Shown: piece after piece, positions 1 through 64,000 of the stretch
How the letters are laid out: the number at the start of each line of letters is the position of its first letter
Position numbering within the stretch: position 1 is the first letter of the stretch
DNA from: Paractinoplanes abujensis
GTDB lineage: Bacteria > Actinomycetota > Actinomycetes > Mycobacteriales > Micromonosporaceae
Direction of reading: 5' to 3'
Assembly (NCBI RefSeq): GCF_014204895.1
Contig: NZ_JACHMF010000001.1
Span: forward strand, 4,278,001-4,342,000
Length of the DNA stretch: 64,000 nt
The notes under the pieces: generated by a model
Told to the model about the DNA's origin: nothing
The model's input: only the letters and a program-made list of their open reading frames with translations
Database searches by the model: none
Position numbers and translations under genes: made by a program

Positions 1-42
1 GAGGCGGCCGGCTCGAAGGTCGTCACCGGTGATGCCGCATGA
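1..42 (+). CDS. 3' end of an ABC transporter gene, probably the solute-binding protein (partial)
   Basis: The last 13 codons of a gene entering from the left edge, ending in VVTGDAA and TGA. The stop overlaps the ATG of the permease gene at 39 (ATGA), so the two are translationally coupled. In nitrate/sulfonate/taurine-type importers the solute-binding protein is the usual gene before permease and ATPase, so that identity is inferred from position only. Too little protein is visible to test it. Confidence 0.45.
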   Translation, partial: EAAGSKVVTGDAA

Positions 43-869
43 CCGTCACCGAGGCCCCGCCCACCCCGTACGAGGGTGACGTGCGCGTCGTCCGCCGCCG
101 GCTCGGCCCGGGCCGCCGCTTCCGGGGCGCGTTCTGGGTCGGCCCGGCCGTGGTGCTGGCGATCTGGTCGGCCGGCTCGGCCACCGGCCTGATCAAGCCG
201 GCCATCCTCACCTCGCCGTGGGACGTGGTCGTCGCGTTCGGCGAGCAGTGGACCGACCACGACCTGCTCGGCGACATCCTGTCGTCGCTGTCCCGGGCCG
301 CTTCGGGCCTGGCCGTCGGCGTCCTCGCCGGCGCGGTGCTGGCGGTGCTGTCCGGGCTGTCGCGGGCCGGCGAGTCGCTGATCGACGGGCCCATCCAGAT
401 CAAGCGGTCGATCCCCACGCTCGCCCTGATCCCGCTGTTCATCGCCTGGTTCGGCATCGGCCAGGAGATGAAGATCGTGACCATCGCGCTGATCAGCCTG
501 GTGCCGATCTACGTGCACACCCACAACGGGCTGCGCGGCATCGACGGCCGCTACGCCGAGCTGGCCGAGACCCTGGACCTGCGCCGCGGCGAGTTCGTGC
601 GGCACGTGGTGCTGCCCGGCGCGCTGCCCGGATTCCTGCTCGGCATGCGCTTCGCGGTCACGTCGTCGCTGCTCGGCCTGGTCGTGGTCGAGCAGTACAA
701 CGCCACCGCGGGCATCGGCCACATGATCACGCTGGCCGAGCAGTACGGGCAGACCGACGTGATCGTGGTAGGCCTGGTCATCTACGGCATCTTCGGCTAC
801 TGCGCCGACACCGCCGTCCGCCTCACCGCACGGAAGGTGCTCGCATGGCGACAGACACTCGAGGGCTGA
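39..869 (+). CDS. ABC transporter permease, SsuC/TauC/NrtB type
   Basis: A 276-residue inner-membrane permease of the nitrate/sulfonate/taurine importer family. About six hydrophobic segments are visible (near 34-50, 90-106, 125-140, 146-162, 205-220 and 240-257). The cytoplasmic EAA-type loop that contacts the ATPase is readable near residues 174-197 (ELAETLDL...VVLPGALPG). The gene overlaps the upstream gene by 4 bases and the ATPase gene downstream by 25 bases, so it belongs to one operon. Family membership is clear. The substrate is not shown by the sequence; the flavin monooxygenase downstream suggests an organosulfur or nitrogen compound, which is inference. Confidence 0.85.
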   Translation: MTVTEAPPTPYEGDVRVVRRRLGPGRRFRGAFWVGPAVVLAIWSAGSATGLIKPAILTSPWDVVVAFGEQWTDHDLLGDILSSLSRAASGLAVGVLAGAVLAVLSGLSRAGESLIDGPIQIKRSIPTLALIPLFIAWFGIGQEMKIVTIALISLVPIYVHTHNGLRGIDGRYAELAETLDLRRGEFVRHVVLPGALPGFLLGMRFAVTSSLLGLVVVEQYNATAGIGHMITLAEQYGQTDVIVVGLVIYGIFGYCADTAVRLTARKVLAWRQTLEG

Positions 870-1564
870 CCACCGAACCCGCCGTCCGGGTCCGCAGCCT
901 GCACCGCAGCTTCACCGCGAACGGAGGCGTGCTCAACGGCCTCGACCTGGACATCGCGGCGGGCGAGTTCGTGGCGCTGATCGGGCGCTCCGGCACCGGC
1001 AAGAGCACACTGCTGCGGGCCCTGGCCGGGCTCGACCGCGACGTCGCCGGGCGTGGCCGCATCACGGTCCCCGCGTCGGTGTCGGTCGTCTTCCAGGACT
1101 CGCGGCTGCTGCCCTGGAAACGCGTGCTCGACAACGTGGTGTTCGGGCTGCGCGGCAGCGACGCCGACCGGCGCGGGCGGCAGGCCCTGGCCGAGGTCGG
1201 GCTGGCCGGGCGCGAGCGGGCGTGGCCGTTCGAGCTGTCCGGCGGCGAGCAGCAACGCGCGTCGCTCGCGCGCTCCCTCGTACGGGAACCGCAGTTGCTC
1301 CTGGCCGACGAGCCGTTCGGCGCGCTGGACGCGTTGACGCGCATCCGGATGCACGCGTTGCTGCGCAAACTGTGCGAGGCCCACCGGCCCGCCGTGCTGC
1401 TGGTGACGCACGACGTGGACGAGGCGATCGTGCTGGCCGACCGCGTGATCGTGCTCGACGGCGGTGTGGTGCGCACCGACGTACGGGTGGAACCGGACCG
1501 CCCGCGGGACGAACTGCGCGCATTCCTGCTGGCCGAACTGGGAGTCGAAGGGGAGGGCCGATGA
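845..1564 (+). CDS. ABC transporter ATP-binding protein, SsuB/TauB type
   Basis: A 239-residue ABC ATPase energising the permease encoded just upstream. Walker A GRSGTGKST lies at 47-55, the Q-loop around FQDSRLLPW at 83-91, the signature LSGGEQQ at 131-137, Walker B LLLADEPF at 151-158 and the H-loop histidine in VTHD near 189. The Q-loop wording followed by DNV is typical of the nitrate/sulfonate/taurine subfamily. The ATG at 845 is chosen because the alignable domain starts about 14 residues later and a longer reading would merely shadow the permease. Its stop overlaps the next gene's ATG by 4 bases. Confidence 0.9.
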   Translation: MATDTRGLTTEPAVRVRSLHRSFTANGGVLNGLDLDIAAGEFVALIGRSGTGKSTLLRALAGLDRDVAGRGRITVPASVSVVFQDSRLLPWKRVLDNVVFGLRGSDADRRGRQALAEVGLAGRERAWPFELSGGEQQRASLARSLVREPQLLLADEPFGALDALTRIRMHALLRKLCEAHRPAVLLVTHDVDEAIVLADRVIVLDGGVVRTDVRVEPDRPRDELRAFLLAELGVEGEGR

Positions 1565-2913
1565 GCCGCCAACTGCACTTCAACCTGTTTCTGCACGACA
1601 CCGGGCACCACGAGGCGTCGTGGCGGCTGCCCGCCGCCGACCCGTACGCGAATCTCTCGCTCGCCGCCCACCAGCATCTGGCCCGGGTGGCCGAGGACGC
1701 CAAGTTCGACTCGGTCTTCCTGGCCGACAGCCCGGTGCTGTGGAGCGACCCCGGCCGCCGCCCGGCCGGCAAACTGGAACCGACGCTGCTGCTGGCCGCC
1801 CTGGCCGCCGGCACCAGCCGGATCGGCCTGATCGCGACCGCGTCGACCTCCTACAACGAGCCCTACAACCTGGCCCGCCGGTTCGCCTCGCTCGACCACC
1901 TCTCCGGCGGCCGGGCCGGCTGGAACATCGTGACCACGGCCGGGGACGCCGCCGCGCGCAACTTCGGGCTGGCCGGCCAGCCGTTGCACCGGGCCCGCTA
2001 CGAACGCGCCGACGAGTTCCTCGACGTGTCGACCAAACTGTGGGACAGCTGGGCCGACGACGCGATCGTGGCCGACAAGGCGGCCGGGGTGCACGCGCTG
2101 AGTGAGCGGGTGCGAGCGATCGCGCACGAAGGTGCGCACTTCCGCGTCGAGGGCGCGCTCAACGTGCCGCGCTCGCCACAGGCCCACCCCCTGCTCGTGC
2201 AGGCCGGCTCGTCGGAGGACGGCAAGGACTTCGCCGCCCGCTGGGCCGAGGCCGTCTTCACCGCGCAGCCCACACTGGCCGAGAGCCAGGCCTTCTACGC
2301 CGACCTCAAACGCCGGGTGGCCGCGGCCGGGCGCGACCCCGATCACGTCGTCATCCTGCCCGGCATCGTGCCGGTCATCGGGGCCACCGAGGCCGAGGCG
2401 CGCGAACTCGACGCCGAACTGGACCGGCTGATCGCGCCGCAGTACGCCATCGGCACGCTCGCGCACACCCTGCGCGTCGACCCCGCACGGCTGCGCCTGG
2501 ACGAGCCGCTGCCCGACGACCTGCCCGGCGAGGACGAGATCGAGGGGGCCAAGAGCCGGCGCACCCTGATCGTCGACTGGGCCCGCCGCGACAACCTGAC
2601 CGTGCGCCAGCTCATCGGCAAACTCGGCGGCGGGCGCGGGCACCGCACGTTCGCCGGCACCCCCGTGCAGGTCGCCGACACGATCCAGCACTACTTCGAG
2701 CACGGAGCGGCCGACGGGTTCAACATCATGCCGGCCGTGCTGCCCTCGGGCCTCGAGGCGTTCGCCACCGAGGTCGTCCCCATCCTGCAGGAGAGAGGCT
2801 TGTTCCGTACGGATTACACCGGCACGACGCTGCGCGAGCACTACGGACTCCCCCGGCCCGCCAACCGGTTCCCGGCGCCGAAGAAGGCGGCACTCTCGGC
2901 ATCGGCCGGGTGA
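1561..2913 (+). CDS. FMN-dependent monooxygenase, NtaA/SnaA/DszA family
   Basis: A 450-residue luciferase-like flavin monooxygenase using FMNH2 from a separate reductase. Family landmarks are the N-terminal HFNLFLHDTGHH stretch, the SLAAHQHLARVAEDAKFDSVFLAD segment near 35-60, SYNEPYNLARRFASLDHLSGGRAGWNIVTT near 100-130, and the C-terminal FAGTPVQVADTIQHYFEHGAADGFNI stretch. Relatives oxidise nitrilotriacetate, dibenzothiophene sulfone or pristinamycin. No reductase gene is visible nearby. It is coupled by ATGA to the importer ATPase, so the operon probably imports and oxidatively cleaves one small organic compound; which one cannot be told. Confidence 0.88.
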   Translation: MSRQLHFNLFLHDTGHHEASWRLPAADPYANLSLAAHQHLARVAEDAKFDSVFLADSPVLWSDPGRRPAGKLEPTLLLAALAAGTSRIGLIATASTSYNEPYNLARRFASLDHLSGGRAGWNIVTTAGDAAARNFGLAGQPLHRARYERADEFLDVSTKLWDSWADDAIVADKAAGVHALSERVRAIAHEGAHFRVEGALNVPRSPQAHPLLVQAGSSEDGKDFAARWAEAVFTAQPTLAESQAFYADLKRRVAAAGRDPDHVVILPGIVPVIGATEAEARELDAELDRLIAPQYAIGTLAHTLRVDPARLRLDEPLPDDLPGEDEIEGAKSRRTLIVDWARRDNLTVRQLIGKLGGGRGHRTFAGTPVQVADTIQHYFEHGAADGFNIMPAVLPSGLEAFATEVVPILQERGLFRTDYTGTTLREHYGLPRPANRFPAPKKAALSASAG

Positions 2914-2960
2914 CCGGCCCCGACGGACGGCGCGCGCCGAAGGCGCCTACCCTCACGGCC

Positions 2961-3905
2961 GTGACAGATGTGGTACTGGGTGAGGTGACGTGCCCGTCGG
3001 GGCAGTTGGTCGTCATGGACGGCGGCTATCTCGAAATGTGGTCCGGCAACCGGGTGCCCGCCGACGACGAACACCCCGCGAGCGACTTCGCGATCGTAGG
3101 CCCGGACGCGGCTGCGGCCGCGGAGTCGTTCGACCGGCAGACCGGCCTTCGCCTGTACGACATCCCCGCGCACGCCGTCACCGATGTCGTCGCCTCGTTC
3201 GCCGCCCACTGCCGGGAACGGGGGCACGACGCGAGCCTGCGCCCGTTCGAGCGGCAGGTGCCCCACCGCGAACGGGTCCGGCACGCGATCGCCGCCCGGG
3301 AACCCGGCTTCATCGTGATGGGCGTGCCGGTGCTGGCGCTGGAGGTGCCGTCGGACCGTCCCTTGCGCGTCACCGCCACTCCCGGCGAGCACGGCTGGAA
3401 GTCGATGCGGGTCGACCTCCGCGACGCGCCGGTGGCCGACTCCTGGCAGTTCTGGCAGCTGGGCGTCGACTGGGCCCGTTTCGTCTTCGCCGACGCCGAC
3501 GCGCTCAACTCCTGGGAACACCACCGCCCGCTGGACGGCCTGGCCGACCTGGTCTTCTGGGGCCGCGACCAGGAACAGATAGCGGCCGAGTTCGACGCCC
3601 CGGCGTTCGGCTGGGAGAACCTCCCGGTGGCCGAGGCCTACGAACGCGGCCTGGCCCTCGAGGCCCGGCACAACCAACCCGGCGGACCCAAGTTCGCGTA
3701 CGACTTCCGCCCGCACTCCCACCACTGGCAGGCGATGGCCCTGGTCCGCGCCTCCCCCCACGAGGCCGGCGTCATCCGGGTCGCCGGCGCCGACATCCTC
3801 ATGGCCATGACCTCGGTCGGCGACGGCTTCTTCCCCGTCCACCTCGAAGTCGGCCCGTCGGGCGATCCGGCCGCCCTCCGCATCGACATCACCGGCGAGG
3901 ACTGA
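2961..3905 (+). CDS. Conserved protein of unknown function, DUF4241-like C-terminus
   Basis: A 314-residue soluble protein not assigned a function. Its last 30 residues (MTSVGDGFFPVHLEV, then PAALRIDI) resemble the end of DUF4241 proteins. The GTG at 2961 is chosen because TACCCT lies seven bases before it, the leaderless-promoter layout seen across this window, and because the 17 extra residues from an upstream GTG at 2910 are low-complexity. The alternative start would overlap the monooxygenase stop. Two regions rich in Trp, Asp and His (DSWQFWQLGVDWARFVF near 160, DFRPHSHHWQAMALV near 250) look structured. It may be an independent gene rather than part of the importer operon. Confidence 0.75.
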   Translation: MTDVVLGEVTCPSGQLVVMDGGYLEMWSGNRVPADDEHPASDFAIVGPDAAAAAESFDRQTGLRLYDIPAHAVTDVVASFAAHCRERGHDASLRPFERQVPHRERVRHAIAAREPGFIVMGVPVLALEVPSDRPLRVTATPGEHGWKSMRVDLRDAPVADSWQFWQLGVDWARFVFADADALNSWEHHRPLDGLADLVFWGRDQEQIAAEFDAPAFGWENLPVAEAYERGLALEARHNQPGGPKFAYDFRPHSHHWQAMALVRASPHEAGVIRVAGADILMAMTSVGDGFFPVHLEVGPSGDPAALRIDITGED

Positions 3906-3909
3906 CGGA

Positions 3910-3939
3910 TTCAGCCGGTCCGCTCCCCGGCCGGCTGAA
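3910..3939 (+). terminator. Rho-independent-like hairpin
   Basis: Perfect 9-bp inverted repeat TTCAGCCGG / CCGGCTGAA with a 12-base loop, five bases after the stop of the upstream gene. No U-run follows, as is common for high-GC actinobacterial terminators. Confidence 0.6.
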
Positions 3940-4022
3940 CACCGCTGACGGCGGCGAGCATCTGCTGCCGCCTGGACAAACGTTCACCGCGAGCCTCGAT
4001 CCGGCGCCGCGATGACGCAGAT

Positions 4023-4484
4023 TCAGGGAAGCGCCGACGGAGCCGGGGCGGGGAAAGGCACGCGGAGGGTGAAGGCTTCGGGGGCCGGGCCGTTGTGGCG
4101 CAAGGCCTCCAGGCGGGCGGCGGCCTCGGCCACGTCGGGGAGGGTGCCGGCCGGGTGCCACCACAGGACCAGGTGCGGTGTCTCCATCGGCAGGAACCAG
4201 TCGCGGCGGCGGCGGAGTGAGGCCAGGTGGTCGGTGCGGTAGGTGAAGGTGCGCAACGCTTCGACCGACTCCCAGACCGTGAGGTTGACGATGACGTCGG
4301 GGCCGAAGGGGCGCAGGGCGGTGGCGTCGCCGGAGTCGTCCTGCAGGCGCCAGATGTAGCCGGGGGTCCGCTCGGCCAGGGCGTTGATCTCGGGCAGCTG
4401 GGCCACGAAGTCGGCCAGGGCCGGGTCGTCGAGCGGGGCGCGCAGGCGGGCGATGTTCAGCTGGGCGAGGTGGTGTGCGGCCAT
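4023..4484 (-). CDS. DUF3291 family protein
   Basis: A 153-residue protein with the pattern of the DUF3291 family: HLAQLNIARLRAPLDDP at the start, then NALAERTPGYIWRLQDD and a W-rich end (ETPHLVLWWHPAGTLP). The fold is probably a dimeric ferredoxin-like barrel related to antibiotic-biosynthesis monooxygenases; no function is established. It has its own candidate promoter (TAGGCT, six bases, ATG on the minus strand) although it follows the wHTH regulator gene by only 22 bases in the same direction. It could be the regulator's target or simply a neighbour. Confidence 0.75.
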   Translation of the reverse strand: MAAHHLAQLNIARLRAPLDDPALADFVAQLPEINALAERTPGYIWRLQDDSGDATALRPFGPDVIVNLTVWESVEALRTFTYRTDHLASLRRRRDWFLPMETPHLVLWWHPAGTLPDVAEAAARLEALRHNGPAPEAFTLRVPFPAPAPSALP

Positions 4485-4506
4485 GCGGGCAGCCTAACCG
4501 TCTATG

Positions 4507-5112
4507 TCAATCGCTTTTGTTTTTAGAAGTGAGGGCGACGCAGCACCCGGCCGGGCCGGGGTCCAGGCGGGCGTCGGCGCCGAGACCCTCCAGCAGGGCC
4601 AGGTTGAGGCCGCAGACCAGGCCGGGGTGGGACTGCGCGAGCGCGTGGAACGGGCAGTTGCGCAGCCGGATCGTGTGGCCGGCGTCCTCGTACGGCTCGT
4701 AGCCCAGCTCGGTCAGCCGCGGCATCAGGTCGCCGCCGGCCAGCTCGGCACCCTGTTCGCGGGCGGCGGCGTAAAGGGCGGGCTCGGCGCCGGCCCGTTC
4801 GACGGCGGCGGCCAGCACGGTGGCCAGCAGGCGGTAGTCGCGCGGGGGCAGCGACACCGCGTGCTCGGCGTCGCTGCGGTGGTAGAGCTTGGCCGGGCGG
4901 CCGGCGCCGGGGCCGCCGCTGCGTTTGGCGTACGACGTGTCGAGCAGCCCGGCCTCGGCCAGCTTGTCGAGGTGGAAGGCGGCCAGCGTGCGCCCGATGC
5001 CGACACCGTCGGCGACCTCGTTGCGCCCGACCGGTTCGGCCCGCGCGACCACGAACTCGTACACCGCGCGGCGCAGCGGCTCCCGCAACGCCCCCAGGGC
5101 CTCCAGCGACAT
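4507..5112 (-). CDS. Winged-helix transcriptional regulator with conserved cysteines (SufR-like architecture)
   Basis: A 201-residue DNA-binding protein. Residues about 1-70 form an ArsR-type winged helix (GRNEVADGVGIGRTLAAFHLDKLAEAGLL). The C-terminal half carries four cysteines in RLRNCPFH, LVCGLN and GCCVAL, reminiscent of regulators such as SufR that hold an Fe-S cluster or metal there. Cluster binding is inference. The ATG at 5112 is favoured because TAGCGT lies seven bases upstream and the winged helix begins immediately; upstream in-frame sequence is alanine-rich noise. It reads away from the secreted-protein gene at 5258 and towards the DUF3291 gene. Confidence 0.8.
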   Translation of the reverse strand: MSLEALGALREPLRRAVYEFVVARAEPVGRNEVADGVGIGRTLAAFHLDKLAEAGLLDTSYAKRSGGPGAGRPAKLYHRSDAEHAVSLPPRDYRLLATVLAAAVERAGAEPALYAAAREQGAELAGGDLMPRLTELGYEPYEDAGHTIRLRNCPFHALAQSHPGLVCGLNLALLEGLGADARLDPGPAGCCVALTSKNKSD

Positions 5113-5213
5113 GGCCCCGACGCTACCCGCGCGGCGGACGGATCCGGCGCGGGTCGCAGGGAGAGCACCGGCGGGTCCCGGATGCGGGGCAGCCGTCCGG
5201 ATCGGGGACTGTC

Positions 5214-5219
5214 TATGAT
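5214..5219 (+). promoter_or_regulatory. Candidate -10 box TATGAT
   Basis: TATGAT lies 38 bases before the ATG of the large secreted protein, with a GGGGAG ribosome-binding site at about 5248-5253. No strong -35 hexamer is visible. It lies between divergently transcribed genes. Confidence 0.45.
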
Positions 5220-5257
5220 CTGGCCGCCCGATCTCGCGGGCCGGTACGGGGAGTCCC

Positions 5258-7495
5258 ATGAAGAAGTTGCTTTTGTCCATCTGCGCGGCGCTGCTCGCCG
5301 CGACCACTGTGGCCGGTGCGCCCGCGGCCGCCGCAGCTGCCGGCTGCGGGGGCACCCTCGCCATCGGCGCGGTGGCCGCTTGTGAGTCGATCAGCGGCAC
5401 GCAGGAGCACGTCTACTTCGTCAGCGTGCCCAAGGCCAACGACGTTCTCTACACCATGCTGACCCGGGGCAGCGGCGAGTCGCCGCGGGCGAGTGTCACC
5501 GGGCCCACCGGCGCCGACGTCTGCCTGATCACCTCGGACGCCGGGCGCTGCGAGCTGAAGGGCGCCGGCACCTACAAGATCGTCGTGTCGCTCTACTTCG
5601 GTGGGACCGGTGACTACACGCTGGGCGTGCAGTCGCTCAAGTCGCCGTCGTCGTGCACGACGCTGGCCGCCTCGTTCTTCTCGTTCGCCTCGACCGGGCA
5701 GCCGGGCTCGCTGCCGGCCGGCGCGCCGGGCGACTGCTTCCGGTTCAATCAGCCCACCGGCAGCGTGCTGCGGCTGTGGGCGCCCAAGGGCAACGGTGAC
5801 CTCCAGGGCGACATCCTCGACGCCGACCTGCAGTACGTCTGCAAGATCCGGTACGCCCAGAACTGCACGCTCACCGGCTCCGGGCCCTACCGGCTCACCC
5901 TGGCCGAGGCGTACGGCAACGCGACCCCGTACACGCTGCGCATGTCCCGCATCTCGAACGCGGCCGGGTGCCAGGTGCTCAAGAACGCGCCGTTCGGCGA
6001 CCCCGCCGCGTACGAGGGAACCGGGAGTCTGCCGCAGCAGGAGGACGTCGTCTGTCACAAGACGCGGGTGACCGCCCCCGGCTCGCTCGGCGTGCGCATC
6101 TTCGACGTGCAGAGCATCTCGTGGACGGTCTACGACGACGCGGGCCAGGCGATCTGCTCGAAATGGGGCCGGGAGCCGTGCGCGTTGCCGGCGGCCGGCG
6201 ACTACACGGTCATCTCCGAGAGCCAGGGCTGGGAGCCGATCGACTATCGGATCGCGGTCAACGCCCTGGCCCGCAACACCGGCTGCGCGGCCGCGACCGG
6301 GCTGTCGTGGGCGGCCGACGCGCTCGTCGTGCACCAGACCTCGCCCGTGCAGACGAACTGCCACCCGTTCCGGGGCACCGCCGGTGACCGGGTCGTCGCG
6401 TACGCGTCGCCGACCTCCTACAACGAGGCCGGCACGACGATCGTCGACAGCACCGGCGCCGAGGTCTGCCCCGGTAACAGCGAGGAGGACGGCTGCGTCC
6501 TGCCCGCCACCGGCACCTACCGGGTCGTCTCCTACCTGAGCATGTGGGGCCCGGACGCCACCGACGAGACCTACAAGCTGCAGGTACGCCGGTTGTCCCA
6601 GCCCGCCGGCTGCCCGGTGGTGCGGCTCGGGGCCTACAACGAGCCGCCGGCCGGGGCGCTGGGCGGGATCCGGTGCCGGACGCTGGTCGTCACCGAACCC
6701 GGCGCGTACAGCGTCCGCGGCTTCGACGACGAGAACTACCCGAAGTACGGGCAGCTGTACGACGGCAGCGGTCTCAAGGTGCGCGCCGACAACCTGCCGG
6801 CCGGCCGGTTCACCTGGGTGGTCGACGGCAGCTCGCCCGGGGTGATCGACAACGACACCACGTACGTGACCTCGTTCCTGCCCGCCAAGCCGTCCGGCTG
6901 CCCCGCGGCGGCCGCCGGCACCGCCTGGAAGGGCGAGTACGCCCAGCCCGGACAGGTGTTCTGCCGCTCGCTCGACGTGCCGCAGGGGGCCCGGCTGGCC
7001 CAGTTCCGGCCGACCGACGGGGTGCTGCCCGAGGCCCACCTGCTCGACGGGGCCGGGAACTACGTGTGCGACTCGGCCACGCTGAACCAGTACAGCTGCC
7101 CGCTCAACGAGCCCGGCCCGTACACGGCCGTGCTCGAGCAGCGGCAGGGGGTGGCCCCGGGCGCGTTCGCGACCGCGTTCACCCGGGTCGACGGCACGCC
7201 GGACTGCCCGGCTCTGCCCGCCGGCGGTACGACCGTGCAGACCGGCGCCGACCGGTTCACCGCCTGCTTCAGCATTCCGGCCGACCAGCACGGCGCGACG
7301 GAGAAGTTCACGTATCAGCGCACTTCGGGCGCGGGTACGGCCCGGCTCTCGGTCTTCACCGCCGACGGCGTCCGCTACTGCCGCACCGGCGACGCCCCGG
7401 AGCGCACGGTCACCTGCACGACGCCCGCCGGCCCGCTGACCGTGGTGCTGGAGGGCCCGCTCGCGGGAAGTGAGTTCCGGCTGACCCGCGGCTGA
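5258..7495 (+). CDS. Secreted protein of repeated two-cysteine beta modules, function unknown
   Basis: A 745-residue exported protein. Residues 1-27 form a signal peptide (MKKLLLSICAALLAATTVAG, then APAAAAAA). The mature part is built from at least six related modules of roughly 110-120 residues, each ending in a pattern of V/I-C, 7-11 residues, C-x-L, then G-x-Y: examples are ADVCLITSDAGRCELKGAGT, QYVCKIRYAQNCTLTGSG, QAICSKWGREPCALPAAGDY and AEVCPGNSEEDGCVLPATGT. The pairs probably form disulfides in beta-sandwich domains like bacterial pre-peptidase C-terminal domains. No catalytic motif, LPXTG or membrane anchor was seen. A binding or surface-coat role is only a guess. Confidence 0.85.
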   Translation: MKKLLLSICAALLAATTVAGAPAAAAAAGCGGTLAIGAVAACESISGTQEHVYFVSVPKANDVLYTMLTRGSGESPRASVTGPTGADVCLITSDAGRCELKGAGTYKIVVSLYFGGTGDYTLGVQSLKSPSSCTTLAASFFSFASTGQPGSLPAGAPGDCFRFNQPTGSVLRLWAPKGNGDLQGDILDADLQYVCKIRYAQNCTLTGSGPYRLTLAEAYGNATPYTLRMSRISNAAGCQVLKNAPFGDPAAYEGTGSLPQQEDVVCHKTRVTAPGSLGVRIFDVQSISWTVYDDAGQAICSKWGREPCALPAAGDYTVISESQGWEPIDYRIAVNALARNTGCAAATGLSWAADALVVHQTSPVQTNCHPFRGTAGDRVVAYASPTSYNEAGTTIVDSTGAEVCPGNSEEDGCVLPATGTYRVVSYLSMWGPDATDETYKLQVRRLSQPAGCPVVRLGAYNEPPAGALGGIRCRTLVVTEPGAYSVRGFDDENYPKYGQLYDGSGLKVRADNLPAGRFTWVVDGSSPGVIDNDTTYVTSFLPAKPSGCPAAAAGTAWKGEYAQPGQVFCRSLDVPQGARLAQFRPTDGVLPEAHLLDGAGNYVCDSATLNQYSCPLNEPGPYTAVLEQRQGVAPGAFATAFTRVDGTPDCPALPAGGTTVQTGADRFTACFSIPADQHGATEKFTYQRTSGAGTARLSVFTADGVRYCRTGDAPERTVTCTTPAGPLTVVLEGPLAGSEFRLTRG

Positions 7496-7503
7496 CCACC
7501 GGC

Positions 7504-7546
7504 GAACGGCCGGGTGCCCCCGTTCGCGGGAGGTGCCCGGCCGTTC
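7504..7546 (+). terminator. Transcription terminator hairpin
   Basis: Perfect 11-bp arms GAACGGCCGGG / CCCGGCCGTTC begin nine bases after the stop of the secreted-protein gene. The 21-base loop contains a further CCCC/GGG helix, so the stem is longer than the outer arms. No U-run follows. Confidence 0.7.
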
Positions 7547-7608
7547 TGCGCATGGACGGCCGGCGAGAAAGGCCGGAAACACTTGCCGCTCCGCGGACAT
7601 GGTGAGCT

Positions 7609-7822
7609 GTGACAGCGATGCGGCACCGGCAGCGGTACGAGGAGACGTACGCCGGACGGTTACTTCACGGCCTGGTGGCCCAAGCGCAAGCCCGGCACCA
7701 TCGCCGGCCGGCTGATCGACTACTCCGGCTACAACGGCTCGCCCAACCCCGAGGTCACGATCACGCTCACGACCGGGCGGACGATCGTGACACGGATCAA
7801 GGACTACGACGTCAACCAGTGA
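7609..7822 (+). pseudogene. Frameshifted small gene (about 70 residues if intact)
   Basis: Two reading frames join into one sensible small protein. From GTG 7609 the first frame gives MRHRQRYEETYAG up to about 7653. From about 7655 a second frame gives DGYFTAWWPKRKPGTIAG, then LIDYSGYNGSPNPEVTIT and a charged end KDYDVNQ with TGA at 7820. The second frame has no start codon after its upstream stop at 7610, so it cannot be expressed alone. A +1/-2 frameshift near 7653 is the simplest reading; a sequencing error is the alternative. The product family is not recognised. Confidence 0.55.
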
Positions 7823-7846
7823 TCGCCCCGGACATAGGCTGACCCC

Positions 7847-8581
7847 ATGTCGGTCGTGGGGAAGGTGTCGCTGATCCTGGACGCCTTCACCGCCGAGGAC
7901 CGCGGGATCGGATTCGCCGAGTTGCAGCGGCGGACCGGTCTCGCGAAGGCGACTCTGCACCGGCTGAGCGGCGAGATGGTCGACGCGCGGCTGCTCGACC
8001 GGGTCGACGGCAAATATCACCTCAGCGGGCACCTGTTCGCGCTGGGCATGCGGGCCTCCGTCGAGCGCAGCCTGATCGAGGTGGCCACGCCGTTCCTGGA
8101 GGACCTTTACGAGCGTACGCACGAGACCGTGCACCTGGGCCGGCGTGAGGGCACCGAAGTCGTGTACGTGGCCAAGATCGGCGGGCACCGGCAGGCCCGG
8201 GCGCCGTCGCGGCTGGGTGGGCGGCTTCCGCTGCACGCCACGGCCATCGGCAAGGCCCTCCTGGCGTTCGCCCCCGATCCCGTACGGGCTGAGGTGCTCG
8301 CCCGGCCGCTGGAGCGGCTGGCCCCGCGGACGGTGACGTCGGCCGCGCTGCTGCGGCGCCAGCTCGACGAGGCGGCCGAGACGGGCCTGACGTACGAGGC
8401 GGAGGAGTCGGCGGTCGGCATCGTCTGCGTCGGCGCGCCGGTGCTCGACGCGGACGACGTGGCCGTGGCGGCGATCAGCGTGGCCGGGCCGTCGACCCGC
8501 TTCCAGCCGCAGAAACACGGGGCCGCGGTGAAGGCGGCAGCGGCCGAGATCGCCATAACGCTGGCTCGTCGTTCCGCATAA
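7847..8581 (+). CDS. IclR family transcriptional regulator
   Basis: A 244-residue regulator. Residues about 1-65 are the IclR winged helix (LILDAFTAEDRGIGFAELQRR, LAKATLHRLSGEM). Residues 75-240 are the effector domain with RLGGRLPLHATAIGKALLAF and VGIVCVGAPVLDADDVAVAA. TAGGCT lies six bases before the ATG, a leaderless layout. The gene sits 50 bases ahead of mhpD in the same direction, and a perfect palindrome overlaps its stop codon, so it probably controls the catabolic genes downstream. IclR proteins act as activators or repressors of aromatic catabolism; the direction here is not known. Confidence 0.9.
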   Translation: MSVVGKVSLILDAFTAEDRGIGFAELQRRTGLAKATLHRLSGEMVDARLLDRVDGKYHLSGHLFALGMRASVERSLIEVATPFLEDLYERTHETVHLGRREGTEVVYVAKIGGHRQARAPSRLGGRLPLHATAIGKALLAFAPDPVRAEVLARPLERLAPRTVTSAALLRRQLDEAAETGLTYEAEESAVGIVCVGAPVLDADDVAVAAISVAGPSTRFQPQKHGAAVKAAAAEIAITLARRSA

Positions 8582-8587
8582 CGGAAC
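8571..8587. promoter_or_regulatory. Candidate IclR-type operator, 17-bp perfect palindrome
   Basis: GTTCCGCATAACGGAAC has 6-bp arms and a 5-bp spacer. It spans the stop codon of the IclR gene and lies 45 bases upstream of mhpD. Position and form fit the binding site of the adjacent regulator; the pairing is inference. Confidence 0.6.
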
Positions 8588-8631
8588 TTTTCGCTAGGAC
8601 AAACCGGCCCCGGGCAGGCATCGTCAACCCC

Positions 8632-9402
8632 ATGACATCGCCAGCGGCCCAGCGCCTGCTCGACGCGGCCCGCACGGGAACCCCGTGTGCGCCGGTCCGT
8701 GACCTGATCGGGGCCGACGACATCGCGGCCGCCTACGCCGTGCAGCGCGAACAGACGCTGCTGCGCGAGAGGAGCGCGCCGATCGTCGGGCACAAGATCG
8801 GGCTGACCAACCCGGCCGTGCAGCAGCAACTCGGCGTCGACCAGCCCGACTTCGGGGTCCTGTTCGCCGACATGGACGTCAGCGCGCTCGACGTGGTGCC
8901 GGTGGCCGGGCTGCTGCAGCCGCGCATCGAGGCCGAGGTCGCGTTCCTGCTCAAGGCCGACCTCACCGGTGACTTCACGGCGGACGACGTACGGGCCGCG
9001 GTCGATCTGGTCGCCCCGGCCCTCGAGATCGTGGACAGCCGGGTCGCGGGCTGGGACATCAGCATCGCCGACACCGTCGCCGACAACGCCTCCAGCGGGC
9101 TGTTCGTGCTGGGCCCGGCCCGCAGGACGCTGGATGAGGTCAGCCCGGTCGACGTGCAGATGGAGATGACCGTCGACGGCGAGGTCGTCTCCAAGGGCTC
9201 CGGCGCGGCCTGCCTGGGTGACCCGCTGACCGCCCTGGCCTGGCTGGCCACCGCCGCCCGCGACTACGGCGACCCGCTGCGGGCCGGGCAGGTCGTACTC
9301 TCGGGCGCGCTCGGGCCGATGGTCCCGGTCACGCCGGGCATGCGCGTGCACGCCACCCTCACCGGCCTCGGGCCGGTTTCCGCAAACTTCGGGGAGGCCT
9401 GA
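8632..9402 (+). CDS. mhpD: 2-keto-4-pentenoate hydratase
   Basis: A 256-residue member of the fumarylacetoacetate-hydrolase-fold hydratases, adding water to 2-hydroxypenta-2,4-dienoate to give 4-hydroxy-2-oxovalerate. Visible features are [24 protein letters not shown], the metal-site region [12 protein letters not shown] (E-x-E), [19 protein letters not shown] and GKSG-like [20 protein letters not shown]. It is the first gene of the hydratase-dehydrogenase-aldolase set and overlaps the next gene by one base (TGATG). Homologues serve phenylpropionate, phenol or steroid-ring degradation; the upstream aromatic substrate is not revealed here. Confidence 0.92.
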
Positions 9403-10322
9403 TGGGTACGAAAGTTGCCGTCATCGGCTCGGGCAACATCGGCACCGACCTGATGATCAAGATTCTGCGGCTGTCGGAGAAGCTGGAGATCGCGGCCATG
9501 GTCGGGATCGACCCCGCCTCCGACGGGCTCGCCCGCGCCGGCCGGCTCGGGGTGGCCACGACCGCCGAGGGCGTCGACGGCCTGATCGCGATGGACGGCT
9601 TCGACGACATCGAGATCATCTTCGATGCGACCTCGGCCGGGGCGCATCTGGCCAACGCGAAGAAGCTGGAGCCGTACGGGAAGATCTTGATCGACCTGAC
9701 GCCCGCCGCGATCGGCCCGTTCGTGGTGCCCGCGGTCAACCTCGACATCCACGAGGGCGCGCGCAACATCAACATGGTGACCTGCGGGGGTCAGGCGACG
9801 ATTCCGATCGTGGCCGCCGTGTCGCGGGTCGCGCCGGTGCCGTACGCGGAAATCGTCGCCTCGATCGCGTCGAAGTCGGCCGGACCGGGGACGCGGGCCA
9901 ACATCGACGAGTTCACCGAGACGACCGCGCACGCGATCGAGAAAGTCGGCGGGGCCACCCGCGGCAAGGCGATCATCGTGCTCAACCCGGCCGACCCGCC
10001 GCTGATCATGCGGGACACGGTGCTGTGCCTGGTCGACGCGCCCTCCGCGGTCGAGCGCGAGGAGATCACAGCGTCGGTCGAGGCCATGGTCAAGACCGTT
10101 TCCGGGTACGTCCCGGGTTACCGGCTCAAGCAGCAGGTCCAGATCACGCCTGTGCCCGGGGACCAGCCGGTGCACACGCTGGCCGGTGACGCGCCGGTGA
10201 CCCACCAGGTGTCGGTGTTCCTCGAGGTCGAAGGGGCCGCGCACTACCTGCCCGCGTACGCGGGGAATCTCGACATCATGACCTCGGCCGCCATCGCCGC
10301 GGCGGAGAGGATCGCATCATGA
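9402..10322 (+). CDS. mhpF: Acetaldehyde dehydrogenase (acetylating)
   Basis: A 306-residue NAD-dependent enzyme converting acetaldehyde and CoA to acetyl-CoA. The Rossmann motif GSGNIGTDL is at about 9-17 and the catalytic cysteine is Cys128 in [32 protein letters not shown] near 167-185 is the conserved family segment. In this family the enzyme forms a channelling complex with the aldolase encoded next, passing acetaldehyde directly. The gene overlaps mhpD by one base and mhpE by four (ATGA), consistent with tight coupling. Confidence 0.94.
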
Positions 10323-11332
10323 CGACTAGCTTGTTCATCCAGGATGTGACCTTGCGGGACGGCATGCATGCCGTACGGCACCGGATGGAACTCGACTCCG
10401 TGGCGAAGATCGTCGGAGCGCTGGACGCGGCGGGTGTCGACGGCATCGAGGTCTCGCACGGCGACGGGCTCGCGGGCGGCAGCCTCAACTACGGCCCCGG
10501 CTCGCACACCGACTGGCAGTGGCTCGAGGTGGCCGCGGCCAACATCAACAACGCCCGGCTGACCACGCTGCTGCTGCCCGGCATCGGCACCATCGCCGAA
10601 CTCAAGCAGGCGTACGCCCTCGGGGTGCGCTCGGTGCGCATCGCCACCCACTGCACCGAGGCCGACGTCTCCGCGCAGCACATCGCCACGGCCCGCGAGC
10701 TGGGCATGGACGTCTCCGGCTTCCTGATGATGAGCCACATGGCCCCGCCCGACGTGCTGGCTAAGCAGGCCAAGCTGATGGAGTCGTACGGGGCCCACTG
10801 CGTCTACGTCACCGACTCGGGCGGCCGCCTCATGATGGACGGGGTCCGCGACCGCATCCGCGCCTACCGCGAGGTGCTCGACCCGGCCACCGAGATCGGC
10901 ATCCACGCCCACGAGAACCTGTCGCTGTCCGTGGCCAACTCGATGATCGCCGTCGAGGAGGGTGTCTACCGCGTCGACGCCTCCCTCGCGGGCCAGGGCG
11001 CCGGCGCCGGCAACTGCCCGATCGAGCCGTTCGTGGCCGTGGCCAACCTTAACGGCTGGGAACACCGGTGCGACCTGTTCGCCCTGCAGGACGCGGCCGA
11101 GGACCTCGTACGCCCGTTGCAGGACCGGCCGGTGCGGGTCGACCGCGAGACGCTGACCCTCGGCTACGCCGGCGTCTACAGCTCGTTCCTGCGCCACGCC
11201 GAGGTGGCCGCCGCGCGGTACGGCGTCGACGTCCGCACGATCCTGGTCGAGGTGGGCCGGCGCGGCCTGGTCGGCGGCCAGGAGGACCTGATCGTCGACA
11301 TCGCCCTGGACCTGACCGCCGGGCGCGCTTGA
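10319..11332 (+). CDS. mhpE: 4-hydroxy-2-oxovalerate aldolase
   Basis: A 337-residue HMGL-like aldolase splitting 4-hydroxy-2-oxovalerate into pyruvate and acetaldehyde. The TIM-barrel start shows [17 protein letters not shown] with the catalytic Arg-Asp pair. The metal histidines are in [17 protein letters not shown], and the C-terminal communication domain includes [20 protein letters not shown]. It completes the three-gene lower pathway. No ring-cleaving dioxygenase or hydrolase lies next to it, so the upper pathway must be elsewhere. Confidence 0.94.
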
Positions 11333-11548
11333 CCCCGTACGGCCGGCTCGCTCGAGGCGGGCCGCCGTCGCGCGGGTGTCGTGCCCGCCGTGCTTCTGGT
11401 GGCCGCAGGCGATCCTCCGGTGGCGGATCAACCGGAGACTGGCTCGGCCCGGCGACGCCCCGCTCGAGCCGCGGCGGCAAGGCTCGTTGCGGGGTGGAAC
11501 CGCTGTGCCACGATTCCAGGATGGACGGTTCGGCTCGGAAGCGCCGGC

Positions 11549-12172
11549 GTGCTTGAGGACTGGGGGACCGGCGGAAATCTTGTGGTGGCGGTGCTGCAGC
11601 CGCTGCTGCTGGCGGGTGTGCTGACGGCGAGCACGGCCGGTGCCGCCGCCGGGTTCGAGCCGCAATGGCCGGTGGGGGCGGGTTTCGTCGTGGCCGGTCT
11701 GCTGTGGGTCGGCTCGATCTGCCTCTACGCCCGGATCGGCCCGCTCGGGTTGTCCTGTCTTCTGCTCCTGTTCGTGTTCGTCGGCACGATCATCGTGTCG
11801 GCCACCGGGGTGATGTCCGAGCGGGGTGTGCGTACTACTTGCGTCGTGACCGGCATCGACAAGCAGACGCGGACCGTCACCACGTACGGCTCGCAGAATC
11901 AGGCGCCGTCCACCACCACGGAGACGTACTACGTGCACGCGCTCGACTGCGCCGCTCCGCAGGTCACCTCGATCACCTCGGGCGGACACGTGGCCGAGGT
12001 CGGCGGCTCGGCCGACATCGACTACGACCCCGAAGGGCAGTTGGGCCCCATGCCGGCCGGCCTCACCGACAGTCACGACACGCTGCGGTTCTGGGTCTAC
12101 GTCGCTCTGGGCGCGGCCGTGCTGCTGCGGGTGATCGGTGTGCTCTGGGAGTGGTACGACCCTTGGCTCTGA
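11549..12172 (+). CDS. Membrane protein of unknown function with an extracytoplasmic loop
   Basis: A protein of about 207 residues with hydrophobic segments near residues 10-30, 40-58, 62-82 and 185-203. Between the third and fourth lies a polar domain with two cysteines (VRTTCVVTGI and HALDCAAPQV). The start is uncertain. GTG 11549 gives a sensible N-terminus, but a better-looking leaderless start lies at ATG 11521 (CACGAT six bases upstream) in another frame, encoding MDGSARKRRRA and a stop, which suggests either a wrong start or a frameshift at about 11550. The 216 bases between this gene and mhpE hold nothing else recognisable. Confidence 0.6.
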   Translation: MLEDWGTGGNLVVAVLQPLLLAGVLTASTAGAAAGFEPQWPVGAGFVVAGLLWVGSICLYARIGPLGLSCLLLLFVFVGTIIVSATGVMSERGVRTTCVVTGIDKQTRTVTTYGSQNQAPSTTTETYYVHALDCAAPQVTSITSGGHVAEVGGSADIDYDPEGQLGPMPAGLTDSHDTLRFWVYVALGAAVLLRVIGVLWEWYDPWL

Positions 12173-12199
12173 CTGTGGCCGCCGTTACCCGGTCCTTTT

Positions 12200-12228
12200 C
12201 TTGAATGATTCAAGTTTAGGGCTAGTGT
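12200..12228 (+). promoter_or_regulatory. dps promoter with PerR/Fur-like operator
   Basis: CTTGAATGATTCAAG (12200-12214) is a perfect 7-1-7 inverted repeat, the topology of PerR/Fur boxes. It covers the -35 hexamer TTGAAT (12201-12206), which is 16 bases from the -10 TAGTGT (12223-12228). An AAGGGAGGA-type ribosome-binding site lies about ten bases before ATG 12262. A peroxide- or iron-sensing repressor is the likely ligand; which one is inference. Confidence 0.6.
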
Positions 12229-12261
12229 TCAGGGCGAGATCCACTCAAGGGAGGACCGAAG

Positions 12262-12756
12262 ATGACCATCACTCAGGACGTCCCGACCCCGTACCTCTTC
12301 CGCGCCACGCCCGCCCAGACCGACCGGCTGCAGCGGGTCCTGGTCGACCTCGTCGCCCTGCACCTGCACGGCAAGCAGGCCCACTGGAACATCGTCGGGC
12401 CCAACTTCCGGGACCTGCACCTGCAGCTCGACGAGCTGGTCGACATCGCCCGCGAGGCCGGCGACACGATCGCCGAGCGGATGCGGGCCCTGGGCGCCGT
12501 GCCCGACGGGCGGCCCGCCGTCGTGGCCGCGCACACCGCCCTGGGCGACCTCGGTCCCGGCGAACTGGCCACCGGTGACGCCGCCACCCGGGTGGCCGGG
12601 CTGATCGGCCAGGCCGTGGCCACGATCCGCGAGGTGCACGACGCGGTCGACGCCGAGGACCCGACCACCGCCGACATCCTGCACGGCATCGTGCACGATC
12701 TGGAGAAGCAGGCCTGGATGCTCACCGCGGAAAATGCGACTCCCCGCCGGTCATGA
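12262..12756 (+). CDS. dps: Dps family ferritin-like DNA-protection protein
   Basis: A 164-residue four-helix protein. The Dps ferroxidase ligands are recognisable: the histidine in LHLHGKQAHWNIVGPNF (about residues 34-50), then DLHLQLDELVDIAREAGDTIAERM with the second-helix Asp/Glu ligands. Dps dodecamers oxidise and store ferrous iron using peroxide. The gene is monocistronic behind a palindrome-bearing promoter. The carboxy end (EKQAWMLTAENATPRRS) has no extended DNA-binding tail. Confidence 0.92.
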   Translation: MTITQDVPTPYLFRATPAQTDRLQRVLVDLVALHLHGKQAHWNIVGPNFRDLHLQLDELVDIAREAGDTIAERMRALGAVPDGRPAVVAAHTALGDLGPGELATGDAATRVAGLIGQAVATIREVHDAVDAEDPTTADILHGIVHDLEKQAWMLTAENATPRRS

Positions 12757-12776
12757 TCATCGATTAATCTACGTGA

Positions 12777-14135
12777 ATGCGTCGACTGCTGGTGGTTCTC
12801 GGCTCCGTTCTGGCTCTGCTCCTGCCCGCGGTGCCGGCCACCGCGGCCGACGACCTGCTCGACCGGCTCCGGGCCATCCCGGGGCTGAGCGTCGTCTCGG
12901 AGACCCAGCCCACCGGCTACCGGTTCTTCGTGCTGACCTACCGCCAGCCGATCGACCACAAGCATCCCGGCCGGGGCACGTACGAGCAGCGCCTGACCCT
13001 GCTGCACCGCTCGCTCACGGCCCCGGTCGTGCTGGCCACCAGCGGCTACGGGCTGGCCGCGAACCCGCAGCCGGGCCGCACCGAGCCGACCCGCCTGCTC
13101 GACGGCAACCAGGTCTCGGTCGAGCACCGGTTCTTCACGCCGTCGCGGCCCGCGCCGGCCGACTGGGACGACCTGACCATCTGGCAGGAGGCCACCGACG
13201 AGCACCGGATCGTCACGGCGCTCAAGACGGTCTACTCGGGCCACTGGATCCAGACCGGTGGCAGCAAGGGCGGCATGACCTCGGTCTACCACCGGCGGTT
13301 CTATCCCAACGACGTCAACGGCGTGGTGGCCTACGTGGCGCCCAACGACGCGCTCAACGACCTCGACGGCGCGTACGACCGGTTCTTCACCACGGTGGGT
13401 GACGCGGCCTGCCGCAGCGCGCTCGACGGCGTGCAGAAGGAAGCTCTGAAAAGACGCGATCGGCTGGTGCCGCGGCTCGAAGCCGCCGGTTACACCTACT
13501 CCCGTACGCTCGGGACCGCCGACCGGGCGTACGAGATGACCGTGCTCGACACCGTGTGGGCGTTCTGGCAGTACCGGCTCGCGGCCGACTGCGCGACCGT
13601 GCCCGCGGCGACCGCCAGCGACGACGAGCTGTTCGACTGGATCGACGACGTGGCCGGGTGGTCGTTCTACACCGACCAGGGCCTCGAACCGTACTGGCCG
13701 TACTACTACCAGGCCGCCAACCAGCTGGGCTGGCCCTCGCTGAAGTTCCCGCACCTGCGCGGCCTGCTGCGCTATCCGGGGCTCTACACGGCCAACTCGT
13801 CGCTGCCGGCCGAGCTGCGCTCCCGGCACAACCCGTTCCCGATGATCGACGTCGACCTCTGGGTGCGCACGCTCTCGCAGCGCATGCTGTTCATCTACGG
13901 CCAGAACGACCCGTGGGGAGCCGAGCGCTTCAGCCCGAGCCGCCGCGACTCGGCCCTGTACGTGGCGCCGGGCGCCAACCACGGCGCCAACATCGCCCGG
14001 CTCGCCCCGGACGAGGCCGCCGAGGCCACGGCCACCCTGCTGCGCTGGGGTGGTGTCTCCGCGAACGCGGCGAAGAGCCTGTGGCCGGCGGCCGACCTGC
14101 CCGACGAGGACATGATCGAGCCGCCGCGCAGCTGA
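12777..14135 (+). CDS. Secreted S37 family tripeptidyl aminopeptidase (PS-10 type)
   Basis: A 452-residue exported serine peptidase. Signal peptide 1-23 (MRRLLVVLGSVLALLLPAVP...). The family core shows YRFFVLTYRQPIDHKHPG, then DGNQVSVEHRFFTPSRP and the nucleophile Ser163 in the motif GGSKGGM; the downstream NDPWG and APGANHGAN segments carry the probable Asp and His of the triad. Streptomyces relatives remove tripeptides from extracellular substrates. TAATCT lies six bases before the ATG, so it has its own leaderless promoter despite following dps by 20 bases. The 3' end is close to an insertion sequence but is intact. Confidence 0.9.
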   Translation: MRRLLVVLGSVLALLLPAVPATAADDLLDRLRAIPGLSVVSETQPTGYRFFVLTYRQPIDHKHPGRGTYEQRLTLLHRSLTAPVVLATSGYGLAANPQPGRTEPTRLLDGNQVSVEHRFFTPSRPAPADWDDLTIWQEATDEHRIVTALKTVYSGHWIQTGGSKGGMTSVYHRRFYPNDVNGVVAYVAPNDALNDLDGAYDRFFTTVGDAACRSALDGVQKEALKRRDRLVPRLEAAGYTYSRTLGTADRAYEMTVLDTVWAFWQYRLAADCATVPAATASDDELFDWIDDVAGWSFYTDQGLEPYWPYYYQAANQLGWPSLKFPHLRGLLRYPGLYTANSSLPAELRSRHNPFPMIDVDLWVRTLSQRMLFIYGQNDPWGAERFSPSRRDSALYVAPGANHGANIARLAPDEAAEATATLLRWGGVSANAAKSLWPAADLPDEDMIEPPRS

Positions 14136-14146
14136 GGCCCGGCCCG

Positions 14147-15145
14147 CTAGGTGTGCTGTCCAGGGACGTTGGTCAACCGGGTGAACGGTGGTAGGCCGTT
14201 GGTGGCGGTGTGGGGCCGGTGATAGTTGTAATGATGCAGGAAGGCCGGTAGTGCCTTCCTGCGGGCTTGTTCGCTGTTGTAGAAGCGGGCGTAGGCCCAG
14301 CCGTCGTTGAGGGTGCGGTGGAAGCGTTCGACTTTGCCGTTGGTTTGCGGGCGGTAGGGCCGGGTTTTCTTCGGCCGGATACCGAGTTCGGTGCAGGCGT
14401 CGCGCCAGGCGTAGGACTTGTAGGCCGATCCGTTGTCCGACAGCACCCGTTCGACGGTCACGCCGCGTTGAGCGAACCAGGCGACGGCGTTGCGGAGTAC
14501 GCCGATCGCGGTGGCGGCTTTCTCATCGGTGTGGATTTCGGCGTAAGCGACGCGGGAGTGGTCGTCGATGACGGTATGCACGAATGCGGTGCCCACTTGC
14601 GGTGTGTAGATCTTGCTGCGGGCTCCGGTGCGCCGTGCGGTCGCTTCCCGGTTGCGGCGCCCTTGGAAGGGACCGAGGTAGCGCCAGCCGCCGCCGTCGG
14701 GAATGTTGCCGTATTTGGTGACGTCCACGTGCAGCATGGCGCCGGGCCGGTCGTGTTCGTAGCGTCGGATTGGTTCGCCGGTGACGCGGTCGATGTGGGA
14801 AAGCCGGTTGAGCCGGCACCGGGTCAGCACTGCGTGCACCGTGGATGCCGGTAGGCCCAGACGGCCGCCGATCTGAACCGGGCCGAGCCGTTGTTTCCAG
14901 CGCAGATGCACGATCTTGCGCACCGTGGGGCGTGGGGTGCGAGCCGGGCTGTGGTGCGGCCGTGACGAGCGGTCCTGCATACCGCCGGCGCCCTGTTCGC
15001 GGTAGCGGTCGGCCCAGCGTTTCGCGGTCCGCCAGGACACGTCGTATCGTTCGGCTGCTCGTGCGGGTGACCAGCCCTGATCCACGACCAGACGCGCCAG
15101 CCGCAATCGGGCGCGCGGGGTCAACGCGGCGTTAGCGTGGGACAT
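14147..15145 (-). CDS. IS481-family transposase
   Basis: A 332-residue DDE transposase. Residues about 10-110 hold helix-turn-helix regions (RLRLARLVVDQGWSPARAAE, VSWRTAKRWADRYREQG, GGRLGLPASTVHAVL). The integrase core follows with DVTKYGNI, TVIDDHSRVAYAE, LSDNGSAYKS and, as the glutamate region, PQTNGKVERFHRTL. The reading frame passes through the left terminal repeat and ends at a TAG (14149-14147) supplied by the GCTAGG target itself. The ATG at 15145 is preferred over an upstream TTG-type start because the conserved SHANAALTPRARLRL begins there. It appears intact and potentially active. Confidence 0.95.
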   Translation of the reverse strand: MSHANAALTPRARLRLARLVVDQGWSPARAAERYDVSWRTAKRWADRYREQGAGGMQDRSSRPHHSPARTPRPTVRKIVHLRWKQRLGPVQIGGRLGLPASTVHAVLTRCRLNRLSHIDRVTGEPIRRYEHDRPGAMLHVDVTKYGNIPDGGGWRYLGPFQGRRNREATARRTGARSKIYTPQVGTAFVHTVIDDHSRVAYAEIHTDEKAATAIGVLRNAVAWFAQRGVTVERVLSDNGSAYKSYAWRDACTELGIRPKKTRPYRPQTNGKVERFHRTLNDGWAYARFYNSEQARRKALPAFLHHYNYHRPHTATNGLPPFTRLTNVPGQHT

Positions 15146-15282
15146 GAAGGCCTCCTGCCTGCGGAAGTGGTTCCTAGACAGCTCCACTCCACAGCTGGAG
15201 GCCTTCACTCGTTCACGACATCAGACCTTGATCGTCAGATCGTGTCGTCGCACAACCTCGACCAACCTCCCTGGACAGCACA
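14152..15282. mobile_element. IS481-family insertion sequence, complete, with target duplication
   Basis: A 1131-bp element. Its 23-bp terminal inverted repeats (14152-14174 and 15260-15282) match at 22 positions and begin TGTGCTGTCCAGGGA. The flanks are a 6-bp direct repeat GCTAGG (14146-14151 and 15283-15288), which fits the NCTAGN target known for IS481 of Bordetella. One transposase gene fills the element. The intact repeats and duplication indicate a recent insertion. Confidence 0.95.
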
Positions 15283-15283
15283 G

Positions 15284-15958
15284 CTAGGCCGTGCAGACGC
15301 AGGCCCGGTTGCCGTCCCGATCGGCGATCACCGTGAAGGACGGCGCGTGGCTGTCGTCGACGACGGTGCCGCCCGCCGCCACGGCCGCCGCGATGCGCTG
15401 CCCGGCCACCTCGGGCGCCACCCACACGTCGAGGTGGAAACGCTGCCGCGGGGTCTCGTGCTCGTCGGTGTCCTGGAACCACAGGATCGGCACCCGGCCC
15501 AGCGCGTCGCGCACGTCGTCGCCGATGGTGCCGCGGCCGTGGGCCTCGGTGCCGCCGGTCAGCAGGGCCGCCCACATCGGCGCGATCGCTTTCGCGTGCG
15601 CCGTGTCGAGGGCCAGCTCGATGGTCGTGATCGACGCCGGGTCGGCCGTGAGTCCCTGCTCGGCCGCCACCGCGCTGATCTTCTGCGCCAGGTCGGCATC
15701 GCGCCGGGTCACCCACTCGACCCGGTGCTCCCGGCCCTCGTCGTCCCGATAGACGGCGTCGTCGCTGATCAGCTTGAGGTCGACGAACCCGCCACCGGTC
15801 GTCACCCGGGCGGGCTCCCCGACGTCGGCGATGGCGGCCAGAAACCGTACGGTGGCCGGGAAGTCCTTCGTCGCGAAGCGGGCGTGAAGACCCTGGCCCA
15901 GCTTGCGCCAGTCCTTGAGACCTTCCGCCGCGATCTGCTCACCAGTCAACATGTCCAT
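15284..15958 (-). CDS. 4a-hydroxytetrahydrobiopterin dehydratase fused to a VOC domain
   Basis: A 224-residue two-domain protein. Residues about 1-100 resemble pterin-4a-carbinolamine dehydratases (LTGEQIAAEGLKDWRKL...LHARFATKDFPATVRFLAAIADV, ending VTRRDADLAQKISAVAAEQG). Residues 110-222 are a glyoxalase/VOC fold (ITTIELALDTAHAKAIAPMW, then RFHLDVWVAPEVAGQRI and FTVIADRDGNRACVCTA). TAGCGT seven bases upstream supports ATG 15958. The usual catalytic histidine pair of the dehydratase is not evident in the first domain, so activity is uncertain. The stop codon lies inside the target duplication of the neighbouring insertion sequence; the protein sequence is unchanged. Confidence 0.8.
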   Translation of the reverse strand: MDMLTGEQIAAEGLKDWRKLGQGLHARFATKDFPATVRFLAAIADVGEPARVTTGGGFVDLKLISDDAVYRDDEGREHRVEWVTRRDADLAQKISAVAAEQGLTADPASITTIELALDTAHAKAIAPMWAALLTGGTEAHGRGTIGDDVRDALGRVPILWFQDTDEHETPRQRFHLDVWVAPEVAGQRIAAAVAAGGTVVDDSHAPSFTVIADRDGNRACVCTA

Positions 15959-16027
15959 GCCGCGCACGCTAACCCCCATTCCGGACGATCCGCGTCCGGC
16001 TGAAGGTCCGGTCGGCCGACCTCCGCC

Positions 16028-16426
16028 TCACGGCGTCGAGACAGGCGCGGCCACGCCCGCGGGCAACCTCGTTCGCGAGTCGGTCCTCGTCCCCTTGAGC
16101 TGCTCGGAGTCCACGCGCGCGCCGGTGAGATCGGCACCTGACAGATCGGCGCCGGTCAGGTCGGCCCCCGTCAGTTCCGCACCGGCGAGCCGCGCATCTC
16201 GTAGCTCGGCATCGCTGAGATCAGCACCGGACAAGTCGGCCTGAGTCATGGTCGCCCGGGACAGGTCGGTCCGAGTCAAGCCGGCCCCGGACAGGTCAGC
16301 GGCCGAAAGGTCCGTGCCGGACAGGTCCGAACCCGGCATGCTCACCCCCGAGAGGCCCAGACGTGAACCGGTCAGGTTGAAGGAGTCCGAGCGCGTGGGC
16401 CGGTAAGCCCGATCACTTCGGATCAC
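16028..16426 (-). CDS. Pentapeptide repeat protein
   Basis: A protein of about 132 residues with roughly fifteen tandem A/G-(D/N/E)-L-x-x pentapeptides, for example GSDLSGTDLSAADLSGAGLT and GADLTGADLSGADLTGA. Such repeats form a right-handed quadrilateral beta helix; some family members mimic DNA and protect gyrase. The GTG at 16426 is chosen; it overlaps the end of the AraC-type gene by 14 bases, which suggests co-transcription. ATG 16341 inside the repeats is an alternative. A role is not assignable. Confidence 0.65.
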   Translation of the reverse strand: MIRSDRAYRPTRSDSFNLTGSRLGLSGVSMPGSDLSGTDLSAADLSGAGLTRTDLSRATMTQADLSGADLSDAELRDARLAGAELTGADLTGADLSGADLTGARVDSEQLKGTRTDSRTRLPAGVAAPVSTP

Positions 16427-17261
16427 GGAGTTCGAGGCGGTACTCGGTGGGGGCGGCACCGGTCGCGCGGCGGAAGACTCGGGCGAAGTGCGCCTGGTCG
16501 GCGAAGCCGCAGCGGCGGGCGATGACGCCGACGGGCAGGGTGGTCGACGTCAGCAGCCGGCGTCCCTGGTCGACGCGCAGGCGCATCAGATAGCGGTAGG
16601 GGGTGATGCCCTCGGCTGCGGTGAAGACCCGGATCAGGTGGTAGCGGCTCATCCGGGCCGCGCGGGCCATGTCGGCCAGCGAGACGTCGCGGTCCAGCGC
16701 CGCGTGCAGGTAGTCCTTGAGCAGCCGGACGCGGGCGTCCTCGTGGCGCGGTGGCGACGGCAGGGTTCGGGTGAGCAGGTGCACGGCGAGGAACTCGGCC
16801 GCCGACGCCGCGTAGAGGTCGGGCGCGCCGGCGCGGGCCGCGCGTTCCAGCGTACGGATGGTCTCGGCCACCAGGGGGTCGGCCACCCGCAACGCGTCGG
16901 GCCGGCGCACCGCGCCCAGTTCGCCGGCCAGCCGCTCGGTGGTGCCGGCCGGCAGGTGCAGCTGCAGCATGGCCGACGGTTCGGAGCCTTCGGTGCGCCA
17001 GCTCAGCCGGGACGCCTGGCCGGGTGGGGTCATGCTGACGTCGCCCGCACCCAGCACAGCCGACCGCGCGCCGACCCGGACGTGGCGGCGGCCCGACACC
17101 ATCACCGCGACCATCTGTTCCTCGATCGCGGGCACGGTGACGTCGTCGGCCTCGGCGGCGTGGGTCCACCGGCGCAGCAGCAGCGACCGCCAGCCCCGTT
17201 CCCAGGTGTCGAAGGTGCTGGTCGCATAGGGCTGCCCGGCATGCAGGGCCGTGCTCAACAC
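16413..17261 (-). CDS. AraC family transcriptional regulator
   Basis: A 282-residue regulator. The first 165 residues form a cupin-like sensing domain (EEQMVAVMVSGRRHVRVGAR, LGAGDVSMTPPGQ). Residues about 180-278 carry the two AraC helix-turn-helix motifs (SLADMARAARMSRYHLIRVF, then PVGVIARRCGFADQAHFARV, ending RRATGAAPTEYR). It starts with GTG and is divergent from the SnoaL-like gene at 17333. Two direct repeats in the 71-base gap are likely binding half-sites. The pentapeptide gene follows in the same direction. Confidence 0.9.
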   Translation of the reverse strand: MLSTALHAGQPYATSTFDTWERGWRSLLLRRWTHAAEADDVTVPAIEEQMVAVMVSGRRHVRVGARSAVLGAGDVSMTPPGQASRLSWRTEGSEPSAMLQLHLPAGTTERLAGELGAVRRPDALRVADPLVAETIRTLERAARAGAPDLYAASAAEFLAVHLLTRTLPSPPRHEDARVRLLKDYLHAALDRDVSLADMARAARMSRYHLIRVFTAAEGITPYRYLMRLRVDQGRRLLTSTTLPVGVIARRCGFADQAHFARVFRRATGAAPTEYRLELRDPK

Positions 17262-17292
17262 CGCACTATTGTGCTCCCATCCCGCACTTTCG
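17261..17292. promoter_or_regulatory. Candidate AraC half-sites, direct repeat with 21-bp period
   Basis: CCGCACTATTG (17261-17271) and CCGCACTTTCG (17282-17292) agree at 9 of 11 positions and are spaced exactly two helical turns apart. They lie between the divergent AraC-type and SnoaL-like genes. AraC proteins bind such tandem half-sites; assignment to this regulator is inference. Confidence 0.5.
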
Positions 17293-17332
17293 TCCGCGCC
17301 GCCGCACCCGGGCCCGGCCTAGCGTCGGGGGC

Positions 17333-17761
17333 ATGACTTTCACCAGGGACGAACTGGTCGCGCGCCTCGTGCGGGCCGGTGAGCTGGAGGTGTCGGGCGA
17401 CCACCCCGAGACCCCGTCGTACTTCGACACCGAGAAGTTCCGCTTCCACGGCCCGGACGGCTTCGAGACCGACTACGCCGGGCTGGCCGGCTACTTCACG
17501 TCGATCCGCGCTGCCTTCGACGACCGGTCGATCCGCCGCGGCATCATCGTCGTCGAGGGCGACTACATCGCCTGCCAGACCTTCATCGAGGGCACGTTCA
17601 CCCGCGAGTTCACCCAGTCGCCCGTCGGCCCGCTGCCGCCCAACGGCAAACGCGTCGTCTGGGACCTCAGCAACATCTTCCGGATGGACGGGCAGGGCCG
17701 CATCGCCGAGGAGTGGGTCCGCTCCGACAATCGCGCACTGCTCACCCAGCTCCAAGCTTGA
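17333..17761 (+). CDS. SnoaL-like / ester cyclase family protein
   Basis: A 142-residue NTF2-fold protein. The fold is suggested by TDYAGLAGYFTSIRAAFDD, IIVVEGDYIACQTFIEGTF and the end DLSNIFRMDGQGRIAEEWVRSD, the last being typical of SnoaL-like polyketide or ester cyclases and related small-molecule enzymes. TAGCGT lies seven bases before the ATG. It is divergent from the AraC gene and is its likely target. The gene overlaps the convergent hydrolase gene by 20 bases. Substrate unknown. Confidence 0.8.
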   Translation: MTFTRDELVARLVRAGELEVSGDHPETPSYFDTEKFRFHGPDGFETDYAGLAGYFTSIRAAFDDRSIRRGIIVVEGDYIACQTFIEGTFTREFTQSPVGPLPPNGKRVVWDLSNIFRMDGQGRIAEEWVRSDNRALLTQLQA

Positions 17762-18617
17762 GAGCGGCCGCCACGATCCGGTCGGCGAACTCTTCGGGAT
17801 GCCACAGCATCAGGTCGTGACCGGCCTCGGGAACGATCTCGGCGACGGCGTGCGGCATGTGGGCGGTGACCCGGGCCGCGACCTCGCGGGCGTCGTAGAG
17901 CTGGCTGTGCTCGCCGAGCAGCACCAACGCCGGCGCCGTGACGCGTTGCAGCTCCTCGTCGGTGAGCGGGGCGGGCACGACGTGCCGGCGCCGGAAACCG
18001 AAGGACGCCTTGACCAGCCGCATGGCGTCGTCGTCGCGCAGCGTCACGTTGCGCAGGGGCCGGGCCAGCGCGTGCCGCACCGGCCGGGGCGCGAACCCGG
18101 CCAGCCCGCACGCGATCACCCAGGCGATGAACCGCGGGCTGACCTGGCCGAAGCCACCGGGGTCGAGCAGCGCGAGCCCGGCCACGGCGTGCGGTGCGCG
18201 CAGGGCGTGACGCAGGGCGATCCAACCCCCGTACGAGGTACCGATCAGGTGGGCCCGATCGACGCCCGCCGCGGCCAGGGTCTCGCCGAGCCACTGGGAC
18301 CACTCGTCGCCGCTGCCGATCGCGCGGGTCTGCACGGACGGGCCGGGCTCGCCGACGGGGTCGATCGCGATCACGGGCCGCGACGCGGCGAGCCGGCCGA
18401 CGTAGGCGTGCCACCCCAGCGCCGGCCCGCCTGAGCCCGGCAGCAGCACGAACGGCTCGTTGTGACCGGAGCCGAGCCGGTGCACGCGGGTCGTGCCGAA
18501 GCTGGTCTCCACATCGGAGTCGACTGACGTGGAGGGCCAGAGCCGGTCGGCGGCCTCCCGATAGGCGGTGAGAAAACGTTCGCGGGCTCGGTTGTTGCGG
18601 AACTCGCCGACGGGCAT
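17742..18617 (-). CDS. Alpha/beta hydrolase
   Basis: A 291-residue alpha/beta-hydrolase-fold enzyme. The oxyanion region is FVLLPGSGGPALGWHAY near 75-90, the nucleophile elbow GTSYGGW near 155 and the final histidine PEAGHDLMLWHPEEFAD near 270. No signal peptide, so cytoplasmic. It is divergent from a TetR gene, with a 16-bp palindrome in the 47-base gap, and is therefore probably repressed by it. Substrate cannot be predicted. Confidence 0.88.
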   Translation of the reverse strand: MPVGEFRNNRARERFLTAYREAADRLWPSTSVDSDVETSFGTTRVHRLGSGHNEPFVLLPGSGGPALGWHAYVGRLAASRPVIAIDPVGEPGPSVQTRAIGSGDEWSQWLGETLAAAGVDRAHLIGTSYGGWIALRHALRAPHAVAGLALLDPGGFGQVSPRFIAWVIACGLAGFAPRPVRHALARPLRNVTLRDDDAMRLVKASFGFRRRHVVPAPLTDEELQRVTAPALVLLGEHSQLYDAREVAARVTAHMPHAVAEIVPEAGHDLMLWHPEEFADRIVAAALKLGAG

Positions 18618-18641
18618 CGCGGCCTCCTACCCCCGTTTATT

Positions 18642-18657
18642 TGATACGACGGTATCA
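18642..18657. promoter_or_regulatory. Candidate TetR operator, 16-bp perfect palindrome
   Basis: TGATACGACGGTATCA has 6-bp arms and a 4-bp centre. It lies between the divergent hydrolase and TetR genes and contains the candidate TetR-gene -10 box TATCAT (18653-18658), so binding would block that promoter. Autoregulation plus control of the hydrolase is the natural reading. Confidence 0.65.
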
Positions 18658-18664
18658 TGAAAGA

Positions 18665-19291
18665 GTGCCGAAACGGGTGGACCATGAACAGCGACGGCGG
18701 CAGATCGGCCTGGCCCTGCTGCGGATCGCCAGCACACGCGGGCTGCAATCGGCCACCATGCGCGAGGTGGCGGCCGAGGCTGGGGTCTCGTTGCGGCTCG
18801 TGCAGTATTACTTCCACACCAAGGAGCAACTCCTGGTGGCCGCCCTGGCCTATCTGGGCGAGCAGCTCACCGAACGGGTGTCGGCCGGCATCCGGGCGCT
18901 CGGCCCGGTCACGCCGCGCACCGTGGTCTACGGCACGCTCACCGCCGTGCTGCCGACCGACGAGGAGAGCGTGCGGCTGACACGGGCCTACACCGGCTTC
19001 TACACCCTGGTATTCAGCGAGCCGGAACTGGGCGAGCGGCACGGCGCCACCTATCCCGACAAGCTGGAGTCGTTGCTGGCCCGCCAGATCGCCATGGCTC
19101 AGGAGGAGGGCGCGGTGGCCGCCGATGTGGACCCGGCCCTGACCGCGGCGGCCCTGCTGGCGCTGACCAACGGGCTGGGGTCGAGCGTGCTGGGCGGCCA
19201 GCGGGACGGCGCCGCGGCCCGGCTGATCCTCGAGGACCAGCTCGGCCGGTTGTTCCGGAAACCGGATGCGCGGGGCGGGCGGGCTGATTAA
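18665..19291 (+). CDS. TetR family transcriptional regulator
   Basis: A 208-residue repressor. Residues about 8-55 are the DNA-binding domain (RRRQIGLALLRIASTRGLQS, REVAAEAGVSLRLVQYYFHT). The C-terminal ligand domain ends LILEDQLGRLFRKP. The GTG at 18665 is preferred because TATCAT lies six bases upstream and because the upstream TTG would put the operator inside the gene. Divergent from the alpha/beta hydrolase at 17742-18617. Confidence 0.88.
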   Translation: MPKRVDHEQRRRQIGLALLRIASTRGLQSATMREVAAEAGVSLRLVQYYFHTKEQLLVAALAYLGEQLTERVSAGIRALGPVTPRTVVYGTLTAVLPTDEESVRLTRAYTGFYTLVFSEPELGERHGATYPDKLESLLARQIAMAQEEGAVAADVDPALTAAALLALTNGLGSSVLGGQRDGAAARLILEDQLGRLFRKPDARGGRAD

Positions 19292-19301
19292 CGTCCGCGG
19301 C

Positions 19302-19967
19302 GTGGCCCACACCTATCCCCCGCTCAACGTCGAGGTCCGCACGCCCCGGCTCACGCTGGCCGGCGCGTCCGACGAGCTGCTGGAGCGGCTCGTGCCGATC
19401 GTGCGGGCCGGCATCGCCGACGTCGAGCCGTGGCCGTTCGACGACCCGATCGCCTTCTACGCCGACAACCCGGAACGCGAATGGCGCTGGCTGCAAGGCA
19501 TCTGGCGGGGCCGGGGGCGGGTGACCCCGGAGCTGTGGCGGCTCTACTTCGTCGTGCTCGTCGACGGGGAGGCGGTCGGCATGCAGGATCTGGTCGGCCG
19601 CAAGTTCGCCCAGTTCGGCACGGTCACCAGCTTCTCCTGGCTGGCCCCGGGCCACCGCGGGCGGGGGCTGGGCAAACAGATGCGGGCGGCGATCCTGCAT
19701 CTGGCCTTCGCCGGGCTGGGCGCCCGCGAGGCCGGCAGCGACGCCTTCGCCGACAACGCGGCCTCCAACGCCATCTCGCGCGGCTTGGGCTACGAACCGA
19801 ACGGCATCGACTGGGACACCCGCCGCGGCGAGCCGGCCCGTATTCAGCAGTGGCGGCTCACCCGCGAGGCGTGGGAGCGGACCCGGCGCGACGACATCGA
19901 GCTGAGCGGTGTCGCCGCGTGCCGGCCCGTGCTGGGCCTCAGTCCAGACCCCGGTACGTCCAGCTGA
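19302..19967 (+). CDS. GNAT family N-acetyltransferase
   Basis: A 221-residue acetyltransferase of the RimJ/RimL-like group. N-terminal VRTPRLTLAGASDELL, central VDGEAVGMQDLVGRKFAQFGTV and the acetyl-CoA loop SWLAPGHRGRGLGKQMRAAI are clear, followed by SDAFADNAASNAISRGLGYE. TAACGT seven bases before GTG 19302 suggests an independent leaderless transcript although the TetR gene ends only ten bases upstream. Its 3' end overlaps the convergent VanW gene by 29 bases. The acceptor substrate is unknown. Confidence 0.85.
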   Translation: MAHTYPPLNVEVRTPRLTLAGASDELLERLVPIVRAGIADVEPWPFDDPIAFYADNPEREWRWLQGIWRGRGRVTPELWRLYFVVLVDGEAVGMQDLVGRKFAQFGTVTSFSWLAPGHRGRGLGKQMRAAILHLAFAGLGAREAGSDAFADNAASNAISRGLGYEPNGIDWDTRRGEPARIQQWRLTREAWERTRRDDIELSGVAACRPVLGLSPDPGTSS

Positions 19968-21234
19968 ACGACTTGGTGCCCGTCTCCCGGCCGTCCTGCA
20001 GCACGGTCCGGGTGACGGTGATGCGGAAGCCGCCGTTGTCGCGGGGGCGGCGCGGGCCGGTCACCGAACGCACCTCGCGGTCACCGGTGTGCCCGTACAG
20101 GCCGACCGTCACCGACGTGCCGGTGGTGCGCACGCGGATGACGAAGGGCGCGTCCGTGTCGTTGCGGATGACGTTGTCGATCGAGCGCCAGTCCAGGGTC
20201 GCCTCGCGGCCGGGCGGGTAACGGCTGATGTAGAGCGAGTGCGGCTGGTGCTTGACGATGTCCAGCCCGGCGAACCAGGCCGCGTTGAACAGCGTCGTCG
20301 AGAACTGGGAGACGCCCCCGCCCAGCTGGTCCTCGAGTTCGCCGTCGACGATCGCCGGGGCGGGCACGAAACCGTTGGCCCGGGTGCGCTCGCCCGCCTT
20401 GTCGTTGAGCGAGAACGTCGCTCCGGCCGGGACGACGGTGCCGTCGACCAGCTCCGCGATGCGGTGGATGTTGCGGACCCGTGGCGCGCAGCACGGGTGG
20501 TAGGTGGTGAACGTGCCGATCAGCTGGTCCACCCCGGCCAGCTCGGGGTCGGCGGCGCCGGGCGGGAGCGTGCGCACGGCCACACTCATCGCGGTGGCGC
20601 CGTCCCGGACCGCGGCGGTCAGCAGCCGTACGGCGTCGGCGGTGTCCACGCCGCGGCCGGGCTCACCGGCCCGCACCGTCACCCCCCGGTCGGAGGCCTC
20701 GTACGCGAGGTCACCTTTGCCGTCGAGCACCGTGCCCGGCTTCGCCAGCTCGACCGACGCGTTGCGGGCGGGTTTGCCCACCGGCGCGAGCAGCGTGCCG
20801 AGCCCCTTGCGCACGGCGGCCTCGTCCACGCTCAGCTCGGGTGTGATGTCGTGACGGCCACCGCCGGGCAGCCGCAGCCGGGTCGCGCCCACCGCGCGCC
20901 GGGTCGCTTCGACGTCGAGCCGCACGCCCAGCTCGCCGGGGCGGGCCGTGAACCGCTGCGCGCCCGCCTCGACCTCGACCGGCTGCTCGACCTTGGCCCG
21001 GACCGGCCCGTCCAGCGCTTCCCGCAGCTGCTGCTCGTTGAGCCCGCCCACGGCCACGCCCGCGATGTAGGTCTTGGCCGGGACCACGGTCGAGGGGCGT
21101 ACGAGAAGCACCCCGATGCCGACGAGCAGCACCAGCACACCGACGCCGACCCCCAGAATCCATCGCCGCCTGCCTGTGCCCGGGGCGGCTGGGGGCGGAA
21201 CCGCCGCGCTCGCGGTCCAACGCTCGTCTGTCAC
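19939..21234 (-). CDS. VanW family protein with peptidoglycan-binding-like domains
   Basis: A protein of about 431 residues anchored by one N-terminal membrane segment (WILGVGVGVLVLLVGIGVLL). Outside, residues about 60-220 resemble the YoaR-type putative peptidoglycan-binding domains (AGVAVGGLNEQQLREALDG). The VanW domain follows: FTTYHPCCAPRVRNIHRIAE, ATFSLNDKAGERTRANGF and GGGVSQFSTTLFNAAWFAGL. VanW occurs in vancomycin-resistance clusters but most copies, like this one, are alone and of unknown wall-related role. GTG 21234 is chosen because an AT-rich -10-like CATGAT precedes it; an upstream ATG at 21255 is possible. Confidence 0.85.
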   Translation of the reverse strand: MTDERWTASAAVPPPAAPGTGRRRWILGVGVGVLVLLVGIGVLLVRPSTVVPAKTYIAGVAVGGLNEQQLREALDGPVRAKVEQPVEVEAGAQRFTARPGELGVRLDVEATRRAVGATRLRLPGGGRHDITPELSVDEAAVRKGLGTLLAPVGKPARNASVELAKPGTVLDGKGDLAYEASDRGVTVRAGEPGRGVDTADAVRLLTAAVRDGATAMSVAVRTLPPGAADPELAGVDQLIGTFTTYHPCCAPRVRNIHRIAELVDGTVVPAGATFSLNDKAGERTRANGFVPAPAIVDGELEDQLGGGVSQFSTTLFNAAWFAGLDIVKHQPHSLYISRYPPGREATLDWRSIDNVIRNDTDAPFVIRVRTTGTSVTVGLYGHTGDREVRSVTGPRRPRDNGGFRITVTRTVLQDGRETGTKSFSWTYRGLD

Positions 21235-21241
21235 GTAGAGA

Positions 21242-21440
21242 TCATGCCCGGGCACGGCGGCTCTGCCATCCGTACAACGACTGCTCCTGCAGGGCCGCGC
21301 GCGTCCGGGTGATGCCCCAACGGTCGGCAGGATCGGCCCTGAGCAGGCCTTCCACGACCGGACGGAGTGGGCCGGCGAGCCGGAAGGAGACCGGGGTGGC
21401 CTCGCTCACGGCGTGGACAGTAGCGAACAAATCGTCCCGG
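21242..21440 (-). pseudogene. Remnant of a serine/threonine protein kinase (C-lobe end)
   Basis: On the minus strand a short open stretch reads DDLFATVHAVSEATPVSFRL, then GPLRPVVEGLLRADPADRWG and TRTRAAL. This matches the end of actinobacterial Pkn-type kinase domains (the F-x-T-V-x-A and G-P-L-x-P-V-x-x-G-L-L-x-x-D-P-x-x-R-W signatures). Nothing upstream encodes the ATP-binding lobe, HRD or DFG motifs; the yidC stop lies at its 5' edge. It is therefore a fragment, probably left after a deletion. Confidence 0.6.
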
Positions 21441-21456
21441 CGAGCACTCGACCTCA

Positions 21457-22203
21457 CTACCGGCCGGCCGGAATCTCCACCGGGTAGCGGCGCAGCAGCC
21501 AGGCCTGCTGACCGAGGGCGAACAGGTTCTGCGTCGTCCAGTAGAGCAGCACACCGACCGGGAAGATCACGCCGCTGACCAGCAGGGAGAGCGGGATCCC
21601 GTACGTCATGACGCGCTGGATCGTGCGTTGCATCGGATCCTCGACGGGCGTGTTGCGGACCGCCGACAACCGCATGGTGAGGAACGTCGTCGTGACCATG
21701 GCCGCGATCAGCACCGCCGCCACCGAAGCGCCGCCGCTGGTGAACGTGCCGGCGAGCGGGGCGCCGAGCAGGGTGGCGTGCGACGCCTCGTGGAACTGGG
21801 CGGCCGTCCAGCCGTACAGGGTCTGCGAAGCCGGGTCGGTGATCGTGGGCCGCAGGTGGCGCAGAACGTGGAACAGACCGAACAGGATCGGCGCCTGCAC
21901 GAGCAAAGGCACAAAGCTCGCGTACGGGCTCACGCCCTCACGCCGGTAGAGCTCGGTCATCGCGGCCCCGAGCGCCATCGGGTCGCCCTTGTGCCTGGTC
22001 TGCAGTTCGCGCAGCTCGGGCTGGAGCCGCTGCATCGCCCGCTGCGACCGCATCTGCCGCACGAACAACGGCAGCAACGCCACACGAACGGTCAGCACGA
22101 CGAAGACGATTGCGGCGACCCACGACCAGTCGGGGCCCAGAAAACCCCACACAACGTGCCAAATCTGGATGAGCTCGGAAATGAAGGTATAGATGATGGA
22201 CAC
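21457..22203 (-). CDS. yidC: YidC/Oxa1 family membrane protein insertase
   Basis: A 248-residue membrane insertase-like protein. Five hydrophobic segments are visible, at about 5-20, 27-47, 95-112, 160-178 and 200-228. Family segments include VRVALLPLFVRQMRSQRAMQ (carrying the conserved groove arginine), QTRHKGDPMALGAAMTELYR and GVIFPVGVLLYWTTQNLFAL. At this length and without the large N-terminal domain it is a short Gram-positive-type paralogue. Whether it is the essential housekeeping copy is doubtful, since that one normally sits beside rnpA and rpmH. It is paired with the small DUF6412-like gene upstream. Confidence 0.9.
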   Translation of the reverse strand: MSIIYTFISELIQIWHVVWGFLGPDWSWVAAIVFVVLTVRVALLPLFVRQMRSQRAMQRLQPELRELQTRHKGDPMALGAAMTELYRREGVSPYASFVPLLVQAPILFGLFHVLRHLRPTITDPASQTLYGWTAAQFHEASHATLLGAPLAGTFTSGGASVAAVLIAAMVTTTFLTMRLSAVRNTPVEDPMQRTIQRVMTYGIPLSLLVSGVIFPVGVLLYWTTQNLFALGQQAWLLRRYPVEIPAGR

Positions 22204-22256
22204 GGCAAATCTCCTCAGGAGGCTGGCGGACAGAGGTCACCAGCGGCCGCGTCAGA

Positions 22257-22580
22257 TCAAGCGGCCGCCAGGGGCCGCGCAGTGGGTCCTCTCGGGCGGG
22301 TGCGCCCCGGAGCATCGGGATCCCGATAACGCGGAACCCCGGCCTTGTCGGCCCGGGCCCGCAGCCCCAGCCTCGTGCCGGCCGTGTGGTCGCCGCCTTG
22401 ACCCTGCCGCACCACGAGCAGGACAATCGCGGCCAGGGCCGCCACCACGAGGACGCCGGCCAGGGCGGACGGCCCGGCGTCGGTCAGCACGCTGACCAAC
22501 CACCAGATCGCCCCCAGCCACGTCACAGCGGCAACGCTAGCAACCCCGCGCCACCAGGTCGACAAACCATCGGAATACAT
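22257..22580 (-). CDS. Small membrane protein, DUF6412-like
   Basis: A 107-residue protein with two hydrophobic segments (about 13-31 and 38-57) and a basic tail ending in YRDPDAPGRTRPRGP. The tail motif RDPDAxGRxRPR and the position immediately before a yidC paralogue match the actinobacterial DUF6412 family. The two genes are 53 bases apart in the same direction and probably form an operon. Function unknown; a role in membrane-protein insertion would be guesswork. Confidence 0.7.
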   Translation of the reverse strand: MYSDGLSTWWRGVASVAAVTWLGAIWWLVSVLTDAGPSALAGVLVVAALAAIVLLVVRQGQGGDHTAGTRLGLRARADKAGVPRYRDPDAPGRTRPRGPTARPLAAA

Positions 22581-22655
22581 CAATCTCAGGCAATTCTCAG
22601 ACGATTGTCATCAGTCAAATGTTTCCCGGCCGATTCGTAGGGCACGCGGCGGCAC

Positions 22656-23777
22656 ATGCTTCTCGAGAACCAGCACGAACCGGCCGGGACCATTCGTGAG
22701 GATCTCGATGCGGCCGCGGCGGCCTATCACGCCCGGCTCATCGACGGCGACGGTGACGCCGGTGCGGCCCGCGACGAGTTCGTCGACTGCTGCCTGCCGA
22801 TGGCCGGACGGCTGGCCCGCCGCTACCGGGGTCGCGGCGAACCCGTCGACGACCTCGTGCAGGTGGCCCGGTTCGCCCTGGTCAAGGCGGTCGACCGGTT
22901 CGACCCCGAGCGCGGCTCGTTCACTGCCTACGCCGTCACGACGATCCAGGGCGAGCTCAAGAAGCATTTCCGCGACAAGACCTGGGGCGTGCACGTGACG
23001 CGGCAGCTGCGCGACACGGTGCTGGAGGTCAGGCAGGCCCGGGCCGAGCTGGCCGGGCGGCTGTCCCGCGAGCCCGGCACGGCTGAGATCGCCGAGCACT
23101 TGGGCATGGAGGACACCGACGTGCGGGCGGCGATGGCGGCCGCGGCCGGCTACTCCCCCGCCTCGCTCAACTCGCCGGTCGGCGACGAGAACGCCGCCGA
23201 GCTGGGCGACTTGCTCGGTTCGCTCGACCCCGATCTGGCCCACGTCGACGACCGGCTCTCGGTGACCCGGCTGCTGCTGCGCCTGCCGGAGCGCGAGCAG
23301 CGGATCCTGGCGATGCGCTTCTACGGCAACAAGAGCCAGGCCGAGATCGGAGCCGAGCTGGGCGTCTCCCAGATGCACGTGTCCCGGCTGCTGGCGGCGG
23401 CGCTGGCCTGGCTGCGCGAGGCGATGCTGAGCGACCGGGTGCCGCCCTGGCGCGGGGCCGACCGGCACGCCTACGGGGTGACCATGACCGTCTCCGTGCG
23501 GGGCCCGGCCCTGACCGTCGCCCTGACCGGCGAGCTCGACCGCGACGAGGCCCACCGCACCCTGGTCGCGTTGCACCGGGCCGTGTGGGACGCGAAGTGC
23601 TCCACGGTCACCATCGACCTGGACGGGGTGCCGTTCCTCGACGCGGTCGGCGTGGCGATGCTGGCCGACCTGGCCCGGGCGGCCGGGCTGGCCGGGCGCA
23701 CCTTCGCGATCGCCCGGCCGCATACCGTCGTGCGCCAGGTCCTGACCGTCTCCGGCCTGGACAAATACGTCGCTTAG
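22656..23777 (+). CDS. SigB/SigF-type RNA polymerase sigma factor fused to a C-terminal STAS domain
   Basis: A 373-residue fusion. Residues about 35-260 form a group 3 sigma factor: region 2 (DDLVQVARFALVKAVDRFDP, YAVTTIQGELKKHFRDKTWG), region 3 (LSREPGTAEIAEHLG) and region 4 (LPEREQRILAMRFYGNKSQA, then EIGAELGVSQMHVSRLLA). Residues about 272-373 form an anti-sigma-antagonist STAS domain (VSVRGPALTVALTGELDRDE, STVTIDLDGVPFLDAVGVAM). Where SpoIIAA-like proteins have D-S-S-G, this domain has D329-A-V-G332, so the phosphorylatable serine is absent. The module would put an anti-anti-sigma domain in cis with the sigma factor. It overlaps the convergent ligase gene by four bases. Confidence 0.9.
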   Translation: MLLENQHEPAGTIREDLDAAAAAYHARLIDGDGDAGAARDEFVDCCLPMAGRLARRYRGRGEPVDDLVQVARFALVKAVDRFDPERGSFTAYAVTTIQGELKKHFRDKTWGVHVTRQLRDTVLEVRQARAELAGRLSREPGTAEIAEHLGMEDTDVRAAMAAAAGYSPASLNSPVGDENAAELGDLLGSLDPDLAHVDDRLSVTRLLLRLPEREQRILAMRFYGNKSQAEIGAELGVSQMHVSRLLAAALAWLREAMLSDRVPPWRGADRHAYGVTMTVSVRGPALTVALTGELDRDEAHRTLVALHRAVWDAKCSTVTIDLDGVPFLDAVGVAMLADLARAAGLAGRTFAIARPHTVVRQVLTVSGLDKYVA

Positions 23778-24862
23778 GGCCTGTCCTGGCCGGAGACGGT
23801 GGCCCGGGCCAACTGGTCGGTCAGTTCGGTCGCCGGCCACCGCCGCTGCCGGTCGGCGCCGGTGCCCTCGCGGCGCACCCGGTCCAGCCCGGCCTCGACG
23901 AAAGTCAGGTCGCCGTGTTCGCGCAGCACCGGAGCGACCCGGTCGAGCAGGTCGCCGATCATGTCCCAGGCCGGCCGGGCCTGCCCCGCGACCGGGTCCA
24001 GCAGGGTGCCGCCGAGGCCGTCGCGGGCCGCGTTCCAGTGGGCGCCGTGCAGCACCACGTCGGGGATCTCGGGGGCCGGGCGGCCGGCCTCGGCGTCGGC
24101 GATCGCGGCGCCGATCAGGCCGCGGGCCAGCGCGGCGACCAGCACGGTGTCGTCGGCGGTGAGGCAGACGTCGGCCACCCTGATCTCCACGGTGGGGAAG
24201 TTCGCCGACGGCCGGGAGTAGTAGAAAATCATGCTCTCGTCCATCATCTCGCCCGACGCGATCAGGGTGCGGATGATGCGGTCGTAGTCCGCGACCGAGC
24301 GCACGTGCGGCCACGGCCCCATGCTGGGCCACCGCTCGAGCTGAATCGAGCGCCAGCTGGCGTACCCGGTGTCGGCACCCTCGCATCGCGGGGAGTTGGC
24401 CGCCAGCGCCTGCAGCATCGGCAGCGACCCGCGCAACCGGGTGCAGACCTCGACCGCGAGCTCGACGGTGGGGATGCCGACATGCACGTGACAGCCGCAG
24501 ACGGCAGGGTCGCGCGCGATCGGCCCGTAGTGGTCGACGATCTTGCGGAACCGGGTGTCGTCGGCCGGCTCACGTTGTGACTCGGCCACCGGGGTGGCCC
24601 CCACCGCGGCCAGGCTCGCCCCGGCCGCGGTGGCCAGCCCGGCGGTCGTGCGCCGTGCGGTCAGCAGTTGCTCGCGCAGCTCGCCGAGGCCGGTGCACAC
24701 GTCGGTGACCAGCTCGACCATGCTGGGGCGGAACTCGCGGCGGTAGCGCCGGCGCAGGTCGGCGGGCAGCTCGGCGGCCACCTTCTCGGCCAGCGGCGCG
24801 TTCTCGCCGGTGTGCGGGTCGAGCAGCAGGAACTCCTCCTCGACGCCGAGGGTGAGCGTCAT
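23774..24862 (-). CDS. YbdK-type carboxylate-amine ligase (glutamate-cysteine ligase family 2)
   Basis: A 362-residue ATP-dependent ligase of the GCS2 family. Landmarks are TLGVEEEFLLLDPHTGENAP at the start, GCHVHVGIP (metal/ATP site) near 122, the SMGPWPHVRS stretch and FPTVEIRVADVCLTADD near 232-248. E. coli YbdK has weak glutamate-cysteine ligase activity; the native role in actinobacteria, which make mycothiol or ergothioneine, is not established. Its ATG overlaps the stop of the methyltransferase gene upstream by four bases, so the two are probably co-expressed. Confidence 0.88.
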   Translation of the reverse strand: MTLTLGVEEEFLLLDPHTGENAPLAEKVAAELPADLRRRYRREFRPSMVELVTDVCTGLGELREQLLTARRTTAGLATAAGASLAAVGATPVAESQREPADDTRFRKIVDHYGPIARDPAVCGCHVHVGIPTVELAVEVCTRLRGSLPMLQALAANSPRCEGADTGYASWRSIQLERWPSMGPWPHVRSVADYDRIIRTLIASGEMMDESMIFYYSRPSANFPTVEIRVADVCLTADDTVLVAALARGLIGAAIADAEAGRPAPEIPDVVLHGAHWNAARDGLGGTLLDPVAGQARPAWDMIGDLLDRVAPVLREHGDLTFVEAGLDRVRREGTGADRQRRWPATELTDQLARATVSGQDRP

Positions 24863-25836
24863 CGGGGCCGGGTCGCGGTCAGCAGGACCACGGCGATCCG
24901 CTCGGCCCGGGAGTACGCGGGCCCGGCCAGCTCCTCGTCGTAGACGTCCGGGTCGACCTCGCGGTACGTCCAGGTCAAGCCGGTGCCCTCGAGCCGGCCG
25001 GCCGCCGCCGCCCGCAGCGGGTCATGGCCGTCGATGATGCCGCACCCGCTGAACAGCACGAGCGAGCCGCCCGGGGCCAGACGTTCCGCGGCCACGTCGA
25101 TGATCGTGAGCGACAGCTCGTTGCCGTGCTCGCCGCCGCCGTCGCGGTAGGTGCGCCCGGCCGGGTCGATCATGAACGGCGGGTTGGAGACGATCAGGTC
25201 GAACTGGCCGTCCACCGCGTCCAGCAAGTTGCTGTGGCAGGGCCGCACCCCGCTCGTGCCGGCCAGCGCGGCGTTGATCCGGGCGTAGCGCAGCGCGGTG
25301 TCGTTGATGTCGACGGCGAACACTTCCGCCCCGGGCGCCCGCTTGGCCACGGTGATCGCGCCCGCACCGGTGCCGGTGCCGATGTCGGCCACTCGGGCCG
25401 GCGGGCGTTCCCGGGCGGTCACGTGGGCCGCGGCGCAGTCGGCCATCCGGTACGTGTCGGGGCCGAAGAACACCGAGTCGGGCGCGTCGGTCGGGAACGC
25501 CGAGTGGACGAACAGCTCGTCGTCGTACGAGGAGAACCGCACCCGGCTGCGCCACAGGTCGCCGCTGCGCTCCAGAGCGTCCGCGGCCCGCAGCAGATCG
25601 AAGATCGGGGCGGGCAGTACCTCCGGCGCGAACGGCCGGCTCCAGCCGAACACATCGCGCACGCCGGCCGCGGCGGCGTTCCCGGGGCGCCGGTTGATCA
25701 GGGCGTGGGTGGCCGGGGTGACGGTGGTGAATCGGTAGCCGGAATTCTTCAGCTCCCGGCCCAGCTGCAACAGCGCCTCATCGGCGGCCTTGCTGTCCTC
25801 GCCGGTGGACGCGGGAACGGTGTCGGTCGTCGTCAT
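24859..25836 (-). CDS. Class I SAM-dependent methyltransferase (small-domain/PrmC-like)
   Basis: A 325-residue methyltransferase. Motif I is VADIGTGTGAGAITVAK near 165-180, motif II VFAVDINDTALRYARINA, and the NPPF tetrapeptide in FDLIVSNPPFMIDPAG marks enzymes that methylate nitrogen in a planar system such as glutamine, adenine or guanine bases. The N-terminal 150 residues (FGWSRPFAPEVLPAPIFDLL, VFFGPDTYRMAD) form a substrate domain. The substrate is not identifiable. It is the first gene of a two-gene unit with the carboxylate-amine ligase. Confidence 0.82.
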   Translation of the reverse strand: MTTTDTVPASTGEDSKAADEALLQLGRELKNSGYRFTTVTPATHALINRRPGNAAAAGVRDVFGWSRPFAPEVLPAPIFDLLRAADALERSGDLWRSRVRFSSYDDELFVHSAFPTDAPDSVFFGPDTYRMADCAAAHVTARERPPARVADIGTGTGAGAITVAKRAPGAEVFAVDINDTALRYARINAALAGTSGVRPCHSNLLDAVDGQFDLIVSNPPFMIDPAGRTYRDGGGEHGNELSLTIIDVAAERLAPGGSLVLFSGCGIIDGHDPLRAAAAGRLEGTGLTWTYREVDPDVYDEELAGPAYSRAERIAVVLLTATRPR

Positions 25837-25857
25837 GGGGCGCGGCATTCCCCGCCC

Positions 25858-25901
25858 GGCCCGGGTTACTCAGGTCAGAACGAACCCGAGCAACCCGGGC
25901 C
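25858..25901 (-). terminator. Terminator hairpin of the manganese catalase gene
   Basis: Perfect 10-bp arms GGCCCGGGTT / AACCCGGGCC enclose 24 bases that contain an extra GGGTT...AACCC option. It lies seven bases past the catalase stop and 22 bases before the methyltransferase start, so it should separate the two minus-strand units. Confidence 0.65.
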
Positions 25902-25908
25902 ATCCGGG

Positions 25909-26826
25909 TCAGTCCAGCGCGCCCTTGATCTTGTTGACGACGTTGGCCACACCCTGGGCGTGCGCACCGGCGCCGGTGCCCGGCTTGCCCTTGCCCATCG
26001 ACCCGTCGTACGTGACGAACAGCTTCGGGTCCGGCGCGGGCCCCAGCGGCTTGTCGTCGGTCAGCGGCTGCGCATCCGGCACGTAGATGATCTCGTCCTT
26101 GCCGTTGAGCGCGGGACCTCGCGCCCACCGGCCCTCACCGGCCGTGCTCTCCGGGTCGAAGCTGTAGAACGTGTGGTTCTGGTCCTGCTTCTCGAACTCG
26201 CCGTTGGAGTCCTCGATCCCGTTCTCGGTGTAACCGTCCTCGATCAGCTGCTCGATGCCGAGCAGCCACTGCTGCTGGTGATAGGTGTCGCGGGCCAGGT
26301 TGAACTGCAGCATGTCCTTGACCCCGCGGTCGTCGGTCATGTTGTAGATGCGGCTGGTCTGCAACCGGCTCTGCGCCTCGGCCGAGACGTTGGAACGGAA
26401 GTCGGCGAGCAGGTTGCCACTGGCCACGATGTAACCGGCGTTCCACGGCACACCCTGGCTGTTGGTCGGCATCGCGCTGCCGCCGGTGACGATCGAGTGC
26501 TGCGGGTTCTGCCCGCCCAGCACCGCGGCCAGCACCGGGTTGGCCGCGGCGGCCTTCTCGGTGGCCTCGGCCGGGCCCCCCTCGAGCAGCCGGGCCAGCA
26601 TCGTCGTGAGCATCTCGACGTGGCCGATCTCCTCGGTCGCGATGTCCATGATCATGTCTTTGTACTTGCCGGGCACCCGGCACGACCAGCCCTGCCACAG
26701 GTACTGCATCATCACGGTCATCTCGCCGAACTGGCCGCCGACCAGCTCCTGGAGCTTGGCCGCGAAGAACGCGTCGGGCTTCTCGGGCTTGGCCTGGTAC
26801 TGCAGGTAATCAACGTGCTTGAACAT
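25909..26826 (-). CDS. Manganese catalase
   Basis: A 305-residue non-haem catalase that splits hydrogen peroxide at a dinuclear manganese centre. Four-helix-bundle ligands match the known enzymes: Glu35 in GGQFGEMTVM, Glu66 and His69 in ATEEIGHVEML, a probable Glu150 in NVSAEAQSRL and His183 in ARDTYHQQQWL. The C-terminal 100 residues are polar (TFYSFDPESTAGEGRW, then GSMGKGKPGTGAGAHAQG). It is divergent from the manganese transporter gene mntH across 116 bases, so supply and use of the metal are linked at one locus. Confidence 0.95.
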   Translation of the reverse strand: MFKHVDYLQYQAKPEKPDAFFAAKLQELVGGQFGEMTVMMQYLWQGWSCRVPGKYKDMIMDIATEEIGHVEMLTTMLARLLEGGPAEATEKAAAANPVLAAVLGGQNPQHSIVTGGSAMPTNSQGVPWNAGYIVASGNLLADFRSNVSAEAQSRLQTSRIYNMTDDRGVKDMLQFNLARDTYHQQQWLLGIEQLIEDGYTENGIEDSNGEFEKQDQNHTFYSFDPESTAGEGRWARGPALNGKDEIIYVPDAQPLTDDKPLGPAPDPKLFVTYDGSMGKGKPGTGAGAHAQGVANVVNKIKGALD

Positions 26827-26886
26827 GGCGTACTACCTCTCCGGTTGTCGAATCCGTACGCCGTGGTGAATGCCCGGGCCCACGGC

Positions 26887-26914
26887 CCGCCGGGGCCGCC
26901 CGTGGCCCCGGCGG
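26887..26914 (+). promoter_or_regulatory. Strong hairpin in the leader of mntH
   Basis: Perfect 11-bp inverted repeat CCGCCGGGGCC / GGCCCCGGCGG with a 6-base loop, ending 28 bases before ATG 26943. It does not show the conserved features of the yybP-ykoY manganese riboswitch. It could be an attenuator, an RNA-stability element or a protein site; nothing decides between these. Confidence 0.45.
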
Positions 26915-26942
26915 TCCCGCGAGGGCGGGCAAGCCAGGCGGC

Positions 26943-28178
26943 ATGGTGGTTCTCGATGTGACGGCGCCGCTGCGCAAGCGGGTGGCCCGGGTGGCGCCGT
27001 GGTTCGGGCCGGCCTTCGTGGCGGCGATCGCCTATGCGGACCCCGGCAACTTCGCAACCAACTTCACCGGCGGCGCGACCTTCGGCTACCAGCTCGTCTG
27101 GGTGCTGGTGGCCGCGAACCTGATGGCGATGCTGATCCAGTCGCTCTCCGCCAAGCTGGGCCTGGTCACCGGGCGCAACCTGCCCGAGCTGTGCCGCGAC
27201 CGGCTGCCCCGCCGGGTCACGGCCGGGCTGTGGGTGCAGGCCGAACTGGTCGCCATGGCCACCGACCTGGCCGAGATCATCGGCGGCGCGCTCGCGCTGT
27301 ACCTGCTGTTCGGCATCCCGCTGCCGATCGGCGGCCTGATCACCTGCGCGGTCGCGGTCGCGCTGCTCGCCCTGCACAGCCGGGGCGCCCGCCGGTTCGA
27401 GACCGCGATCACCGGGCTGCTCGCCGTCATCATGATCGGCTTCGTGTACACCGGAATCCGCTCCGGAACCAACGCCGGCGCGCTGGCCAGTGGCATGGTG
27501 CCGTCATTCTCGGGCGTGGACAGCATGATCCTGGCGGCCGGCATCCTCGGCGCCACCGTCATGCCGCACGTCATCTATCTGCACTCCGCGCTGACCACCT
27601 CGCGGACGACCGCCGACCCGGTGCGCCTGGCCACCGCGCTGCGCTGGCAGCGGGCCGACACGCTGCTCGCGCTGGGTGCGGCGGGCCTGGTCAACCTGGC
27701 CATGCTGGTGATCGCGGCGCAACTGTTCCACGGCTCCGGCCTGCCGGGCACCGACACGATCGAAGGCATCCACCACGGCCTCGGGGTGACACTCGACCAG
27801 GGCGCGGCCATCGCGTTCGCGGTGGCCCTGCTGGCCTCCGGGTTCGCCTCGTCCAGCGTCGGCACGTACGCCGGTCAGGTCGTCATGCAGGGCTTCATCG
27901 GGCGCAGCATCCCGCTGACCCTGCGCCGGCTGCTCACGATGGCCCCCGCGATGATCATCCTGGTGCTGGGGGTCGACCCCACCGTGGCGCTGGTCTGGTC
28001 GCAGGTGCTGCTGTCGTTCGGGGTGCCGTTCGCGCTGATCCCGCTGATCTGGCTGACCCGGCGCCGCGACGTGCTCGGCGACCACGTCAACCACCCGCTC
28101 ACCACCGCGGTCGGGGCGGCGGTGGCGGTGCTCGTGATCGCGTTGAACGCCTTCCTGCTGACCCAGATTTTGATCTGA
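26943..28178 (+). CDS. mntH: Nramp family Mn2+/Fe2+ transporter
   Basis: A 411-residue membrane protein with eleven predicted helices. The metal-binding helix 1 motif is DPGNFATNF at 33-41 and the helix 6 motif is MPHVIYLHS near 203-211, both diagnostic of proton-coupled divalent-metal importers. The neighbouring divergent manganese catalase supports manganese as the physiological substrate. A GC-rich hairpin precedes the gene. No MntR-type regulator gene is adjacent, so control must come from elsewhere. Confidence 0.95.
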   Translation: MVVLDVTAPLRKRVARVAPWFGPAFVAAIAYADPGNFATNFTGGATFGYQLVWVLVAANLMAMLIQSLSAKLGLVTGRNLPELCRDRLPRRVTAGLWVQAELVAMATDLAEIIGGALALYLLFGIPLPIGGLITCAVAVALLALHSRGARRFETAITGLLAVIMIGFVYTGIRSGTNAGALASGMVPSFSGVDSMILAAGILGATVMPHVIYLHSALTTSRTTADPVRLATALRWQRADTLLALGAAGLVNLAMLVIAAQLFHGSGLPGTDTIEGIHHGLGVTLDQGAAIAFAVALLASGFASSSVGTYAGQVVMQGFIGRSIPLTLRRLLTMAPAMIILVLGVDPTVALVWSQVLLSFGVPFALIPLIWLTRRRDVLGDHVNHPLTTAVGAAVAVLVIALNAFLLTQILI

Positions 28179-28219
28179 TTGAGCGTCGCCGATCGGGGGA
28201 TCCAGGCCCGCATGTCCCG

Positions 28220-28876
28220 CTACACCAGACCGGCGCTCCCGGCCAGCGCGGCCGCCTCGGTGCGGCTGGAGACCCGCAGGCGGCGCAGCAGACCGGCGGT
28301 CAGACGCTTCACCGTACGTTCGGAGACGTGCAGCTCGGCCGCGATCTGCACGGTCGACGCGCCGTTGGCGATCAGCCGCAGCAGGGCCCGATCGTCGTCG
28401 CTCAGCGACTCGGCGGCCGGGCTGGTCACGGGCGGCCCGGCCAGCACGGGCAGCAGGGCGGCGGGCAGCACGGCCCAGCCCTCCAGCGCGGCCAGCAGCG
28501 GCGGCAGCAGGGAGGCCGGTTCGCTGCTCTTGGGCAGGAAGCCGACCGCGCCGGCGTGCAGCGCGGCCACGGCCAGCGCCGGGTCGTCGTCGCCGGACAT
28601 CGCCAGCACCCGGGCCCGCGGGGAGGCCGCGCGGATCGCCGTGATCGCCCTGATCCCGCCCGGGGCGGCCGACCCCTTCCCCGCGTACGGCATGTGCAGG
28701 TCCACCAGCACCAGATCGGGCACCGCGTGGCGGACCACGCTGGCCGCGTACGCCGCGTCCCCGGTGGACGCGACCACGGTCACCCGGCCCCCGGTCGCCT
28801 CGGGAAGCAGCAGCTCCAGACCCCGGAGGAACAAGTCATGGTCATCGACGATCGCCACCCGAACCGTTTTCTGCAT
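28220..28876 (-). CDS. LuxR/NarL-type response regulator
   Basis: A 218-residue two-component regulator. The receiver domain shows the acidic pair D11-D12, the phosphorylation site D59 in VLVDLHMPY, and the conserved lysine in GFLPKSS near 110. Residues about 150-215 form the LuxR helix-turn-helix (RALLRLIANGASTVQIAAEL, VSERTVKRL). It starts ten bases from the start of the divergent histidine kinase gene, which is its likely partner. Targets are unknown. Confidence 0.88.
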   Translation of the reverse strand: MQKTVRVAIVDDHDLFLRGLELLLPEATGGRVTVVASTGDAAYAASVVRHAVPDLVLVDLHMPYAGKGSAAPGGIRAITAIRAASPRARVLAMSGDDDPALAVAALHAGAVGFLPKSSEPASLLPPLLAALEGWAVLPAALLPVLAGPPVTSPAAESLSDDDRALLRLIANGASTVQIAAELHVSERTVKRLTAGLLRRLRVSSRTEAAALAGSAGLV

Positions 28877-28885
28877 GGCGGCGGC

Positions 28886-29698
28886 ATGCCCCTGCCACGC
28901 CCGGTCATGCGCCTGATCCGGCCGCGGCGTGCGCCCGACCCCGGCGTCGTGTTGCTGCGCAGCGTCTGCCACGAGCTCCGTCCACCCATGGCCACGTTGA
29001 CCGCGCTGGTGCAGGCCCTGGAGCGCGACCAGCCGGAGGAGCGCCGCGGCGAACTGGCCCGGCTGGCCGCCGAACACGCCGTCCACGCGCAAGCCGTGCT
29101 CGGGCAGGCCGCGGCCGCGGCGAACGGCCTGGCCCCGGCGCGCGCAGCGGCCGTCCCGCTGTCGGCGGTTCTGCCCGGCATCGCCGCGACGACTCTGACC
29201 GGCGCCACCACGGCGTTCTCGCCCGGCGCCACCGCGACGACTTCGCCCGACGCCACCGCGACGACTTGGTCCGGTGCCACCGCGACGACTTCGCCCGACG
29301 CCACCGCGACGTCTTGGTCCGGTGCCGCCGCGGCGAGCGGGCCCGATCGGCTGACCGTGACCATGACCCGCCGCGCCGCCGCCTGGCCGGTTCAACCCCA
29401 GCACACCCGCCAGATCCTGCTCAACCTGGTCGGCAACGCGATGTGCCACTCCCCCGGGCCGGTGCGGCTCGTCGCGCGCCGGTGGGGCTCGCGGCTGCGC
29501 CTCAGCGTGTTCGACACCGGGGTCCCGTCGCCCGGGCTCACCGCCGCGCTGCGCCGCCGCACACCGCCGCCGACCGACCGCGGCCTCGGGTTGTGGGTGG
29601 TGCGCGGCCTGGTGGCGGCCGCGGGCGGCTCGATCCGGGCGCGGGCGTCGTCCTCGGGCAAATGCGTCGAGGTCTCCCTGCCCCGGCACCACGGCTGA
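28886..29698 (+). CDS. Soluble histidine kinase, partner of the divergent response regulator
   Basis: A kinase of about 270 residues with no membrane segment. The phospho-accepting His29 sits in the H-box SVCHELRPPMATL. The ATP domain follows: N-box QILLNLVGNAMCHSPG, G1 box FDTGVPSPG and G2 box GLGLWVVRGLVAAAGG. Between dimerisation helix and ATP domain lies a threonine/alanine-rich insert encoded by two 48-bp tandem repeats (29228-29323). The ATG at 28886 leaves nine bases to the divergent regulator; an upstream ATG at 28838 would overlap it. No sensor domain is visible, so the signal is probably cytoplasmic or brought by a partner. Confidence 0.78.
   Translation: MPLPRPVMRLIRPRRAPDPGVVLLRSVCHELRPPMATLTALVQALERDQPEERRGELARLAAEHAVHAQAVLGQAAAAANGLAPARAAAVPLSAVLPGIAATTLTGATTAFSPGATATTSPDATATTWSGATATTSPDATATSWSGAAAASGPDRLTVTMTRRAAAWPVQPQHTRQILLNLVGNAMCHSPGPVRLVARRWGSRLRLSVFDTGVPSPGLTAALRRRTPPPTDRGLGLWVVRGLVAAAGGSIRARASSSGKCVEVSLPRHHG
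29228..29323 (+). repeat. Two 48-bp tandem repeats inside the kinase gene
   Basis: Copies at 29228-29275 and 29276-29323 differ at one base. Each contains two related 24-bp halves, so in effect four 8-residue units of the type ATATT(S/W)(P/S)(D/G) are encoded. The unit is a multiple of three, so copy-number change would lengthen the linker without breaking the frame. Confidence 0.85.
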
Positions 29699-29711
29699 CC
29701 CACGAACCGGC

Positions 29712-29776
29712 CCGGCACTCGAAACGGCCCGGCACCGCGGCCGGCACTCGAAACGGCCCGGCGCCGCGGCCGGCAC
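29712..29776. repeat. 29-bp tandem repeat after the kinase gene
   Basis: Two copies (29712-29740 and 29741-29769) begin CCGGCACTCGAAACGGCCCG and differ at one base; a third copy is represented by its first seven bases. They occupy the 159-base gap between the kinase and the next operon. Confidence 0.85.
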
Positions 29777-29857
29777 ATAGCTGCGCCGGTTCCGCGGCTG
29801 ACCCGCGGGTGCCACGGCTGGCCCCCGCGGACCGTCAGCGGTGGGCATGACACCGGC

Positions 29858-30046
29858 ATGGTCTTCCGTACGCTCGTCCTCGCCTCCTGGCTCGTCGCCC
29901 TGCTCTTCCTGGCCGAGCGGGAGCCGCGCACCCTGCTGCTGGCCCTGGTCCTGGCCGCGCTGTGGACGGTCGCCCTGCTGCGCGACCGCCGTCCGGTCCG
30001 ATCCGCGCGTTTGGGAACCCGCCCCGCCGGTATTCGCCCTTCATGA
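29858..30046 (+). CDS. Small two-helix membrane protein
   Basis: A 62-residue protein with two hydrophobic segments (TLVLASWLVALLFLA and TLLLALVLAALWTVALL) separated by EREPR, and a basic tail. No family recognised. It is believed to be real because its stop overlaps the next gene's ATG by four bases (ATGA) and because base composition by codon position is normal. It opens a three-gene unit with the next small protein and the alcohol dehydrogenase. Confidence 0.65.
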   Translation: MVFRTLVLASWLVALLFLAEREPRTLLLALVLAALWTVALLRDRRPVRSARLGTRPAGIRPS

Positions 30047-30447
30047 GACCCGTTACCCGTACGGCGCTGGCCGTGGCCGCCGTCGCCGGTGGTGCCGCCG
30101 CTGTCACGCTGGCCCGCCGCGCCCGCACGTCCACCGGGGAGCCGCGCTGGCACACCCTGACCGTGTACCGCCCGCTGACCGAGGTGGACGCGAACCTGCC
30201 CGAGGAGCTGCGCACGCTGGAGGTCCGGCTGGTCGCCGCGCCCGGCGACCGGGGCACCGAGGTGCACGCCCGGGCCTTCGACGGCGGACCGTCCGACGGT
30301 GAGGTGCAGCGGATCCTGCGCGAGAGCCGCTCGCTGCTGGAGGTGGGCGACGTGCTGCGGCCGGGCGGCCCCACCACGACCCCGACGCTGTTCAACCTGC
30401 CGTTGCGCTCGGTGACGAGCCGGACCCGTACGGGGGGATTGTTGTGA
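30043..30447 (+). CDS. Conserved small protein with N-terminal membrane anchor
   Basis: A 134-residue protein. Residues 6-25 are a hydrophobic anchor or signal (TALAVAAVAGGAAAVTLA) followed by RRAR. The remaining part, WHTLTVYRPLTEVDANLPEE, then VRLVAAPGDRGTEVHARAFD and QRILRESRSLLEVGDVL, resembles the polyketide-cyclase-like membrane-associated proteins often found before zinc alcohol dehydrogenases in actinobacteria. It overlaps both neighbours by four bases, so it is tightly coupled to the dehydrogenase. Function unknown. Confidence 0.78.
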   Translation: MRPVTRTALAVAAVAGGAAAVTLARRARTSTGEPRWHTLTVYRPLTEVDANLPEELRTLEVRLVAAPGDRGTEVHARAFDGGPSDGEVQRILRESRSLLEVGDVLRPGGPTTTPTLFNLPLRSVTSRTRTGGLL

Positions 30448-31616
30448 AGGCTCTGCAGTGGAACGGCGTGAACAAGCTGGCCGTCGGCGAGGTGCCGGAC
30501 CCCGGGATCGTCAATCCGGGTGACGTCATCGTCAAGGTGAACCGCACGGTGACCTGCGGTTCCGACCTGCACCTGATCGGTGGCTACATCCCGTTCATGG
30601 AGAAGGGCGACGTGCTCGGGCACGAGTTCGTGGGTGAGGTGGTCGAGGTCGGTTCCGAGGTGGGCCGGCACCGGCGCGGCGATCGCGTGGTGGTGTCGTC
30701 GTTCATCGCCTGCGGCAAGTGCTACTTCTGCTCGCAGCAGCTGTTCTCGCTGTGCGACAACGGCAACACCAATCCGGCGATCACCGAGACGCTGTGGGGG
30801 CAGGCTCCCGGCGGTTGCTTCGGCTACTCCCACGCGATGGGCGGCAACCCGGGCAGCCACGCCGAATACGTGCGGGTGCCGTTCGCCGACGTCGGCGCGT
30901 TCACCGTGCCCGACCACGTCAGCGACGAGCGGGCACTGTTCGCCTCGGACTCCGCCGCCACCGGCTGGATGGGCGCCGACCTGGGTGGTGTGAAGCCGGG
31001 CGACGTGGTCGCGGTGTGGGGCGCGGGTGCGGTCGGGCAGATGGCGGCGCGCGCGGCCCAGTTGCTCGGCGCGGACCGGGTGATCCTGATCGACCGTTAC
31101 GACTATCGGCTGCAGCCTGCCGAGAAGCAGTTCGGCGTCGAGACGCTCAACTACGAGCGCACGAACGTCGCGTTGGAGCTGCGTGAACGCAGTGGCGGCC
31201 GGGGCCCCGACGTGTGCATCGAGGCGGTCGGCATGGAGGCTCACACGGCCGGCCCGCAGAACGTCTACGACCAGGTCAAGCAGCAGCTGCGACTGGAGAC
31301 GGACCGGCCCTCGGCGGTGCGCGAGGCGATTCACGCTTGCCGCAAGGGCGGATCGGTCTTCGTGCTGGGCGTCTTCGCCGGGTTCGTCGACAAGTTCCCG
31401 CTGGGCGCGATGATGAACAAGGGCCTGACCGTACGGGGGGCGCAGATGCACGGGCAGCGCTACATCCCGATGCTGCTCGAGCGGATGGCCAAGGACGAAC
31501 TGGTCACCGAGTATCTGGCCACCCACGTGATGCCGCTGACCGAGGCGCCCGAGGGTTACCGCATTTTCAAGGAGAAAGAGGACGGCTGCCTGCGGGCCGT
31601 GTTCCTGCCGGGCTGA
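30444..31616 (+). CDS. Zinc-dependent alcohol dehydrogenase, formaldehyde-dehydrogenase-like
   Basis: A 390-residue MDR-family oxidoreductase. Catalytic zinc ligands are Cys in TCGSDLHLIGG near 38 and the Gly-His-Glu pair in GHEFVGEVVEVG. The structural zinc site has four cysteines in CGKCYFCSQQLFSLC. The NAD-binding motif is VWGAGAVGQMAARAAQLLGA near 190-210, with DRYDYRL after it. The long insert around YDQVKQQLRLETDRPSAVRE is typical of the glutathione-independent formaldehyde dehydrogenase-like group. GTG start overlapping the previous stop. Substrate unproven. Confidence 0.88.
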   Translation: MKALQWNGVNKLAVGEVPDPGIVNPGDVIVKVNRTVTCGSDLHLIGGYIPFMEKGDVLGHEFVGEVVEVGSEVGRHRRGDRVVVSSFIACGKCYFCSQQLFSLCDNGNTNPAITETLWGQAPGGCFGYSHAMGGNPGSHAEYVRVPFADVGAFTVPDHVSDERALFASDSAATGWMGADLGGVKPGDVVAVWGAGAVGQMAARAAQLLGADRVILIDRYDYRLQPAEKQFGVETLNYERTNVALELRERSGGRGPDVCIEAVGMEAHTAGPQNVYDQVKQQLRLETDRPSAVREAIHACRKGGSVFVLGVFAGFVDKFPLGAMMNKGLTVRGAQMHGQRYIPMLLERMAKDELVTEYLATHVMPLTEAPEGYRIFKEKEDGCLRAVFLPG

Positions 31617-31667
31617 CCGCTGATCTTGGGGCTGCGTCGATCTTGCGCGTACGGCATATTGGGCGGC

Positions 31668-32327
31668 ATGGCTGGTCAACCCTTGCGCTGGTGGACGCGT
31701 GAGTCGTCGCGGCAGATCCTGGCCCTGCCGGTGGTGCTCCTCGGCTTCCTGGTGCCCGCCGACCCGGTCGTGCAGTGGCTCGCCGGCTGGGACTGCTACG
31801 CCGTCGTCTACCTGCTGCTGACCTGGCTGGTCTTCCGCCGGCGGGATCCTCCGGCCGCGCGGGCCGTCGCGCTGGCCTCCCGGCGGCGCACCGTGACCGA
31901 CCGGCTGCTGGCGTCCGCGCCGGAACAGTTCGCGCAGGCGGCCGCGTCGGTTGCGCTCGTCGCCACGGTCATCGCCCTGCCGCAGGCCCGCACGCTGGGC
32001 GGGCCACCGCCGGTCGTCGTCACGGTCTGTGTCATCGCGGTCGTCTCCTGCTGGCTGGTGCTGCAGACCGGGTTCGCCATGGCCTACCTGGGTTTGTACG
32101 CCACCGGCGGCGGGCTGACGTTCCCCGGGGACGAGGAACCCGGCGTGGTCGACTTCGCGTATTTCTCGGTCGCGATCGGCACCTCCTTCGGCACCACCGA
32201 CGTGCAGGTCACCCAGACCCGGATCCGCCGCCAGGTGCTGGTCCACGGGGTGACGGCCTTCCTGTTCAACGCGCTGATCGTGGCGTCGGCCGTGACGTTG
32301 CTGGTCACGTACATCTCGAAGCCGTGA
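31668..32327 (+). CDS. DUF1345 family membrane protein
   Basis: A 219-residue membrane protein with about five or six hydrophobic segments (for example LALPVVLLGFLVPA, CYAVVYLLLTWLVF, VVVTVCVIAVVSCWLVLQTG, and a last helix AFLFNALIVASAVTLLVTYI). The signature FAYFSVAIGTSFGTTDVQVT belongs to the DUF1345 family, whose function is unknown; the motif loosely resembles ion-channel selectivity regions. The gene's stop overlaps the phosphotransferase start by four bases. Confidence 0.85.
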   Translation: MAGQPLRWWTRESSRQILALPVVLLGFLVPADPVVQWLAGWDCYAVVYLLLTWLVFRRRDPPAARAVALASRRRTVTDRLLASAPEQFAQAAASVALVATVIALPQARTLGGPPPVVVTVCVIAVVSCWLVLQTGFAMAYLGLYATGGGLTFPGDEEPGVVDFAYFSVAIGTSFGTTDVQVTQTRIRRQVLVHGVTAFLFNALIVASAVTLLVTYISKP

Positions 32328-33097
32328 ACACCGGCGCGGCCATGGCGGCCCTGCGGGTCACGCCGCGCACGGGCCCGGGACAGCTGGAGTCGCGGTCGGG
32401 CGCCGGGGTCCATCCGGTCACCACCGCCGGCGGGCGGCCCGCGTTCCTCAAGGTCGGCACCAACCGGCGCGAGCTCGACTTCTACCGGTCGGCGGATGTC
32501 CCGGTGCGCGTGCCGGAGCTGTTGGGTCACCGGGACGACGCGCTGCTGCTCGGGGCGGCCGGCGCGACGGTCGACGTCACACAGTGGACGGACGCGATGT
32601 GGGCCGCCCTGTTCGCCGATCTGGCCGCCCTGCACGCGGCACCGCCGCCGCCGTGGGCCGCCCCGGACCCGCTGACCGAGGCGATGGCGCGACCGGACCT
32701 TGCCCTTGTTCACGAGTTCTGGGGAGCGGAGCCGGACGCGGGACCTCTGCGAGCCGCCATGGCAGGCGCGGGAACGGCGTTCGTCCACGGCGATTGCCAC
32801 ACCGAGAACATCACCGTGGACGACGGCTGCCTGGTCTTCTGCGACTGGCAGTCGACCGGTTCCGGGCGGCCGTCGTCGGATCTGGCCCTGCTGAGCGTGC
32901 GGGCCACTCCGGCCGGCGTGCGGGTGCCGCTCGAGAACTATCCGGGCCGCCCGGAACTGAGGCGCGCGACGCTGGCCGAAGAACTCGCGATACTGATATT
33001 TCAGTGGCCGCTGTACGCGGGTTACAACACGGCCGAGGGCAACGAGCGCATCCGGGCGCGGGGGCGGTTGCTGGCCCGGCAGTTCGGCGACCTTTAG
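32324..33097 (+). CDS. Aminoglycoside phosphotransferase-like kinase
   Basis: A 257-residue kinase of the APH/choline-kinase fold. The catalytic loop is FVHGDCHTENI near 150-160 and the metal-binding DWQ is in VFCDWQSTGSGRPSSDLALL. The N-lobe lysine lies in AFLKVGTNRRELDFY. Such proteins phosphorylate small molecules; resistance is only one option. GTG 32324 overlaps the DUF1345 stop, while ATG 32342 is an alternative start. Its stop overlaps the end of the convergent MFS gene by four bases. Confidence 0.8.
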   Translation: MNTGAAMAALRVTPRTGPGQLESRSGAGVHPVTTAGGRPAFLKVGTNRRELDFYRSADVPVRVPELLGHRDDALLLGAAGATVDVTQWTDAMWAALFADLAALHAAPPPPWAAPDPLTEAMARPDLALVHEFWGAEPDAGPLRAAMAGAGTAFVHGDCHTENITVDDGCLVFCDWQSTGSGRPSSDLALLSVRATPAGVRVPLENYPGRPELRRATLAEELAILIFQWPLYAGYNTAEGNERIRARGRLLARQFGDL

Positions 33098-34587
33098 GAC
33101 GCGACCCGCTCCGACGGGACGAGGCGCCACGCGAGCAGACCGGCCACCAGCAGCAGGACCGCCGCCACGTACGAGGTGGTCTGCATGGCCGACGAGAACG
33201 CCTCCTGCGCCGCCGGCACCAGCACCGCCGGACCCGACTGCACAGCCGTAGCCAACGACTCGTCCACCGCCGCCCGCGACCCCACCGGCCACCCCGACAG
33301 ATCAGGCAACGCGTCACGATAAAGCACCGCCTGCACCGTGCCCAGCAACGCAATCCCCAAAGCCACCCCCAGCTCGTACGCCATCTCCGAAATCGCCGAC
33401 GCCGCACCCGCACGCTCCGCCGGCACCGCAGCCAGCACAGCATCAGTCGCCGCCGTGAACGCCAGCCCCACACCCAGACCGACCACCACCAGCCCCACCG
33501 CCATCACCGCGAAACCGCTCAGCCCCTCCCCCACCGCCAGCACAGCCAGCCCCGCCGCGGCCGCCAGCAGCGACGCTCCCAGGGCCCGCCCCACTCCCAG
33601 CCGGGCCATCACCCGCACCGCCACCGCCACCACGGCAATCGAGGCCAGCGTCAACGGCAGCTCCCGCAACCCCGCCTGCAGCGGCGAATATCCCCGGACC
33701 AGCTGCAAGTACTGCGAGAAGAAGAACAACAACCCACTGAACGCGAAGATCGCGATCATGCTGGCCAGGATCGTCCCGCTGAACGCGGGGCGGGTGAACA
33801 GCGTGACGTCGACCAGCGGGGACGGCAACGCCCGCTGCCGCCGCACGAACCAGATCGCGCAGGCCAGGCCGGCCAGCGCAGCGATCAGGGCGGGCAGGTC
33901 GGCACCCTCGTGGGCGACGTGCTTGACGGCCCACACGATCGGGACGACGGCGGTCACTGAGAGCAGCGCGCTCAACGGGTCGAACGGGCCGGGCGCGGGG
34001 TTGCGCGACTCGGGCACCAGCAACGCCACCCCGAGCAGGACGAGCAGCATGATCGGCAGGTTGATCACGAAGACCGAACCCCACCAGAAGTGCTCCAGCA
34101 GCACCCCGCCCACCAGCGGGCCGAGCGCGGCGCCACCGGACGCCCCGGCCGCCCAGACAGCGATGGCCCGCGTGCGCAGACCAGGCTCGGGGAACAGATT
34201 GCGTACCAGGGAAAGAGTCGACGGCATCAACGTGGCCCCGGCCACCCCCAGCAGCACCCGCGCCGCGATCAGCCACCCCGCACCCGGCGCGAACGCCGCC
34301 AGCAACGACGCCGCCCCGAACCCGGCCACCCCGAACAACAGCAACCTGCGTCGGCCGATCCGATCAGCCAGCGTGCCCATACTGATCAGCAGACCGGCCA
34401 GCGCGAACGAGTAGACATCACCGATCCACAACAACTGCGTACCGGTCGGCTCCAGATCCGCCATCAACGCGGGCACCGCCAGCGCCAGCACCGTCCCGTC
34501 GACCGCCAGCAACGTCACCGCCAGCGTGAGCGCGGCCAGGGCGGCCCACCGGCGCACCCCGGCGCGCTCATCTGTTCCCACCGTCAT
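33094..34587 (-). CDS. MFS drug efflux transporter, DHA2 (14-TM) family
   Basis: A 497-residue major facilitator with about fourteen hydrophobic segments. Motif A is in ISMGTLADRIGRRRLLLFG near 75-90, motif C is probably LLGVAGATLMPSTLSLVRN near 115-135, and a WWGSVFVINLP stretch near 180 is typical of EmrB/QacA proteins. TAACGT seven bases before the ATG gives a leaderless promoter. It is divergent from a TetR gene, with two operator-like palindromes in the 64-base gap, so it is very probably an inducible drug or toxic-metabolite pump. Confidence 0.93.
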   Translation of the reverse strand: MTVGTDERAGVRRWAALAALTLAVTLLAVDGTVLALAVPALMADLEPTGTQLLWIGDVYSFALAGLLISMGTLADRIGRRRLLLFGVAGFGAASLLAAFAPGAGWLIAARVLLGVAGATLMPSTLSLVRNLFPEPGLRTRAIAVWAAGASGGAALGPLVGGVLLEHFWWGSVFVINLPIMLLVLLGVALLVPESRNPAPGPFDPLSALLSVTAVVPIVWAVKHVAHEGADLPALIAALAGLACAIWFVRRQRALPSPLVDVTLFTRPAFSGTILASMIAIFAFSGLLFFFSQYLQLVRGYSPLQAGLRELPLTLASIAVVAVAVRVMARLGVGRALGASLLAAAAGLAVLAVGEGLSGFAVMAVGLVVVGLGVGLAFTAATDAVLAAVPAERAGAASAISEMAYELGVALGIALLGTVQAVLYRDALPDLSGWPVGSRAAVDESLATAVQSGPAVLVPAAQEAFSSAMQTTSYVAAVLLLVAGLLAWRLVPSERVAS

Positions 34588-34601
34588 GCCGTCGACGTTA
34601 G

Positions 34602-34638
34602 CCGACCATCCGGTCGGCAGTACAGACCAAATGGTCGG
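34602..34638. promoter_or_regulatory. Tandem TetR operators between pump and repressor genes
   Basis: CCGACCATCCGGTCGG (34602-34617) and CAGACCAAATGGTCGG (34623-34638) share the form C-x-GACC-N4-GGTCGG and begin 21 bases apart, two helical turns. They flank the divergent start regions; the pump -10 box TAACGT adjoins the first and the repressor -10 box TACTAT (34640-34645) adjoins the second. Confidence 0.7.
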
Positions 34639-34651
34639 CTACTATGGTGAC

Positions 34652-35230
34652 GTGGCCGACTCAGATTCCGGGGGGACCATGCGCGACACGGCACGGACGC
34701 GACGGCTGGTGCTGGACGCGGCGGCCCGCACGGTCGCCGCCCAGGGCGCCGGGGTCAGCCTCGACGTGATCGCCCGCGACGCCGGGGTGTCCAAGAGCGG
34801 CCTGCTGCACCACTTCCGCAGCCGCGACCAGCTGCTGCGGGAGCTCGCCGAGGATCAGATGCAGCAGTTCCGTACGGCTGTCGACGCGGCCGTCGACCCG
34901 CGTGACCACGCGGCCGGGCGGCTCGTCCGGGGGTACGTGAACGCGGTGTTCGACGAGCTCAAGGACGGCTCAGTGGCGCCCGAGCACATCCGGCTCGTCG
35001 CGGCCCTGTCCACCGTGCCCGGGGTCGACGAGGTGATGCGGGCCGACACCCGGCACTGGACCGAGCAGTTCGAGGCCGACGGGCTGCACCCCGACCGGGT
35101 CCTGCTGATCACCCAGGCCGCCGACGGGGCCTCGCTGGCGGCGATCTACGAGGGCGAGCCCAACCCCGCGAAGAGGCAGCGCACACGCGAACTGCTGCTG
35201 CGCCTGAGTCACGGTGAGGGCGCGCCGTAG
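34652..35230 (+). CDS. TetR family repressor of the MFS pump
   Basis: A 192-residue regulator. DNA-binding residues about 10-58 include RTRRLVLDAAARTVAAQGAG and LDVIARDAGVSKSGLLHHFR. The C-terminal part matches TetR_C domains of AcrR-like drug sensors. GTG 34652 is chosen because TACTAT lies six bases upstream; ATG 34679 is the alternative. Located divergent to the pump gene with two palindromes between, it almost certainly controls both. Its 3' end overlaps a convergent lipoprotein gene by 22 bases. Confidence 0.9.
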   Translation: MADSDSGGTMRDTARTRRLVLDAAARTVAAQGAGVSLDVIARDAGVSKSGLLHHFRSRDQLLRELAEDQMQQFRTAVDAAVDPRDHAAGRLVRGYVNAVFDELKDGSVAPEHIRLVAALSTVPGVDEVMRADTRHWTEQFEADGLHPDRVLLITQAADGASLAAIYEGEPNPAKRQRTRELLLRLSHGEGAP

Positions 35231-35673
35231 GTCAGGTCCATCGAGTCGGTGTGGCCGGGCCAGGTCAGCGTGACGTGCCAGCAGCCGGGCCGGGGCAGAT
35301 CGATGATCGACGGCCCGGGCCCGCCGGCCACCTTCGCCTCGGCGCGGGTGGTGGTGCCGGCCAGCTCCGCGTCGATTCGCAGATCACCGTGCTCGTACTG
35401 ATCACGTGCGACCCAGAGGATCTTGTTGCTGCGGTCGGGGGCGGACGGGCTGCTCAACGGGTGGCCGAACAGGATGGCCAGGATGTCGCCTTCAGCGCTG
35501 TAGACGTGCTTGGTGCCGCTGCCGTCCCAGCTGAAGCCGGCGCGGGCCCACTCGGGCAGGGCATCGGTGCGGATGGTCTCGCCGCATTGTTCTCCGGCCC
35601 GCGGCTGCGCCTCCGTCGCGGAGGTGCAGCCGCCCAGCAACAACACTGCAGCGACGACGGCAAGTGTCCTCAT
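35209..35673 (-). CDS. Putative lipoprotein
   Basis: A 154-residue exported protein with lipobox LLGGC (Cys16) after a hydrophobic stretch VVAAVLLLGG. The mature part is a beta-rich domain: RTDALPEWARAGFSWDGSG, DILAILFGHPLSS, KILWVARDQYEHGDLRIDAE and a C-terminal CWHVTLTWPGHTDSMDLTY. The family is not recognised by name but similar small lipoproteins are common in Actinoplanes-like genomes. It follows the GH20 gene by 35 bases in the same direction. Confidence 0.78.
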   Translation of the reverse strand: MRTLAVVAAVLLLGGCTSATEAQPRAGEQCGETIRTDALPEWARAGFSWDGSGTKHVYSAEGDILAILFGHPLSSPSAPDRSNKILWVARDQYEHGDLRIDAELAGTTTRAEAKVAGGPGPSIIDLPRPGCWHVTLTWPGHTDSMDLTYGAPSP

Positions 35674-35708
35674 GTCAGGCAGACACCGCCGTCACCGCCC
35701 GGGTTCCG

Positions 35709-37223
35709 TCAGCCGGCCCAGTCGATCTGCGGCGAGCGGTAGAAGTCGACGCCGCGGGCGGTCCAGCGGGGTCCGTACGCCCCCAGCCGCGCCCGGAACG
35801 ACTCCCAGTCCCGCGCCGGCGACCACCCCAGCTCGGCCAGCCCGGCCAGCCGCGGCCACGCCATGTATTCGATGTCGTCCAGGCTGCGCAGCGTCTCCGA
35901 CCAGAGCGGCGCCTCCACGCCGAGCACGGCGCTTTCCGGCACACCCGTCACGTGCGTGCCCGGGTCCCAGTCGTACGCCTTGCGCACCTCGATGTACCCC
36001 GCCCAGCTCAGCCCGAGCCGCGTCGACGGGTCGTACTTCTGATCGATGTACGCCAGGTTGGCCGGCGACATGATCACCTTGGTGCCGTTGGCCACCGCCG
36101 CCGCCACTGTCGCGTTCTGCGTGGCCGAGCTCCAGTACTGCGCCACCGCGACGCCGGCCTCCGGCGCCGCCGCGATCTCGTTCCACCCGTACGCGGTCTT
36201 GCCGTATTTCGTGACCAGCGGCAGCACCCGCTTCTGGAACGTCAGGTAGTCGGCCTCGGTGGTCGCGTGCGCCTCGTCCCCGCCGATGTGCAGGTAAGGC
36301 CCGGGTGTCATCGCCGCCAGCTCGCGGATCACGTCCTCGACGAAGCGGTACGTCGTCTCGCTGCCGATGCACAGCGAGCTGTAGCCGACCGCGGTGTCCG
36401 TACGCGGCGGCGGCGCCACCCCGTCGCAGGTCAGCTCGGGGTAGGCCACCTGCGCCGCGTTCACGTGCCCCGGCATGTCGATCTCGGGCACGATCGTCAC
36501 GTACCGGCTCGCCGCGTACCGCACCAGGTCGCGGTAGCCGGCCTTGGTCAGGAAGCCGCCGCCCACCCCGTCGACCCCGGTGCCGGCCGCCCCGCCGACG
36601 GTCGTGAGCCGCGGCCACGAGTCGATCTGGATGCGCCAGCCCTGATCGTCCGACAGGTGCAGATGCAGGTAATTGACCTTGAACTTGCTGATCTCGTCGA
36701 TGTGCCGCTTGATCTCGTCCGGCGTATGGAAATGCCGGGCGATGTCCAGCATCGTCCCCCGATAACCGAACCGCGGGTAGTCGACGATCTCCCCACCGGC
36801 GATCGTCCCCGCCCCGCTCGCCGGCACCAGCTGCTGCAACGTCTGCACGCCGTTGAACAGCCCCGCCGGTGTGGCCGCCCGCAGCGTGACGCCGCGCTTG
36901 CCGACGGTAAGCCGATAGCTCTCCGGCTTCCCGTTCACGCGCCCCAGCTCCAAAGCGATCTTCGGAGTACGGCCCGGGGCCTGCCCGACGACCCGCAGGC
37001 GCAACGCCTCCCCCAGCCGCTCGGCCACCCCACGCGCCCCGCCCCGCGCCTCGATCACGGTCCTGGACGTCACGGTGAACCCGGCTCCACCCGGCCGCAC
37101 CTCGACCGGCGCCGGAATGACACTGCCCAGAGCCACCACCGGCACCGCCGCGGCGGCCGAGACCGGGGCGGCCGCGGTCAGCGGCAGAGCACAAGCCAGA
37201 AGCACTGCGAGACGTCTACGCAT
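35709..37223 (-). CDS. Secreted beta-N-acetylhexosaminidase, glycoside hydrolase family 20
   Basis: A 504-residue exported enzyme that removes terminal GlcNAc/GalNAc. Signal peptide 1-26 (MRRRLAVLLACALPLTAAAP). Residues about 30-145 are the GH20b domain and 150-500 the catalytic barrel: YRGTMLDIARHFHTPDEIKR, LHLHLSDDQGWRIQIDSWP, VPEIDMPGHV and the catalytic Asp316-Glu317 in LHIGGDEAH. WSPARDW near the end contributes the usual tryptophan. ATG 37223 is used because a longer reading only adds MYGRG before the basic signal start. Likely used for chitin oligosaccharides. Confidence 0.93.
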   Translation of the reverse strand: MRRRLAVLLACALPLTAAAPVSAAAAVPVVALGSVIPAPVEVRPGGAGFTVTSRTVIEARGGARGVAERLGEALRLRVVGQAPGRTPKIALELGRVNGKPESYRLTVGKRGVTLRAATPAGLFNGVQTLQQLVPASGAGTIAGGEIVDYPRFGYRGTMLDIARHFHTPDEIKRHIDEISKFKVNYLHLHLSDDQGWRIQIDSWPRLTTVGGAAGTGVDGVGGGFLTKAGYRDLVRYAASRYVTIVPEIDMPGHVNAAQVAYPELTCDGVAPPPRTDTAVGYSSLCIGSETTYRFVEDVIRELAAMTPGPYLHIGGDEAHATTEADYLTFQKRVLPLVTKYGKTAYGWNEIAAAPEAGVAVAQYWSSATQNATVAAAVANGTKVIMSPANLAYIDQKYDPSTRLGLSWAGYIEVRKAYDWDPGTHVTGVPESAVLGVEAPLWSETLRSLDDIEYMAWPRLAGLAELGWSPARDWESFRARLGAYGPRWTARGVDFYRSPQIDWAG

Positions 37224-37264
37224 CCCCCGACCGTACATAGCCAGTCTTCGATCTGTGAAGACTC

Positions 37265-37440
37265 TTGCCAGCCACTGACACCCCCATCGTGCTGACCATC
37301 GCCGAGATCGGACGCCTGCTCAACGTCTTCCTCGCCGCGCCCCGCGACATCGAATTCGCTCCTGGCTGGTGGCTGTGGCGGCGCTCCGTGCAGGCCAGGC
37401 CAGACGATCGCACTACCGGCGCCGGGACGTACCCGCCACG
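37265..37440 (+). pseudogene. Possible transposase C-terminal remnant
   Basis: One frame reads PIVLTIAEIGRLLNVFLAAP, then GWWLWRRSVQAR; a second frame overlapping from about 37400 continues QARRSHYRRRDVPA. Joined, this resembles the carboxy-terminal tail of actinobacterial transposases (LT-x-x-E-x-x-R-L-L, W-x-x-W-R-R-x-x-Q-A-R-x-x-x-H-Y-R-R-R). A frameshift and the lack of any catalytic part make it a scar. The first frame's stop (TAATG) touches the start of the next gene. Family assignment is from memory of the motif and tentative. Confidence 0.4.
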
Positions 37441-37473
37441 CGTTGCGACCGTGACGGCAGGCGGGAACCGATA

Positions 37474-37839
37474 ATGATCGCCGTGACCCCATGGCAGCTG
37501 CCCCTCGACAGCATCGACCAGGCCCGCTCCCTGCACCGGATGCTGTTCGAAACCACGTTCGACGAGACGCCCGCCGATGCATTCCTGGGCAGTTCTCACA
37601 TCGCCGCCGTGCAGCACCGACTCATCGACATGCTCACCGACGCCGAGCCGGACAAACGGTGGGAGCAGTGGCGACAGGCGGACCAGCATCCTCACCGAGT
37701 CGACTACGTCCGCCGTCACATCGAACAGTCGACGATCTGGTCCACCATGCCGGCCGACGACCGCCGACAGTACGTCCAAGACCTCCTCGCCCCGCTCATC
37801 CCCAGCCCGGAACTCCTGGAGGAACTGGCCAGCCTCTGA
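37474..37839 (+). CDS. Hypothetical protein
   Basis: A 121-residue soluble, acidic protein of unknown family. It reads MIAVTPWQLPLDSIDQARSL, then HRMLFETTFDETPADAFLGS, with charged helical segments (QADQHPHRVDYVRRHIEQS) and ends PSPELLEELASL. GC content and codon-position bias are slightly lower than the neighbours, and a probable transposase scar lies directly upstream, so it may be acquired DNA. No partner gene is evident. The 196 bases after it show no further gene. Confidence 0.55.
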   Translation: MIAVTPWQLPLDSIDQARSLHRMLFETTFDETPADAFLGSSHIAAVQHRLIDMLTDAEPDKRWEQWRQADQHPHRVDYVRRHIEQSTIWSTMPADDRRQYVQDLLAPLIPSPELLEELASL

Positions 37840-38035
37840 CTCGACGCGCCAAGATCACGAAGTGCCGTCGGAATACTGGTCCCACAACCTACGCGCGAAT
37901 GCCGCGACCATCCCCTGCCGGAGGCAAACCTGCTCCGGGCGAGTTTCGGAGTGCGACCACCTGGCTTGCGAGCCACCCGTCCAAGGTCCAGCAGGGTAGC
38001 CCTGCACCATCAGGCAGCCCGCGGCAAGACGTCTT

Positions 38036-38890
38036 TCAGAGAGCATTCTTGTCCGGCCCGGCAGGCGAGCGGGCAGCGTCGTCCGGACGCGTCGCCGACC
38101 AGGCGAGCACGGCGGGCGCGGATAACAGAAGCAGGTATACGACGGTCACCGCGGCGGACCACTGCACCGGCGGTGCTCCAGGGGTTGCCACGGCCGAGAA
38201 GCACAACACGCCGGCCGTATCGACCGGGTCCGGCAGCTGCCAGTAGATCCCGGCCAGGTTCTCCACCGCGAAGACCGCGGGCAGCGCGAGCAAAGCAACG
38301 CCCACGATCAGCCCCGCGCCGCCGGCTGTACGGGGCGCGGTCACGACGACGAGGGCCGCCGCCAGCGCGACGCTGACGAGTCCCGGCACGGCCACCGCCA
38401 GCAGACCCGCGGCGTCGGACGCCGAGAAGAACGGAAAGAGGGCGTACAGGATCGGCAGGACGAGCAGGAGCGCCGTGACCGCATACCGGCGGCGACCACC
38501 GGGCCGCATCCGCACGATCGGGATGGCACAGGCCAGGGCGCCCGCGCGCAGAACCTCGCCGAACTGGCTGTAGCGCAGCTGACCACGCCAGTAGGCGGTG
38601 GTCGCTTCCGTCTCCACCGGGCAACCGTTCAGGTCCTCGGGGGCAGGGGCAGGCATCGCTGTTCGACTCGCGATCAGGTCGATCGTGGCGCGGGCGGCCA
38701 GCAGCAGGCAGAACACCACCAGCAGTCGCGGTGCCGCGGAGCCGGCCAGGACGACGCACGCGGCGAGGGCCAGCAGGGCCACCGCTTCGGCGCCGTGCTG
38801 CAGTCCGGTCGCCGTGTCGAAGCCCGCGCTGACCGCTGAGACAACAGCGGCGACGCCATAGGTGGCAGCCGCCAGGGTGAAGGACCGCAC
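38036..38890 (-). CDS. Multi-pass membrane protein of unknown function
   Basis: A protein of about 284 residues with seven or eight hydrophobic segments (for example LAAATYGVAAVVSAVSAG, AVALLALAACVVLAG, YAVTALLLVLPILYALFPFF, LVSVALAAALVVVTA, VVYLLLLSAPAVLAW) and a short extracytoplasmic loop with one cysteine (PEDLNGCPVETEATT). The start is uncertain: GTG 38890 has a GAAGGA sequence just upstream and gives the first helix a short cytoplasmic head. Family not recognised. Divergent from the FGGY kinase. Confidence 0.6.
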   Translation of the reverse strand: MRSFTLAAATYGVAAVVSAVSAGFDTATGLQHGAEAVALLALAACVVLAGSAAPRLLVVFCLLLAARATIDLIASRTAMPAPAPEDLNGCPVETEATTAYWRGQLRYSQFGEVLRAGALACAIPIVRMRPGGRRRYAVTALLLVLPILYALFPFFSASDAAGLLAVAVPGLVSVALAAALVVVTAPRTAGGAGLIVGVALLALPAVFAVENLAGIYWQLPDPVDTAGVLCFSAVATPGAPPVQWSAAVTVVYLLLLSAPAVLAWSATRPDDAARSPAGPDKNAL

Positions 38891-39014
38891 GTCCTTCGAC
38901 TCTTCCAGGTCCGATCGGGTGATCAGCGCCGTAGGGCATATTTCCCGCCGGGCCGGGGCAATGTCGAGTCGGGGCTGCGGGTGGTCCGCGCCGCCGAGGA
39001 CGACAAGGACTGCC

Positions 39015-40496
39015 ATGACCCGGATCGACGACCACATCGAGCTCAAGGCCGCGCTGGACCCGCTCGTTCTGGCGTTGGACATCGGTTCCACCGCCACCCG
39101 CGGCGGGGTGCACGACGCGTCGGGCCGGCCGGTGCACGGCCTGCAGCACAAGGTGCCGCACGCCTTCACTGTCGCGCCCGACGGCACCTCCGTCATCGAC
39201 CCCGATCAGGTGACCGCCGAGGTCGGGCAGGTGCTGGACGCGGTGACCGGTGACCCGCGCCTGGGCACCCGCATCGCCGGGGTCGTCATGGACACGTTCG
39301 CCGCCTCGTTGATCGGGGTGGACGCGGCCGGGCGGGCGCTCACCCCGTGCCTCACGTACGCCGATTCGCGCAGCGCGGGCGAGGTCGCGGGGCTGCGCCG
39401 GGAACTGGACGAGCACGCGGTGCAGCAGCGCACCGGCACGCGGCTGCACACCAGCTACCACGCCCCGCGTCTGCGCTGGCTGGCCGCCACCCAGCCGCGG
39501 GTGGTGGCCGCGGCCACGCGCTGGTGGTCCCTGGGCGAATACGTCTGGGCCCAGCTGATCGGCGAGCCGCTGGCCGGCACGTCGACCGTCGCGTGGACCG
39601 GCCTGCTCGACCGCCGCACCGGCGAGCTCGACGCCGAACTGCTCGCGGCGGCCGGGGCCGAGCCCGGGCAGTTCGCCCCGCCGCGCGACCTGACCGATCC
39701 GGTGGCGGCCGGCCCGCAGGGCCGGCCCGCCCTGGCCCGGGCCCGCTGGTTCCCCGTCATCACCGACGGCTTCGCCAGCAACGTCGGCTCCGGGGCGACC
39801 GACGCCACCGTGCTCACCGCGGCCACCGCCACCAGCGGCGCGTTGCGGGTGCTGCTCGACGGTCCGGCCGACCCGTTGCCGTTCGGGTTGTGGAACTACC
39901 GGGTCGACGCGCGGCGGACCCTGCTGGGCGGGGCCATCAACGACGTCGGCCGCGCCGTGAGCTGGGCCGAGAACACGTTGCGGCTGAGCGCGGACAGCGC
40001 CGGGGTGCTGAGCGCGCCGCCGAGCGACGCCACGCCGCTGGTGCTGCCGTATTTCACCGGGGAACGCGCCCCGGGCTGGGCCGGCGGGGCCCGCGCCGCC
40101 CTGACCGGCGTCTCGGCCGCCACGGACGCCGACACGCTGTTCCGCGCGATCGTCGAGGGGGTGGCCCTGACGTACGCGCGGGTCGCCGACGAGCTGCACC
40201 CGGCCGCCCCGCAGGTGCTCGAAGTGGCGGCGGCGGGCCGGGTCAGCAACGATCGGCCCGAGTGGCTGCAGGTGCTGGCGGACGTGCTCGGCCGCCCGGT
40301 CACGCACGTGACGCGGCGGCGCTCCACCCAGCGGGGCTCGGCGCTGCTCGCCCTCGACGTGCTGGCCCCGGACACGCCGCGCGCGCCCCGGGCCACCGGC
40401 ACCACGTACGAGCCGGTGGCCGCGCACGCCGACCACTACGCGCAGCGCCGCGCCCGGTTCACCGAGCTGTACGACACGCCCGTGACGGGGACGTGA
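39015..40496 (+). CDS. FGGY-family carbohydrate kinase (gluconokinase/xylulokinase-like)
   Basis: A 493-residue sugar kinase. The N-terminal phosphate loop is LALDIGSTATRGGVHD near 18-34 and the FGGY_N domain includes CLTYADSRSAGEVAGLR. The C-terminal domain shows TDGFASNVGSGATDATVLTA, LPYFTGERAPGWAGG and AIVEGVALTYARVADEL. The TGERAPGW motif is typical of gluconokinase-like members, but no transporter or pathway gene is adjacent, so the sugar is undetermined. Its stop abuts the end of the convergent secreted-protein gene with no gap. Confidence 0.88.
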   Translation: MTRIDDHIELKAALDPLVLALDIGSTATRGGVHDASGRPVHGLQHKVPHAFTVAPDGTSVIDPDQVTAEVGQVLDAVTGDPRLGTRIAGVVMDTFAASLIGVDAAGRALTPCLTYADSRSAGEVAGLRRELDEHAVQQRTGTRLHTSYHAPRLRWLAATQPRVVAAATRWWSLGEYVWAQLIGEPLAGTSTVAWTGLLDRRTGELDAELLAAAGAEPGQFAPPRDLTDPVAAGPQGRPALARARWFPVITDGFASNVGSGATDATVLTAATATSGALRVLLDGPADPLPFGLWNYRVDARRTLLGGAINDVGRAVSWAENTLRLSADSAGVLSAPPSDATPLVLPYFTGERAPGWAGGARAALTGVSAATDADTLFRAIVEGVALTYARVADELHPAAPQVLEVAAAGRVSNDRPEWLQVLADVLGRPVTHVTRRRSTQRGSALLALDVLAPDTPRAPRATGTTYEPVAAHADHYAQRRARFTELYDTPVTGT

Positions 40497-42080
40497 TCAG
40501 CCGATCCCGTACGCCCGGAACACGGTGGCCTCGGTGTAGGCGCCCCCGGCCACCGTGGCCCGGACCTTGAGGGCGACCGCACTGGTCTTCGGGTTGGTGA
40601 CCGTCGCGTACCAGGTGCCGTTGACCTTCTGCACCGGCACGGTGCGCCACGTCTGGCCGCTGTCCGGCGACATCTGCGCGGTCAGCTTGCTCAGCTTGGG
40701 GTCGGTGCCGCGCTTGGCGTCGGGGTCGCCCGAGGTGCGGTACAACCGGATCGCGACCTTGGTGGTGCTGCCCGCCTTGGCTTTGTTGGTCAGGCTGAGA
40801 CCGGTCGGCAGCAGGTGCGCGGAGTAGACGCCGGCCAGTGCGCTCGCGTTCGGCTTGGACTGGAACCGGTACGTCACCCGGCTGGTCGTCGACATCATCC
40901 CGGCCGGGAAGGTGATCTCCGGGTAGTAGCGGGTGGCGGTGGTGGTAAGCGTGTACCAGCCGGCCTTCTTGACCGTGTAGTACAGGTAGGTCATCTCGGG
41001 CTCCCAGCCCTTGTCCTGCTTACCGGCCACCCGCTTGCCACCGAAGTCGAGCGTCGCCACGGCCTTGTCGCCGCCCTCGACCGAGCCGTCGCGCGGGAAC
41101 CCCGGGTCGGCGAACATCTCGTTGAGGCCGAACGAGATCCGGCCCCGGATGGTGACCGGCAGCTGCGCGCTGGGCCCCCAGGCGGAGTTGAAGAAGTTCA
41201 GCCCGTACGACTTCCCGGCCGCGACCTTGCGCTGCGCGAAGTAGCTGCCGATGTTCCACGTCTCGCCGGTCTTGGTGGGCGCCGACGAGCTGACCCGGAC
41301 GTCCCACGTGCCGGGCGAGGCGAACACGGTGGTGGCGGTCGGCCGGTCCGTGCCGCCCAGACCGGCGTACAGGCTGTCGCCGCAGCCGCCCCCGATCGCC
41401 TGCATCGCCAGGTCGGAGTAGATCGAGCCGGACGGTCCGCGTTTCTGCACCACCTTGATGGCGGCCAGCTGGCCCTTGCTGAAGGTGCGGCCCAGCCCAC
41501 CCGGCACGCCGTTGGTGTGGTGCAGCACCGCGTAGCTGTTCGAGGTGCCGGAGTGGTCGCTCCACGATCCGAGCGCGGCGAAGCCGAGATACTTCGAGGC
41601 GAACGGGACGATGAACAGCTTCGTGCCGGGGGAAGCCGACGCCTCGACCCCGTCGCTCGCGCTGGTGCGGGTGCAGATGCGCATGGTGATCGTGCGCTCG
41701 AGACCGGTGGGGGCGGGGCTCACCGCCAGCCCGACGCCTTTGCCCTGGCGGGCGTCGATCGTCAGCTTGGTCGAGCCGGACACCTTCACGGCCTTGCCGG
41801 ACAGCGTGATGGTGGCGCCGGTGGTCACCGAGGTCAGCACGGCGTACGTGCCCTTGGGCAGTTTCTTGGCGGCGCCCGAGGTCGCCGAGTAGGTCGAGCT
41901 GCTGACCACGTCGACCAGCTTGATCCCCGCCTTGACCTTGACCCCGTTGCGGTTGATCACGGTGACGGTGAGCGTGTGGGTGGCGGCCGCGGCGGCGCCT
42001 CCGACCCCCAGCAGCAGGGCCGGAACCACGGCGGCGGCCAGGAGGCGGACCGGACGAGCCCGCTTGACGAACGAGAACAT
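40497..42080 (-). CDS. Large secreted protein of unknown function
   Basis: A 527-residue exported protein. Residues 1-33 are a signal peptide (RPVRLLAAAVVPALLLGVGG, AAAAA). The first mature domain (THTLTVTVINRNGVKVKAGI, KKLPKGTYAVLTSVTTG) looks like a carboxypeptidase-regulatory or PEGA-type beta sandwich. The middle (GTKLFIVPFASKYLGFAALG, AMQAIGGGCGDSLYAGLGG) and the end (MSPDSGQTWRTVPVQKVNGT, KVRATVAGGAYTEATVFRAY) are beta-rich; the end matches the tail seen in some actinobacterial subtilases, but no catalytic triad is present. Terminal adhesin or binding role is possible but unproven. Confidence 0.78.
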   Translation of the reverse strand: MFSFVKRARPVRLLAAAVVPALLLGVGGAAAAATHTLTVTVINRNGVKVKAGIKLVDVVSSSTYSATSGAAKKLPKGTYAVLTSVTTGATITLSGKAVKVSGSTKLTIDARQGKGVGLAVSPAPTGLERTITMRICTRTSASDGVEASASPGTKLFIVPFASKYLGFAALGSWSDHSGTSNSYAVLHHTNGVPGGLGRTFSKGQLAAIKVVQKRGPSGSIYSDLAMQAIGGGCGDSLYAGLGGTDRPTATTVFASPGTWDVRVSSSAPTKTGETWNIGSYFAQRKVAAGKSYGLNFFNSAWGPSAQLPVTIRGRISFGLNEMFADPGFPRDGSVEGGDKAVATLDFGGKRVAGKQDKGWEPEMTYLYYTVKKAGWYTLTTTATRYYPEITFPAGMMSTTSRVTYRFQSKPNASALAGVYSAHLLPTGLSLTNKAKAGSTTKVAIRLYRTSGDPDAKRGTDPKLSKLTAQMSPDSGQTWRTVPVQKVNGTWYATVTNPKTSAVALKVRATVAGGAYTEATVFRAYGIG

Positions 42081-42160
42081 GGCGATCCCTGCGGCGGAGA
42101 AGTGGTGAGGCGCGGAGATCATGCCATAGACGACGGTACGGTGTCGTCCCCTTCGGACCG

Positions 42161-42193
42161 GGCCGGGCCCCGTACCACGTACGGGGCCCGGCC
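42161..42193 (-). terminator. Long perfect terminator hairpin
   Basis: Arms of 15 bp, GGCCGGGCCCCGTAC and its exact complement, with a 3-base loop. It lies six bases after the stop of the M6 metalloprotease gene on the minus strand and 81 bases before the next minus-strand start, so it ends the protease transcript. Confidence 0.8.
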
Positions 42194-42198
42194 GGAGG

Positions 42199-43998
42199 TC
42201 ACGCCTTGGGCGGGGTCACCTTCAGGGTCATCAGCGGGATCAGGCCCGTGATCTGGGTCTTGACCTCGATCTTGACGCCCGCGCCGGCCACCTTGACCGA
42301 GTTCTGCGGGTTGGCCGCGTTCCAGTAGCGCAGCGGGTCGGAGTCGTCGAACGTCGGGATCGCCGGCTGGCGCGGGACCGCGACCGGGGTGCCGTTGCGG
42401 TGGAACGTCACCGGGTCGGTCTTCTGCAGGCCGAACGAGGCGTCGAAGGGCTGGCGGCGGTTGCCGAGCAGCGCCCCGTCCGGGAAGACGATCGGGGCCG
42501 GGCGCGCGTCCACCGGCAGGGCCAGACCCGTGCCGGGGTGGCGGCTCGTGTTGTTGTTGCCGGCGGCCGGGTTCACGTACCAGACAACCAGACCGTCCTG
42601 GTACGGGAACCGTTCCGCCCAGTCGGGCCGGGTGTTCTGCCAGCCCCAGTTGTACGGGCCGGTCTTGAGCACCTCGTCGTAGCCGGTGTACGTCCGGTAC
42701 TCCGCCGCGTAGTACGAGCCGTCGGCCAGCGGCACCACCACGGCCTGGGGCAGCACGCCCTGACCGTTGGCGGCCGTGCCCAGGGTGACGTACTTGGCCT
42801 GGCCGGGCTTCACGGTCACGAAGGTGGACCAGCCCAGCCAGATCTTCTCCCAGGCGCCCATGTAGCCGGGCGTGGAGCCGATCGTCGGGGCGCCGCGGCC
42901 CAGCCACGAACCGGCCGACATCAGGGTCCAGAAGCCGGTGCCGTTGTCGCCGCCGGCCGTGTCGTACAGGTCGGGCAGGCCCAGGTCGTGGGCGTACTCG
43001 TGGGCGAACACGCCGAGGCCGCCGTTCTCCGGCTCGGTGGTGTAGTCGCCGATCCAGAACCCGCTGTCGCCGATCTGCACGCCGCCGGCCAGGTTGTTCG
43101 CCGGGCCCGCGGTGCCCTCCAGATCGGAGAACGCGTACCAGCGGTGCGACCAGATCGCGTCGGTGCCCTGCGCGCCGCCGCCGGCCTCCTCACCCTCGCC
43201 GGAGTGGATGGCCTGGAAGTGGTCGATGTAGCCGTCGGGCTCGTTGAAGTCGCCGTCGTTGTCGTAGTCGTCGCGGTCCCAGACGTCGAAGGTCTTCAGG
43301 TACGCCTTGATCTGCTCGGGCGTCTTGCCCGCGGCGACCTGCGACTCGTACCAGGAGGTGGCGCTGTCCTTGACGAAGTTCCAGTACGTGTCTTCCTCGG
43401 ACAGCTCGTTGCTGCCGTAGCGGGCCGCGTTGTAGGGCAGCTTGACCCACTCGGAGACGTCGCCGCCGACCGTGTACCGCCCGCCCGACTGCTTCGAGTA
43501 GAACGTCGTCATCGACTCCTGCTTCTTGTCGAACAGGAGTTTCTTGTAATACGACGGGCTGAAGTCGGGCGCCCAGATCGTCGAGTTGTCGTTGGCCCGG
43601 TCGGGCTGGGCGATCTGGTTGTGCAACGGTCCGGGCGTGCCACCCGCGGCCGGGTCGACGGTGTCGCCGAATTCGACAAGGAACGTCAGGATCGGGTCGG
43701 TCTTCGTCGCTTTCTTCCGATATTCGACGAAGCGGCCCTGGCCCAGTTTGATCACTTCGGAGCCCGTACGGCTCTCACTCGTGACCTCGCCCGCGATGAG
43801 CTTCTCGAGGGCCTCGGTGCGTTCGGCCTCGCGCTGGTCGCCCAGCGGGTGCGGCAGGTTGTCCTCGCCGAGCGCGTTCTCGATGGCGCCCGGAGCGCCG
43901 CCGCTTGGTGATTCAAAGGCGGCCGCCGGGGTAGCCGTGAAGCCGGCGGTCACCGCGATCGCGGAGACGGCGGCCAGCACGACGGTACGTTGTTTCAA
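42199..43998 (-). CDS. Secreted M6 family metalloprotease (immune inhibitor A-like)
   Basis: A 599-residue exported zinc protease. Signal peptide 1-28. The catalytic motif HEYAHDLGLPD is at 333-343, giving His333, Glu334, His337 and probably Asp343. Preceding blocks (LTFLVEFGDT, PDFSPSYYKKLLFDKKQESM, FYSKQSGGRYTVGGDVSEWV) and following blocks (GFWTLMSAGSWLGRGAPT, MGAWEKIWLGW) match immune inhibitor A-type M6 peptidases. An aspartate-rich segment DRDDYDNDGDFNEPDGYIDH is probably a calcium site. It should degrade extracellular proteins. Compared with large InhA proteins it lacks a long C-terminal MAM/PKD region. Confidence 0.93.
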   Translation of the reverse strand: MKQRTVVLAAVSAIAVTAGFTATPAAAFESPSGGAPGAIENALGEDNLPHPLGDQREAERTEALEKLIAGEVTSESRTGSEVIKLGQGRFVEYRKKATKTDPILTFLVEFGDTVDPAAGGTPGPLHNQIAQPDRANDNSTIWAPDFSPSYYKKLLFDKKQESMTTFYSKQSGGRYTVGGDVSEWVKLPYNAARYGSNELSEEDTYWNFVKDSATSWYESQVAAGKTPEQIKAYLKTFDVWDRDDYDNDGDFNEPDGYIDHFQAIHSGEGEEAGGGAQGTDAIWSHRWYAFSDLEGTAGPANNLAGGVQIGDSGFWIGDYTTEPENGGLGVFAHEYAHDLGLPDLYDTAGGDNGTGFWTLMSAGSWLGRGAPTIGSTPGYMGAWEKIWLGWSTFVTVKPGQAKYVTLGTAANGQGVLPQAVVVPLADGSYYAAEYRTYTGYDEVLKTGPYNWGWQNTRPDWAERFPYQDGLVVWYVNPAAGNNNTSRHPGTGLALPVDARPAPIVFPDGALLGNRRQPFDASFGLQKTDPVTFHRNGTPVAVPRQPAIPTFDDSDPLRYWNAANPQNSVKVAGAGVKIEVKTQITGLIPLMTLKVTPPKA

Positions 43999-44088
43999 GG
44001 AGCACTCCTCAAACCCTCAGAGGTAAGCCGGACGGTGAGCACGTTGGTCGAGATCGATTTCCGGCTCGGGTCGGATTCATAAAATCTC

Positions 44089-44754
44089 ATGCATTTGGAT
44101 ATGTCGATAACCAACATCGTCCGGGCGGCCGCCGCGGGCGCGTCCGAGCAGACGATCGAGGGCCTGCTGTGGGAGCTGTGGGGCGACGTCGTGGACGCCG
44201 CCGCAACCGGCGAGCAACCCCTCGACGAGCTGGTTGCGCTGGTCACGGGCGTACGGGAAACCGCAGTGGAAGGCGTCAAGATCGGTGGGCGGCGGCTCTT
44301 CGGTGATCTGCCGGTGTTCGGGGCGCAGATGCGCGAGGCGTGGAATCTGGTGCCGCCGGATGATCGCAGCGTCGAGGCGTGGACCCGGCTCAACGAGTTC
44401 GCGGCCCGGCTGACCGCGGCCGGGATCGACTTCTCGCTGTTCGGGTTGTGGTCGATCGGAACGGCGCTGGAGACGTTCGCGAAGCCGTCGGAGCACCTGC
44501 CCGCGGCCGTCGCATGGTTCGAGCACTGCGGCCCCGAACTGGCCACCGCCACCCGGCACCGGCGCACCTTCGGGCCCGGACCGGGCCGGCTGCACGAACT
44601 GGCCGAACGCGAGGGCCTCTCCGAAGGTGGCTACAACCTGCCCCGCTGGACGTTCTGGCGCAGCCGCCTCGAAGGGCTGGCCGCAACCGGCGACCCGGTG
44701 GCCCGGCGCGGGCTGCACGCCATCCGAAAGGTCGGCCCGCAGCTATTGACCTGA
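44089..44754 (+). CDS. Conserved hypothetical protein
   Basis: A 221-residue soluble, mostly helical protein. Sequence landmarks are TNIVRAAAAGASEQTIEGLL, ELWGDVVDAAATGEQPLDEL and LFGLWSIGTALETFAKPSEH, the last resembling a conserved core in uncharacterised DUF3632-like proteins. TAAAAT lies shortly before ATG 44089; ATG 44101 is an alternative start. Divergent from the M6 protease gene. No function assigned. Confidence 0.65.
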   Translation: MHLDMSITNIVRAAAAGASEQTIEGLLWELWGDVVDAAATGEQPLDELVALVTGVRETAVEGVKIGGRRLFGDLPVFGAQMREAWNLVPPDDRSVEAWTRLNEFAARLTAAGIDFSLFGLWSIGTALETFAKPSEHLPAAVAWFEHCGPELATATRHRRTFGPGPGRLHELAEREGLSEGGYNLPRWTFWRSRLEGLAATGDPVARRGLHAIRKVGPQLLT

Positions 44755-44824
44755 GTAGGGAGATCGTGTGGAGGTTCTGTGTCGCGCCTTCCGGGGACGA
44801 CGGCCGTAAGCGCACGATCTCCGC

Positions 44825-45466
44825 ATGACATTCCTGTGGGAGACGGCCGGCCAGCCGGAGATTCCCGCACCACGCGTACGGCTGTGGAGCCGGCGCGGCC
44901 TGCTCCGGATCGCCCTCGGCGGCACCGGCTGGCTGCTGCTGCTCCCGCTCCGGCGGCTCGTCGAGACGTCCGCGCTCGGCGGCCCGTACGTCGGACTGGC
45001 GATTTTCCTGGGCGCCTTCGTCGTGGCCGCCCTGGTGTCGACCGCGGTCATCCTGTTCGCCTGCGCGCGCAGCGCATGGGGCGTCGCCGCGGTGAGCCTG
45101 CTGCTGGCCGTCGTGGCCGGGATCGCTGCCGTCCCGCGTGACTACGAAACCGGCTACGTCGACTACCAGTTCCGCAAGCATCGGACCGCCCTGGCCTCGC
45201 TGGCCCAGGACTACCGAGCCGGACGCCTCGAGGACGACGGGCTGACCCTCCCACCCGACCTGCGCGCCCTGTCCCCGAGCGGTTACGCGTACGCCGGCGA
45301 CACCGTCCTCTTCGTGCAGCTGTGGCAGAACTGGCGCGCCGAAGCAGGAACCGGACTGGCCTACCTGACCCAACCACCCACCGCGGAAACGAGGATCACC
45401 ACCGCGTCGGGGGACTTCGGCTACCCCCGGCGCCGGCTGGGCGACGGCTGGTGGTGGGTGGCCTAG
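44825..45466 (+). CDS. Membrane protein of unknown function
   Basis: A 213-residue protein with three hydrophobic segments (about 37-52, 56-82 and 88-106) followed by an extracytoplasmic or cytoplasmic domain of about 100 residues (DYETGYVDYQFRKHRTALAS, DGLTLPPDLRALSPSGYAYA, then LFVQLWQNWRAEAGTGLAYL). CACGAT six bases before the ATG suggests a leaderless transcript. Family not recognised. Confidence 0.72.
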   Translation: MTFLWETAGQPEIPAPRVRLWSRRGLLRIALGGTGWLLLLPLRRLVETSALGGPYVGLAIFLGAFVVAALVSTAVILFACARSAWGVAAVSLLLAVVAGIAAVPRDYETGYVDYQFRKHRTALASLAQDYRAGRLEDDGLTLPPDLRALSPSGYAYAGDTVLFVQLWQNWRAEAGTGLAYLTQPPTAETRITTASGDFGYPRRRLGDGWWWVA

Positions 45467-45475
45467 CATCGGGTC

Positions 45476-46150
45476 GTGTCGATCGTGGGTATGGATGCGG
45501 AGATCCCGGCCGGCCGGGTTGTCGTCGTCATCGACGTGATCCGGGCCTTCACCACCGCCGCGCTCGCGCTCGAACGCGGGGCCGCGGAGATCGCGTGCGC
45601 GGCGACGGCCGAGGCCGGGCGCGAGCTGCGGGGCCGGCACCCCGACCGGCTGCTGATCGGTGAGGTCGGCGGGCTCAAACCCCCCGATTTCGACCTCGGC
45701 AACTCCCCGGCCGACATGGCGGCGGCCCACGTCGACGGGCGGCGGCTGATCCAGGCCACCTCCAACGGCACGCGCGGGCTGGCCCGCTGCCCGCAGCCGG
45801 CGGCGCTGCTCGCGGCGGCCGCGGTCAACGTCGCGGCCACCGCCCGCTGGATCAAGGCCAACCACCCCGGCCACCCGTGGACCGTTCTGTGCACCGGCCG
45901 GACCGCCGAGGACTGGGCCTGCGCGCGCCACCTGAGCCAACTTCTCGACGGCGCCGCACCGGACCGGGCCGACCTGATCGCCGGCATCCGGCAAGGCGCC
46001 GCCGAACACGCCCGCAAATCACTGCGCTACCCGCCGCCCGAACGCGTCGACCTCACCCCCGACCTGCCGCTCTGCTGCGACGTGGACCGCGCCGGGTTCG
46101 CGATGGTGGGCGAGATCCGGCCGGACCACGTGGTGGTGCGCGCTGCCTAG
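45476..46150 (+). CDS. 2-phosphosulfolactate phosphatase family protein (ComB-like)
   Basis: A 224-residue protein of the ComB family. Family landmarks are VVVVIDVIRAFTTAALALER near 16-36, LIGEVGGLKPPDFDLGNSPA near 60-80 and LIQATSNGTRGLARCPQ near 92-108, plus a conserved ending VPLCCDVDRAGFAMVG-like stretch. In methanogens ComB makes sulfolactate for coenzyme M; actinobacteria lack that pathway, so this homologue probably dephosphorylates something else. TAGCAT lies six bases before GTG 45476. Confidence 0.85.
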   Translation: MSIVGMDAEIPAGRVVVVIDVIRAFTTAALALERGAAEIACAATAEAGRELRGRHPDRLLIGEVGGLKPPDFDLGNSPADMAAAHVDGRRLIQATSNGTRGLARCPQPAALLAAAAVNVAATARWIKANHPGHPWTVLCTGRTAEDWACARHLSQLLDGAAPDRADLIAGIRQGAAEHARKSLRYPPPERVDLTPDLPLCCDVDRAGFAMVGEIRPDHVVVRAA

Positions 46151-46159
46151 ACTCCGCAT

Positions 46160-46621
46160 GTGCGGATCGGAAGACGGCGGCTGGTGGCCGCGGCAGCCGG
46201 GCTGGTGCTGGTCACGGTCGTGGTGGTGGCCGCGCTCGGCCTCGTCCGGTGGCGGGCCGCGGGCGAGGCGCGGGTGATCAGCCCGCCCGCCGGGGCGGCC
46301 ACGCCGCCGGACTACGAGAAAGACGTGGCCGACCGGGCCGCCATCATCTCGCGCAGCATGCGCAACGACCGCGGCGAGGCCACCGTACGCACGTACACCG
46401 TGCCAACCGGCTCGCCGTGGCTGCAGTCCCGGAAGATCGTGGCCACCCAGCTCGACCACTGGGAGCAGCTCGGCCCCTGCACCGACAACCCCGAGTCCAC
46501 GATCGTCGAATGCGCCTGGCGCGAGCCGACCCGCTGGTGGCCCCGCCAGGTAACCCTGACCATGATGCGCCTCAAGACCGGCGCCACCTTCGTGATCATC
46601 GGCTCCGCCCCGGGCGAGTAG
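46160..46621 (+). CDS. Small membrane-anchored protein of unknown function
   Basis: A 153-residue protein with a basic start (MRIGRRR) and a single hydrophobic segment LVAAAAGLVLVTVVVVAALG, then an exterior domain with two cysteines (QLGPCTDNPES, VECAWREPTRWWP) that could form a disulfide. TAGACT lies six bases before GTG 46160, giving an independent leaderless promoter ten bases after the ComB-like gene. Family not recognised. Confidence 0.68.
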   Translation: MRIGRRRLVAAAAGLVLVTVVVVAALGLVRWRAAGEARVISPPAGAATPPDYEKDVADRAAIISRSMRNDRGEATVRTYTVPTGSPWLQSRKIVATQLDHWEQLGPCTDNPESTIVECAWREPTRWWPRQVTLTMMRLKTGATFVIIGSAPGE

Positions 46622-46947
46622 CCAGTCGTTCCTGGCGGCGGGCGCGGGCTCGGTCGTCGCGACCCAGGGAGCCCGGCCGACCGCGCCTGGTCCGACCCGA
46701 CGCCCGACTTCTACGAGCGGCTCAGCCGGTCCCGGCATCACGAGGTCCCGGCCGTGCTGCTCGTTGCTGCGACGCTTACCTCGAGGACCTGCCGTTCGGC
46801 CGCGACGACGCCGACTATCAGGCGGCCGGGCTCGCCCTGGCCGAGCGGCTCACCGGCGTACGTCTTCCGGTCGACTTGCCGACCCGGGACTTGCCGGGCT
46901 TCGTCCTCCAGAGGATCCGTGGAGGACTTGTCCCGGAAGGCCGGTGA
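46622..46947 (+). pseudogene. Decayed gene with two frameshifts
   Basis: Three consecutive frames carry coding-like protein: SFLAAGAGSVVAT from about 46626, AWSDPTPDFYERLSRSRHHE from about 46686, and AYLEDLPFGRDDADYQAAGL, then ALAERLTGVRLPVDLPTRDL and a normal stop at 46945. None has a suitable start. The last part is the longest intact piece (about 60 codons). This is best explained as the 3' part of a degraded gene. The original family is not recognised with confidence. Confidence 0.5.
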
Positions 46948-47011
46948 CCGCTGCCTCCGGCCGGAGCAGGCCGAGGACGGAAATGTCAGGGGGCCCGGTT
47001 AGCCTCCCGTC

Positions 47012-47617
47012 ATGGCCGGTCGTGAGTTGGACGAATTGGTGGTAGCCGACGCCGAGGCGTTGCGGGTGTGGTTGGTGGAAAACCACGAGACTTCCCCCGG
47101 GGTGTGGCTCGCGCTGGGCCGCAAGGGCGGAACGGTCACCACGCTGACCTGGCAGCAGGCCGTCGACGAGGCGCTGTGCGTCGGGTGGATCGACGGTCAG
47201 GCTCGCAAGGGCGACGAATCGATCTCGTGGATCCGGCTGACGCCCCGCCGGCCCCGGGGCGCGTGGTCGCAGCGCAACGTCTCACACGTGGCCCGGCTCG
47301 AGACGGAGGGGCGGATGCTGCCCGCGGGCCGCGCCGCCGTGGAGGCGGCGAAGGCGGACGGGCGGTGGGCAGCGGCCTACGCCCCGCCGTCGGTGGCCGA
47401 GGTGCCCGACGACCTGCTGGCCGCGATCGCCGCCGTCCCGGCCGCGCAGGCCATGTTCGACGTGCTGACCAAGACCAACCGCTTCGCGATGATCTATCGC
47501 CTCAACGCCGTCAAACGGGCCGAGACCCGCGAACGCAAGATCGGCGAGTTCGTCGCCATGCTGGCCCGGCACGAGACGTTCTATCCCCAGAAGGCCAAAC
47601 CCGAGCCCGGGCGATGA
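47012..47617 (+). CDS. YdeI/OmpD-associated family protein
   Basis: A 201-residue protein of the YdeI family. Landmarks are WLVENHETSPGVWLALGRKG, TLTWQQAVDEALCVGWIDGQ, ISWIRLTPRRPRGAWSQRN and the terminal YRLNAVKRAETRERKIGEFV. Members are annotated as bacteriocin-protection or OmpD-associated proteins on thin evidence; the true role is unknown. TAGCCT six bases before the ATG marks a leaderless promoter. Stands alone. Confidence 0.88.
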   Translation: MAGRELDELVVADAEALRVWLVENHETSPGVWLALGRKGGTVTTLTWQQAVDEALCVGWIDGQARKGDESISWIRLTPRRPRGAWSQRNVSHVARLETEGRMLPAGRAAVEAAKADGRWAAAYAPPSVAEVPDDLLAAIAAVPAAQAMFDVLTKTNRFAMIYRLNAVKRAETRERKIGEFVAMLARHETFYPQKAKPEPGR

Positions 47618-47676
47618 GGTCGGGCTCCCCGCCCGGTTGGTCGCGACGATCGGGGCCGGGTGTCGTCGGCCGGGGC

Positions 47677-47778
47677 ATGGACGACGCGGCCGGCGCCTGG
47701 GGTGGGACCAACGTCGAGGTGGTCAAGGTCTACCGCTCCCCGGACGCCGTTCACGCCCGGTACGTGGTCTCGAAGTAG
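47677..47778 (+). other. Very short coding-like remnant
   Basis: A 33-codon stretch ending VVKVYRSPDAVHARYVVSK and TAG. The last twenty residues look like real protein, but no promoter or ribosome-binding site precedes it and the upstream sequence is not coding. Probably the 3' scar of a lost gene; it could also be chance. Confidence 0.3.
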
Positions 47779-47801
47779 CCGCGCGCCCGCGGGGTTTCCG
47801 T

Positions 47802-47815
47802 TGGGAGCGCTCCCG
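47802..47815. promoter_or_regulatory. CebR/LacI-like operator
   Basis: TGGGAGCGCTCCCG contains the perfect palindrome GGGAGCGCTCCC and matches the Streptomyces CebR operator TGGGAGCGCTCCCA at 13 of 14 positions. It lies 16 bases before GTG 47831, next to a TATATC -10-like sequence. No LacI-family gene is present in the window, so control in trans is implied. Confidence 0.6.
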
Positions 47816-47830
47816 GGTATATCGAGCGGC

Positions 47831-48187
47831 GTGATCATGGCCTTGCTTCTCGACCTCGCCACTATCGTCGGCGGGTTCCTGCTCGCCATCTCGCTGCTGC
47901 GCCGCGTGCCACGAGCCGGCGACAGCCTGGGCCGCGCCGCCGACCGGGTGGCGCCGTTCGGGTGGGTCGTCGGCGTGGTGGCGCTCGTGGCGGGTGGCTT
48001 CTACCTGCTTGTGCACCTCTTCGACGGGCCCCGCGTCTTTCACTTCGAGGTGGTCGGCATCCTCGTCGGCGTGGCGCTGCTGTGGGACCGGCTGACCGAA
48101 CGCCGCGAGCCACCCGCCCTGCTGCTCGCCGTTTTCGGCCTGATCGCCATCGTGGTCGGCCTGCAGGGACTGGTCACCCCGGACTGA
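47831..48187 (+). CDS. Small membrane protein under a LacI-type operator
   Basis: A 118-residue protein with four hydrophobic segments (LLLDLATIVGGFLLAISLL, WVVGVVALVAGGFYLLVHL, FEVVGILVGVALLW, ALLLAVFGLIAIVVGLQGLV) joined by short charged loops. GTG 47831 and ATG 47837 are both possible. Family not recognised. The operator just upstream is like that of cellulose/cellobiose regulators, so expression may follow sugar supply, which is inference. Convergent with the DUF5996 gene. Confidence 0.72.
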   Translation: MIMALLLDLATIVGGFLLAISLLRRVPRAGDSLGRAADRVAPFGWVVGVVALVAGGFYLLVHLFDGPRVFHFEVVGILVGVALLWDRLTERREPPALLLAVFGLIAIVVGLQGLVTPD

Positions 48188-48215
48188 CGCCGGGAAAGCC
48201 GGTGGTCCGGGTCGT

Positions 48216-49109
48216 CTACCGCAGGGCTTCCAGCTGGGGCCGGTCCCAGTCGGCCAGGTCGGCGGCGGCCAGGTACGTCGAGCGCAGGAACGTCAGCAGG
48301 GTCTCGTCGGGGTCGGCGGAGCCGGCCACGGTCTCGTAGGGCAGCACGCATTCGCGCAGGTCCGGATCGTAGTAGGCGGCGGTGCGCTCGGCGTAACCCG
48401 CGGGCTCCGGATACGCGTACGCGTAAAAAGCGCCCTCGTCGCCACCGCCCGGCCAGAAACCGAAACTGGCCAGCTCGTGCGAGTAGCCCTCCTGCATCAC
48501 CCACGGCGGGCAGTTGGGCGCGCCGCCGGGATGTGTCGGGGCCTGCCGCCCGGAGAAGCGCGTGTAGGCCAGGTCCATCGCACCCCAGAAGAAGTGCACC
48601 GGGCTGGCCTTGCCCACGAACTCGGACCGGAAGCGCTCGAACACCCGCTGCGCCTGCAGCAGCTGCCGCCAGAACAGCTGCGCGGCCTCACCGTCGTACG
48701 AGCAGTGGGTCTCGTCCTCCGCGAACGGGATGGCCGACTCGACCTCGTTCGGCACGGCGTGAATGCTCGGCTCGAGACCGAGCGTGGCCAGCGCCTTCAT
48801 GGTCTCGGCGTGGAAGGCCGCCACCGATACGGGGGCCAGCGGCACGGCGGCGGCCCGGCCGTCACTGGTCCGGATGCGCAGCCGATGCTCGACGAGGTCG
48901 AACTCGATGTCGAAAGTTCCTTCCTCGTACGGGACGGCCGACGTGCTCAAACCGCGCGCGGTCGGATACAGCGTGACGTGCCACCAGTGGTTCACCGGCG
49001 GCGCGTACGCCATCCGCACCTTGCCGACGATCTGCGTCCACATGTGCAGCGTGTCGCGCGTGTCGGTCCAGTCGGCCACGCGCAGCCGGGGCCAGGTCGA
49101 GGTGCTCAC
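48216..49109 (-). CDS. DUF5996 family protein
   Basis: A 297-residue protein with family landmarks WPRLRVADWTDTRDTLHMWT, PPVNHWWHVTLYPTARGLST, FDIEFDLVEHRLRIRTSDGR and the region PVHFFWGAMDLAYTRFSGR followed by GYSHELASFGFWPGGGDEGA. It is a known conserved family without assigned function; several His and Trp residues in a beta-rich core suggest a small-molecule enzyme. Its ATG overlaps the mmpL stop by four bases, making it the third gene of a tetR-mmpL-DUF5996 unit. Confidence 0.82.
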   Translation of the reverse strand: MSTSTWPRLRVADWTDTRDTLHMWTQIVGKVRMAYAPPVNHWWHVTLYPTARGLSTSAVPYEEGTFDIEFDLVEHRLRIRTSDGRAAAVPLAPVSVAAFHAETMKALATLGLEPSIHAVPNEVESAIPFAEDETHCSYDGEAAQLFWRQLLQAQRVFERFRSEFVGKASPVHFFWGAMDLAYTRFSGRQAPTHPGGAPNCPPWVMQEGYSHELASFGFWPGGGDEGAFYAYAYPEPAGYAERTAAYYDPDLRECVLPYETVAGSADPDETLLTFLRSTYLAAADLADWDRPQLEALR

Positions 49110-51457
49110 CGGTCAAGAGTGCCAGGCGCGGCGGCCGGGTGGTTGCGTTCGAGCGCGGCGCCCTCCACGTCGACGTCGGGCAGCACCCGGTCCAGCCAGC
49201 GCGGGATCCACCACGCCGACCGGCCGAGCAGGTGCATGACGGCCGGGATGAGCAACATCCGTACGAGGAAAGCATCGGTCAGCACGCCGAAGGCCAGCCC
49301 GAAACCGAGCGACCGGATGATCGCCGTGTTGGAGAAGATGAACCCGCCGAACACCGCGATCATGATGATGGCGGCCGCGACGACCACCGTACGGCCGGCG
49401 TGCACACCCTGCCGCACGGCGAGCCGGGCCGGCGCGCCGTGGGCGTACGCCTCGCGCATGCCCGACACCAGGAACAGCTGATAGTCCATGGCCAGCCCGA
49501 ACAGGATGCCGATCAGGATCGTGGGCAGGAAGCTGAGCACCGGGTTGGGGTCGTGCACGCCGAAGATGCCGCCCAGCCAGCCCCACTGGAAGATCGCGGT
49601 GAGGCCGCCGAACGTGGCGAACAGCGACAGGATGAAGCCCAGCGTGGCGGTCAGCGGCACCAGTATCGACCGGAACACGAAGATCAGAATGATCAGCGAC
49701 AGGCCCAGCACCAGCCCGAGATAGCGGGGCAGGGCGTCGGCCAGCTGCTCGGAGATGTCGATGTTGCCGCTGGCGCTGCCGGCCACCCCGAGCCGTACGT
49801 CGGTGGGCAGCGGCGACAGATCGCGCAGGTCACGCACGAGCTGCTCGGTCGACGAGCTGGACGGCCCGTCCTCGGGGATCACTTGGAACGCGAACAGCGT
49901 CTTGTCCTCGGACTGCCCGATCGGCGCGACCGCGACCACGCCCTCCTGCGCGAGCAGCACGTCGGCGATGCGCACCTGCTCGCCGACCACGCGGGCCTGC
50001 TCCGTGACGGGCTGCGGGTTGTCGGCCACCACGAGCAGCGGCCCGTTGACGCCCGCGCCGAACTTGTCCTCGATCACCTTGTACGCCTGGTACTGCGTCG
50101 AACTCATCGCCTCGGAGCTGCCGTCGGGCAGGCCCAGCCGCATCGACAGGGCGGGCACGGCGATCACCAGCAGGACGGCCAGGCCGCCGATCACGGTCAG
50201 GACCGCCCGGCCGGTGCTCATCGGCGCGTTGGGGCCCAGGCGGTGACGGGTGTGCCCGATGGTCCCGCGGGCCTTGCGGCTCAGGATCCGGGTGCCCAGC
50301 AGCGACAGCAGGGCCGGGGTGAAACTGACGGCCAGCAGCACCGAGACGGCGACGCAGATCGCGCCGACCGTGCCCATCAGGCCCAGGAAGCCGATGCCGG
50401 TGACGTTGAGCGCGAGCAGGGCCACCAGCACGGTCGAGCCGGCGAAGACGACCGCGTTGCCGGAGGTGCCGTTGGCCAGCCCGATCGATTCGTGCAGCTC
50501 CACGCCGTCGAGCAGCTGCCGCCGGTGCCGATTGAGGATGAACAGGCAGTAGTCGATGCCGACGGCCAGCCCGAGCATGACGCCCAGCACCGGGGTGATC
50601 GAGAGCATCTCCACGACGCCGCTCAGCGACAGCGCCGCGGTGACGCCGATACCCACCCCGACCAGGGCACTGACGATCGGCAGGGCGGCCGCGACGATCG
50701 CCCCCAGCATGATCATCAGGGTGATGGCCGCGATCACCACGCCGGCCACCTCGCCCACGCCGAGGATCTCGGGCACACCTTGCGTGAGGTCGTTGGAGAA
50801 CTCGGCCTCGACCCCCGCCGGCACGCCCGCGCCGACGTGTGCGACCACGCTCTCCTTGGTCTCGGGGGTGACGTCGAGCCGGGCCTCGGTGAAGACGACC
50901 TGCGCGACGGCGGCCGTGTTGTCCTCCGAGACCGTACGGACCTGGGCCGACATGTCGATGAGCTGCTGCGACTGGTCGAGGGTGGTGGCCTGCGCCGCCA
51001 GCTGCCGCTCGGCCACCTCCCGTTGCGCGGCGGGCAGGGCGGCGACCTGTTCGCGGCCGGCGTCGAGTTTCTTGCGGCCGTCGTCGATCTGCGCGCGCTG
51101 CTCGGCCAGCTGCCCCGCGGTGGCGAACGGGTCCACAGTGGTGGCCACCCCGTCCAGGTCGCGCGTGCTGACAAGGACCTCGGTGATGCCCGTACGCTGC
51201 TCGGCCGTGAACGGCGAGCCGTCGGTGGTGTGGAACACGACCGCGCCGGTGCCGCCGCTCGCGCTCGGGAACCGTTCGGCCAGCTTGCCCGAGACCTCCT
51301 CGGTGGCGGTGCCCGGAATGGTCACCTGCGACGACAGCACCCCGCCGAACGCGAAGTAGCCGGTGACGGACAGGCCCAGGATGACGAGCCAGGCGATCAG
51401 GACGGTCCAGGCGCGGCGGGCGCAGAAGCGGCCCAGGCGGTACAGCAGTTCAGCCAT
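49106..51457 (-). CDS. MMPL family RND-type transporter
   Basis: A 783-residue membrane protein with about twelve hydrophobic segments in two halves. The first half has one helix, a large exterior domain with a coiled-coil (AEQRAQIDDGRKKLDAGREQ, RQLAAQATTLDQSQQLIDM), then helices with SDNAVV-like SGNAVVFAGSTVLVALLALN. The second half ends with GILFGLAMDYQLFLVSGMRE and GFGLAFGVLTDAFLVRMLLI; the G-x-x-x-D-Y pairs (GLAVGIDYCLF and GLAMDYQLF) are the proton-relay sites of MmpL proteins. MmpLs export lipids or drugs. It lies 29 bases after the TetR gene and is presumably regulated by it. Confidence 0.93.
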   Translation of the reverse strand: MAELLYRLGRFCARRAWTVLIAWLVILGLSVTGYFAFGGVLSSQVTIPGTATEEVSGKLAERFPSASGGTGAVVFHTTDGSPFTAEQRTGITEVLVSTRDLDGVATTVDPFATAGQLAEQRAQIDDGRKKLDAGREQVAALPAAQREVAERQLAAQATTLDQSQQLIDMSAQVRTVSEDNTAAVAQVVFTEARLDVTPETKESVVAHVGAGVPAGVEAEFSNDLTQGVPEILGVGEVAGVVIAAITLMIMLGAIVAAALPIVSALVGVGIGVTAALSLSGVVEMLSITPVLGVMLGLAVGIDYCLFILNRHRRQLLDGVELHESIGLANGTSGNAVVFAGSTVLVALLALNVTGIGFLGLMGTVGAICVAVSVLLAVSFTPALLSLLGTRILSRKARGTIGHTRHRLGPNAPMSTGRAVLTVIGGLAVLLVIAVPALSMRLGLPDGSSEAMSSTQYQAYKVIEDKFGAGVNGPLLVVADNPQPVTEQARVVGEQVRIADVLLAQEGVVAVAPIGQSEDKTLFAFQVIPEDGPSSSSTEQLVRDLRDLSPLPTDVRLGVAGSASGNIDISEQLADALPRYLGLVLGLSLIILIFVFRSILVPLTATLGFILSLFATFGGLTAIFQWGWLGGIFGVHDPNPVLSFLPTILIGILFGLAMDYQLFLVSGMREAYAHGAPARLAVRQGVHAGRTVVVAAAIIMIAVFGGFIFSNTAIIRSLGFGLAFGVLTDAFLVRMLLIPAVMHLLGRSAWWIPRWLDRVLPDVDVEGAALERNHPAAAPGTLDR

Positions 51458-51485
51458 TGATCCGGTCTTCTCGTTCGGGGGGCTG

Positions 51486-52112
51486 TCAGTAACCGGTACG
51501 GATGCTGTCGATCAAACGATCGAGCAGGTCGTGCCAGTGAGCGCGAGATCTCTCGTCGACGGTGGCGCCGGTGTCGGCCAGCCAGTGGTGAGCGATCACT
51601 TCGGTGCCGTGCATCAGCGAGCTGACCAGCAGTTCGGCCTCCAGCGGGTCCCGACCGGCGTGCCGCTCCGCGAGTTCCCGGGCGAGTTCTTCCGTCGTAC
51701 GGGAGAAGGTCGCTTGGAAGATCTGCTGCGGCCGCGGATCGTCGGAGCTGAACCCGCCGAGCGCCTGCCACAGGAACGCGATGATGCCCGGCACGTCGGT
51801 CGCGCGCAGGGCCGCCGACACGACCTCGAACATCTCGGCCCGGCTGCCGGCTTCGGCGGCGCTCGCGCTGACCTGCCGGCGGAAGGCGTCGATGACCACG
51901 CCGAGCACCTCGGTGCAGGCGGTGGTCACCACGTCGTCGATCGAGGCGAAGTGGTTGAAGATCGTCCGCCGGGACACGTCGGCCCGCTCGGCCAGCTGGT
52001 CCACACTGAACCGCGCGGCGCCACCCTCGTCGATGAGGGCCTTGGCCGCGTCGAGAATCGCCCGGCGGTGCCGAGCCTTCAGCGCCGCCCGCCGATCCGC
52101 GTTGACCACCAT
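51486..52112 (-). CDS. TetR family regulator of the mmpL operon
   Basis: A 208-residue repressor. DNA-binding region about 10-60: RHRRAILDAAKALIDEGGAA, VDQLAERADVSRRTIFNHFA. The rest is a helical ligand domain. TAGTGT lies seven bases before the ATG and a 15-bp palindrome covers the -35 region, implying autorepression of the whole operon tetR-mmpL-DUF5996. Confidence 0.9.
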   Translation of the reverse strand: MVVNADRRAALKARHRRAILDAAKALIDEGGAARFSVDQLAERADVSRRTIFNHFASIDDVVTTACTEVLGVVIDAFRRQVSASAAEAGSRAEMFEVVSAALRATDVPGIIAFLWQALGGFSSDDPRPQQIFQATFSRTTEELARELAERHAGRDPLEAELLVSSLMHGTEVIAHHWLADTGATVDERSRAHWHDLLDRLIDSIRTGY

Positions 52113-52118
52113 ATTAAT

Positions 52119-52149
52119 TACACTAAATGCAGCGTTGCACTCCGTGCAA
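52119..52149 (-). promoter_or_regulatory. tetR-mmpL promoter with operator palindrome
   Basis: On the minus strand, TTGCAC (52149-52144) serves as -35, TAGTGT (about 52125-52120) as -10 with an 18-base spacer. The perfect palindrome TTGCACTCCGTGCAA (52135-52149) spans the -35 box. The start codon is seven bases beyond the -10. Confidence 0.6.
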
Positions 52150-52157
52150 ATTGGTCG

Positions 52158-53858
52158 TCATGCGGTCACCTCCAGTGACGGCCAGCGGGCCTGAGCCCAC
52201 CCCGGCGGCAGCTCCCGCGCCTCTCCCGGCGCCTCTCCCGGCGCCTCTCCCGGCGCCTCGAACAGGGTGCGCCAATGATCCAGGTCGGCCTCCGTCATCG
52301 GAAATGTGGTGTGCGGCGCCGTAGCCTGGCGGTGGGCGGCCCGGGCGCGCTGGGTTGCCCGGTCGACGGGCAGATAAACCACTTCGCACACCGCACCCGC
52401 CTCCTCCCCCAAACGGCGCAGGGCCTCCCGTTCGTCACGCGACCACAGTCCGAAGTCGAGCACGACGCTGGTGCCCAGCCGCAGCGCCTGCAGGGCCACC
52501 GTGATGAGCCGGCCCTCCACCAGGTCCCGCTTGCCGTCGGGCTGCACCCCGTCGAACAGCGCGACCATCCACTCGTCGGGCGTCAGCCGCAGCGCCCGAT
52601 GCTCGGCGGCCAGCTCCTTGGCCCGGGTGGTCTTGCCCGCGGCCGGCAACCCCACCATCAGAAAAAGCCGCGGCCGGGGACCGGGACCGGGCTCCCCGGC
52701 GGGCGGCGGCGCCGACTCGGACACGTGCGCAACCCCGCCGCCGACTCCGGCCGCGGCTGCGGCTGTGATCCCGGCTGCGGCTTCGGCTGCGGCTCTGGCT
52801 CCGGCTACGACTCCGGCCGCGGCTCCGGCTCCGGCCGCGGCCCTGGCTCCGGCTCCGGCTCCAGCTCCGGCTCCAGCTCCAGCTCCAGCTCCGGTCAGCT
52901 TGTCGGCCACTGTGAGGAAAGCCTGCCCCTCCCCCCGGTCGCCGAGGCTGAGGACGTGCAGACCGGTCGATACCAGCTCGACAGACGCCCACTGCCACAC
53001 AGCCTCCGGTTCCACCCCGGTGAGCCGGCCGAACCGGCGGCAGCTGCCGATCACCTCGAGCAGCGCCCGCCCCGGCTCGTCGGCCACGAATTCGTCGCGC
53101 CACTCCGGCACGCCGCGAGCCAGGATGACGCCCAGGTCGTGTGCCGGCTCCGAGACGAGCCCGAGCGGGTCGACCAGCCGGAGATCCCCGCCGCCGGGCA
53201 CCCGCTGCAAGGCGTTGAGGGCGTGCACATCCCCGTGCACGAGCCCCGCGCGGGCCGGGTCGAAGGCGGCCTCCCGCAGGTGCGCGCAACGAACGGCCAG
53301 GTCGACGGCCGCCGCCGAGCACGGCCGCCCGAGTTTCTCCCACGTGGCCGGGACGAAGTCCGCGTGCCAGCGGGCCGCTTCGGTCCAGGTCGGAAGCCCC
53401 CGGGCCGGCCGCCAGCCCCGAGCCGCGGTGCGTGCCAGCAGCTCCAACTGACGCGCCGCCGGCCAGCCGAGGGCGGCCAGCGGCGGGCCGAGCCGTTCCA
53501 GCAGCAGCGCCCCGCGGGCGGCGTCGTGCCGGAGCAGACCCACGTACGGGTCCCCACCCGCAAGCTGCAGGGCAGTCAGCTCGCGCTCGCCGACGGGCGG
53601 GATCGCCACCTTGAGAACGGCCGGTACGCCGTCACGGGTCATCACCTCGGCGACGTAGGCGGCTCGTCCCCCGTCGAGCCGGGCTCCGACGGTGATCGCC
53701 CAGTCGGCGGCCAGACCGTCCAGCAGGGCGGGCAGCTCGGCCAGCCATTCCCGGCCGGCAGCTCCCGCCGCCCGGACGGACATCGCCAGGCGCCCGGAAA
53801 CAGGCACCCCTTGTTCGAGGAAGGTCGACGAGGGGTTGGACGGGTGATGCTGCGACAC
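52158..53858 (-). CDS. Aminoglycoside/hydroxyurea phosphotransferase fused to an AAA P-loop kinase
   Basis: A 566-residue fusion. Residues about 35-315 form an APH(6)/hydroxyurea-type phosphotransferase with VPAVLKVAIP (lysine), catalytic VHGDVHALN at 207-215 and Mg-binding DPLG near 230. Residues about 322-375 are an alanine/glycine-rich linker coded by simple repeats. Residues about 395-550 form a second kinase domain of the zeta-toxin/AAA_33 type with Walker A VGLPAAGKTT, TPDEWMVALFDG and VVLDFGLWSRDEREALRRLG. The tail has GEAPGEAPGEA repeats. Starts with GTG. Domain order suggests two successive phosphorylations or a kinase with a regulatory kinase; neither substrate is known. Confidence 0.88.
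   Translation of the reverse strand: MSQHHPSNPSSTFLEQGVPVSGRLAMSVRAAGAAGREWLAELPALLDGLAADWAITVGARLDGGRAAYVAEVMTRDGVPAVLKVAIPPVGERELTALQLAGGDPYVGLLRHDAARGALLLERLGPPLAALGWPAARQLELLARTAARGWRPARGLPTWTEAARWHADFVPATWEKLGRPCSAAAVDLAVRCAHLREAAFDPARAGLVHGDVHALNALQRVPGGGDLRLVDPLGLVSEPAHDLGVILARGVPEWRDEFVADEPGRALLEVIGSCRRFGRLTGVEPEAVWQWASVELVSTGLHVLSLGDRGEGQAFLTVADKLTGAGAGAGAGAGAGAGARAAAGAGAAAGVVAGARAAAEAAAGITAAAAAGVGGGVAHVSESAPPPAGEPGPGPRPRLFLMVGLPAAGKTTRAKELAAEHRALRLTPDEWMVALFDGVQPDGKRDLVEGRLITVALQALRLGTSVVLDFGLWSRDEREALRRLGEEAGAVCEVVYLPVDRATQRARAAHRQATAPHTTFPMTEADLDHWRTLFEAPGEAPGEAPGEARELPPGWAQARWPSLEVTA
52740..52905. repeat. Short-unit tandem repeat in the interdomain linker
   Basis: About 165 bases of degenerate 6-bp and 12-bp units of the types GGCTCC and GGCTCCAGCTCC (plus-strand reading), encoding (Ala-Gly)n and Ala-rich linker on the minus strand. 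Units are multiples of three, so copy-number change alters linker length only. A smaller set, (GGCGCCTCTCCC)3, codes for the GEAP repeats at about 52219-52258. Confidence 0.8.
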
Positions 53859-53887
53859 AGTTGGCTCCCCGGATCACGCGGGATGAC

Positions 53888-53911
53888 CCGGCAGCGCGAC
53901 GAGGCTGCCGG
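53888..53911 (-). promoter_or_regulatory. Hairpin between leader peptide and kinase fusion
   Basis: Perfect 8-bp arms CCGGCAGC / GCTGCCGG with an 8-base loop. It lies 55 bases downstream of the leader-peptide stop and 30 bases upstream of the GTG of the kinase fusion, a layout compatible with translation-coupled attenuation. Function is inference. Confidence 0.4.
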
Positions 53912-53965
53912 CGGACACCGATCCGGCGGTACGAGACCGCGATCAGAACGACCGCGGGACCGCCG

Positions 53966-54007
53966 TCAGGCGGCGGAGCGAATCTGCATGCAGGCGAAGC
54001 AACCCAT
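53966..54007 (-). CDS. Candidate leader peptide with two cysteines
   Basis: A 13-codon open reading frame MGCFACMQIRSAA followed by TGA. TATGGT lies exactly six bases before its ATG, the same leaderless layout seen for real genes in this window, and no larger frame covers it. It precedes the phosphotransferase/AAA fusion gene by 107 bases in the same direction with a hairpin between. Short cysteine-containing leader peptides are known to control sulfur-related operons in actinobacteria; a similar role here is inference. Confidence 0.5.
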   Translation of the reverse strand: MGCFACMQIRSAA

Positions 54008-54038
54008 GCCGTCACCATAGCCGACGGCGACTTCGCGG

Positions 54039-54650
54039 TCAGACGGTCGCGAGCCAGTCGCCGAGAGCCCGCACCACCGGCGCGGTTAGCCCGTGCCCGG
54101 CCGGGTCGCGGCGGGCGGTCACCACGGCGCCGGACTCGTCGTGCACGTAGTCCCACGTACGGTCGAGCAGTTCACGCGGGATGACCGTGTCCCGCGTCCC
54201 CTGCGCGACCAGCACCGGCACCCCGGCCAGCCGATCGGCCACCACCGGCACGCCCGCGTCGAACGGCAGCGTGCCGTAGAGGATGGCCGCCCCGGCGTAC
54301 CGGGCGGGGTCGTCGAGCAGCAGACCGCCCGCGAAGGCGGCCCCGCCGCTGAACCCGGCCAGGATCACGGGCCGGCCCCCGGGGGCGTACGAGTCGAGCC
54401 AGGTCCGGAACCAGTCCATGGTGGAGCGCAGCGAGGCCGCCACGGGACGGCCGATGCCGCGGTTGGCGAACCAGGCGAAGCCGCCGCCTTCGGCGATGGG
54501 TGCGCGGACCGCAGCGTACGAGAAAGCAAGCGGAAGATGCTCGCTCAGGGTGAGGATCTCCTGCTCGTGGGAGCCGCGGCCGTGCAGCAGGACGACCAGC
54601 GGGGCCGCGGGATCGGAGGAGCCCGCGAGGGCGACGACGGGCGGGTTCAC
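54039..54650 (-). CDS. Alpha/beta hydrolase, phospholipase/carboxylesterase type
   Basis: A 203-residue serine hydrolase. Oxyanion region LVVLLHGRGSHEQEI, nucleophile elbow LAGFSGGAAFAGGL, aspartate in VPVLVAQGTRDTVIPRELLD and histidine in RDPAGHGLTAPV give a complete triad. It is of the small esterase type that is often partnered with glyoxalase-fold proteins. GTG 54650 overlaps the stop of the upstream VOC gene (GTGA), so the two form an operon; pairs of this kind are seen in quinone/electrophile detoxification (MhqD-MhqO-like). Confidence 0.87.
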   Translation of the reverse strand: MNPPVVALAGSSDPAAPLVVLLHGRGSHEQEILTLSEHLPLAFSYAAVRAPIAEGGGFAWFANRGIGRPVAASLRSTMDWFRTWLDSYAPGGRPVILAGFSGGAAFAGGLLLDDPARYAGAAILYGTLPFDAGVPVVADRLAGVPVLVAQGTRDTVIPRELLDRTWDYVHDESGAVVTARRDPAGHGLTAPVVRALGDWLATV

Positions 54651-55141
54651 CGCGAACCGGCCGTGCTGACGCCGCTCCACCGGGCGACCTCGGCGGCCAG
54701 GTCGAGACGGTCGACGGGGGCCGCGTTCTCGTATTCGCCCCAGTCGGCGCGGGGCAGCATCCACATGATCTCGAACTCGTTGCCGTCGGGGTCGGCGCCG
54801 TAGACGCTCTTGGTGGCGCCGTGGCTGGACTCGCCGCTGTAGGCGCCCGCCTCGGCCAGGGTCCGGCGGGCCTGTTCGAGCTCGTCGATCGTGTCGACCT
54901 GCCAGGCCAGGTGGTACAGGCCGACGCCGCCGCGCTGCTTGGGCGGGGCGGTCGGGCCGACGCCGAACAGGCCCAGGTCGTGGTGGTTGCCCGAGCGGGG
55001 CAGGCGCAGGAACGCGGCGTTGGCGCGCGGTTCGCGGGCGGCGACGACCATGCCGAACACGTCGGTGTAGAACTGCTCGGCGCGCGCCAGGTCGGCCACG
55101 AAGAGCACGGCGTGGTTGAGCCGCACCGGTCCGATGCCCAT
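54647..55141 (-). CDS. VOC family protein (ring-cleavage dioxygenase/glyoxalase-like)
   Basis: A 164-residue metalloenzyme-fold protein with paired beta-alpha-beta-beta-beta modules. Metal ligands are probable at His in RLNHAVLFVADL (residue 9), His in GLYHLAWQVDTI (near 77) and Glu in GNEFEIMWML (near 126), the usual H-H-E set. It precedes an esterase gene with a 4-base overlap. A near-palindrome GTTGAAGCTACAAC lies 17 bases upstream of its start, probably a MarR-type operator. The pair suggests detoxification of quinones or other electrophiles. Confidence 0.85.
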   Translation of the reverse strand: MGIGPVRLNHAVLFVADLARAEQFYTDVFGMVVAAREPRANAAFLRLPRSGNHHDLGLFGVGPTAPPKQRGGVGLYHLAWQVDTIDELEQARRTLAEAGAYSGESSHGATKSVYGADPDGNEFEIMWMLPRADWGEYENAAPVDRLDLAAEVARWSGVSTAGSR

Positions 55142-55157
55142 GACGATCCCTCCATTA

Positions 55158-55197
55158 GTTGAAGCTACAACAATCGCACGACGCCTCGGCTTGTAGC
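55158..55197. promoter_or_regulatory. Candidate MarR-type operator upstream of the VOC/esterase pair
   Basis: GTTGAAGCTACAAC (55158-55171) is symmetrical except for one base pair. A related half TTGTAGC (55191-55197) lies 20 bases further, forming GCTACAA...TTGTAGC. Located between the divergently placed VOC gene start and the STAS-HATPase gene end. No MarR gene is adjacent. Confidence 0.45.
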
Positions 55198-55216
55198 AAC
55201 AACTGTGAAGAGCGTC

Positions 55217-55948
55217 CTACTCGATCAGCGCCCAGACGACCTTGCCGCCGGGCACAGGCGTGGCACCCCAGTGCGTGGCCGCCGCACCCACGATGCGCAG
55301 CCCGCGCCCCGACCCCGGCCGCATCAGCGTGCTGGTCACGGGCGGTCCCCCGGGCGGCCGGGGCATCGCCGCGACCGCGTCCTGCACGCCGACCCGCAAA
55401 TAACGCCCGGTGTGGACGACGGTCAAGTCGAACTCGCACGCCGCGTGCACGATCGCGTTGGCCGCCAGCTCATTGGCGATCAGCCGGGCCGGGCCCCGCA
55501 GATGCGGCAGACCCCAGGTCAGACAGGCCTCACCGGTGACGTTGCGGGCGGCGGCCGCACTGGCCGGCTCGGGCAGCAGATGGCGGCGCACCCAGCGGGG
55601 CACGTTGGCGTTCACCGCGAGCGCCGCCTGGGAGCTGTCCTCATAGAGCGCCACATAGGTGCGGAAGGCGCCGAGACCATCCCGTACGCCGGGAGCCGCC
55701 CCACACAGCAGCACCGGCACACCCCAATGCAGCTGGGCGTCATGCGTCATCGTGGCGAACACACCGAGCAGCGCATCGGCCTCGTGCCGGAGCCCGGCCA
55801 GGTCGACGATCACAGCGGCCGGGCACTCCGCGGCGACCTTGGCGATCGCGGTGCCCACCTCCGGAACCGTGGCCACCGACAGTTCGCCGCCCAGACGTAC
55901 CGTCGTGATCCCGGTGTCGAGGTTCCGGGCGATCACTGTCTTCAACAT
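55217..55948 (-). CDS. STAS domain fused to RsbW-type HATPase (anti-sigma/anti-anti-sigma fusion)
   Basis: A 243-residue fusion. Residues about 1-105 form a STAS domain (TGITTVRLGGELSVATVPEV, AAVIVDLAGLRHEADALLGV). The site that holds the phosphorylatable serine in SpoIIAA-like proteins (D-S-S-G) reads EAD here, so phosphorylation at that position is impossible. Residues about 130-243 form a HATPase_c_2 domain with N-box RLIANELAANAIVHA and G-box MRPGSGRGLRIVG. The ATG 55948 is used; upstream reading is arginine-rich noise. Normally these are separate interacting proteins. The partner sigma factor is not adjacent. Confidence 0.85.
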   Translation of the reverse strand: MLKTVIARNLDTGITTVRLGGELSVATVPEVGTAIAKVAAECPAAVIVDLAGLRHEADALLGVFATMTHDAQLHWGVPVLLCGAAPGVRDGLGAFRTYVALYEDSSQAALAVNANVPRWVRRHLLPEPASAAAARNVTGEACLTWGLPHLRGPARLIANELAANAIVHAACEFDLTVVHTGRYLRVGVQDAVAAMPRPPGGPPVTSTLMRPGSGRGLRIVGAAATHWGATPVPGGKVVWALIE

Positions 55949-56129
55949 CCGCAGCCCTCTGCTCGCACCTCCCCGTCCGTAGCGCTCACGTAACGCCCGA
56001 CGCCCACCCCGGCGCAATCCCTGGTCGCGCGCCTATCGCCCGATGGGCGGAAAAACGCTACCGCAACGAACGGCGAGGACGGAGTGATTTGTCCGACTTT
56101 CCCCCTATGGAGAACGGGGTCGGCGTCTC

Positions 56130-56575
56130 GATCACGTGCCCGCCGCCTCGCGTCCGAGCTCGCCGCCCCGTGCCCGAGCTCGCCGCCCCGTGCCCGAGCT
56201 CACCGTCTTGCGTCCGAGCCCGCCGCACCGTGCCTGTGCCCGCCGCCTCGCGCCCGTGCCCGCCGCCTCGTCCTCAGGTCCGCCGCCTCGTGCCCAGGCC
56301 CGCCGCCTCGCGCCCGCGCCTGCCGCCTGTTGTCCGAGCCTGCCGCGCGTTGTCCGAGCCCGCCGCGCGTTGTCCGAGCCCGCCGCGCGTTGTCCGAGCC
56401 CGCCTCCTGTCCGAGCCCGCCGCCTGTTGTCCGAGCCCGCCGCGCGTTGTCCGAGCCCGCCGCCTGTCCGAGGCCGCCGCGCGTTGTCCGAGCCCGCCGC
56501 CTGTCCGAGGCCGCCGCCTGTTGTCCGAGACCGCCGCCTGTTATCCGAGGCCGCCGCGCGTTGCCGGCTCGGCCG
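56130..56575. repeat. Degenerate minisatellite in an 840-base gap
   Basis: The gap 55949-56788 holds no gene. Most of it is a tandem array of 17- and 20-base units related to GTTGTCCGAGCCCGCCGCGC. The distal part (56338-56560) is the most regular, with about ten units; the proximal part is more diverged. Because the unit length is not a multiple of three, all three plus-strand frames stay open with similar Ala/Arg/Pro-rich translations, so long frames here are not genes. Confidence 0.85.
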
Positions 56576-56788
56576 CAGGCCGCCCCGAACCGTGCCGGCG
56601 TCGTCTTGCCGTGCACGCAGGCCAGGTGCGCTGGTCCTCTACATCCTAGGAGGCTAGGAACCTACCGTCCGGGTCCGATTGCCGCCGGCACCAGACGCGG
56701 GGCCTCTGTGAGCGACCGTGGCCGGCCACCCCACAGGAACGCGCGGCGGGCACGGGCGATCAGTGCGCCGCATCCTCCGGCCGGCCGG

Positions 56789-57499
56789 TCACGCCGGTGG
56801 GCGCTGGCGTGTGGGCCGGACGATGATCTCGTTGACGTCGACGTCGGCGGGCTGGTCGATCGCGAACTGGATGGCGCGGGCGATCGCGTCGGCCGGGATG
56901 GTGTCGCGGCGGTATTCGACCATGGCGTCACGGGCGTACGGGTCGCTGATCTGCCCGGCCAGCTCGCTCTCGGTGACGCCCGGGGTGATCGTGGTGACCC
57001 GCAGGCCCGGGTCCGACTCCTGGCGCAGGCCCTCGGTGATCGCCCACGCGGCGTGCTTGGTGGCCGAATAGATCGCCGACGTGGGGACGACCTCGTGCGC
57101 GCCGACCGAGGCGGTGGTGATCAGGTGGCCGCTGCCCTGGCGGCGGAACACCGGCAGAGCGGCGGCGATGCTGTGGAGCAGGCCGCGCACGTTGACGTCG
57201 ATCATGCGGTCCCACTCGTCGACCAGCAGCGCGTCCAGGCGGGACAGCGGCATCACGCCCGCGTTGGCGATCAGCACGTCGACGCGGCCGTGGCGGTCGA
57301 CGGCGTCTTGGACGAAGGCGGTGGCCGAGGCGCGGTCGGTGACGTCGAGGCGAGCCGGTTCCAGGCGTTCGGCCGGCTCAATCGGGCGGCGGGCCCCGGC
57401 CACGACGATGTGGCCCGCTGCGGCCAGGCGCTGGGCGGTGGCCGCGCCGATGCCGCTGCTGGCGCCGGTGATCAGGATGATTTTCTGGGTGTCGGTCAT
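56789..57499 (-). CDS. SDR family NAD(P)-dependent oxidoreductase
   Basis: A 236-residue short-chain dehydrogenase. Cofactor loop ITGASSGIGAATA near 10-22, NAG motif VLIANAGVMPLSR near 80-92, catalytic Ser near 131 in ITTASVGAHEV and the YSATKHAAW motif (Tyr and Lys) near 147-152. The ATG at 57499 gives a standard start MTDTQKIILITGAS. It is divergent from an MmyB-like regulator with a palindrome in the gap and is probably controlled by it. Substrate unknown. Confidence 0.93.
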   Translation of the reverse strand: MTDTQKIILITGASSGIGAATAQRLAAAGHIVVAGARRPIEPAERLEPARLDVTDRASATAFVQDAVDRHGRVDVLIANAGVMPLSRLDALLVDEWDRMIDVNVRGLLHSIAAALPVFRRQGSGHLITTASVGAHEVVPTSAIYSATKHAAWAITEGLRQESDPGLRVTTITPGVTESELAGQISDPYARDAMVEYRRDTIPADAIARAIQFAIDQPADVDVNEIIVRPTRQRPPA

Positions 57500-57535
57500 G
57501 TCTTCGACCGTGCGCGGAAGCGTCCCGGTCAGGAA

Positions 57536-57550
57536 GGGTGCAATGCAACC
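57536..57550. promoter_or_regulatory. Candidate operator between SDR and regulator genes
   Basis: GGGTGCAATGCAACC is an imperfect palindrome (GG-x-TGCA-x-TGCA-x-CC) with a second one, CCACCCTGGGTGG, adjoining at 57549-57561. Placed in the 110-base gap of the divergent SDR and MmyB-like genes, it may be bound by the latter. Confidence 0.4.
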
Positions 57551-57609
57551 ACCCTGGGTGGGCATGACAGGACCAGGCAGACCGGCCGCCCCCGGCCTAC
57601 CGTGGACGC

Positions 57610-58428
57610 ATGCCCACCACCGAGCTCGGAGACTTCCTCCGCAAACGCCGCGCCGCCGTGCGACCCGCGCAGGTCGGGCTGCCCGAGCACGGCGATCGTC
57701 GCGTGGCCGGGCTGCGCCGCGAAGAGGTGGCGCAGCTGGCCGGGGTCAGCGTCGACTATTACGTGCGACTCGAGCAGGGTCGCGAGCGCAACCCGTCGGC
57801 GCAGGTGGCCGAGACCCTGGCCGTGGCTCTGCGGCTCGACGACGACGGGCGGGCCCACCTGTTCCGGCTGGCCGGGCTGGCCCCGACGGCCCGCGCGGCT
57901 TACGGCGCCGACCGCGTCGATCCGGCCCTGGTGCAGCTGATGGCGGCCTGGCCGGCGACTCCTGCCCTGGTCTACAACCGGGCCTACGACATCCTGGCCG
58001 CCAACCCGCTGGGCGAGGCGTTGTTCGCCGGGCTGCCGCGCAATCTGATGCTGGCCGTCTTCACCGAGCCGCGGGCGCGCGAGTTCTACGCCGACTGGCC
58101 GACGGTGGCCGCCAACTCGGTGGCCGGGTTCCGCATGCAACTGGGCAAGGCGCCTGACCATCCGCGCGTCCGGGCCGTGCTGTCCGAGCTGCTGGAGGGC
58201 AGCGAGGAGTTCGCCGAGTTGTGGCGCCGGCACGACGCGCGGGGCAAAAGCCTCGACCTCAAGACGTTGCACCACCCCGAGGTGGGCCGGCTCACGCTGC
58301 GGGTGCAGACCTTCTCCGTACGGGGGACCGACGGTCAGGAGCTGGCGGTCTACTCCCCCGAGCCCGATTCCCCCAGCGCCGACGCGGTGGCTCTGCTCGG
58401 CATGCTCACGACGTCAGGAAACGCTTGA
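57610..58428 (+). CDS. Helix-turn-helix regulator, XRE-MmyB type
   Basis: A 272-residue regulator. Residues about 5-80 are the XRE HTH (ELGDFLRKRRAAVRPAQVGL, GLRREEVAQLAGVSVDYYVR, EQGRERNPSAQVAETLA). Residues about 100-270 are the MmyB ligand domain (PALVYNRAYDILAANPLGEA, then PDHPRVRAVLSELLEGSEEF). TACCGT lies six bases before the ATG. Such regulators often bind fatty-acid-like ligands and control the adjacent divergent dehydrogenase. The 3' end overlaps the convergent gene by 23 bases. Confidence 0.93.
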   Translation: MPTTELGDFLRKRRAAVRPAQVGLPEHGDRRVAGLRREEVAQLAGVSVDYYVRLEQGRERNPSAQVAETLAVALRLDDDGRAHLFRLAGLAPTARAAYGADRVDPALVQLMAAWPATPALVYNRAYDILAANPLGEALFAGLPRNLMLAVFTEPRAREFYADWPTVAANSVAGFRMQLGKAPDHPRVRAVLSELLEGSEEFAELWRRHDARGKSLDLKTLHHPEVGRLTLRVQTFSVRGTDGQELAVYSPEPDSPSADAVALLGMLTTSGNA

Positions 58429-58966
58429 CGACGGCCGCCCAGCCCGCCCGGGCCTGGTCGTTGAGCTTGGGGGTGGCCAAGCCCAGCTGAGCCGCGACGA
58501 TCGAGGCCGTCCCGTTCGGTTTGGGTTCGCTGGTCACGATGATCTGGGAGCCGTCGGCGGCATTGACCCGCCACGTGATCCGGCGGTCGGTGCCGCTGAT
58601 CCTCGGGGTGGCGTCGGCGGCGAGCAGCCCGGTCACGTAGGGGTCGGCCGGCGCATAGGCGGCCCACGCGTTCATCAGCTCCTGCATGCCCATCGTGGTC
58701 GACTTGCTGACGCTCATCTGGAAGGTGCCGTCGGGCCGCTGCCCGGGGATGCGCCGCCCGATGAACTGCTCGTAGGCGACCGTCACGGCCTGCGTCCACC
58801 AGCCCAGCGGCTCCACCCCCGTGCCGTCGAGCTCGTGATGGACGGCCAGCGCGATCTGCTTGTGGTCGAGCTCGCGGGCGCCGATGCCGTCCATGAAGGC
58901 CAACCATTCGTCCCACGTACGGTTCGTGGCCTTCTCGACGGGTTTGATGCGCGCGTTCGTCGCCAT
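58406..58966 (-). CDS. DUF4287-like protein with SRPBCC-like C-terminus
   Basis: A 186-residue protein. The first 60 residues (VEKATNRTWDEWLAFMDGIG, RELDHKQIALAVHHEL) resemble the DUF4287 helical module; the rest (DGTFQMSVSKSTTMGMQELM, ITWRVNAADGSQIIVTSEPK) resembles a START/SRPBCC small-molecule-binding fold. TAAGCT lies eight bases before ATG 58966. Function unknown. Divergent from the secreted phospholipase-like gene. Confidence 0.7.
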   Translation of the reverse strand: MATNARIKPVEKATNRTWDEWLAFMDGIGARELDHKQIALAVHHELDGTGVEPLGWWTQAVTVAYEQFIGRRIPGQRPDGTFQMSVSKSTTMGMQELMNAWAAYAPADPYVTGLLAADATPRISGTDRRITWRVNAADGSQIIVTSEPKPNGTASIVAAQLGLATPKLNDQARAGWAAVVKRFLTS

Positions 58967-58998
58967 GGTCCGCGAGCTTAGCGTTCGGCCCCGATTCA

Positions 58999-59026
58999 TT
59001 GACGATTTACGATTTGCTCCTAGGGT
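58999..59026 (+). promoter_or_regulatory. Promoter of the PI-PLC-like gene
   Basis: TTGACG (58999-59004), a 16-base spacer and TAGGGT (59021-59026), followed by seven bases to ATG 59034. This is one of the clearest -35/-10 pairs in the window and predicts a leaderless or near-leaderless mRNA. Confidence 0.65.
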
Positions 59027-59033
59027 CGGGCGC

Positions 59034-59885
59034 ATGACTCGACGAGCCCTCGCCCTCATCGCCGCCGTGTGCGCGATGCTGGTTCTCGCGCCGTCCGCCG
59101 CTCAGGCCGGTGACCGCCACGGGGTCCGCCCGCTGGCCCGCGCGCACGCCCACAACGACTACGAGCACGAGCGTCCCCTCCTCGACGCGCTGTCGCACGG
59201 CTTCACCAGCGTCGAGGCCGACATCTATCTGGTCGGCGGCGAACTGCTGGTCGCACACGACCCCGAAGACGTCGTGCCCGGCCGCACACTGCAGAGCCTC
59301 TACCTGGACCCGCTGGCCCAGCGGGTGCGAGCCAACCACGGCCGGGTCTACCGGGGCAGCGACATCTCCCTGCAGCTGCTCGTGGACATCAAGAACACCG
59401 GCGCCGCCACCTACACCGAGCTGGACCGGGTGCTGCGCCGCTACAAGGAAATGCTTTCCACGTACGCCCGGGGCAAGGTCGCGAAGGACGCGGTCACGGT
59501 GGTCGTCAGCGGTGACCGCCCGCGCGAGCTGATGCAGTCGCAGACCCGCCGGTACGCGTTCTACGACGGCCGCGCGGCCGACCTCAACTCGGGCGCCCCG
59601 GCGTCGTTCATCCCGCTGATCAGCGACAACTGGACGAACTTGTTCACCTGGCAGGGCATCGGCGAGTTCCCGGCAGCCGAACGCGCGAAGCTGCGCGCTT
59701 TCGTCCGCGACGCCCACGCGAACCACCAGCGAGTCCGCTTCTGGGCAACACCCGACGTGCCCAGCCCGGCCCGCAACGCCATCTGGCGCGAACTGGTAGC
59801 AGCCAACGTCGACCACATCAACACCGACGACCTGGCCGGCCTGGAGTCGTTCCTGCGCACCCGCCCACACCGAGCCGCCGCGTAA
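59034..59885 (+). CDS. Secreted phosphatidylinositol-phospholipase-C-like phosphodiesterase
   Basis: A 283-residue exported protein. Signal peptide 1-24 (ALALIAAVCAMLVLAPSAAQ). The mature part begins ARAHAHNDYEHERPLLDALS, then GFTSVEADIYLVGGELLVAH, the PLC-like barrel start with probable catalytic His (HAHND) and Glu/Asp metal ligands (VEADI), and ends near VDHINTDDLAGLESFL as in glycerophosphodiester phosphodiesterases. Length and motifs match the Aim6-like/PI-PLC-like bacterial group. Likely hydrolyses extracellular phosphodiesters; the substrate is unknown. Confidence 0.85.
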   Translation: MTRRALALIAAVCAMLVLAPSAAQAGDRHGVRPLARAHAHNDYEHERPLLDALSHGFTSVEADIYLVGGELLVAHDPEDVVPGRTLQSLYLDPLAQRVRANHGRVYRGSDISLQLLVDIKNTGAATYTELDRVLRRYKEMLSTYARGKVAKDAVTVVVSGDRPRELMQSQTRRYAFYDGRAADLNSGAPASFIPLISDNWTNLFTWQGIGEFPAAERAKLRAFVRDAHANHQRVRFWATPDVPSPARNAIWRELVAANVDHINTDDLAGLESFLRTRPHRAAA

Positions 59886-60292
59886 AACACTGCGCACACC
59901 CGATCACGCGGCCGCCACACAACCCCACCCACAAGCGACCGCGCGACCGACACACACCAATGCGCACCCTCGCACAACACACCAAGCACCCAACGCGCGA
60001 AGATGCAAGAACGGGCGAAGACGGGCGGAGATGCGCTACGGGCGGCCACATCGACCCAGCCCCACGGTGGCCGCGCAGAGCCGGCCACGCGGTGGACGCG
60101 AGAAGTACCACCGCGCGACCAACGCACACCCCCGCGCGCAAGTGACTGCGCGACCAATGCGCATAAGACGCGCGAAGCTGCGCACCGGGCGGCCACGTTG
60201 ACACAGCCCCGCACGGCGGCCGCACGACGGCTGCGCGAAGCTGGCCACGCGGTGGTCGCGGGGAGGCAGTGGTGGCCGCCGCGTGACGTTGG
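59886..60292. repeat. Repeat-bearing gap without a gene
   Basis: No convincing gene in 407 bases. The segment holds an imperfect duplication: about 60040-60110 and 60186-60268 both run GGGCGGCCAC, (A/G)-T-(C/T)-GAC, CAGCCCC, then GGCCACGCGGTGG. Short GCGCGACCAA/CGCGACCGAC-type repeats occur before it. The open frames here are arginine- or histidine-rich by-products of the repeats. Confidence 0.6.
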
Positions 60293-60922
60293 TCAGGTGA
60301 TGCGGGAGCGCAGGATCTCAGCGCCCGGCCCGGTGAGGTCGTCGCAGTAGGTGGCCCGCCCCGCCATGGCCATGGTCAGCGCCAGGGTCGTCCCGGTGGC
60401 CAGTGGGCCGTCGCCTACTGCGAACGGGCCGTCGGTTGCCTTCAGGCGCAGGCCGGCGGCGGCCGTCTTGGTGGGTACGGCGAAGTTGCGGCTTGCGTAG
60501 AAGCGGGCCACCCGTTCGACGACCGCACCGTCCGGGGTGCGGCCCAGTCCGAGCGGCCGCCGGATGTCCTGTCCGTGCACCACGACCTCGCCCAGCCAGG
60601 CGTCGACGTGTCCGCTTGGGCCTTTGGCCTGCGCGCCGGCCGTTCGGAAGCGGGTCAGGGTCGCGGTGGGTGTGGTGCCGCGGAACTCGGCCAACCGGCG
60701 CCGGTTGTGTTCGTCGGCGTCGAAGCGGGCGCCGATCATGCTGCCCAGCCAGCGGGCCAGGCTCAGGCTGCAGGCGGCGGTCAGGTGCGCGGTCACCTCT
60801 TCGACGGTCCATTCGCCGCACAGTGACTGTTTTGCCCATTGGGCGTCGTCCAGTGCGGCCAGGTCGCCGGCCAGGGCGGCGTATTCGGCGCGTAGCGGCG
60901 CCCATTTGTCGGTGCGGCTCAT
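60293..60922 (-). CDS. Maleylpyruvate isomerase family, mycothiol-dependent DinB-fold protein
   Basis: A 209-residue protein with the MDMPI N-terminal helical bundle: LRAEYAALAGDLAALDDAQW, then SLCGEWTVEEVTAHLTAACS with the conserved metal histidine, and the later HVDAWLGEVVVHGQDIRRPL carrying the other histidines. Such proteins use mycothiol, the actinobacterial thiol, as cofactor. Specific reaction unknown. It is divergent from the ECF sigma factor gene, 77 bases apart; no firm regulatory link is visible. Confidence 0.88.
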   Translation of the reverse strand: MSRTDKWAPLRAEYAALAGDLAALDDAQWAKQSLCGEWTVEEVTAHLTAACSLSLARWLGSMIGARFDADEHNRRRLAEFRGTTPTATLTRFRTAGAQAKGPSGHVDAWLGEVVVHGQDIRRPLGLGRTPDGAVVERVARFYASRNFAVPTKTAAAGLRLKATDGPFAVGDGPLATGTTLALTMAMAGRATYCDDLTGPGAEILRSRIT

Positions 60923-60999
60923 CTCGTACGGCTCCCGGGGTTGTCGGCACAGGACGGGTTCGGTGGATGTGACGGCCGGGCCGGGCCAGAATCGTCGCT

Positions 61000-61953
61000 G
61001 TGCCGCAAATCTCCGACGACCTGATCCTGGCCCGCGACGGTGACGAGCAGGCGTTCGCCCGGCTGGTCGAGCCGGTGCGCCGTGAGCTGCACGCGCACTG
61101 CTACCGGATGCTGGGTTCGGTTCACGACGCCGATGACGCTCTGCAGGAGACGCTGGTCAAGGCGTGGCGCGGGCTGGGCGGGTTCGCCGGCCGCGGTTCG
61201 CTGCGGGCCTGGCTGTACGCGGTGGCGACCCGGGTCTGTCTCGACCTGTCGGAGGCGCGGGGGCGGCGCGCGTTGCCGGCCGACCTGGGTCCGGCCAGTG
61301 ATCATCCGGTGCTGGACTCGCCGCCGCGGGCCGAGGTCGCGTGGCTGACCCCGTACGCGGTGGCGGAGCAGCGGGAAGCCGTCGAGCTGGCGTTCGTGGC
61401 CGCGCTGCAGCGTCTGCCGGGCAATCAGCGGGCGGCGCTGCTGCTGTTCGAGGTGCTCGGTTTCAGCGCGGCCGAGATCGCCGGGATGATGCGCACCTCG
61501 GTCACGTCGGTGAATTCGGCGCTGGCGCGGGCCCGCCGGGTCGTCGCCCGTGGGGGTGCGCCGGTCAACGACCCGCAGGCGCGGCGGCTCGCCGGTCGGT
61601 TCGCCGCCACGCTGGCGGCGGGCGATCTGGACGGGTTCGTGGCGTTGCTGACCCGCGACGTCACGTGGGCGATGCCGCCGCTGGCCCACTGGTACGCCGG
61701 TGTCGGGGCCGTCACCGCGTTCGCGCAGGCGGTGCCGATGACGCTCTGCCCGAGCTGGCAGTGGCGGCTGGTGACGGCCAACGGCGTCCCGGCGGTCGCG
61801 TTCTATCTGGGCGAGACGGCCGGGGCGGTGCACGAGGCGTGGTCGATCACCTTGCTGGAGCCGCGGGGCGGCCGGGTCGCCGCGATCACGTCGTTTCTCG
61901 ACCCCGGCCTGTTCCCGCTGTTCGGCCTGCCACCGATCAGCCGACCTGGATGA
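61000..61953 (+). CDS. ECF RNA polymerase sigma factor with C-terminal SnoaL-like domain
   Basis: A 317-residue sigma factor of the SigX5/ECF-SnoaL type. Region 2 is RRELHAHCYRMLGSVHDADD, ALQETLVKAWRGLGGF; region 4 is ALQRLPGNQRAALLLFEVLG, then FSAAEIAGMMRTSVTSVNSA. Residues about 195-310 form an NTF2/SnoaL-like domain (RFAATLAAGDLDGFVALLTR, GVPAVAFYLGETAGAVHEAW) that replaces an anti-sigma factor in this class. GTG start. It overlaps the convergent small gene by 17 bases. Targets unknown. Confidence 0.9.
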   Translation: MPQISDDLILARDGDEQAFARLVEPVRRELHAHCYRMLGSVHDADDALQETLVKAWRGLGGFAGRGSLRAWLYAVATRVCLDLSEARGRRALPADLGPASDHPVLDSPPRAEVAWLTPYAVAEQREAVELAFVAALQRLPGNQRAALLLFEVLGFSAAEIAGMMRTSVTSVNSALARARRVVARGGAPVNDPQARRLAGRFAATLAAGDLDGFVALLTRDVTWAMPPLAHWYAGVGAVTAFAQAVPMTLCPSWQWRLVTANGVPAVAFYLGETAGAVHEAWSITLLEPRGGRVAAITSFLDPGLFPLFGLPPISRPG

Positions 61954-62218
61954 CCACGTCAGCGGCGGCCCCGGTGGTGCCGAGGTTCGCCGCCCCGGTG
62001 GTGTCGAGGCTCGCTTCGCCGCTGCCGGGTTCGCCTTGGGCGCGCAGCGTGAAGCGGCCCGGGGGCAGGCGCAGCGTGAACCGCCCGTCGGGCCCGCTGA
62101 GCAGGGCCAGCTCCGGGATCGGGACGGTGGCTGACACGACGACGACCGCGGCGTGGGCCACGGGCGCGCCGCCGGCGTCGACGACGCGCCCCGTGTAGGG
62201 AGTTATGTCTGCGGCCAT
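61937..62218 (-). CDS. Small carboxypeptidase-regulatory-like (CarbopepD_reg) protein
   Basis: A 93-residue beta-sandwich protein without signal peptide: ITPYTGRVVDAGGAPVAHAA, then LALLSGPDGRFTLRLPPGRF and TLRAQGEPGSGEASLDTT. The V-x-D-x-x-G-x-P-V-x-x-A pattern is the start of the carboxypeptidase regulatory-like domain. ATG 62218 lies inside the end of the upstream hydrolase-protease gene, a 16-base overlap, so translation is coupled and the product probably works with that protein. Confidence 0.75.
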   Translation of the reverse strand: MAADITPYTGRVVDAGGAPVAHAAVVVVSATVPIPELALLSGPDGRFTLRLPPGRFTLRAQGEPGSGEASLDTTGAANLGTTGAAADVVIQVG

Positions 62219-64000
62219 CCGCCGTCCTGTCGTACCCACTCGGCCAGCGTCTCCAGCACCTCGGGGGTGATGCGGGGCGCCGAGTTCGCGGTGATGCCCA
62301 GATCCGTGGGCGTCCCTCCCGTACCGTACGCGTGCACGCCGACTGCCCGCGGCGGCGCGTTCTCGTCCTCGTGGATCCAGACCGGCGCCCCGCTCTGCCC
62401 GCCGAACGTGTCGACCTCGTAGAAGATCCGGCGTTCGGTGACCCGCAGCACCCGGTTGCGGGCGAAGTACTGTTCCTGTCCGGCGCCGCGGTCGGCCGGG
62501 TAGCCGGAGATGTTCACCAGGAACCCGGCGAGGTCGTCGGCGGACGGCGCGGCCAGCGAGAACCAGCCGACCTGATTCCCCAGGTCCTGGTCTTCGGCCA
62601 GGTGCACGCAGCCGATGTCGTAGTCGGGGTCCTCGGTCTCGACCCATTGACTCACCGACGAGAAGTTGGTGCTGCTGACCCGGCCGAACGGGGTCGAGAT
62701 CGGGGAGTCGCCGGGGCCGTTGCGGCCGGGGATGACCTGGATCTGGCTGGCCCAGCCGCCGAAGAAGTGGTTGCTGAAGACGCAGTGCCCGGCGGTGAGC
62801 ACGGTGCGCGGGCCGATGAACCAGCCGGTGCCGATCGCGCCCGCGCCGCTGGGGCCGGTCAGCCGCAGCGAGCAGATCATCCGCCACGGCGACAGGTGCG
62901 TGTCGAAGATGCGGACCCGTTCGTCGGTGGGGCCGATCACCGTCTCCGCGATCGCCGCCCGGCGCAGTGGTGCGCTTTTACCCTTGCCGACCAGGACTGC
63001 CGCCGAGCGTGACGGCTCGTCCGGCTCGGTGCCGGTGCTGCCCGTGGTGGCGACCGGCGCCTCGGCCGCGGGCCCGGCTTCCGGCACGACGACCGGCGTG
63101 ACCGGTTTGCTGACCGAGCGCAGCCCGCCGCCGGTGGTGATCGGCGCCGTCTCACCGGTGAAGACCGGCCGGATCGCGTCGCGGATGGGCGCGGTGGCCA
63201 GATATTCGCCGATGCCGTGATGGTTGTCGCTGCCGTTGCTCACAATGAAATCGGTGCATCGTTCGGCCGGTGCGTATTCGGGCCGGATCCGGTGATCGAG
63301 AGCGACGAGATCGAGCGCGTCATTCACGTTTCGCCATTCCCGTACGCCGTCGGGAACGCGCAGCGGTTCTTGCAGAAGGTCTTGTACTTCCCGGACGCCG
63401 AGCGGCGATCCGGCGGTGACGAAAAGTCTGACGTCGGCCTGCGAACCGACTCTGCGCAATGCCTCGTAGGCCACGATGGTGCCGAGGCTGTGCCCGACGA
63501 CCACGAGCGGGGCGCCCGCGTTCTTCAGGGCGTCCTCGACGACCGTGCGCATGGGGTCGCGCATGCCGCCGAAGAAGTACGCGTACACGTCGGTGAACGC
63601 GTTCTTGACCAGGGCCCGGAACGCGGCGAGGCGCAGCCGGCGGGGCAGCGGCAGCGCCTCGGTGACCGGGCCGCCGGCCTCGCCGTTGGCCAGCGCGTCG
63701 GCGGTGTAGACCATCCTGAGCAGCCATTTCTTGAGCTGCTGGTCGTCGCCGGCGGCCTCCGCGGCGAGGCCCTGGTCCTGCCGGGCCTCGCCCAGCACGT
63801 CGTCGGCGAAAGCTTCGGGGCTGAGGAACATCTGCGCTGGGTCGGCCGCGGCGGCCGCTTCGAGCCCGGCCGCCTCGCCGCGGGGTGCGGCGTAGCGCAG
63901 CCGGGCCCAGTAGGCCATCCGCGAGGCCGTCCCGAGATCCCGGCCGAAAAGCGCGTGATCCCATTCCGAGCGCAGCCGGTCGGCCGCGATCTGGTTGCCG
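62203..64000 (-). CDS. Alpha/beta-hydrolase fused to trypsin-like serine protease (5' end outside window)
   Basis: The reading frame continues without a stop past the right edge (GNQIAADRLRSEWDHALFGR is the furthest part seen), so at least 599 residues. The N-terminal visible half is an alpha/beta-hydrolase with nucleophile VVVGHSLGTIVAYEAL and probable His in NHHGIGEYL. After a linker rich in Pro/Val/Thr comes a V8/trypsin-like protease: TGWFIGPRTVLTAGHCVFSN (His), DPDYDIGCVHL (Asp) and DTFGGQSGAPVWIH (Ser). No signal or membrane segment is visible, so a cytoplasmic or complex-associated role is possible. The small CarbopepD-like gene follows with a 16-base overlap. Confidence 0.85.
   Translation of the reverse strand, partial: GNQIAADRLRSEWDHALFGRDLGTASRMAYWARLRYAAPRGEAAGLEAAAAADPAQMFLSPEAFADDVLGEARQDQGLAAEAAGDDQQLKKWLLRMVYTADALANGEAGGPVTEALPLPRRLRLAAFRALVKNAFTDVYAYFFGGMRDPMRTVVEDALKNAGAPLVVVGHSLGTIVAYEALRRVGSQADVRLFVTAGSPLGVREVQDLLQEPLRVPDGVREWRNVNDALDLVALDHRIRPEYAPAERCTDFIVSNGSDNHHGIGEYLATAPIRDAIRPVFTGETAPITTGGGLRSVSKPVTPVVVPEAGPAAEAPVATTGSTGTEPDEPSRSAAVLVGKGKSAPLRRAAIAETVIGPTDERVRIFDTHLSPWRMICSLRLTGPSGAGAIGTGWFIGPRTVLTAGHCVFSNHFFGGWASQIQVIPGRNGPGDSPISTPFGRVSSTNFSSVSQWVETEDPDYDIGCVHLAEDQDLGNQVGWFSLAAPSADDLAGFLVNISGYPADRGAGQEQYFARNRVLRVTERRIFYEVDTFGGQSGAPVWIHEDENAPPRAVGVHAYGTGGTPTDLGITANSAPRITPEVLETLAEWVRQDGGWPQT

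Follow-up and report, generated by a model that had tools for sequence, protein, structure and literature searches.

A divergent paralogue of the sigma-SsdA gene, fused to a STAS domain without a phospho-acceptor serine, as a putative target of SipA-type inhibitors

What does a STAS domain do when it is joined to a sigma factor and lacks the serine that is phosphorylated in RsbV and SpoIIAA? The question is raised by a gene of Paractinoplanes abujensis that lies in the 64,000-nucleotide stretch of DNA analysed here (the window; Table 1). A sequence-only reading had proposed a SigB/SigF-type sigma factor fused to a STAS domain, and both parts of this proposal hold. The gene is a single uninterrupted frame in which a SigBFG sigma factor is followed by a C-terminal STAS domain, and the fusion is borne out by the intact frame of 373 residues, the domain profiles and the STAS fold; a domain check of the C-terminal part places the STAS domain where Table 1 lists it. 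The sigma part, with regions 2, 3 and 4 present, scores above the NCBIfam SigBFG cut-off, and Pfam agrees. In the predicted structure, the STAS fold has high confidence and was matched in a second Foldseek look, while sigma chains were among the 50 matches listed for the whole model. The pTM of 0.40 means that no fixed arrangement of the sigma and STAS parts is predicted. A protein search with residues 262–373 alone returned, among 2200 candidates, the window protein itself as the sole match.

Table 1. Positions of the fusion gene, its parts, its neighbours and related genes (window coordinates unless a contig is given)
Feature	Position	Strand	Basis
Sigma-STAS fusion gene, SsdA-like paralogue, 373 aa	22656..23777	+	
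Sigma regions 2–4 (residues 31–262), SigB/SigF/SigG type	22746..23441	+	Pfam and NCBIfam, above cut-off
Linker after region 4.2 (about residues 258–272)	23427..23471	+	alignment; low pLDDT at 270–272
STAS domain, residues 272–373	23469..23774	+	
Ala330 codon, phosphoserine position of SpoIIAA/RsbV	23643..23645	+	alignment
Promoter-like site (weak), GTTT-n14-AGGGCA, 11 nt upstream of the ATG	22621..22644	+	2 mismatches; not above background
Glutamate-cysteine ligase family 2 (GCS2), convergent, 4-nt overlap with the fusion gene	23774..24862	-	
SAM-dependent methyltransferase	24859..25848	-	
Manganese catalase	25909..26826	-	
MntH/Nramp-type Mn(II) transporter	26943..28178	+	
SipA-like STAS + HATPase protein, 243 aa, candidate partner	55217..55948	-	Pfam
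Own-genome fusions besides the window gene	G000:C1:1147010, 9248048, 3624395, 4133652		domain profiles

Two positions outside the acceptor site are nearly invariant in an alignment of 73 rows (A2), which joins the window protein to 53 of the 61 prepared locus proteins and to 19 of 119 further matches listed from the database. Trp265 of the linker is a tryptophan in 72 of the 73 sequences, Asp295 of the STAS domain is an aspartate in 71, and the A-x-G turn is also kept. By motif, without a computed alignment, we take Asp295 to be the equivalent of RsbV Asp23. The latter is described as a residue in contact with RsbW. A second alignment (A1) used 31 of 36 fusions (L084, L141, L149, L152 and L153 excluded).

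The window protein carries Ala330 where the D-S-x-G turn of RsbV and SpoIIAA has a phosphorylatable Ser or Thr, and the loss of the phospho-serine proved to be family-wide. Among 80 distinct fusions, the aligned acceptor position is Ala in 76, Gly in two, Arg in one, Thr in one and Ser in none, whereas 27 other STAS domains of the same genome, drawn from 30 of its 48 STAS matches, have Ser in 21, Ala in five and Val in one (Fisher p = 6e-16 for Ser or Thr, uncorrected for kinship). Among solved structures, the family profile scored highest against 1tid_B (57.3 bits; matched stretch D-A-S-G), ahead of 1th8_B (53.5 bits, D-S-S-G); in the 1TID structure, Ser58 is described as mutated to alanine. 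The sole fusion with a phosphorylatable residue lies in L149 (8187–9116) and reads D-T-T-G. Small lone STAS proteins near fusion genes have Ala at the acceptor position in 12 of 26 cases; in L139, L142, L143, L144, L251, L253 and L256, A-A-A-G replaces D-S-x-G in such proteins, which are encoded near sigma-STAS or SipA-like genes.

The sequence-only reading had argued that phosphorylation could not silence such a STAS domain, which could then titrate the anti-sigma factor in cis and yield a sigma factor that resists inhibition or responds to a signal other than phosphorylation. In classical systems, as described, non-phosphorylated RsbV or SpoIIAA frees the sigma factor by binding the anti-sigma factor, and the missing acceptor would hold the fused domain in a binding-competent state. 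The first part of the argument stands, but the supposed freedom from inhibition is not supported, and the opposite is favoured by the nearest studied relative. This relative, sigma-SsdA of Actinoplanes missouriensis, is a sigma-STAS fusion published in 2023 together with its inhibitor SipA, which combines a STAS domain with an RsbW-like ATPase domain (PMC10733313). According to that report, the RsbW-like part of SipA binds the STAS domain of sigma-SsdA in two-hybrid assays, in which no binding to the sigma domain alone was detected, and the sporangium defect of a sipA deletion is cured by additional deletion of ssdA; the authors treat the sipA deletion strain as carrying a 'hyper-active' sigma factor (PMC10733313). 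Contact between STAS and SipA thus accompanies inhibition, and the defect without sipA depends on ssdA, so that an always-active cis antagonist that occupies the anti-sigma factor is quite unlikely. The STAS domain of sigma-SsdA-type proteins looks like the inhibitor's dock, not a shield. It may also have a positive role, since an L372P exchange in the STAS domain of sigma-SsdA is reported to abolish sigma function (PMC10733313). The authors name the mechanism of inhibition as a future challenge; the words 'serine' and 'paralog' are absent from the main text, and its four words beginning with 'phosphorylat-' are about RsbV and RsdR/RsdK (PMC10733313). Judged by title and the start of the abstract, no further paper on a sigma-STAS fusion was found among those listed in literature searches.

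On the inhibitor's side, the ATP site is conserved. Four of its residues (Glu and Asn of the N-box, the G1 Asp and one Gly of G2) are the same in all 85 distinct SipA-like proteins, yet at the acceptor position the STAS domains of these proteins have Pro in 68 cases, Ala in five and Ser in two, an equivalence that rests on alignment and is least sure in these diverged domains. Judged by sequence, neither of the two known partners of the SipA ATPase therefore appears to offer the residue that is the target of RsbW-type kinases. With the serine missing in the fusions and nearly so in the SipA-like STAS domains, and with four invariant ATP-site residues, phosphorylation of these STAS domains is probably not the switch. 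The genome of P. abujensis has seven near-full-length SipA matches, at G000:C1 427404, 1148125, 1150843, 4333223, 6181391, 7482030 and 7715616, and one partial match. STAS-ATPase matches also occur in G004, G005, G008, G022 and some other-family genomes in which no fusion is listed, so that such proteins are not diagnostic of a fusion. As a separate observation, the two SipA-like genes beside ssdA flank a gene for a PAS-containing CheR methyltransferase (L081, 9924–11774), an arrangement also seen in many relatives.

A survey of sigma-STAS fusions in Micromonosporaceae places the window gene in a known family, of which we examined the 80 distinct members mentioned above. Five of the 28 matches in a search of the whole P. 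abujensis genome are fusions, and at least 19 of 23 other genomes of the genus have one; none was found among the matches listed for 16 genomes of other families. A scan of named-species genomes gave 65 fusion loci, with the fusion gene called in 63 and not found by the gene caller, a simple script, in L256 and L273. In a class-wide draw, at least three of 394 genomes matched linker and STAS at E <1e-30 (best 10 candidates per genome), all of them Micromonosporaceae, and all named rows of the tree carry the same label. These data suggest that the fusion is restricted to Micromonosporaceae. A Nonomuraea fusion, outside this family, has been reported (PMC10733313) and is absent from the matches listed in the named-species scan. 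Asanoa, Plantactinospora, Spirilliplanes and Pilimelia are examples of genera with fusions beyond those in the main text of that report. Two further loci are of note in their own right. In L083 (6889–10261), the sigma-STAS gene is followed by two lone STAS genes and preceded by GAF and GAF-ANTAR genes. In L084 (7243–9771; G000:C1:4132242-4134770, minus strand), the open frame of a divergent sigma-STAS gene runs on into an HtrA-like protease (Trypsin_2 and PDZ), which appears to have a lipoprotein-type start of its own; this may be a true fusion, a pair of separate genes or the effect of a frame change.

In a tree of 80 fusions and four plain sigma factors, built with a quick method that included the STAS columns and raised a long-branch warning, the fusions group apart from the plain factors (SH-aLRT support 99). 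The ssdA orthologue of this genome is a different gene (L081, G000:C1:1147010-1148095), sister to that of Paractinoplanes lichenicola (support 99). The window gene sits outside the ssdA clade, has no adjacent convergent sipA homologue, and forms a long branch (0.92) beside that clade, grouped weakly (support 80) with L138, L140, L149 and L249. By sequence comparison, it is a divergent paralogue of the sigma-SsdA gene. Against the SsdA-group genes compared, its sigma part is 60–65% identical and its STAS domain 34–40%; the latter is thus more diverged and may bind something else. Could the gene be decaying, with its STAS partner lost and the sigma factor constitutive or inactive? Besides the long branch, the window protein departs from 12 of the 120 columns that are at least 90% conserved in the 73-row alignment, against a median of two. 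However, its frame is intact, the sigma regions and STAS fold are kept, nine of the 72 aligned relatives diverge more at the conserved columns, and its nearest listed database relative (P0002, 383 residues) is 62% identical, all of which makes decay quite improbable.

For 55 of the 80 fusions, a SipA-like gene is located no more than 8 kb away; in 45 cases the distance is at most 250 nt, and 44 of these pairs are convergent, as counted with our own gene calls and domain profiles. For the own-genome ssdA orthologue, SipA-like genes are 12 nt and 2.7 kb away. No ATPase-type gene was found within 8 kb at 21 of the 80 fusions, including the window gene, L138, L140 and L149 (the last with a short right flank), some of these loci being cut short; L249 has one 2.4 kb off. 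The missing neighbour, the lone STAS genes that adjoin the L083 fusion and those of some relatives, and the L372P result would fit a paralogue without an ATPase partner, in which the STAS domain docks to other STAS assemblies, dimerises or senses a ligand. Set against this are the 55 fusions with a SipA-like gene nearby, the retained Asp295 and A-x-G turn, and the SipA matches of the genome, and we regard such a role as unlikely. The candidate partner in the window is encoded 31.4 kb from the fusion gene and is 40% identical to the own-genome SipA orthologue. Its scores against the Pfam profiles HATPase_c_2 (29.9 bits) and STAS (23.5 bits) exceed the respective cut-offs of 27.4 and 22.6; it retains Glu, Asn and Asp in the ATP site, and its own STAS domain has no acceptor serine. 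The SipA tree, in which this protein forms a long branch of weak placement, lends no support to a dedicated partnership.

The genes that follow the fusion gene (Table 1) recall the published system, in which zoospores without ssdA are peroxide-sensitive and the genes for glutamate-cysteine ligase (GCL) and catalases, including Mn catalase, are reported to be raised, directly or indirectly, by sigma-SsdA (PMC10733313). Genes homologous to those for GCL, Mn catalase or Nramp were located no more than 8 kb from seven of the 80 fusions, and from none of the other 73. In G010, one fusion is 29 nt from an Mn catalase gene whose product is 94% identical to that of the window, and another is 52 nt from a GCL gene. 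Outside the P. abujensis genome, two of 15 listed GCL homologues (at least 55% identity) are within 8 kb of a fusion, and a third is at 9.3 kb; for these listed homologues, two were seen against 0.06 expected under uniform placement (p = 0.002). No fusion was found at 12 GCL loci fetched from other genomes. The linkage of the fusion with oxidative-stress genes recurs in a few relatives. In L151 (4821–10445), a sigma-STAS gene lies between two GCL-type genes and adjoins a gene for a SpoIIE phosphatase-HATPase-STAS protein of 610 residues.

The promoter motif reported for sigma-SsdA is GnTT-n14-CGGGTA (PMC10733313), of which the window has no exact match. Upstream, the closest sites have two mismatches for the fusion gene and three each for the catalase and GCL genes, and sites with two to three mismatches also precede 85% of 1368 other genes. 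With at most one mismatch and a spacer of 13–15 (a range of our own choice), the motif precedes 25 of 80 fusions (opposite strand, 9), 61 of 88 SipA-like genes (opposite strand, 8) and 175 of the 1368 other genes (opposite strand, 125); the window gene fails. The SipA-like gene promoters are thus far above background, consistent with feedback in the ssdA-sipA pair. A looser pattern, GTTT...GGG[TC]A, made post hoc after seeing the window sequence, occurs in 41 of 80 fusion upstream regions.

In the reading that we consider rather probable, the window protein is an SsdA-like stress sigma factor whose STAS domain serves as an unphosphorylated dock for a SipA-type inhibitor. The sigma factor would probably recognise SigB/SigF-type promoters, and its C-terminal STAS domain would offer a docking face that is permanently unphosphorylated. 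A SipA-type protein, with its STAS domain and RsbW-like ATPase, would sit on this face and keep the sigma factor from working. RsbW releases itself by phosphorylating RsbV. In the absence of the acceptor serine, the ATPase could not free itself by phosphorylating its dock, and release would have to have another cause, perhaps a ligand, a competing STAS protein or the ATP/ADP state. Oxidative-stress defence would be the likely output, and the adjoining genes for glutamate-cysteine ligase, Mn catalase and Mn uptake may be part of it. That the window protein acts like sigma-SsdA, which SipA-like protein is its partner, how it is released and whether it controls its neighbours are points on which we infer from analogy with the published system. 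More tentatively, and with somewhat less than even confidence, we suggest that the five sigma-STAS paralogues and the seven or eight STAS-ATPase proteins of this genome form a phosphorylation-free partner-switching network, in which the ATPases would switch by nucleotide state or STAS competition and the paralogues would share or exchange inhibitors.

The fusion architecture and its inhibition logic are already in print (PMC10733313). New here are the family-wide acceptor loss in the sigma and inhibitor STAS domains alike, the expansion of paralogues, the further genera and the linkage to oxidative-stress genes. Acceptor loss in both STAS domains next to a conserved ATP site makes two points testable, the need of SipA for ATP hydrolysis and the release trigger, and the paralogues are natural variants for mapping the pairing of STAS domains with inhibitors.

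How does the window protein compare with known systems? With plain SigB, SigF and SigG factors it shares regions 2–4 and an NCBIfam SigBFG score above the cut-off, but those factors have no STAS domain, and their anti-sigma factor, RsbW or SpoIIAB, binds the sigma factor itself. With RsbV and SpoIIAA it shares the STAS fold; unlike them, its STAS domain is fused to a sigma factor, has alanine in place of the phosphoserine and, judging from sigma-SsdA, its nearest studied relative, would be the binding place of the inhibitor. CapS, described as a repressor with STAS and winged-helix domains that is phosphorylated by the GHKL kinase CapK, likewise joins a STAS domain to a DNA-binding transcription protein and is paired with a GHKL-type kinase (PMC13373217); unlike the phosphorylated CapS, the window protein has Ala330 where an acceptor would be. 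The closest comparison is sigma-SsdA. The window gene differs from ssdA as a paralogue without an adjacent sipA, yet both encode a SigB/F/G sigma factor with a C-terminal STAS domain, of 373 residues in the window protein and 379 in sigma-SsdA, and both are tied to glutamate-cysteine ligase and Mn catalase genes, the window gene by adjacency.
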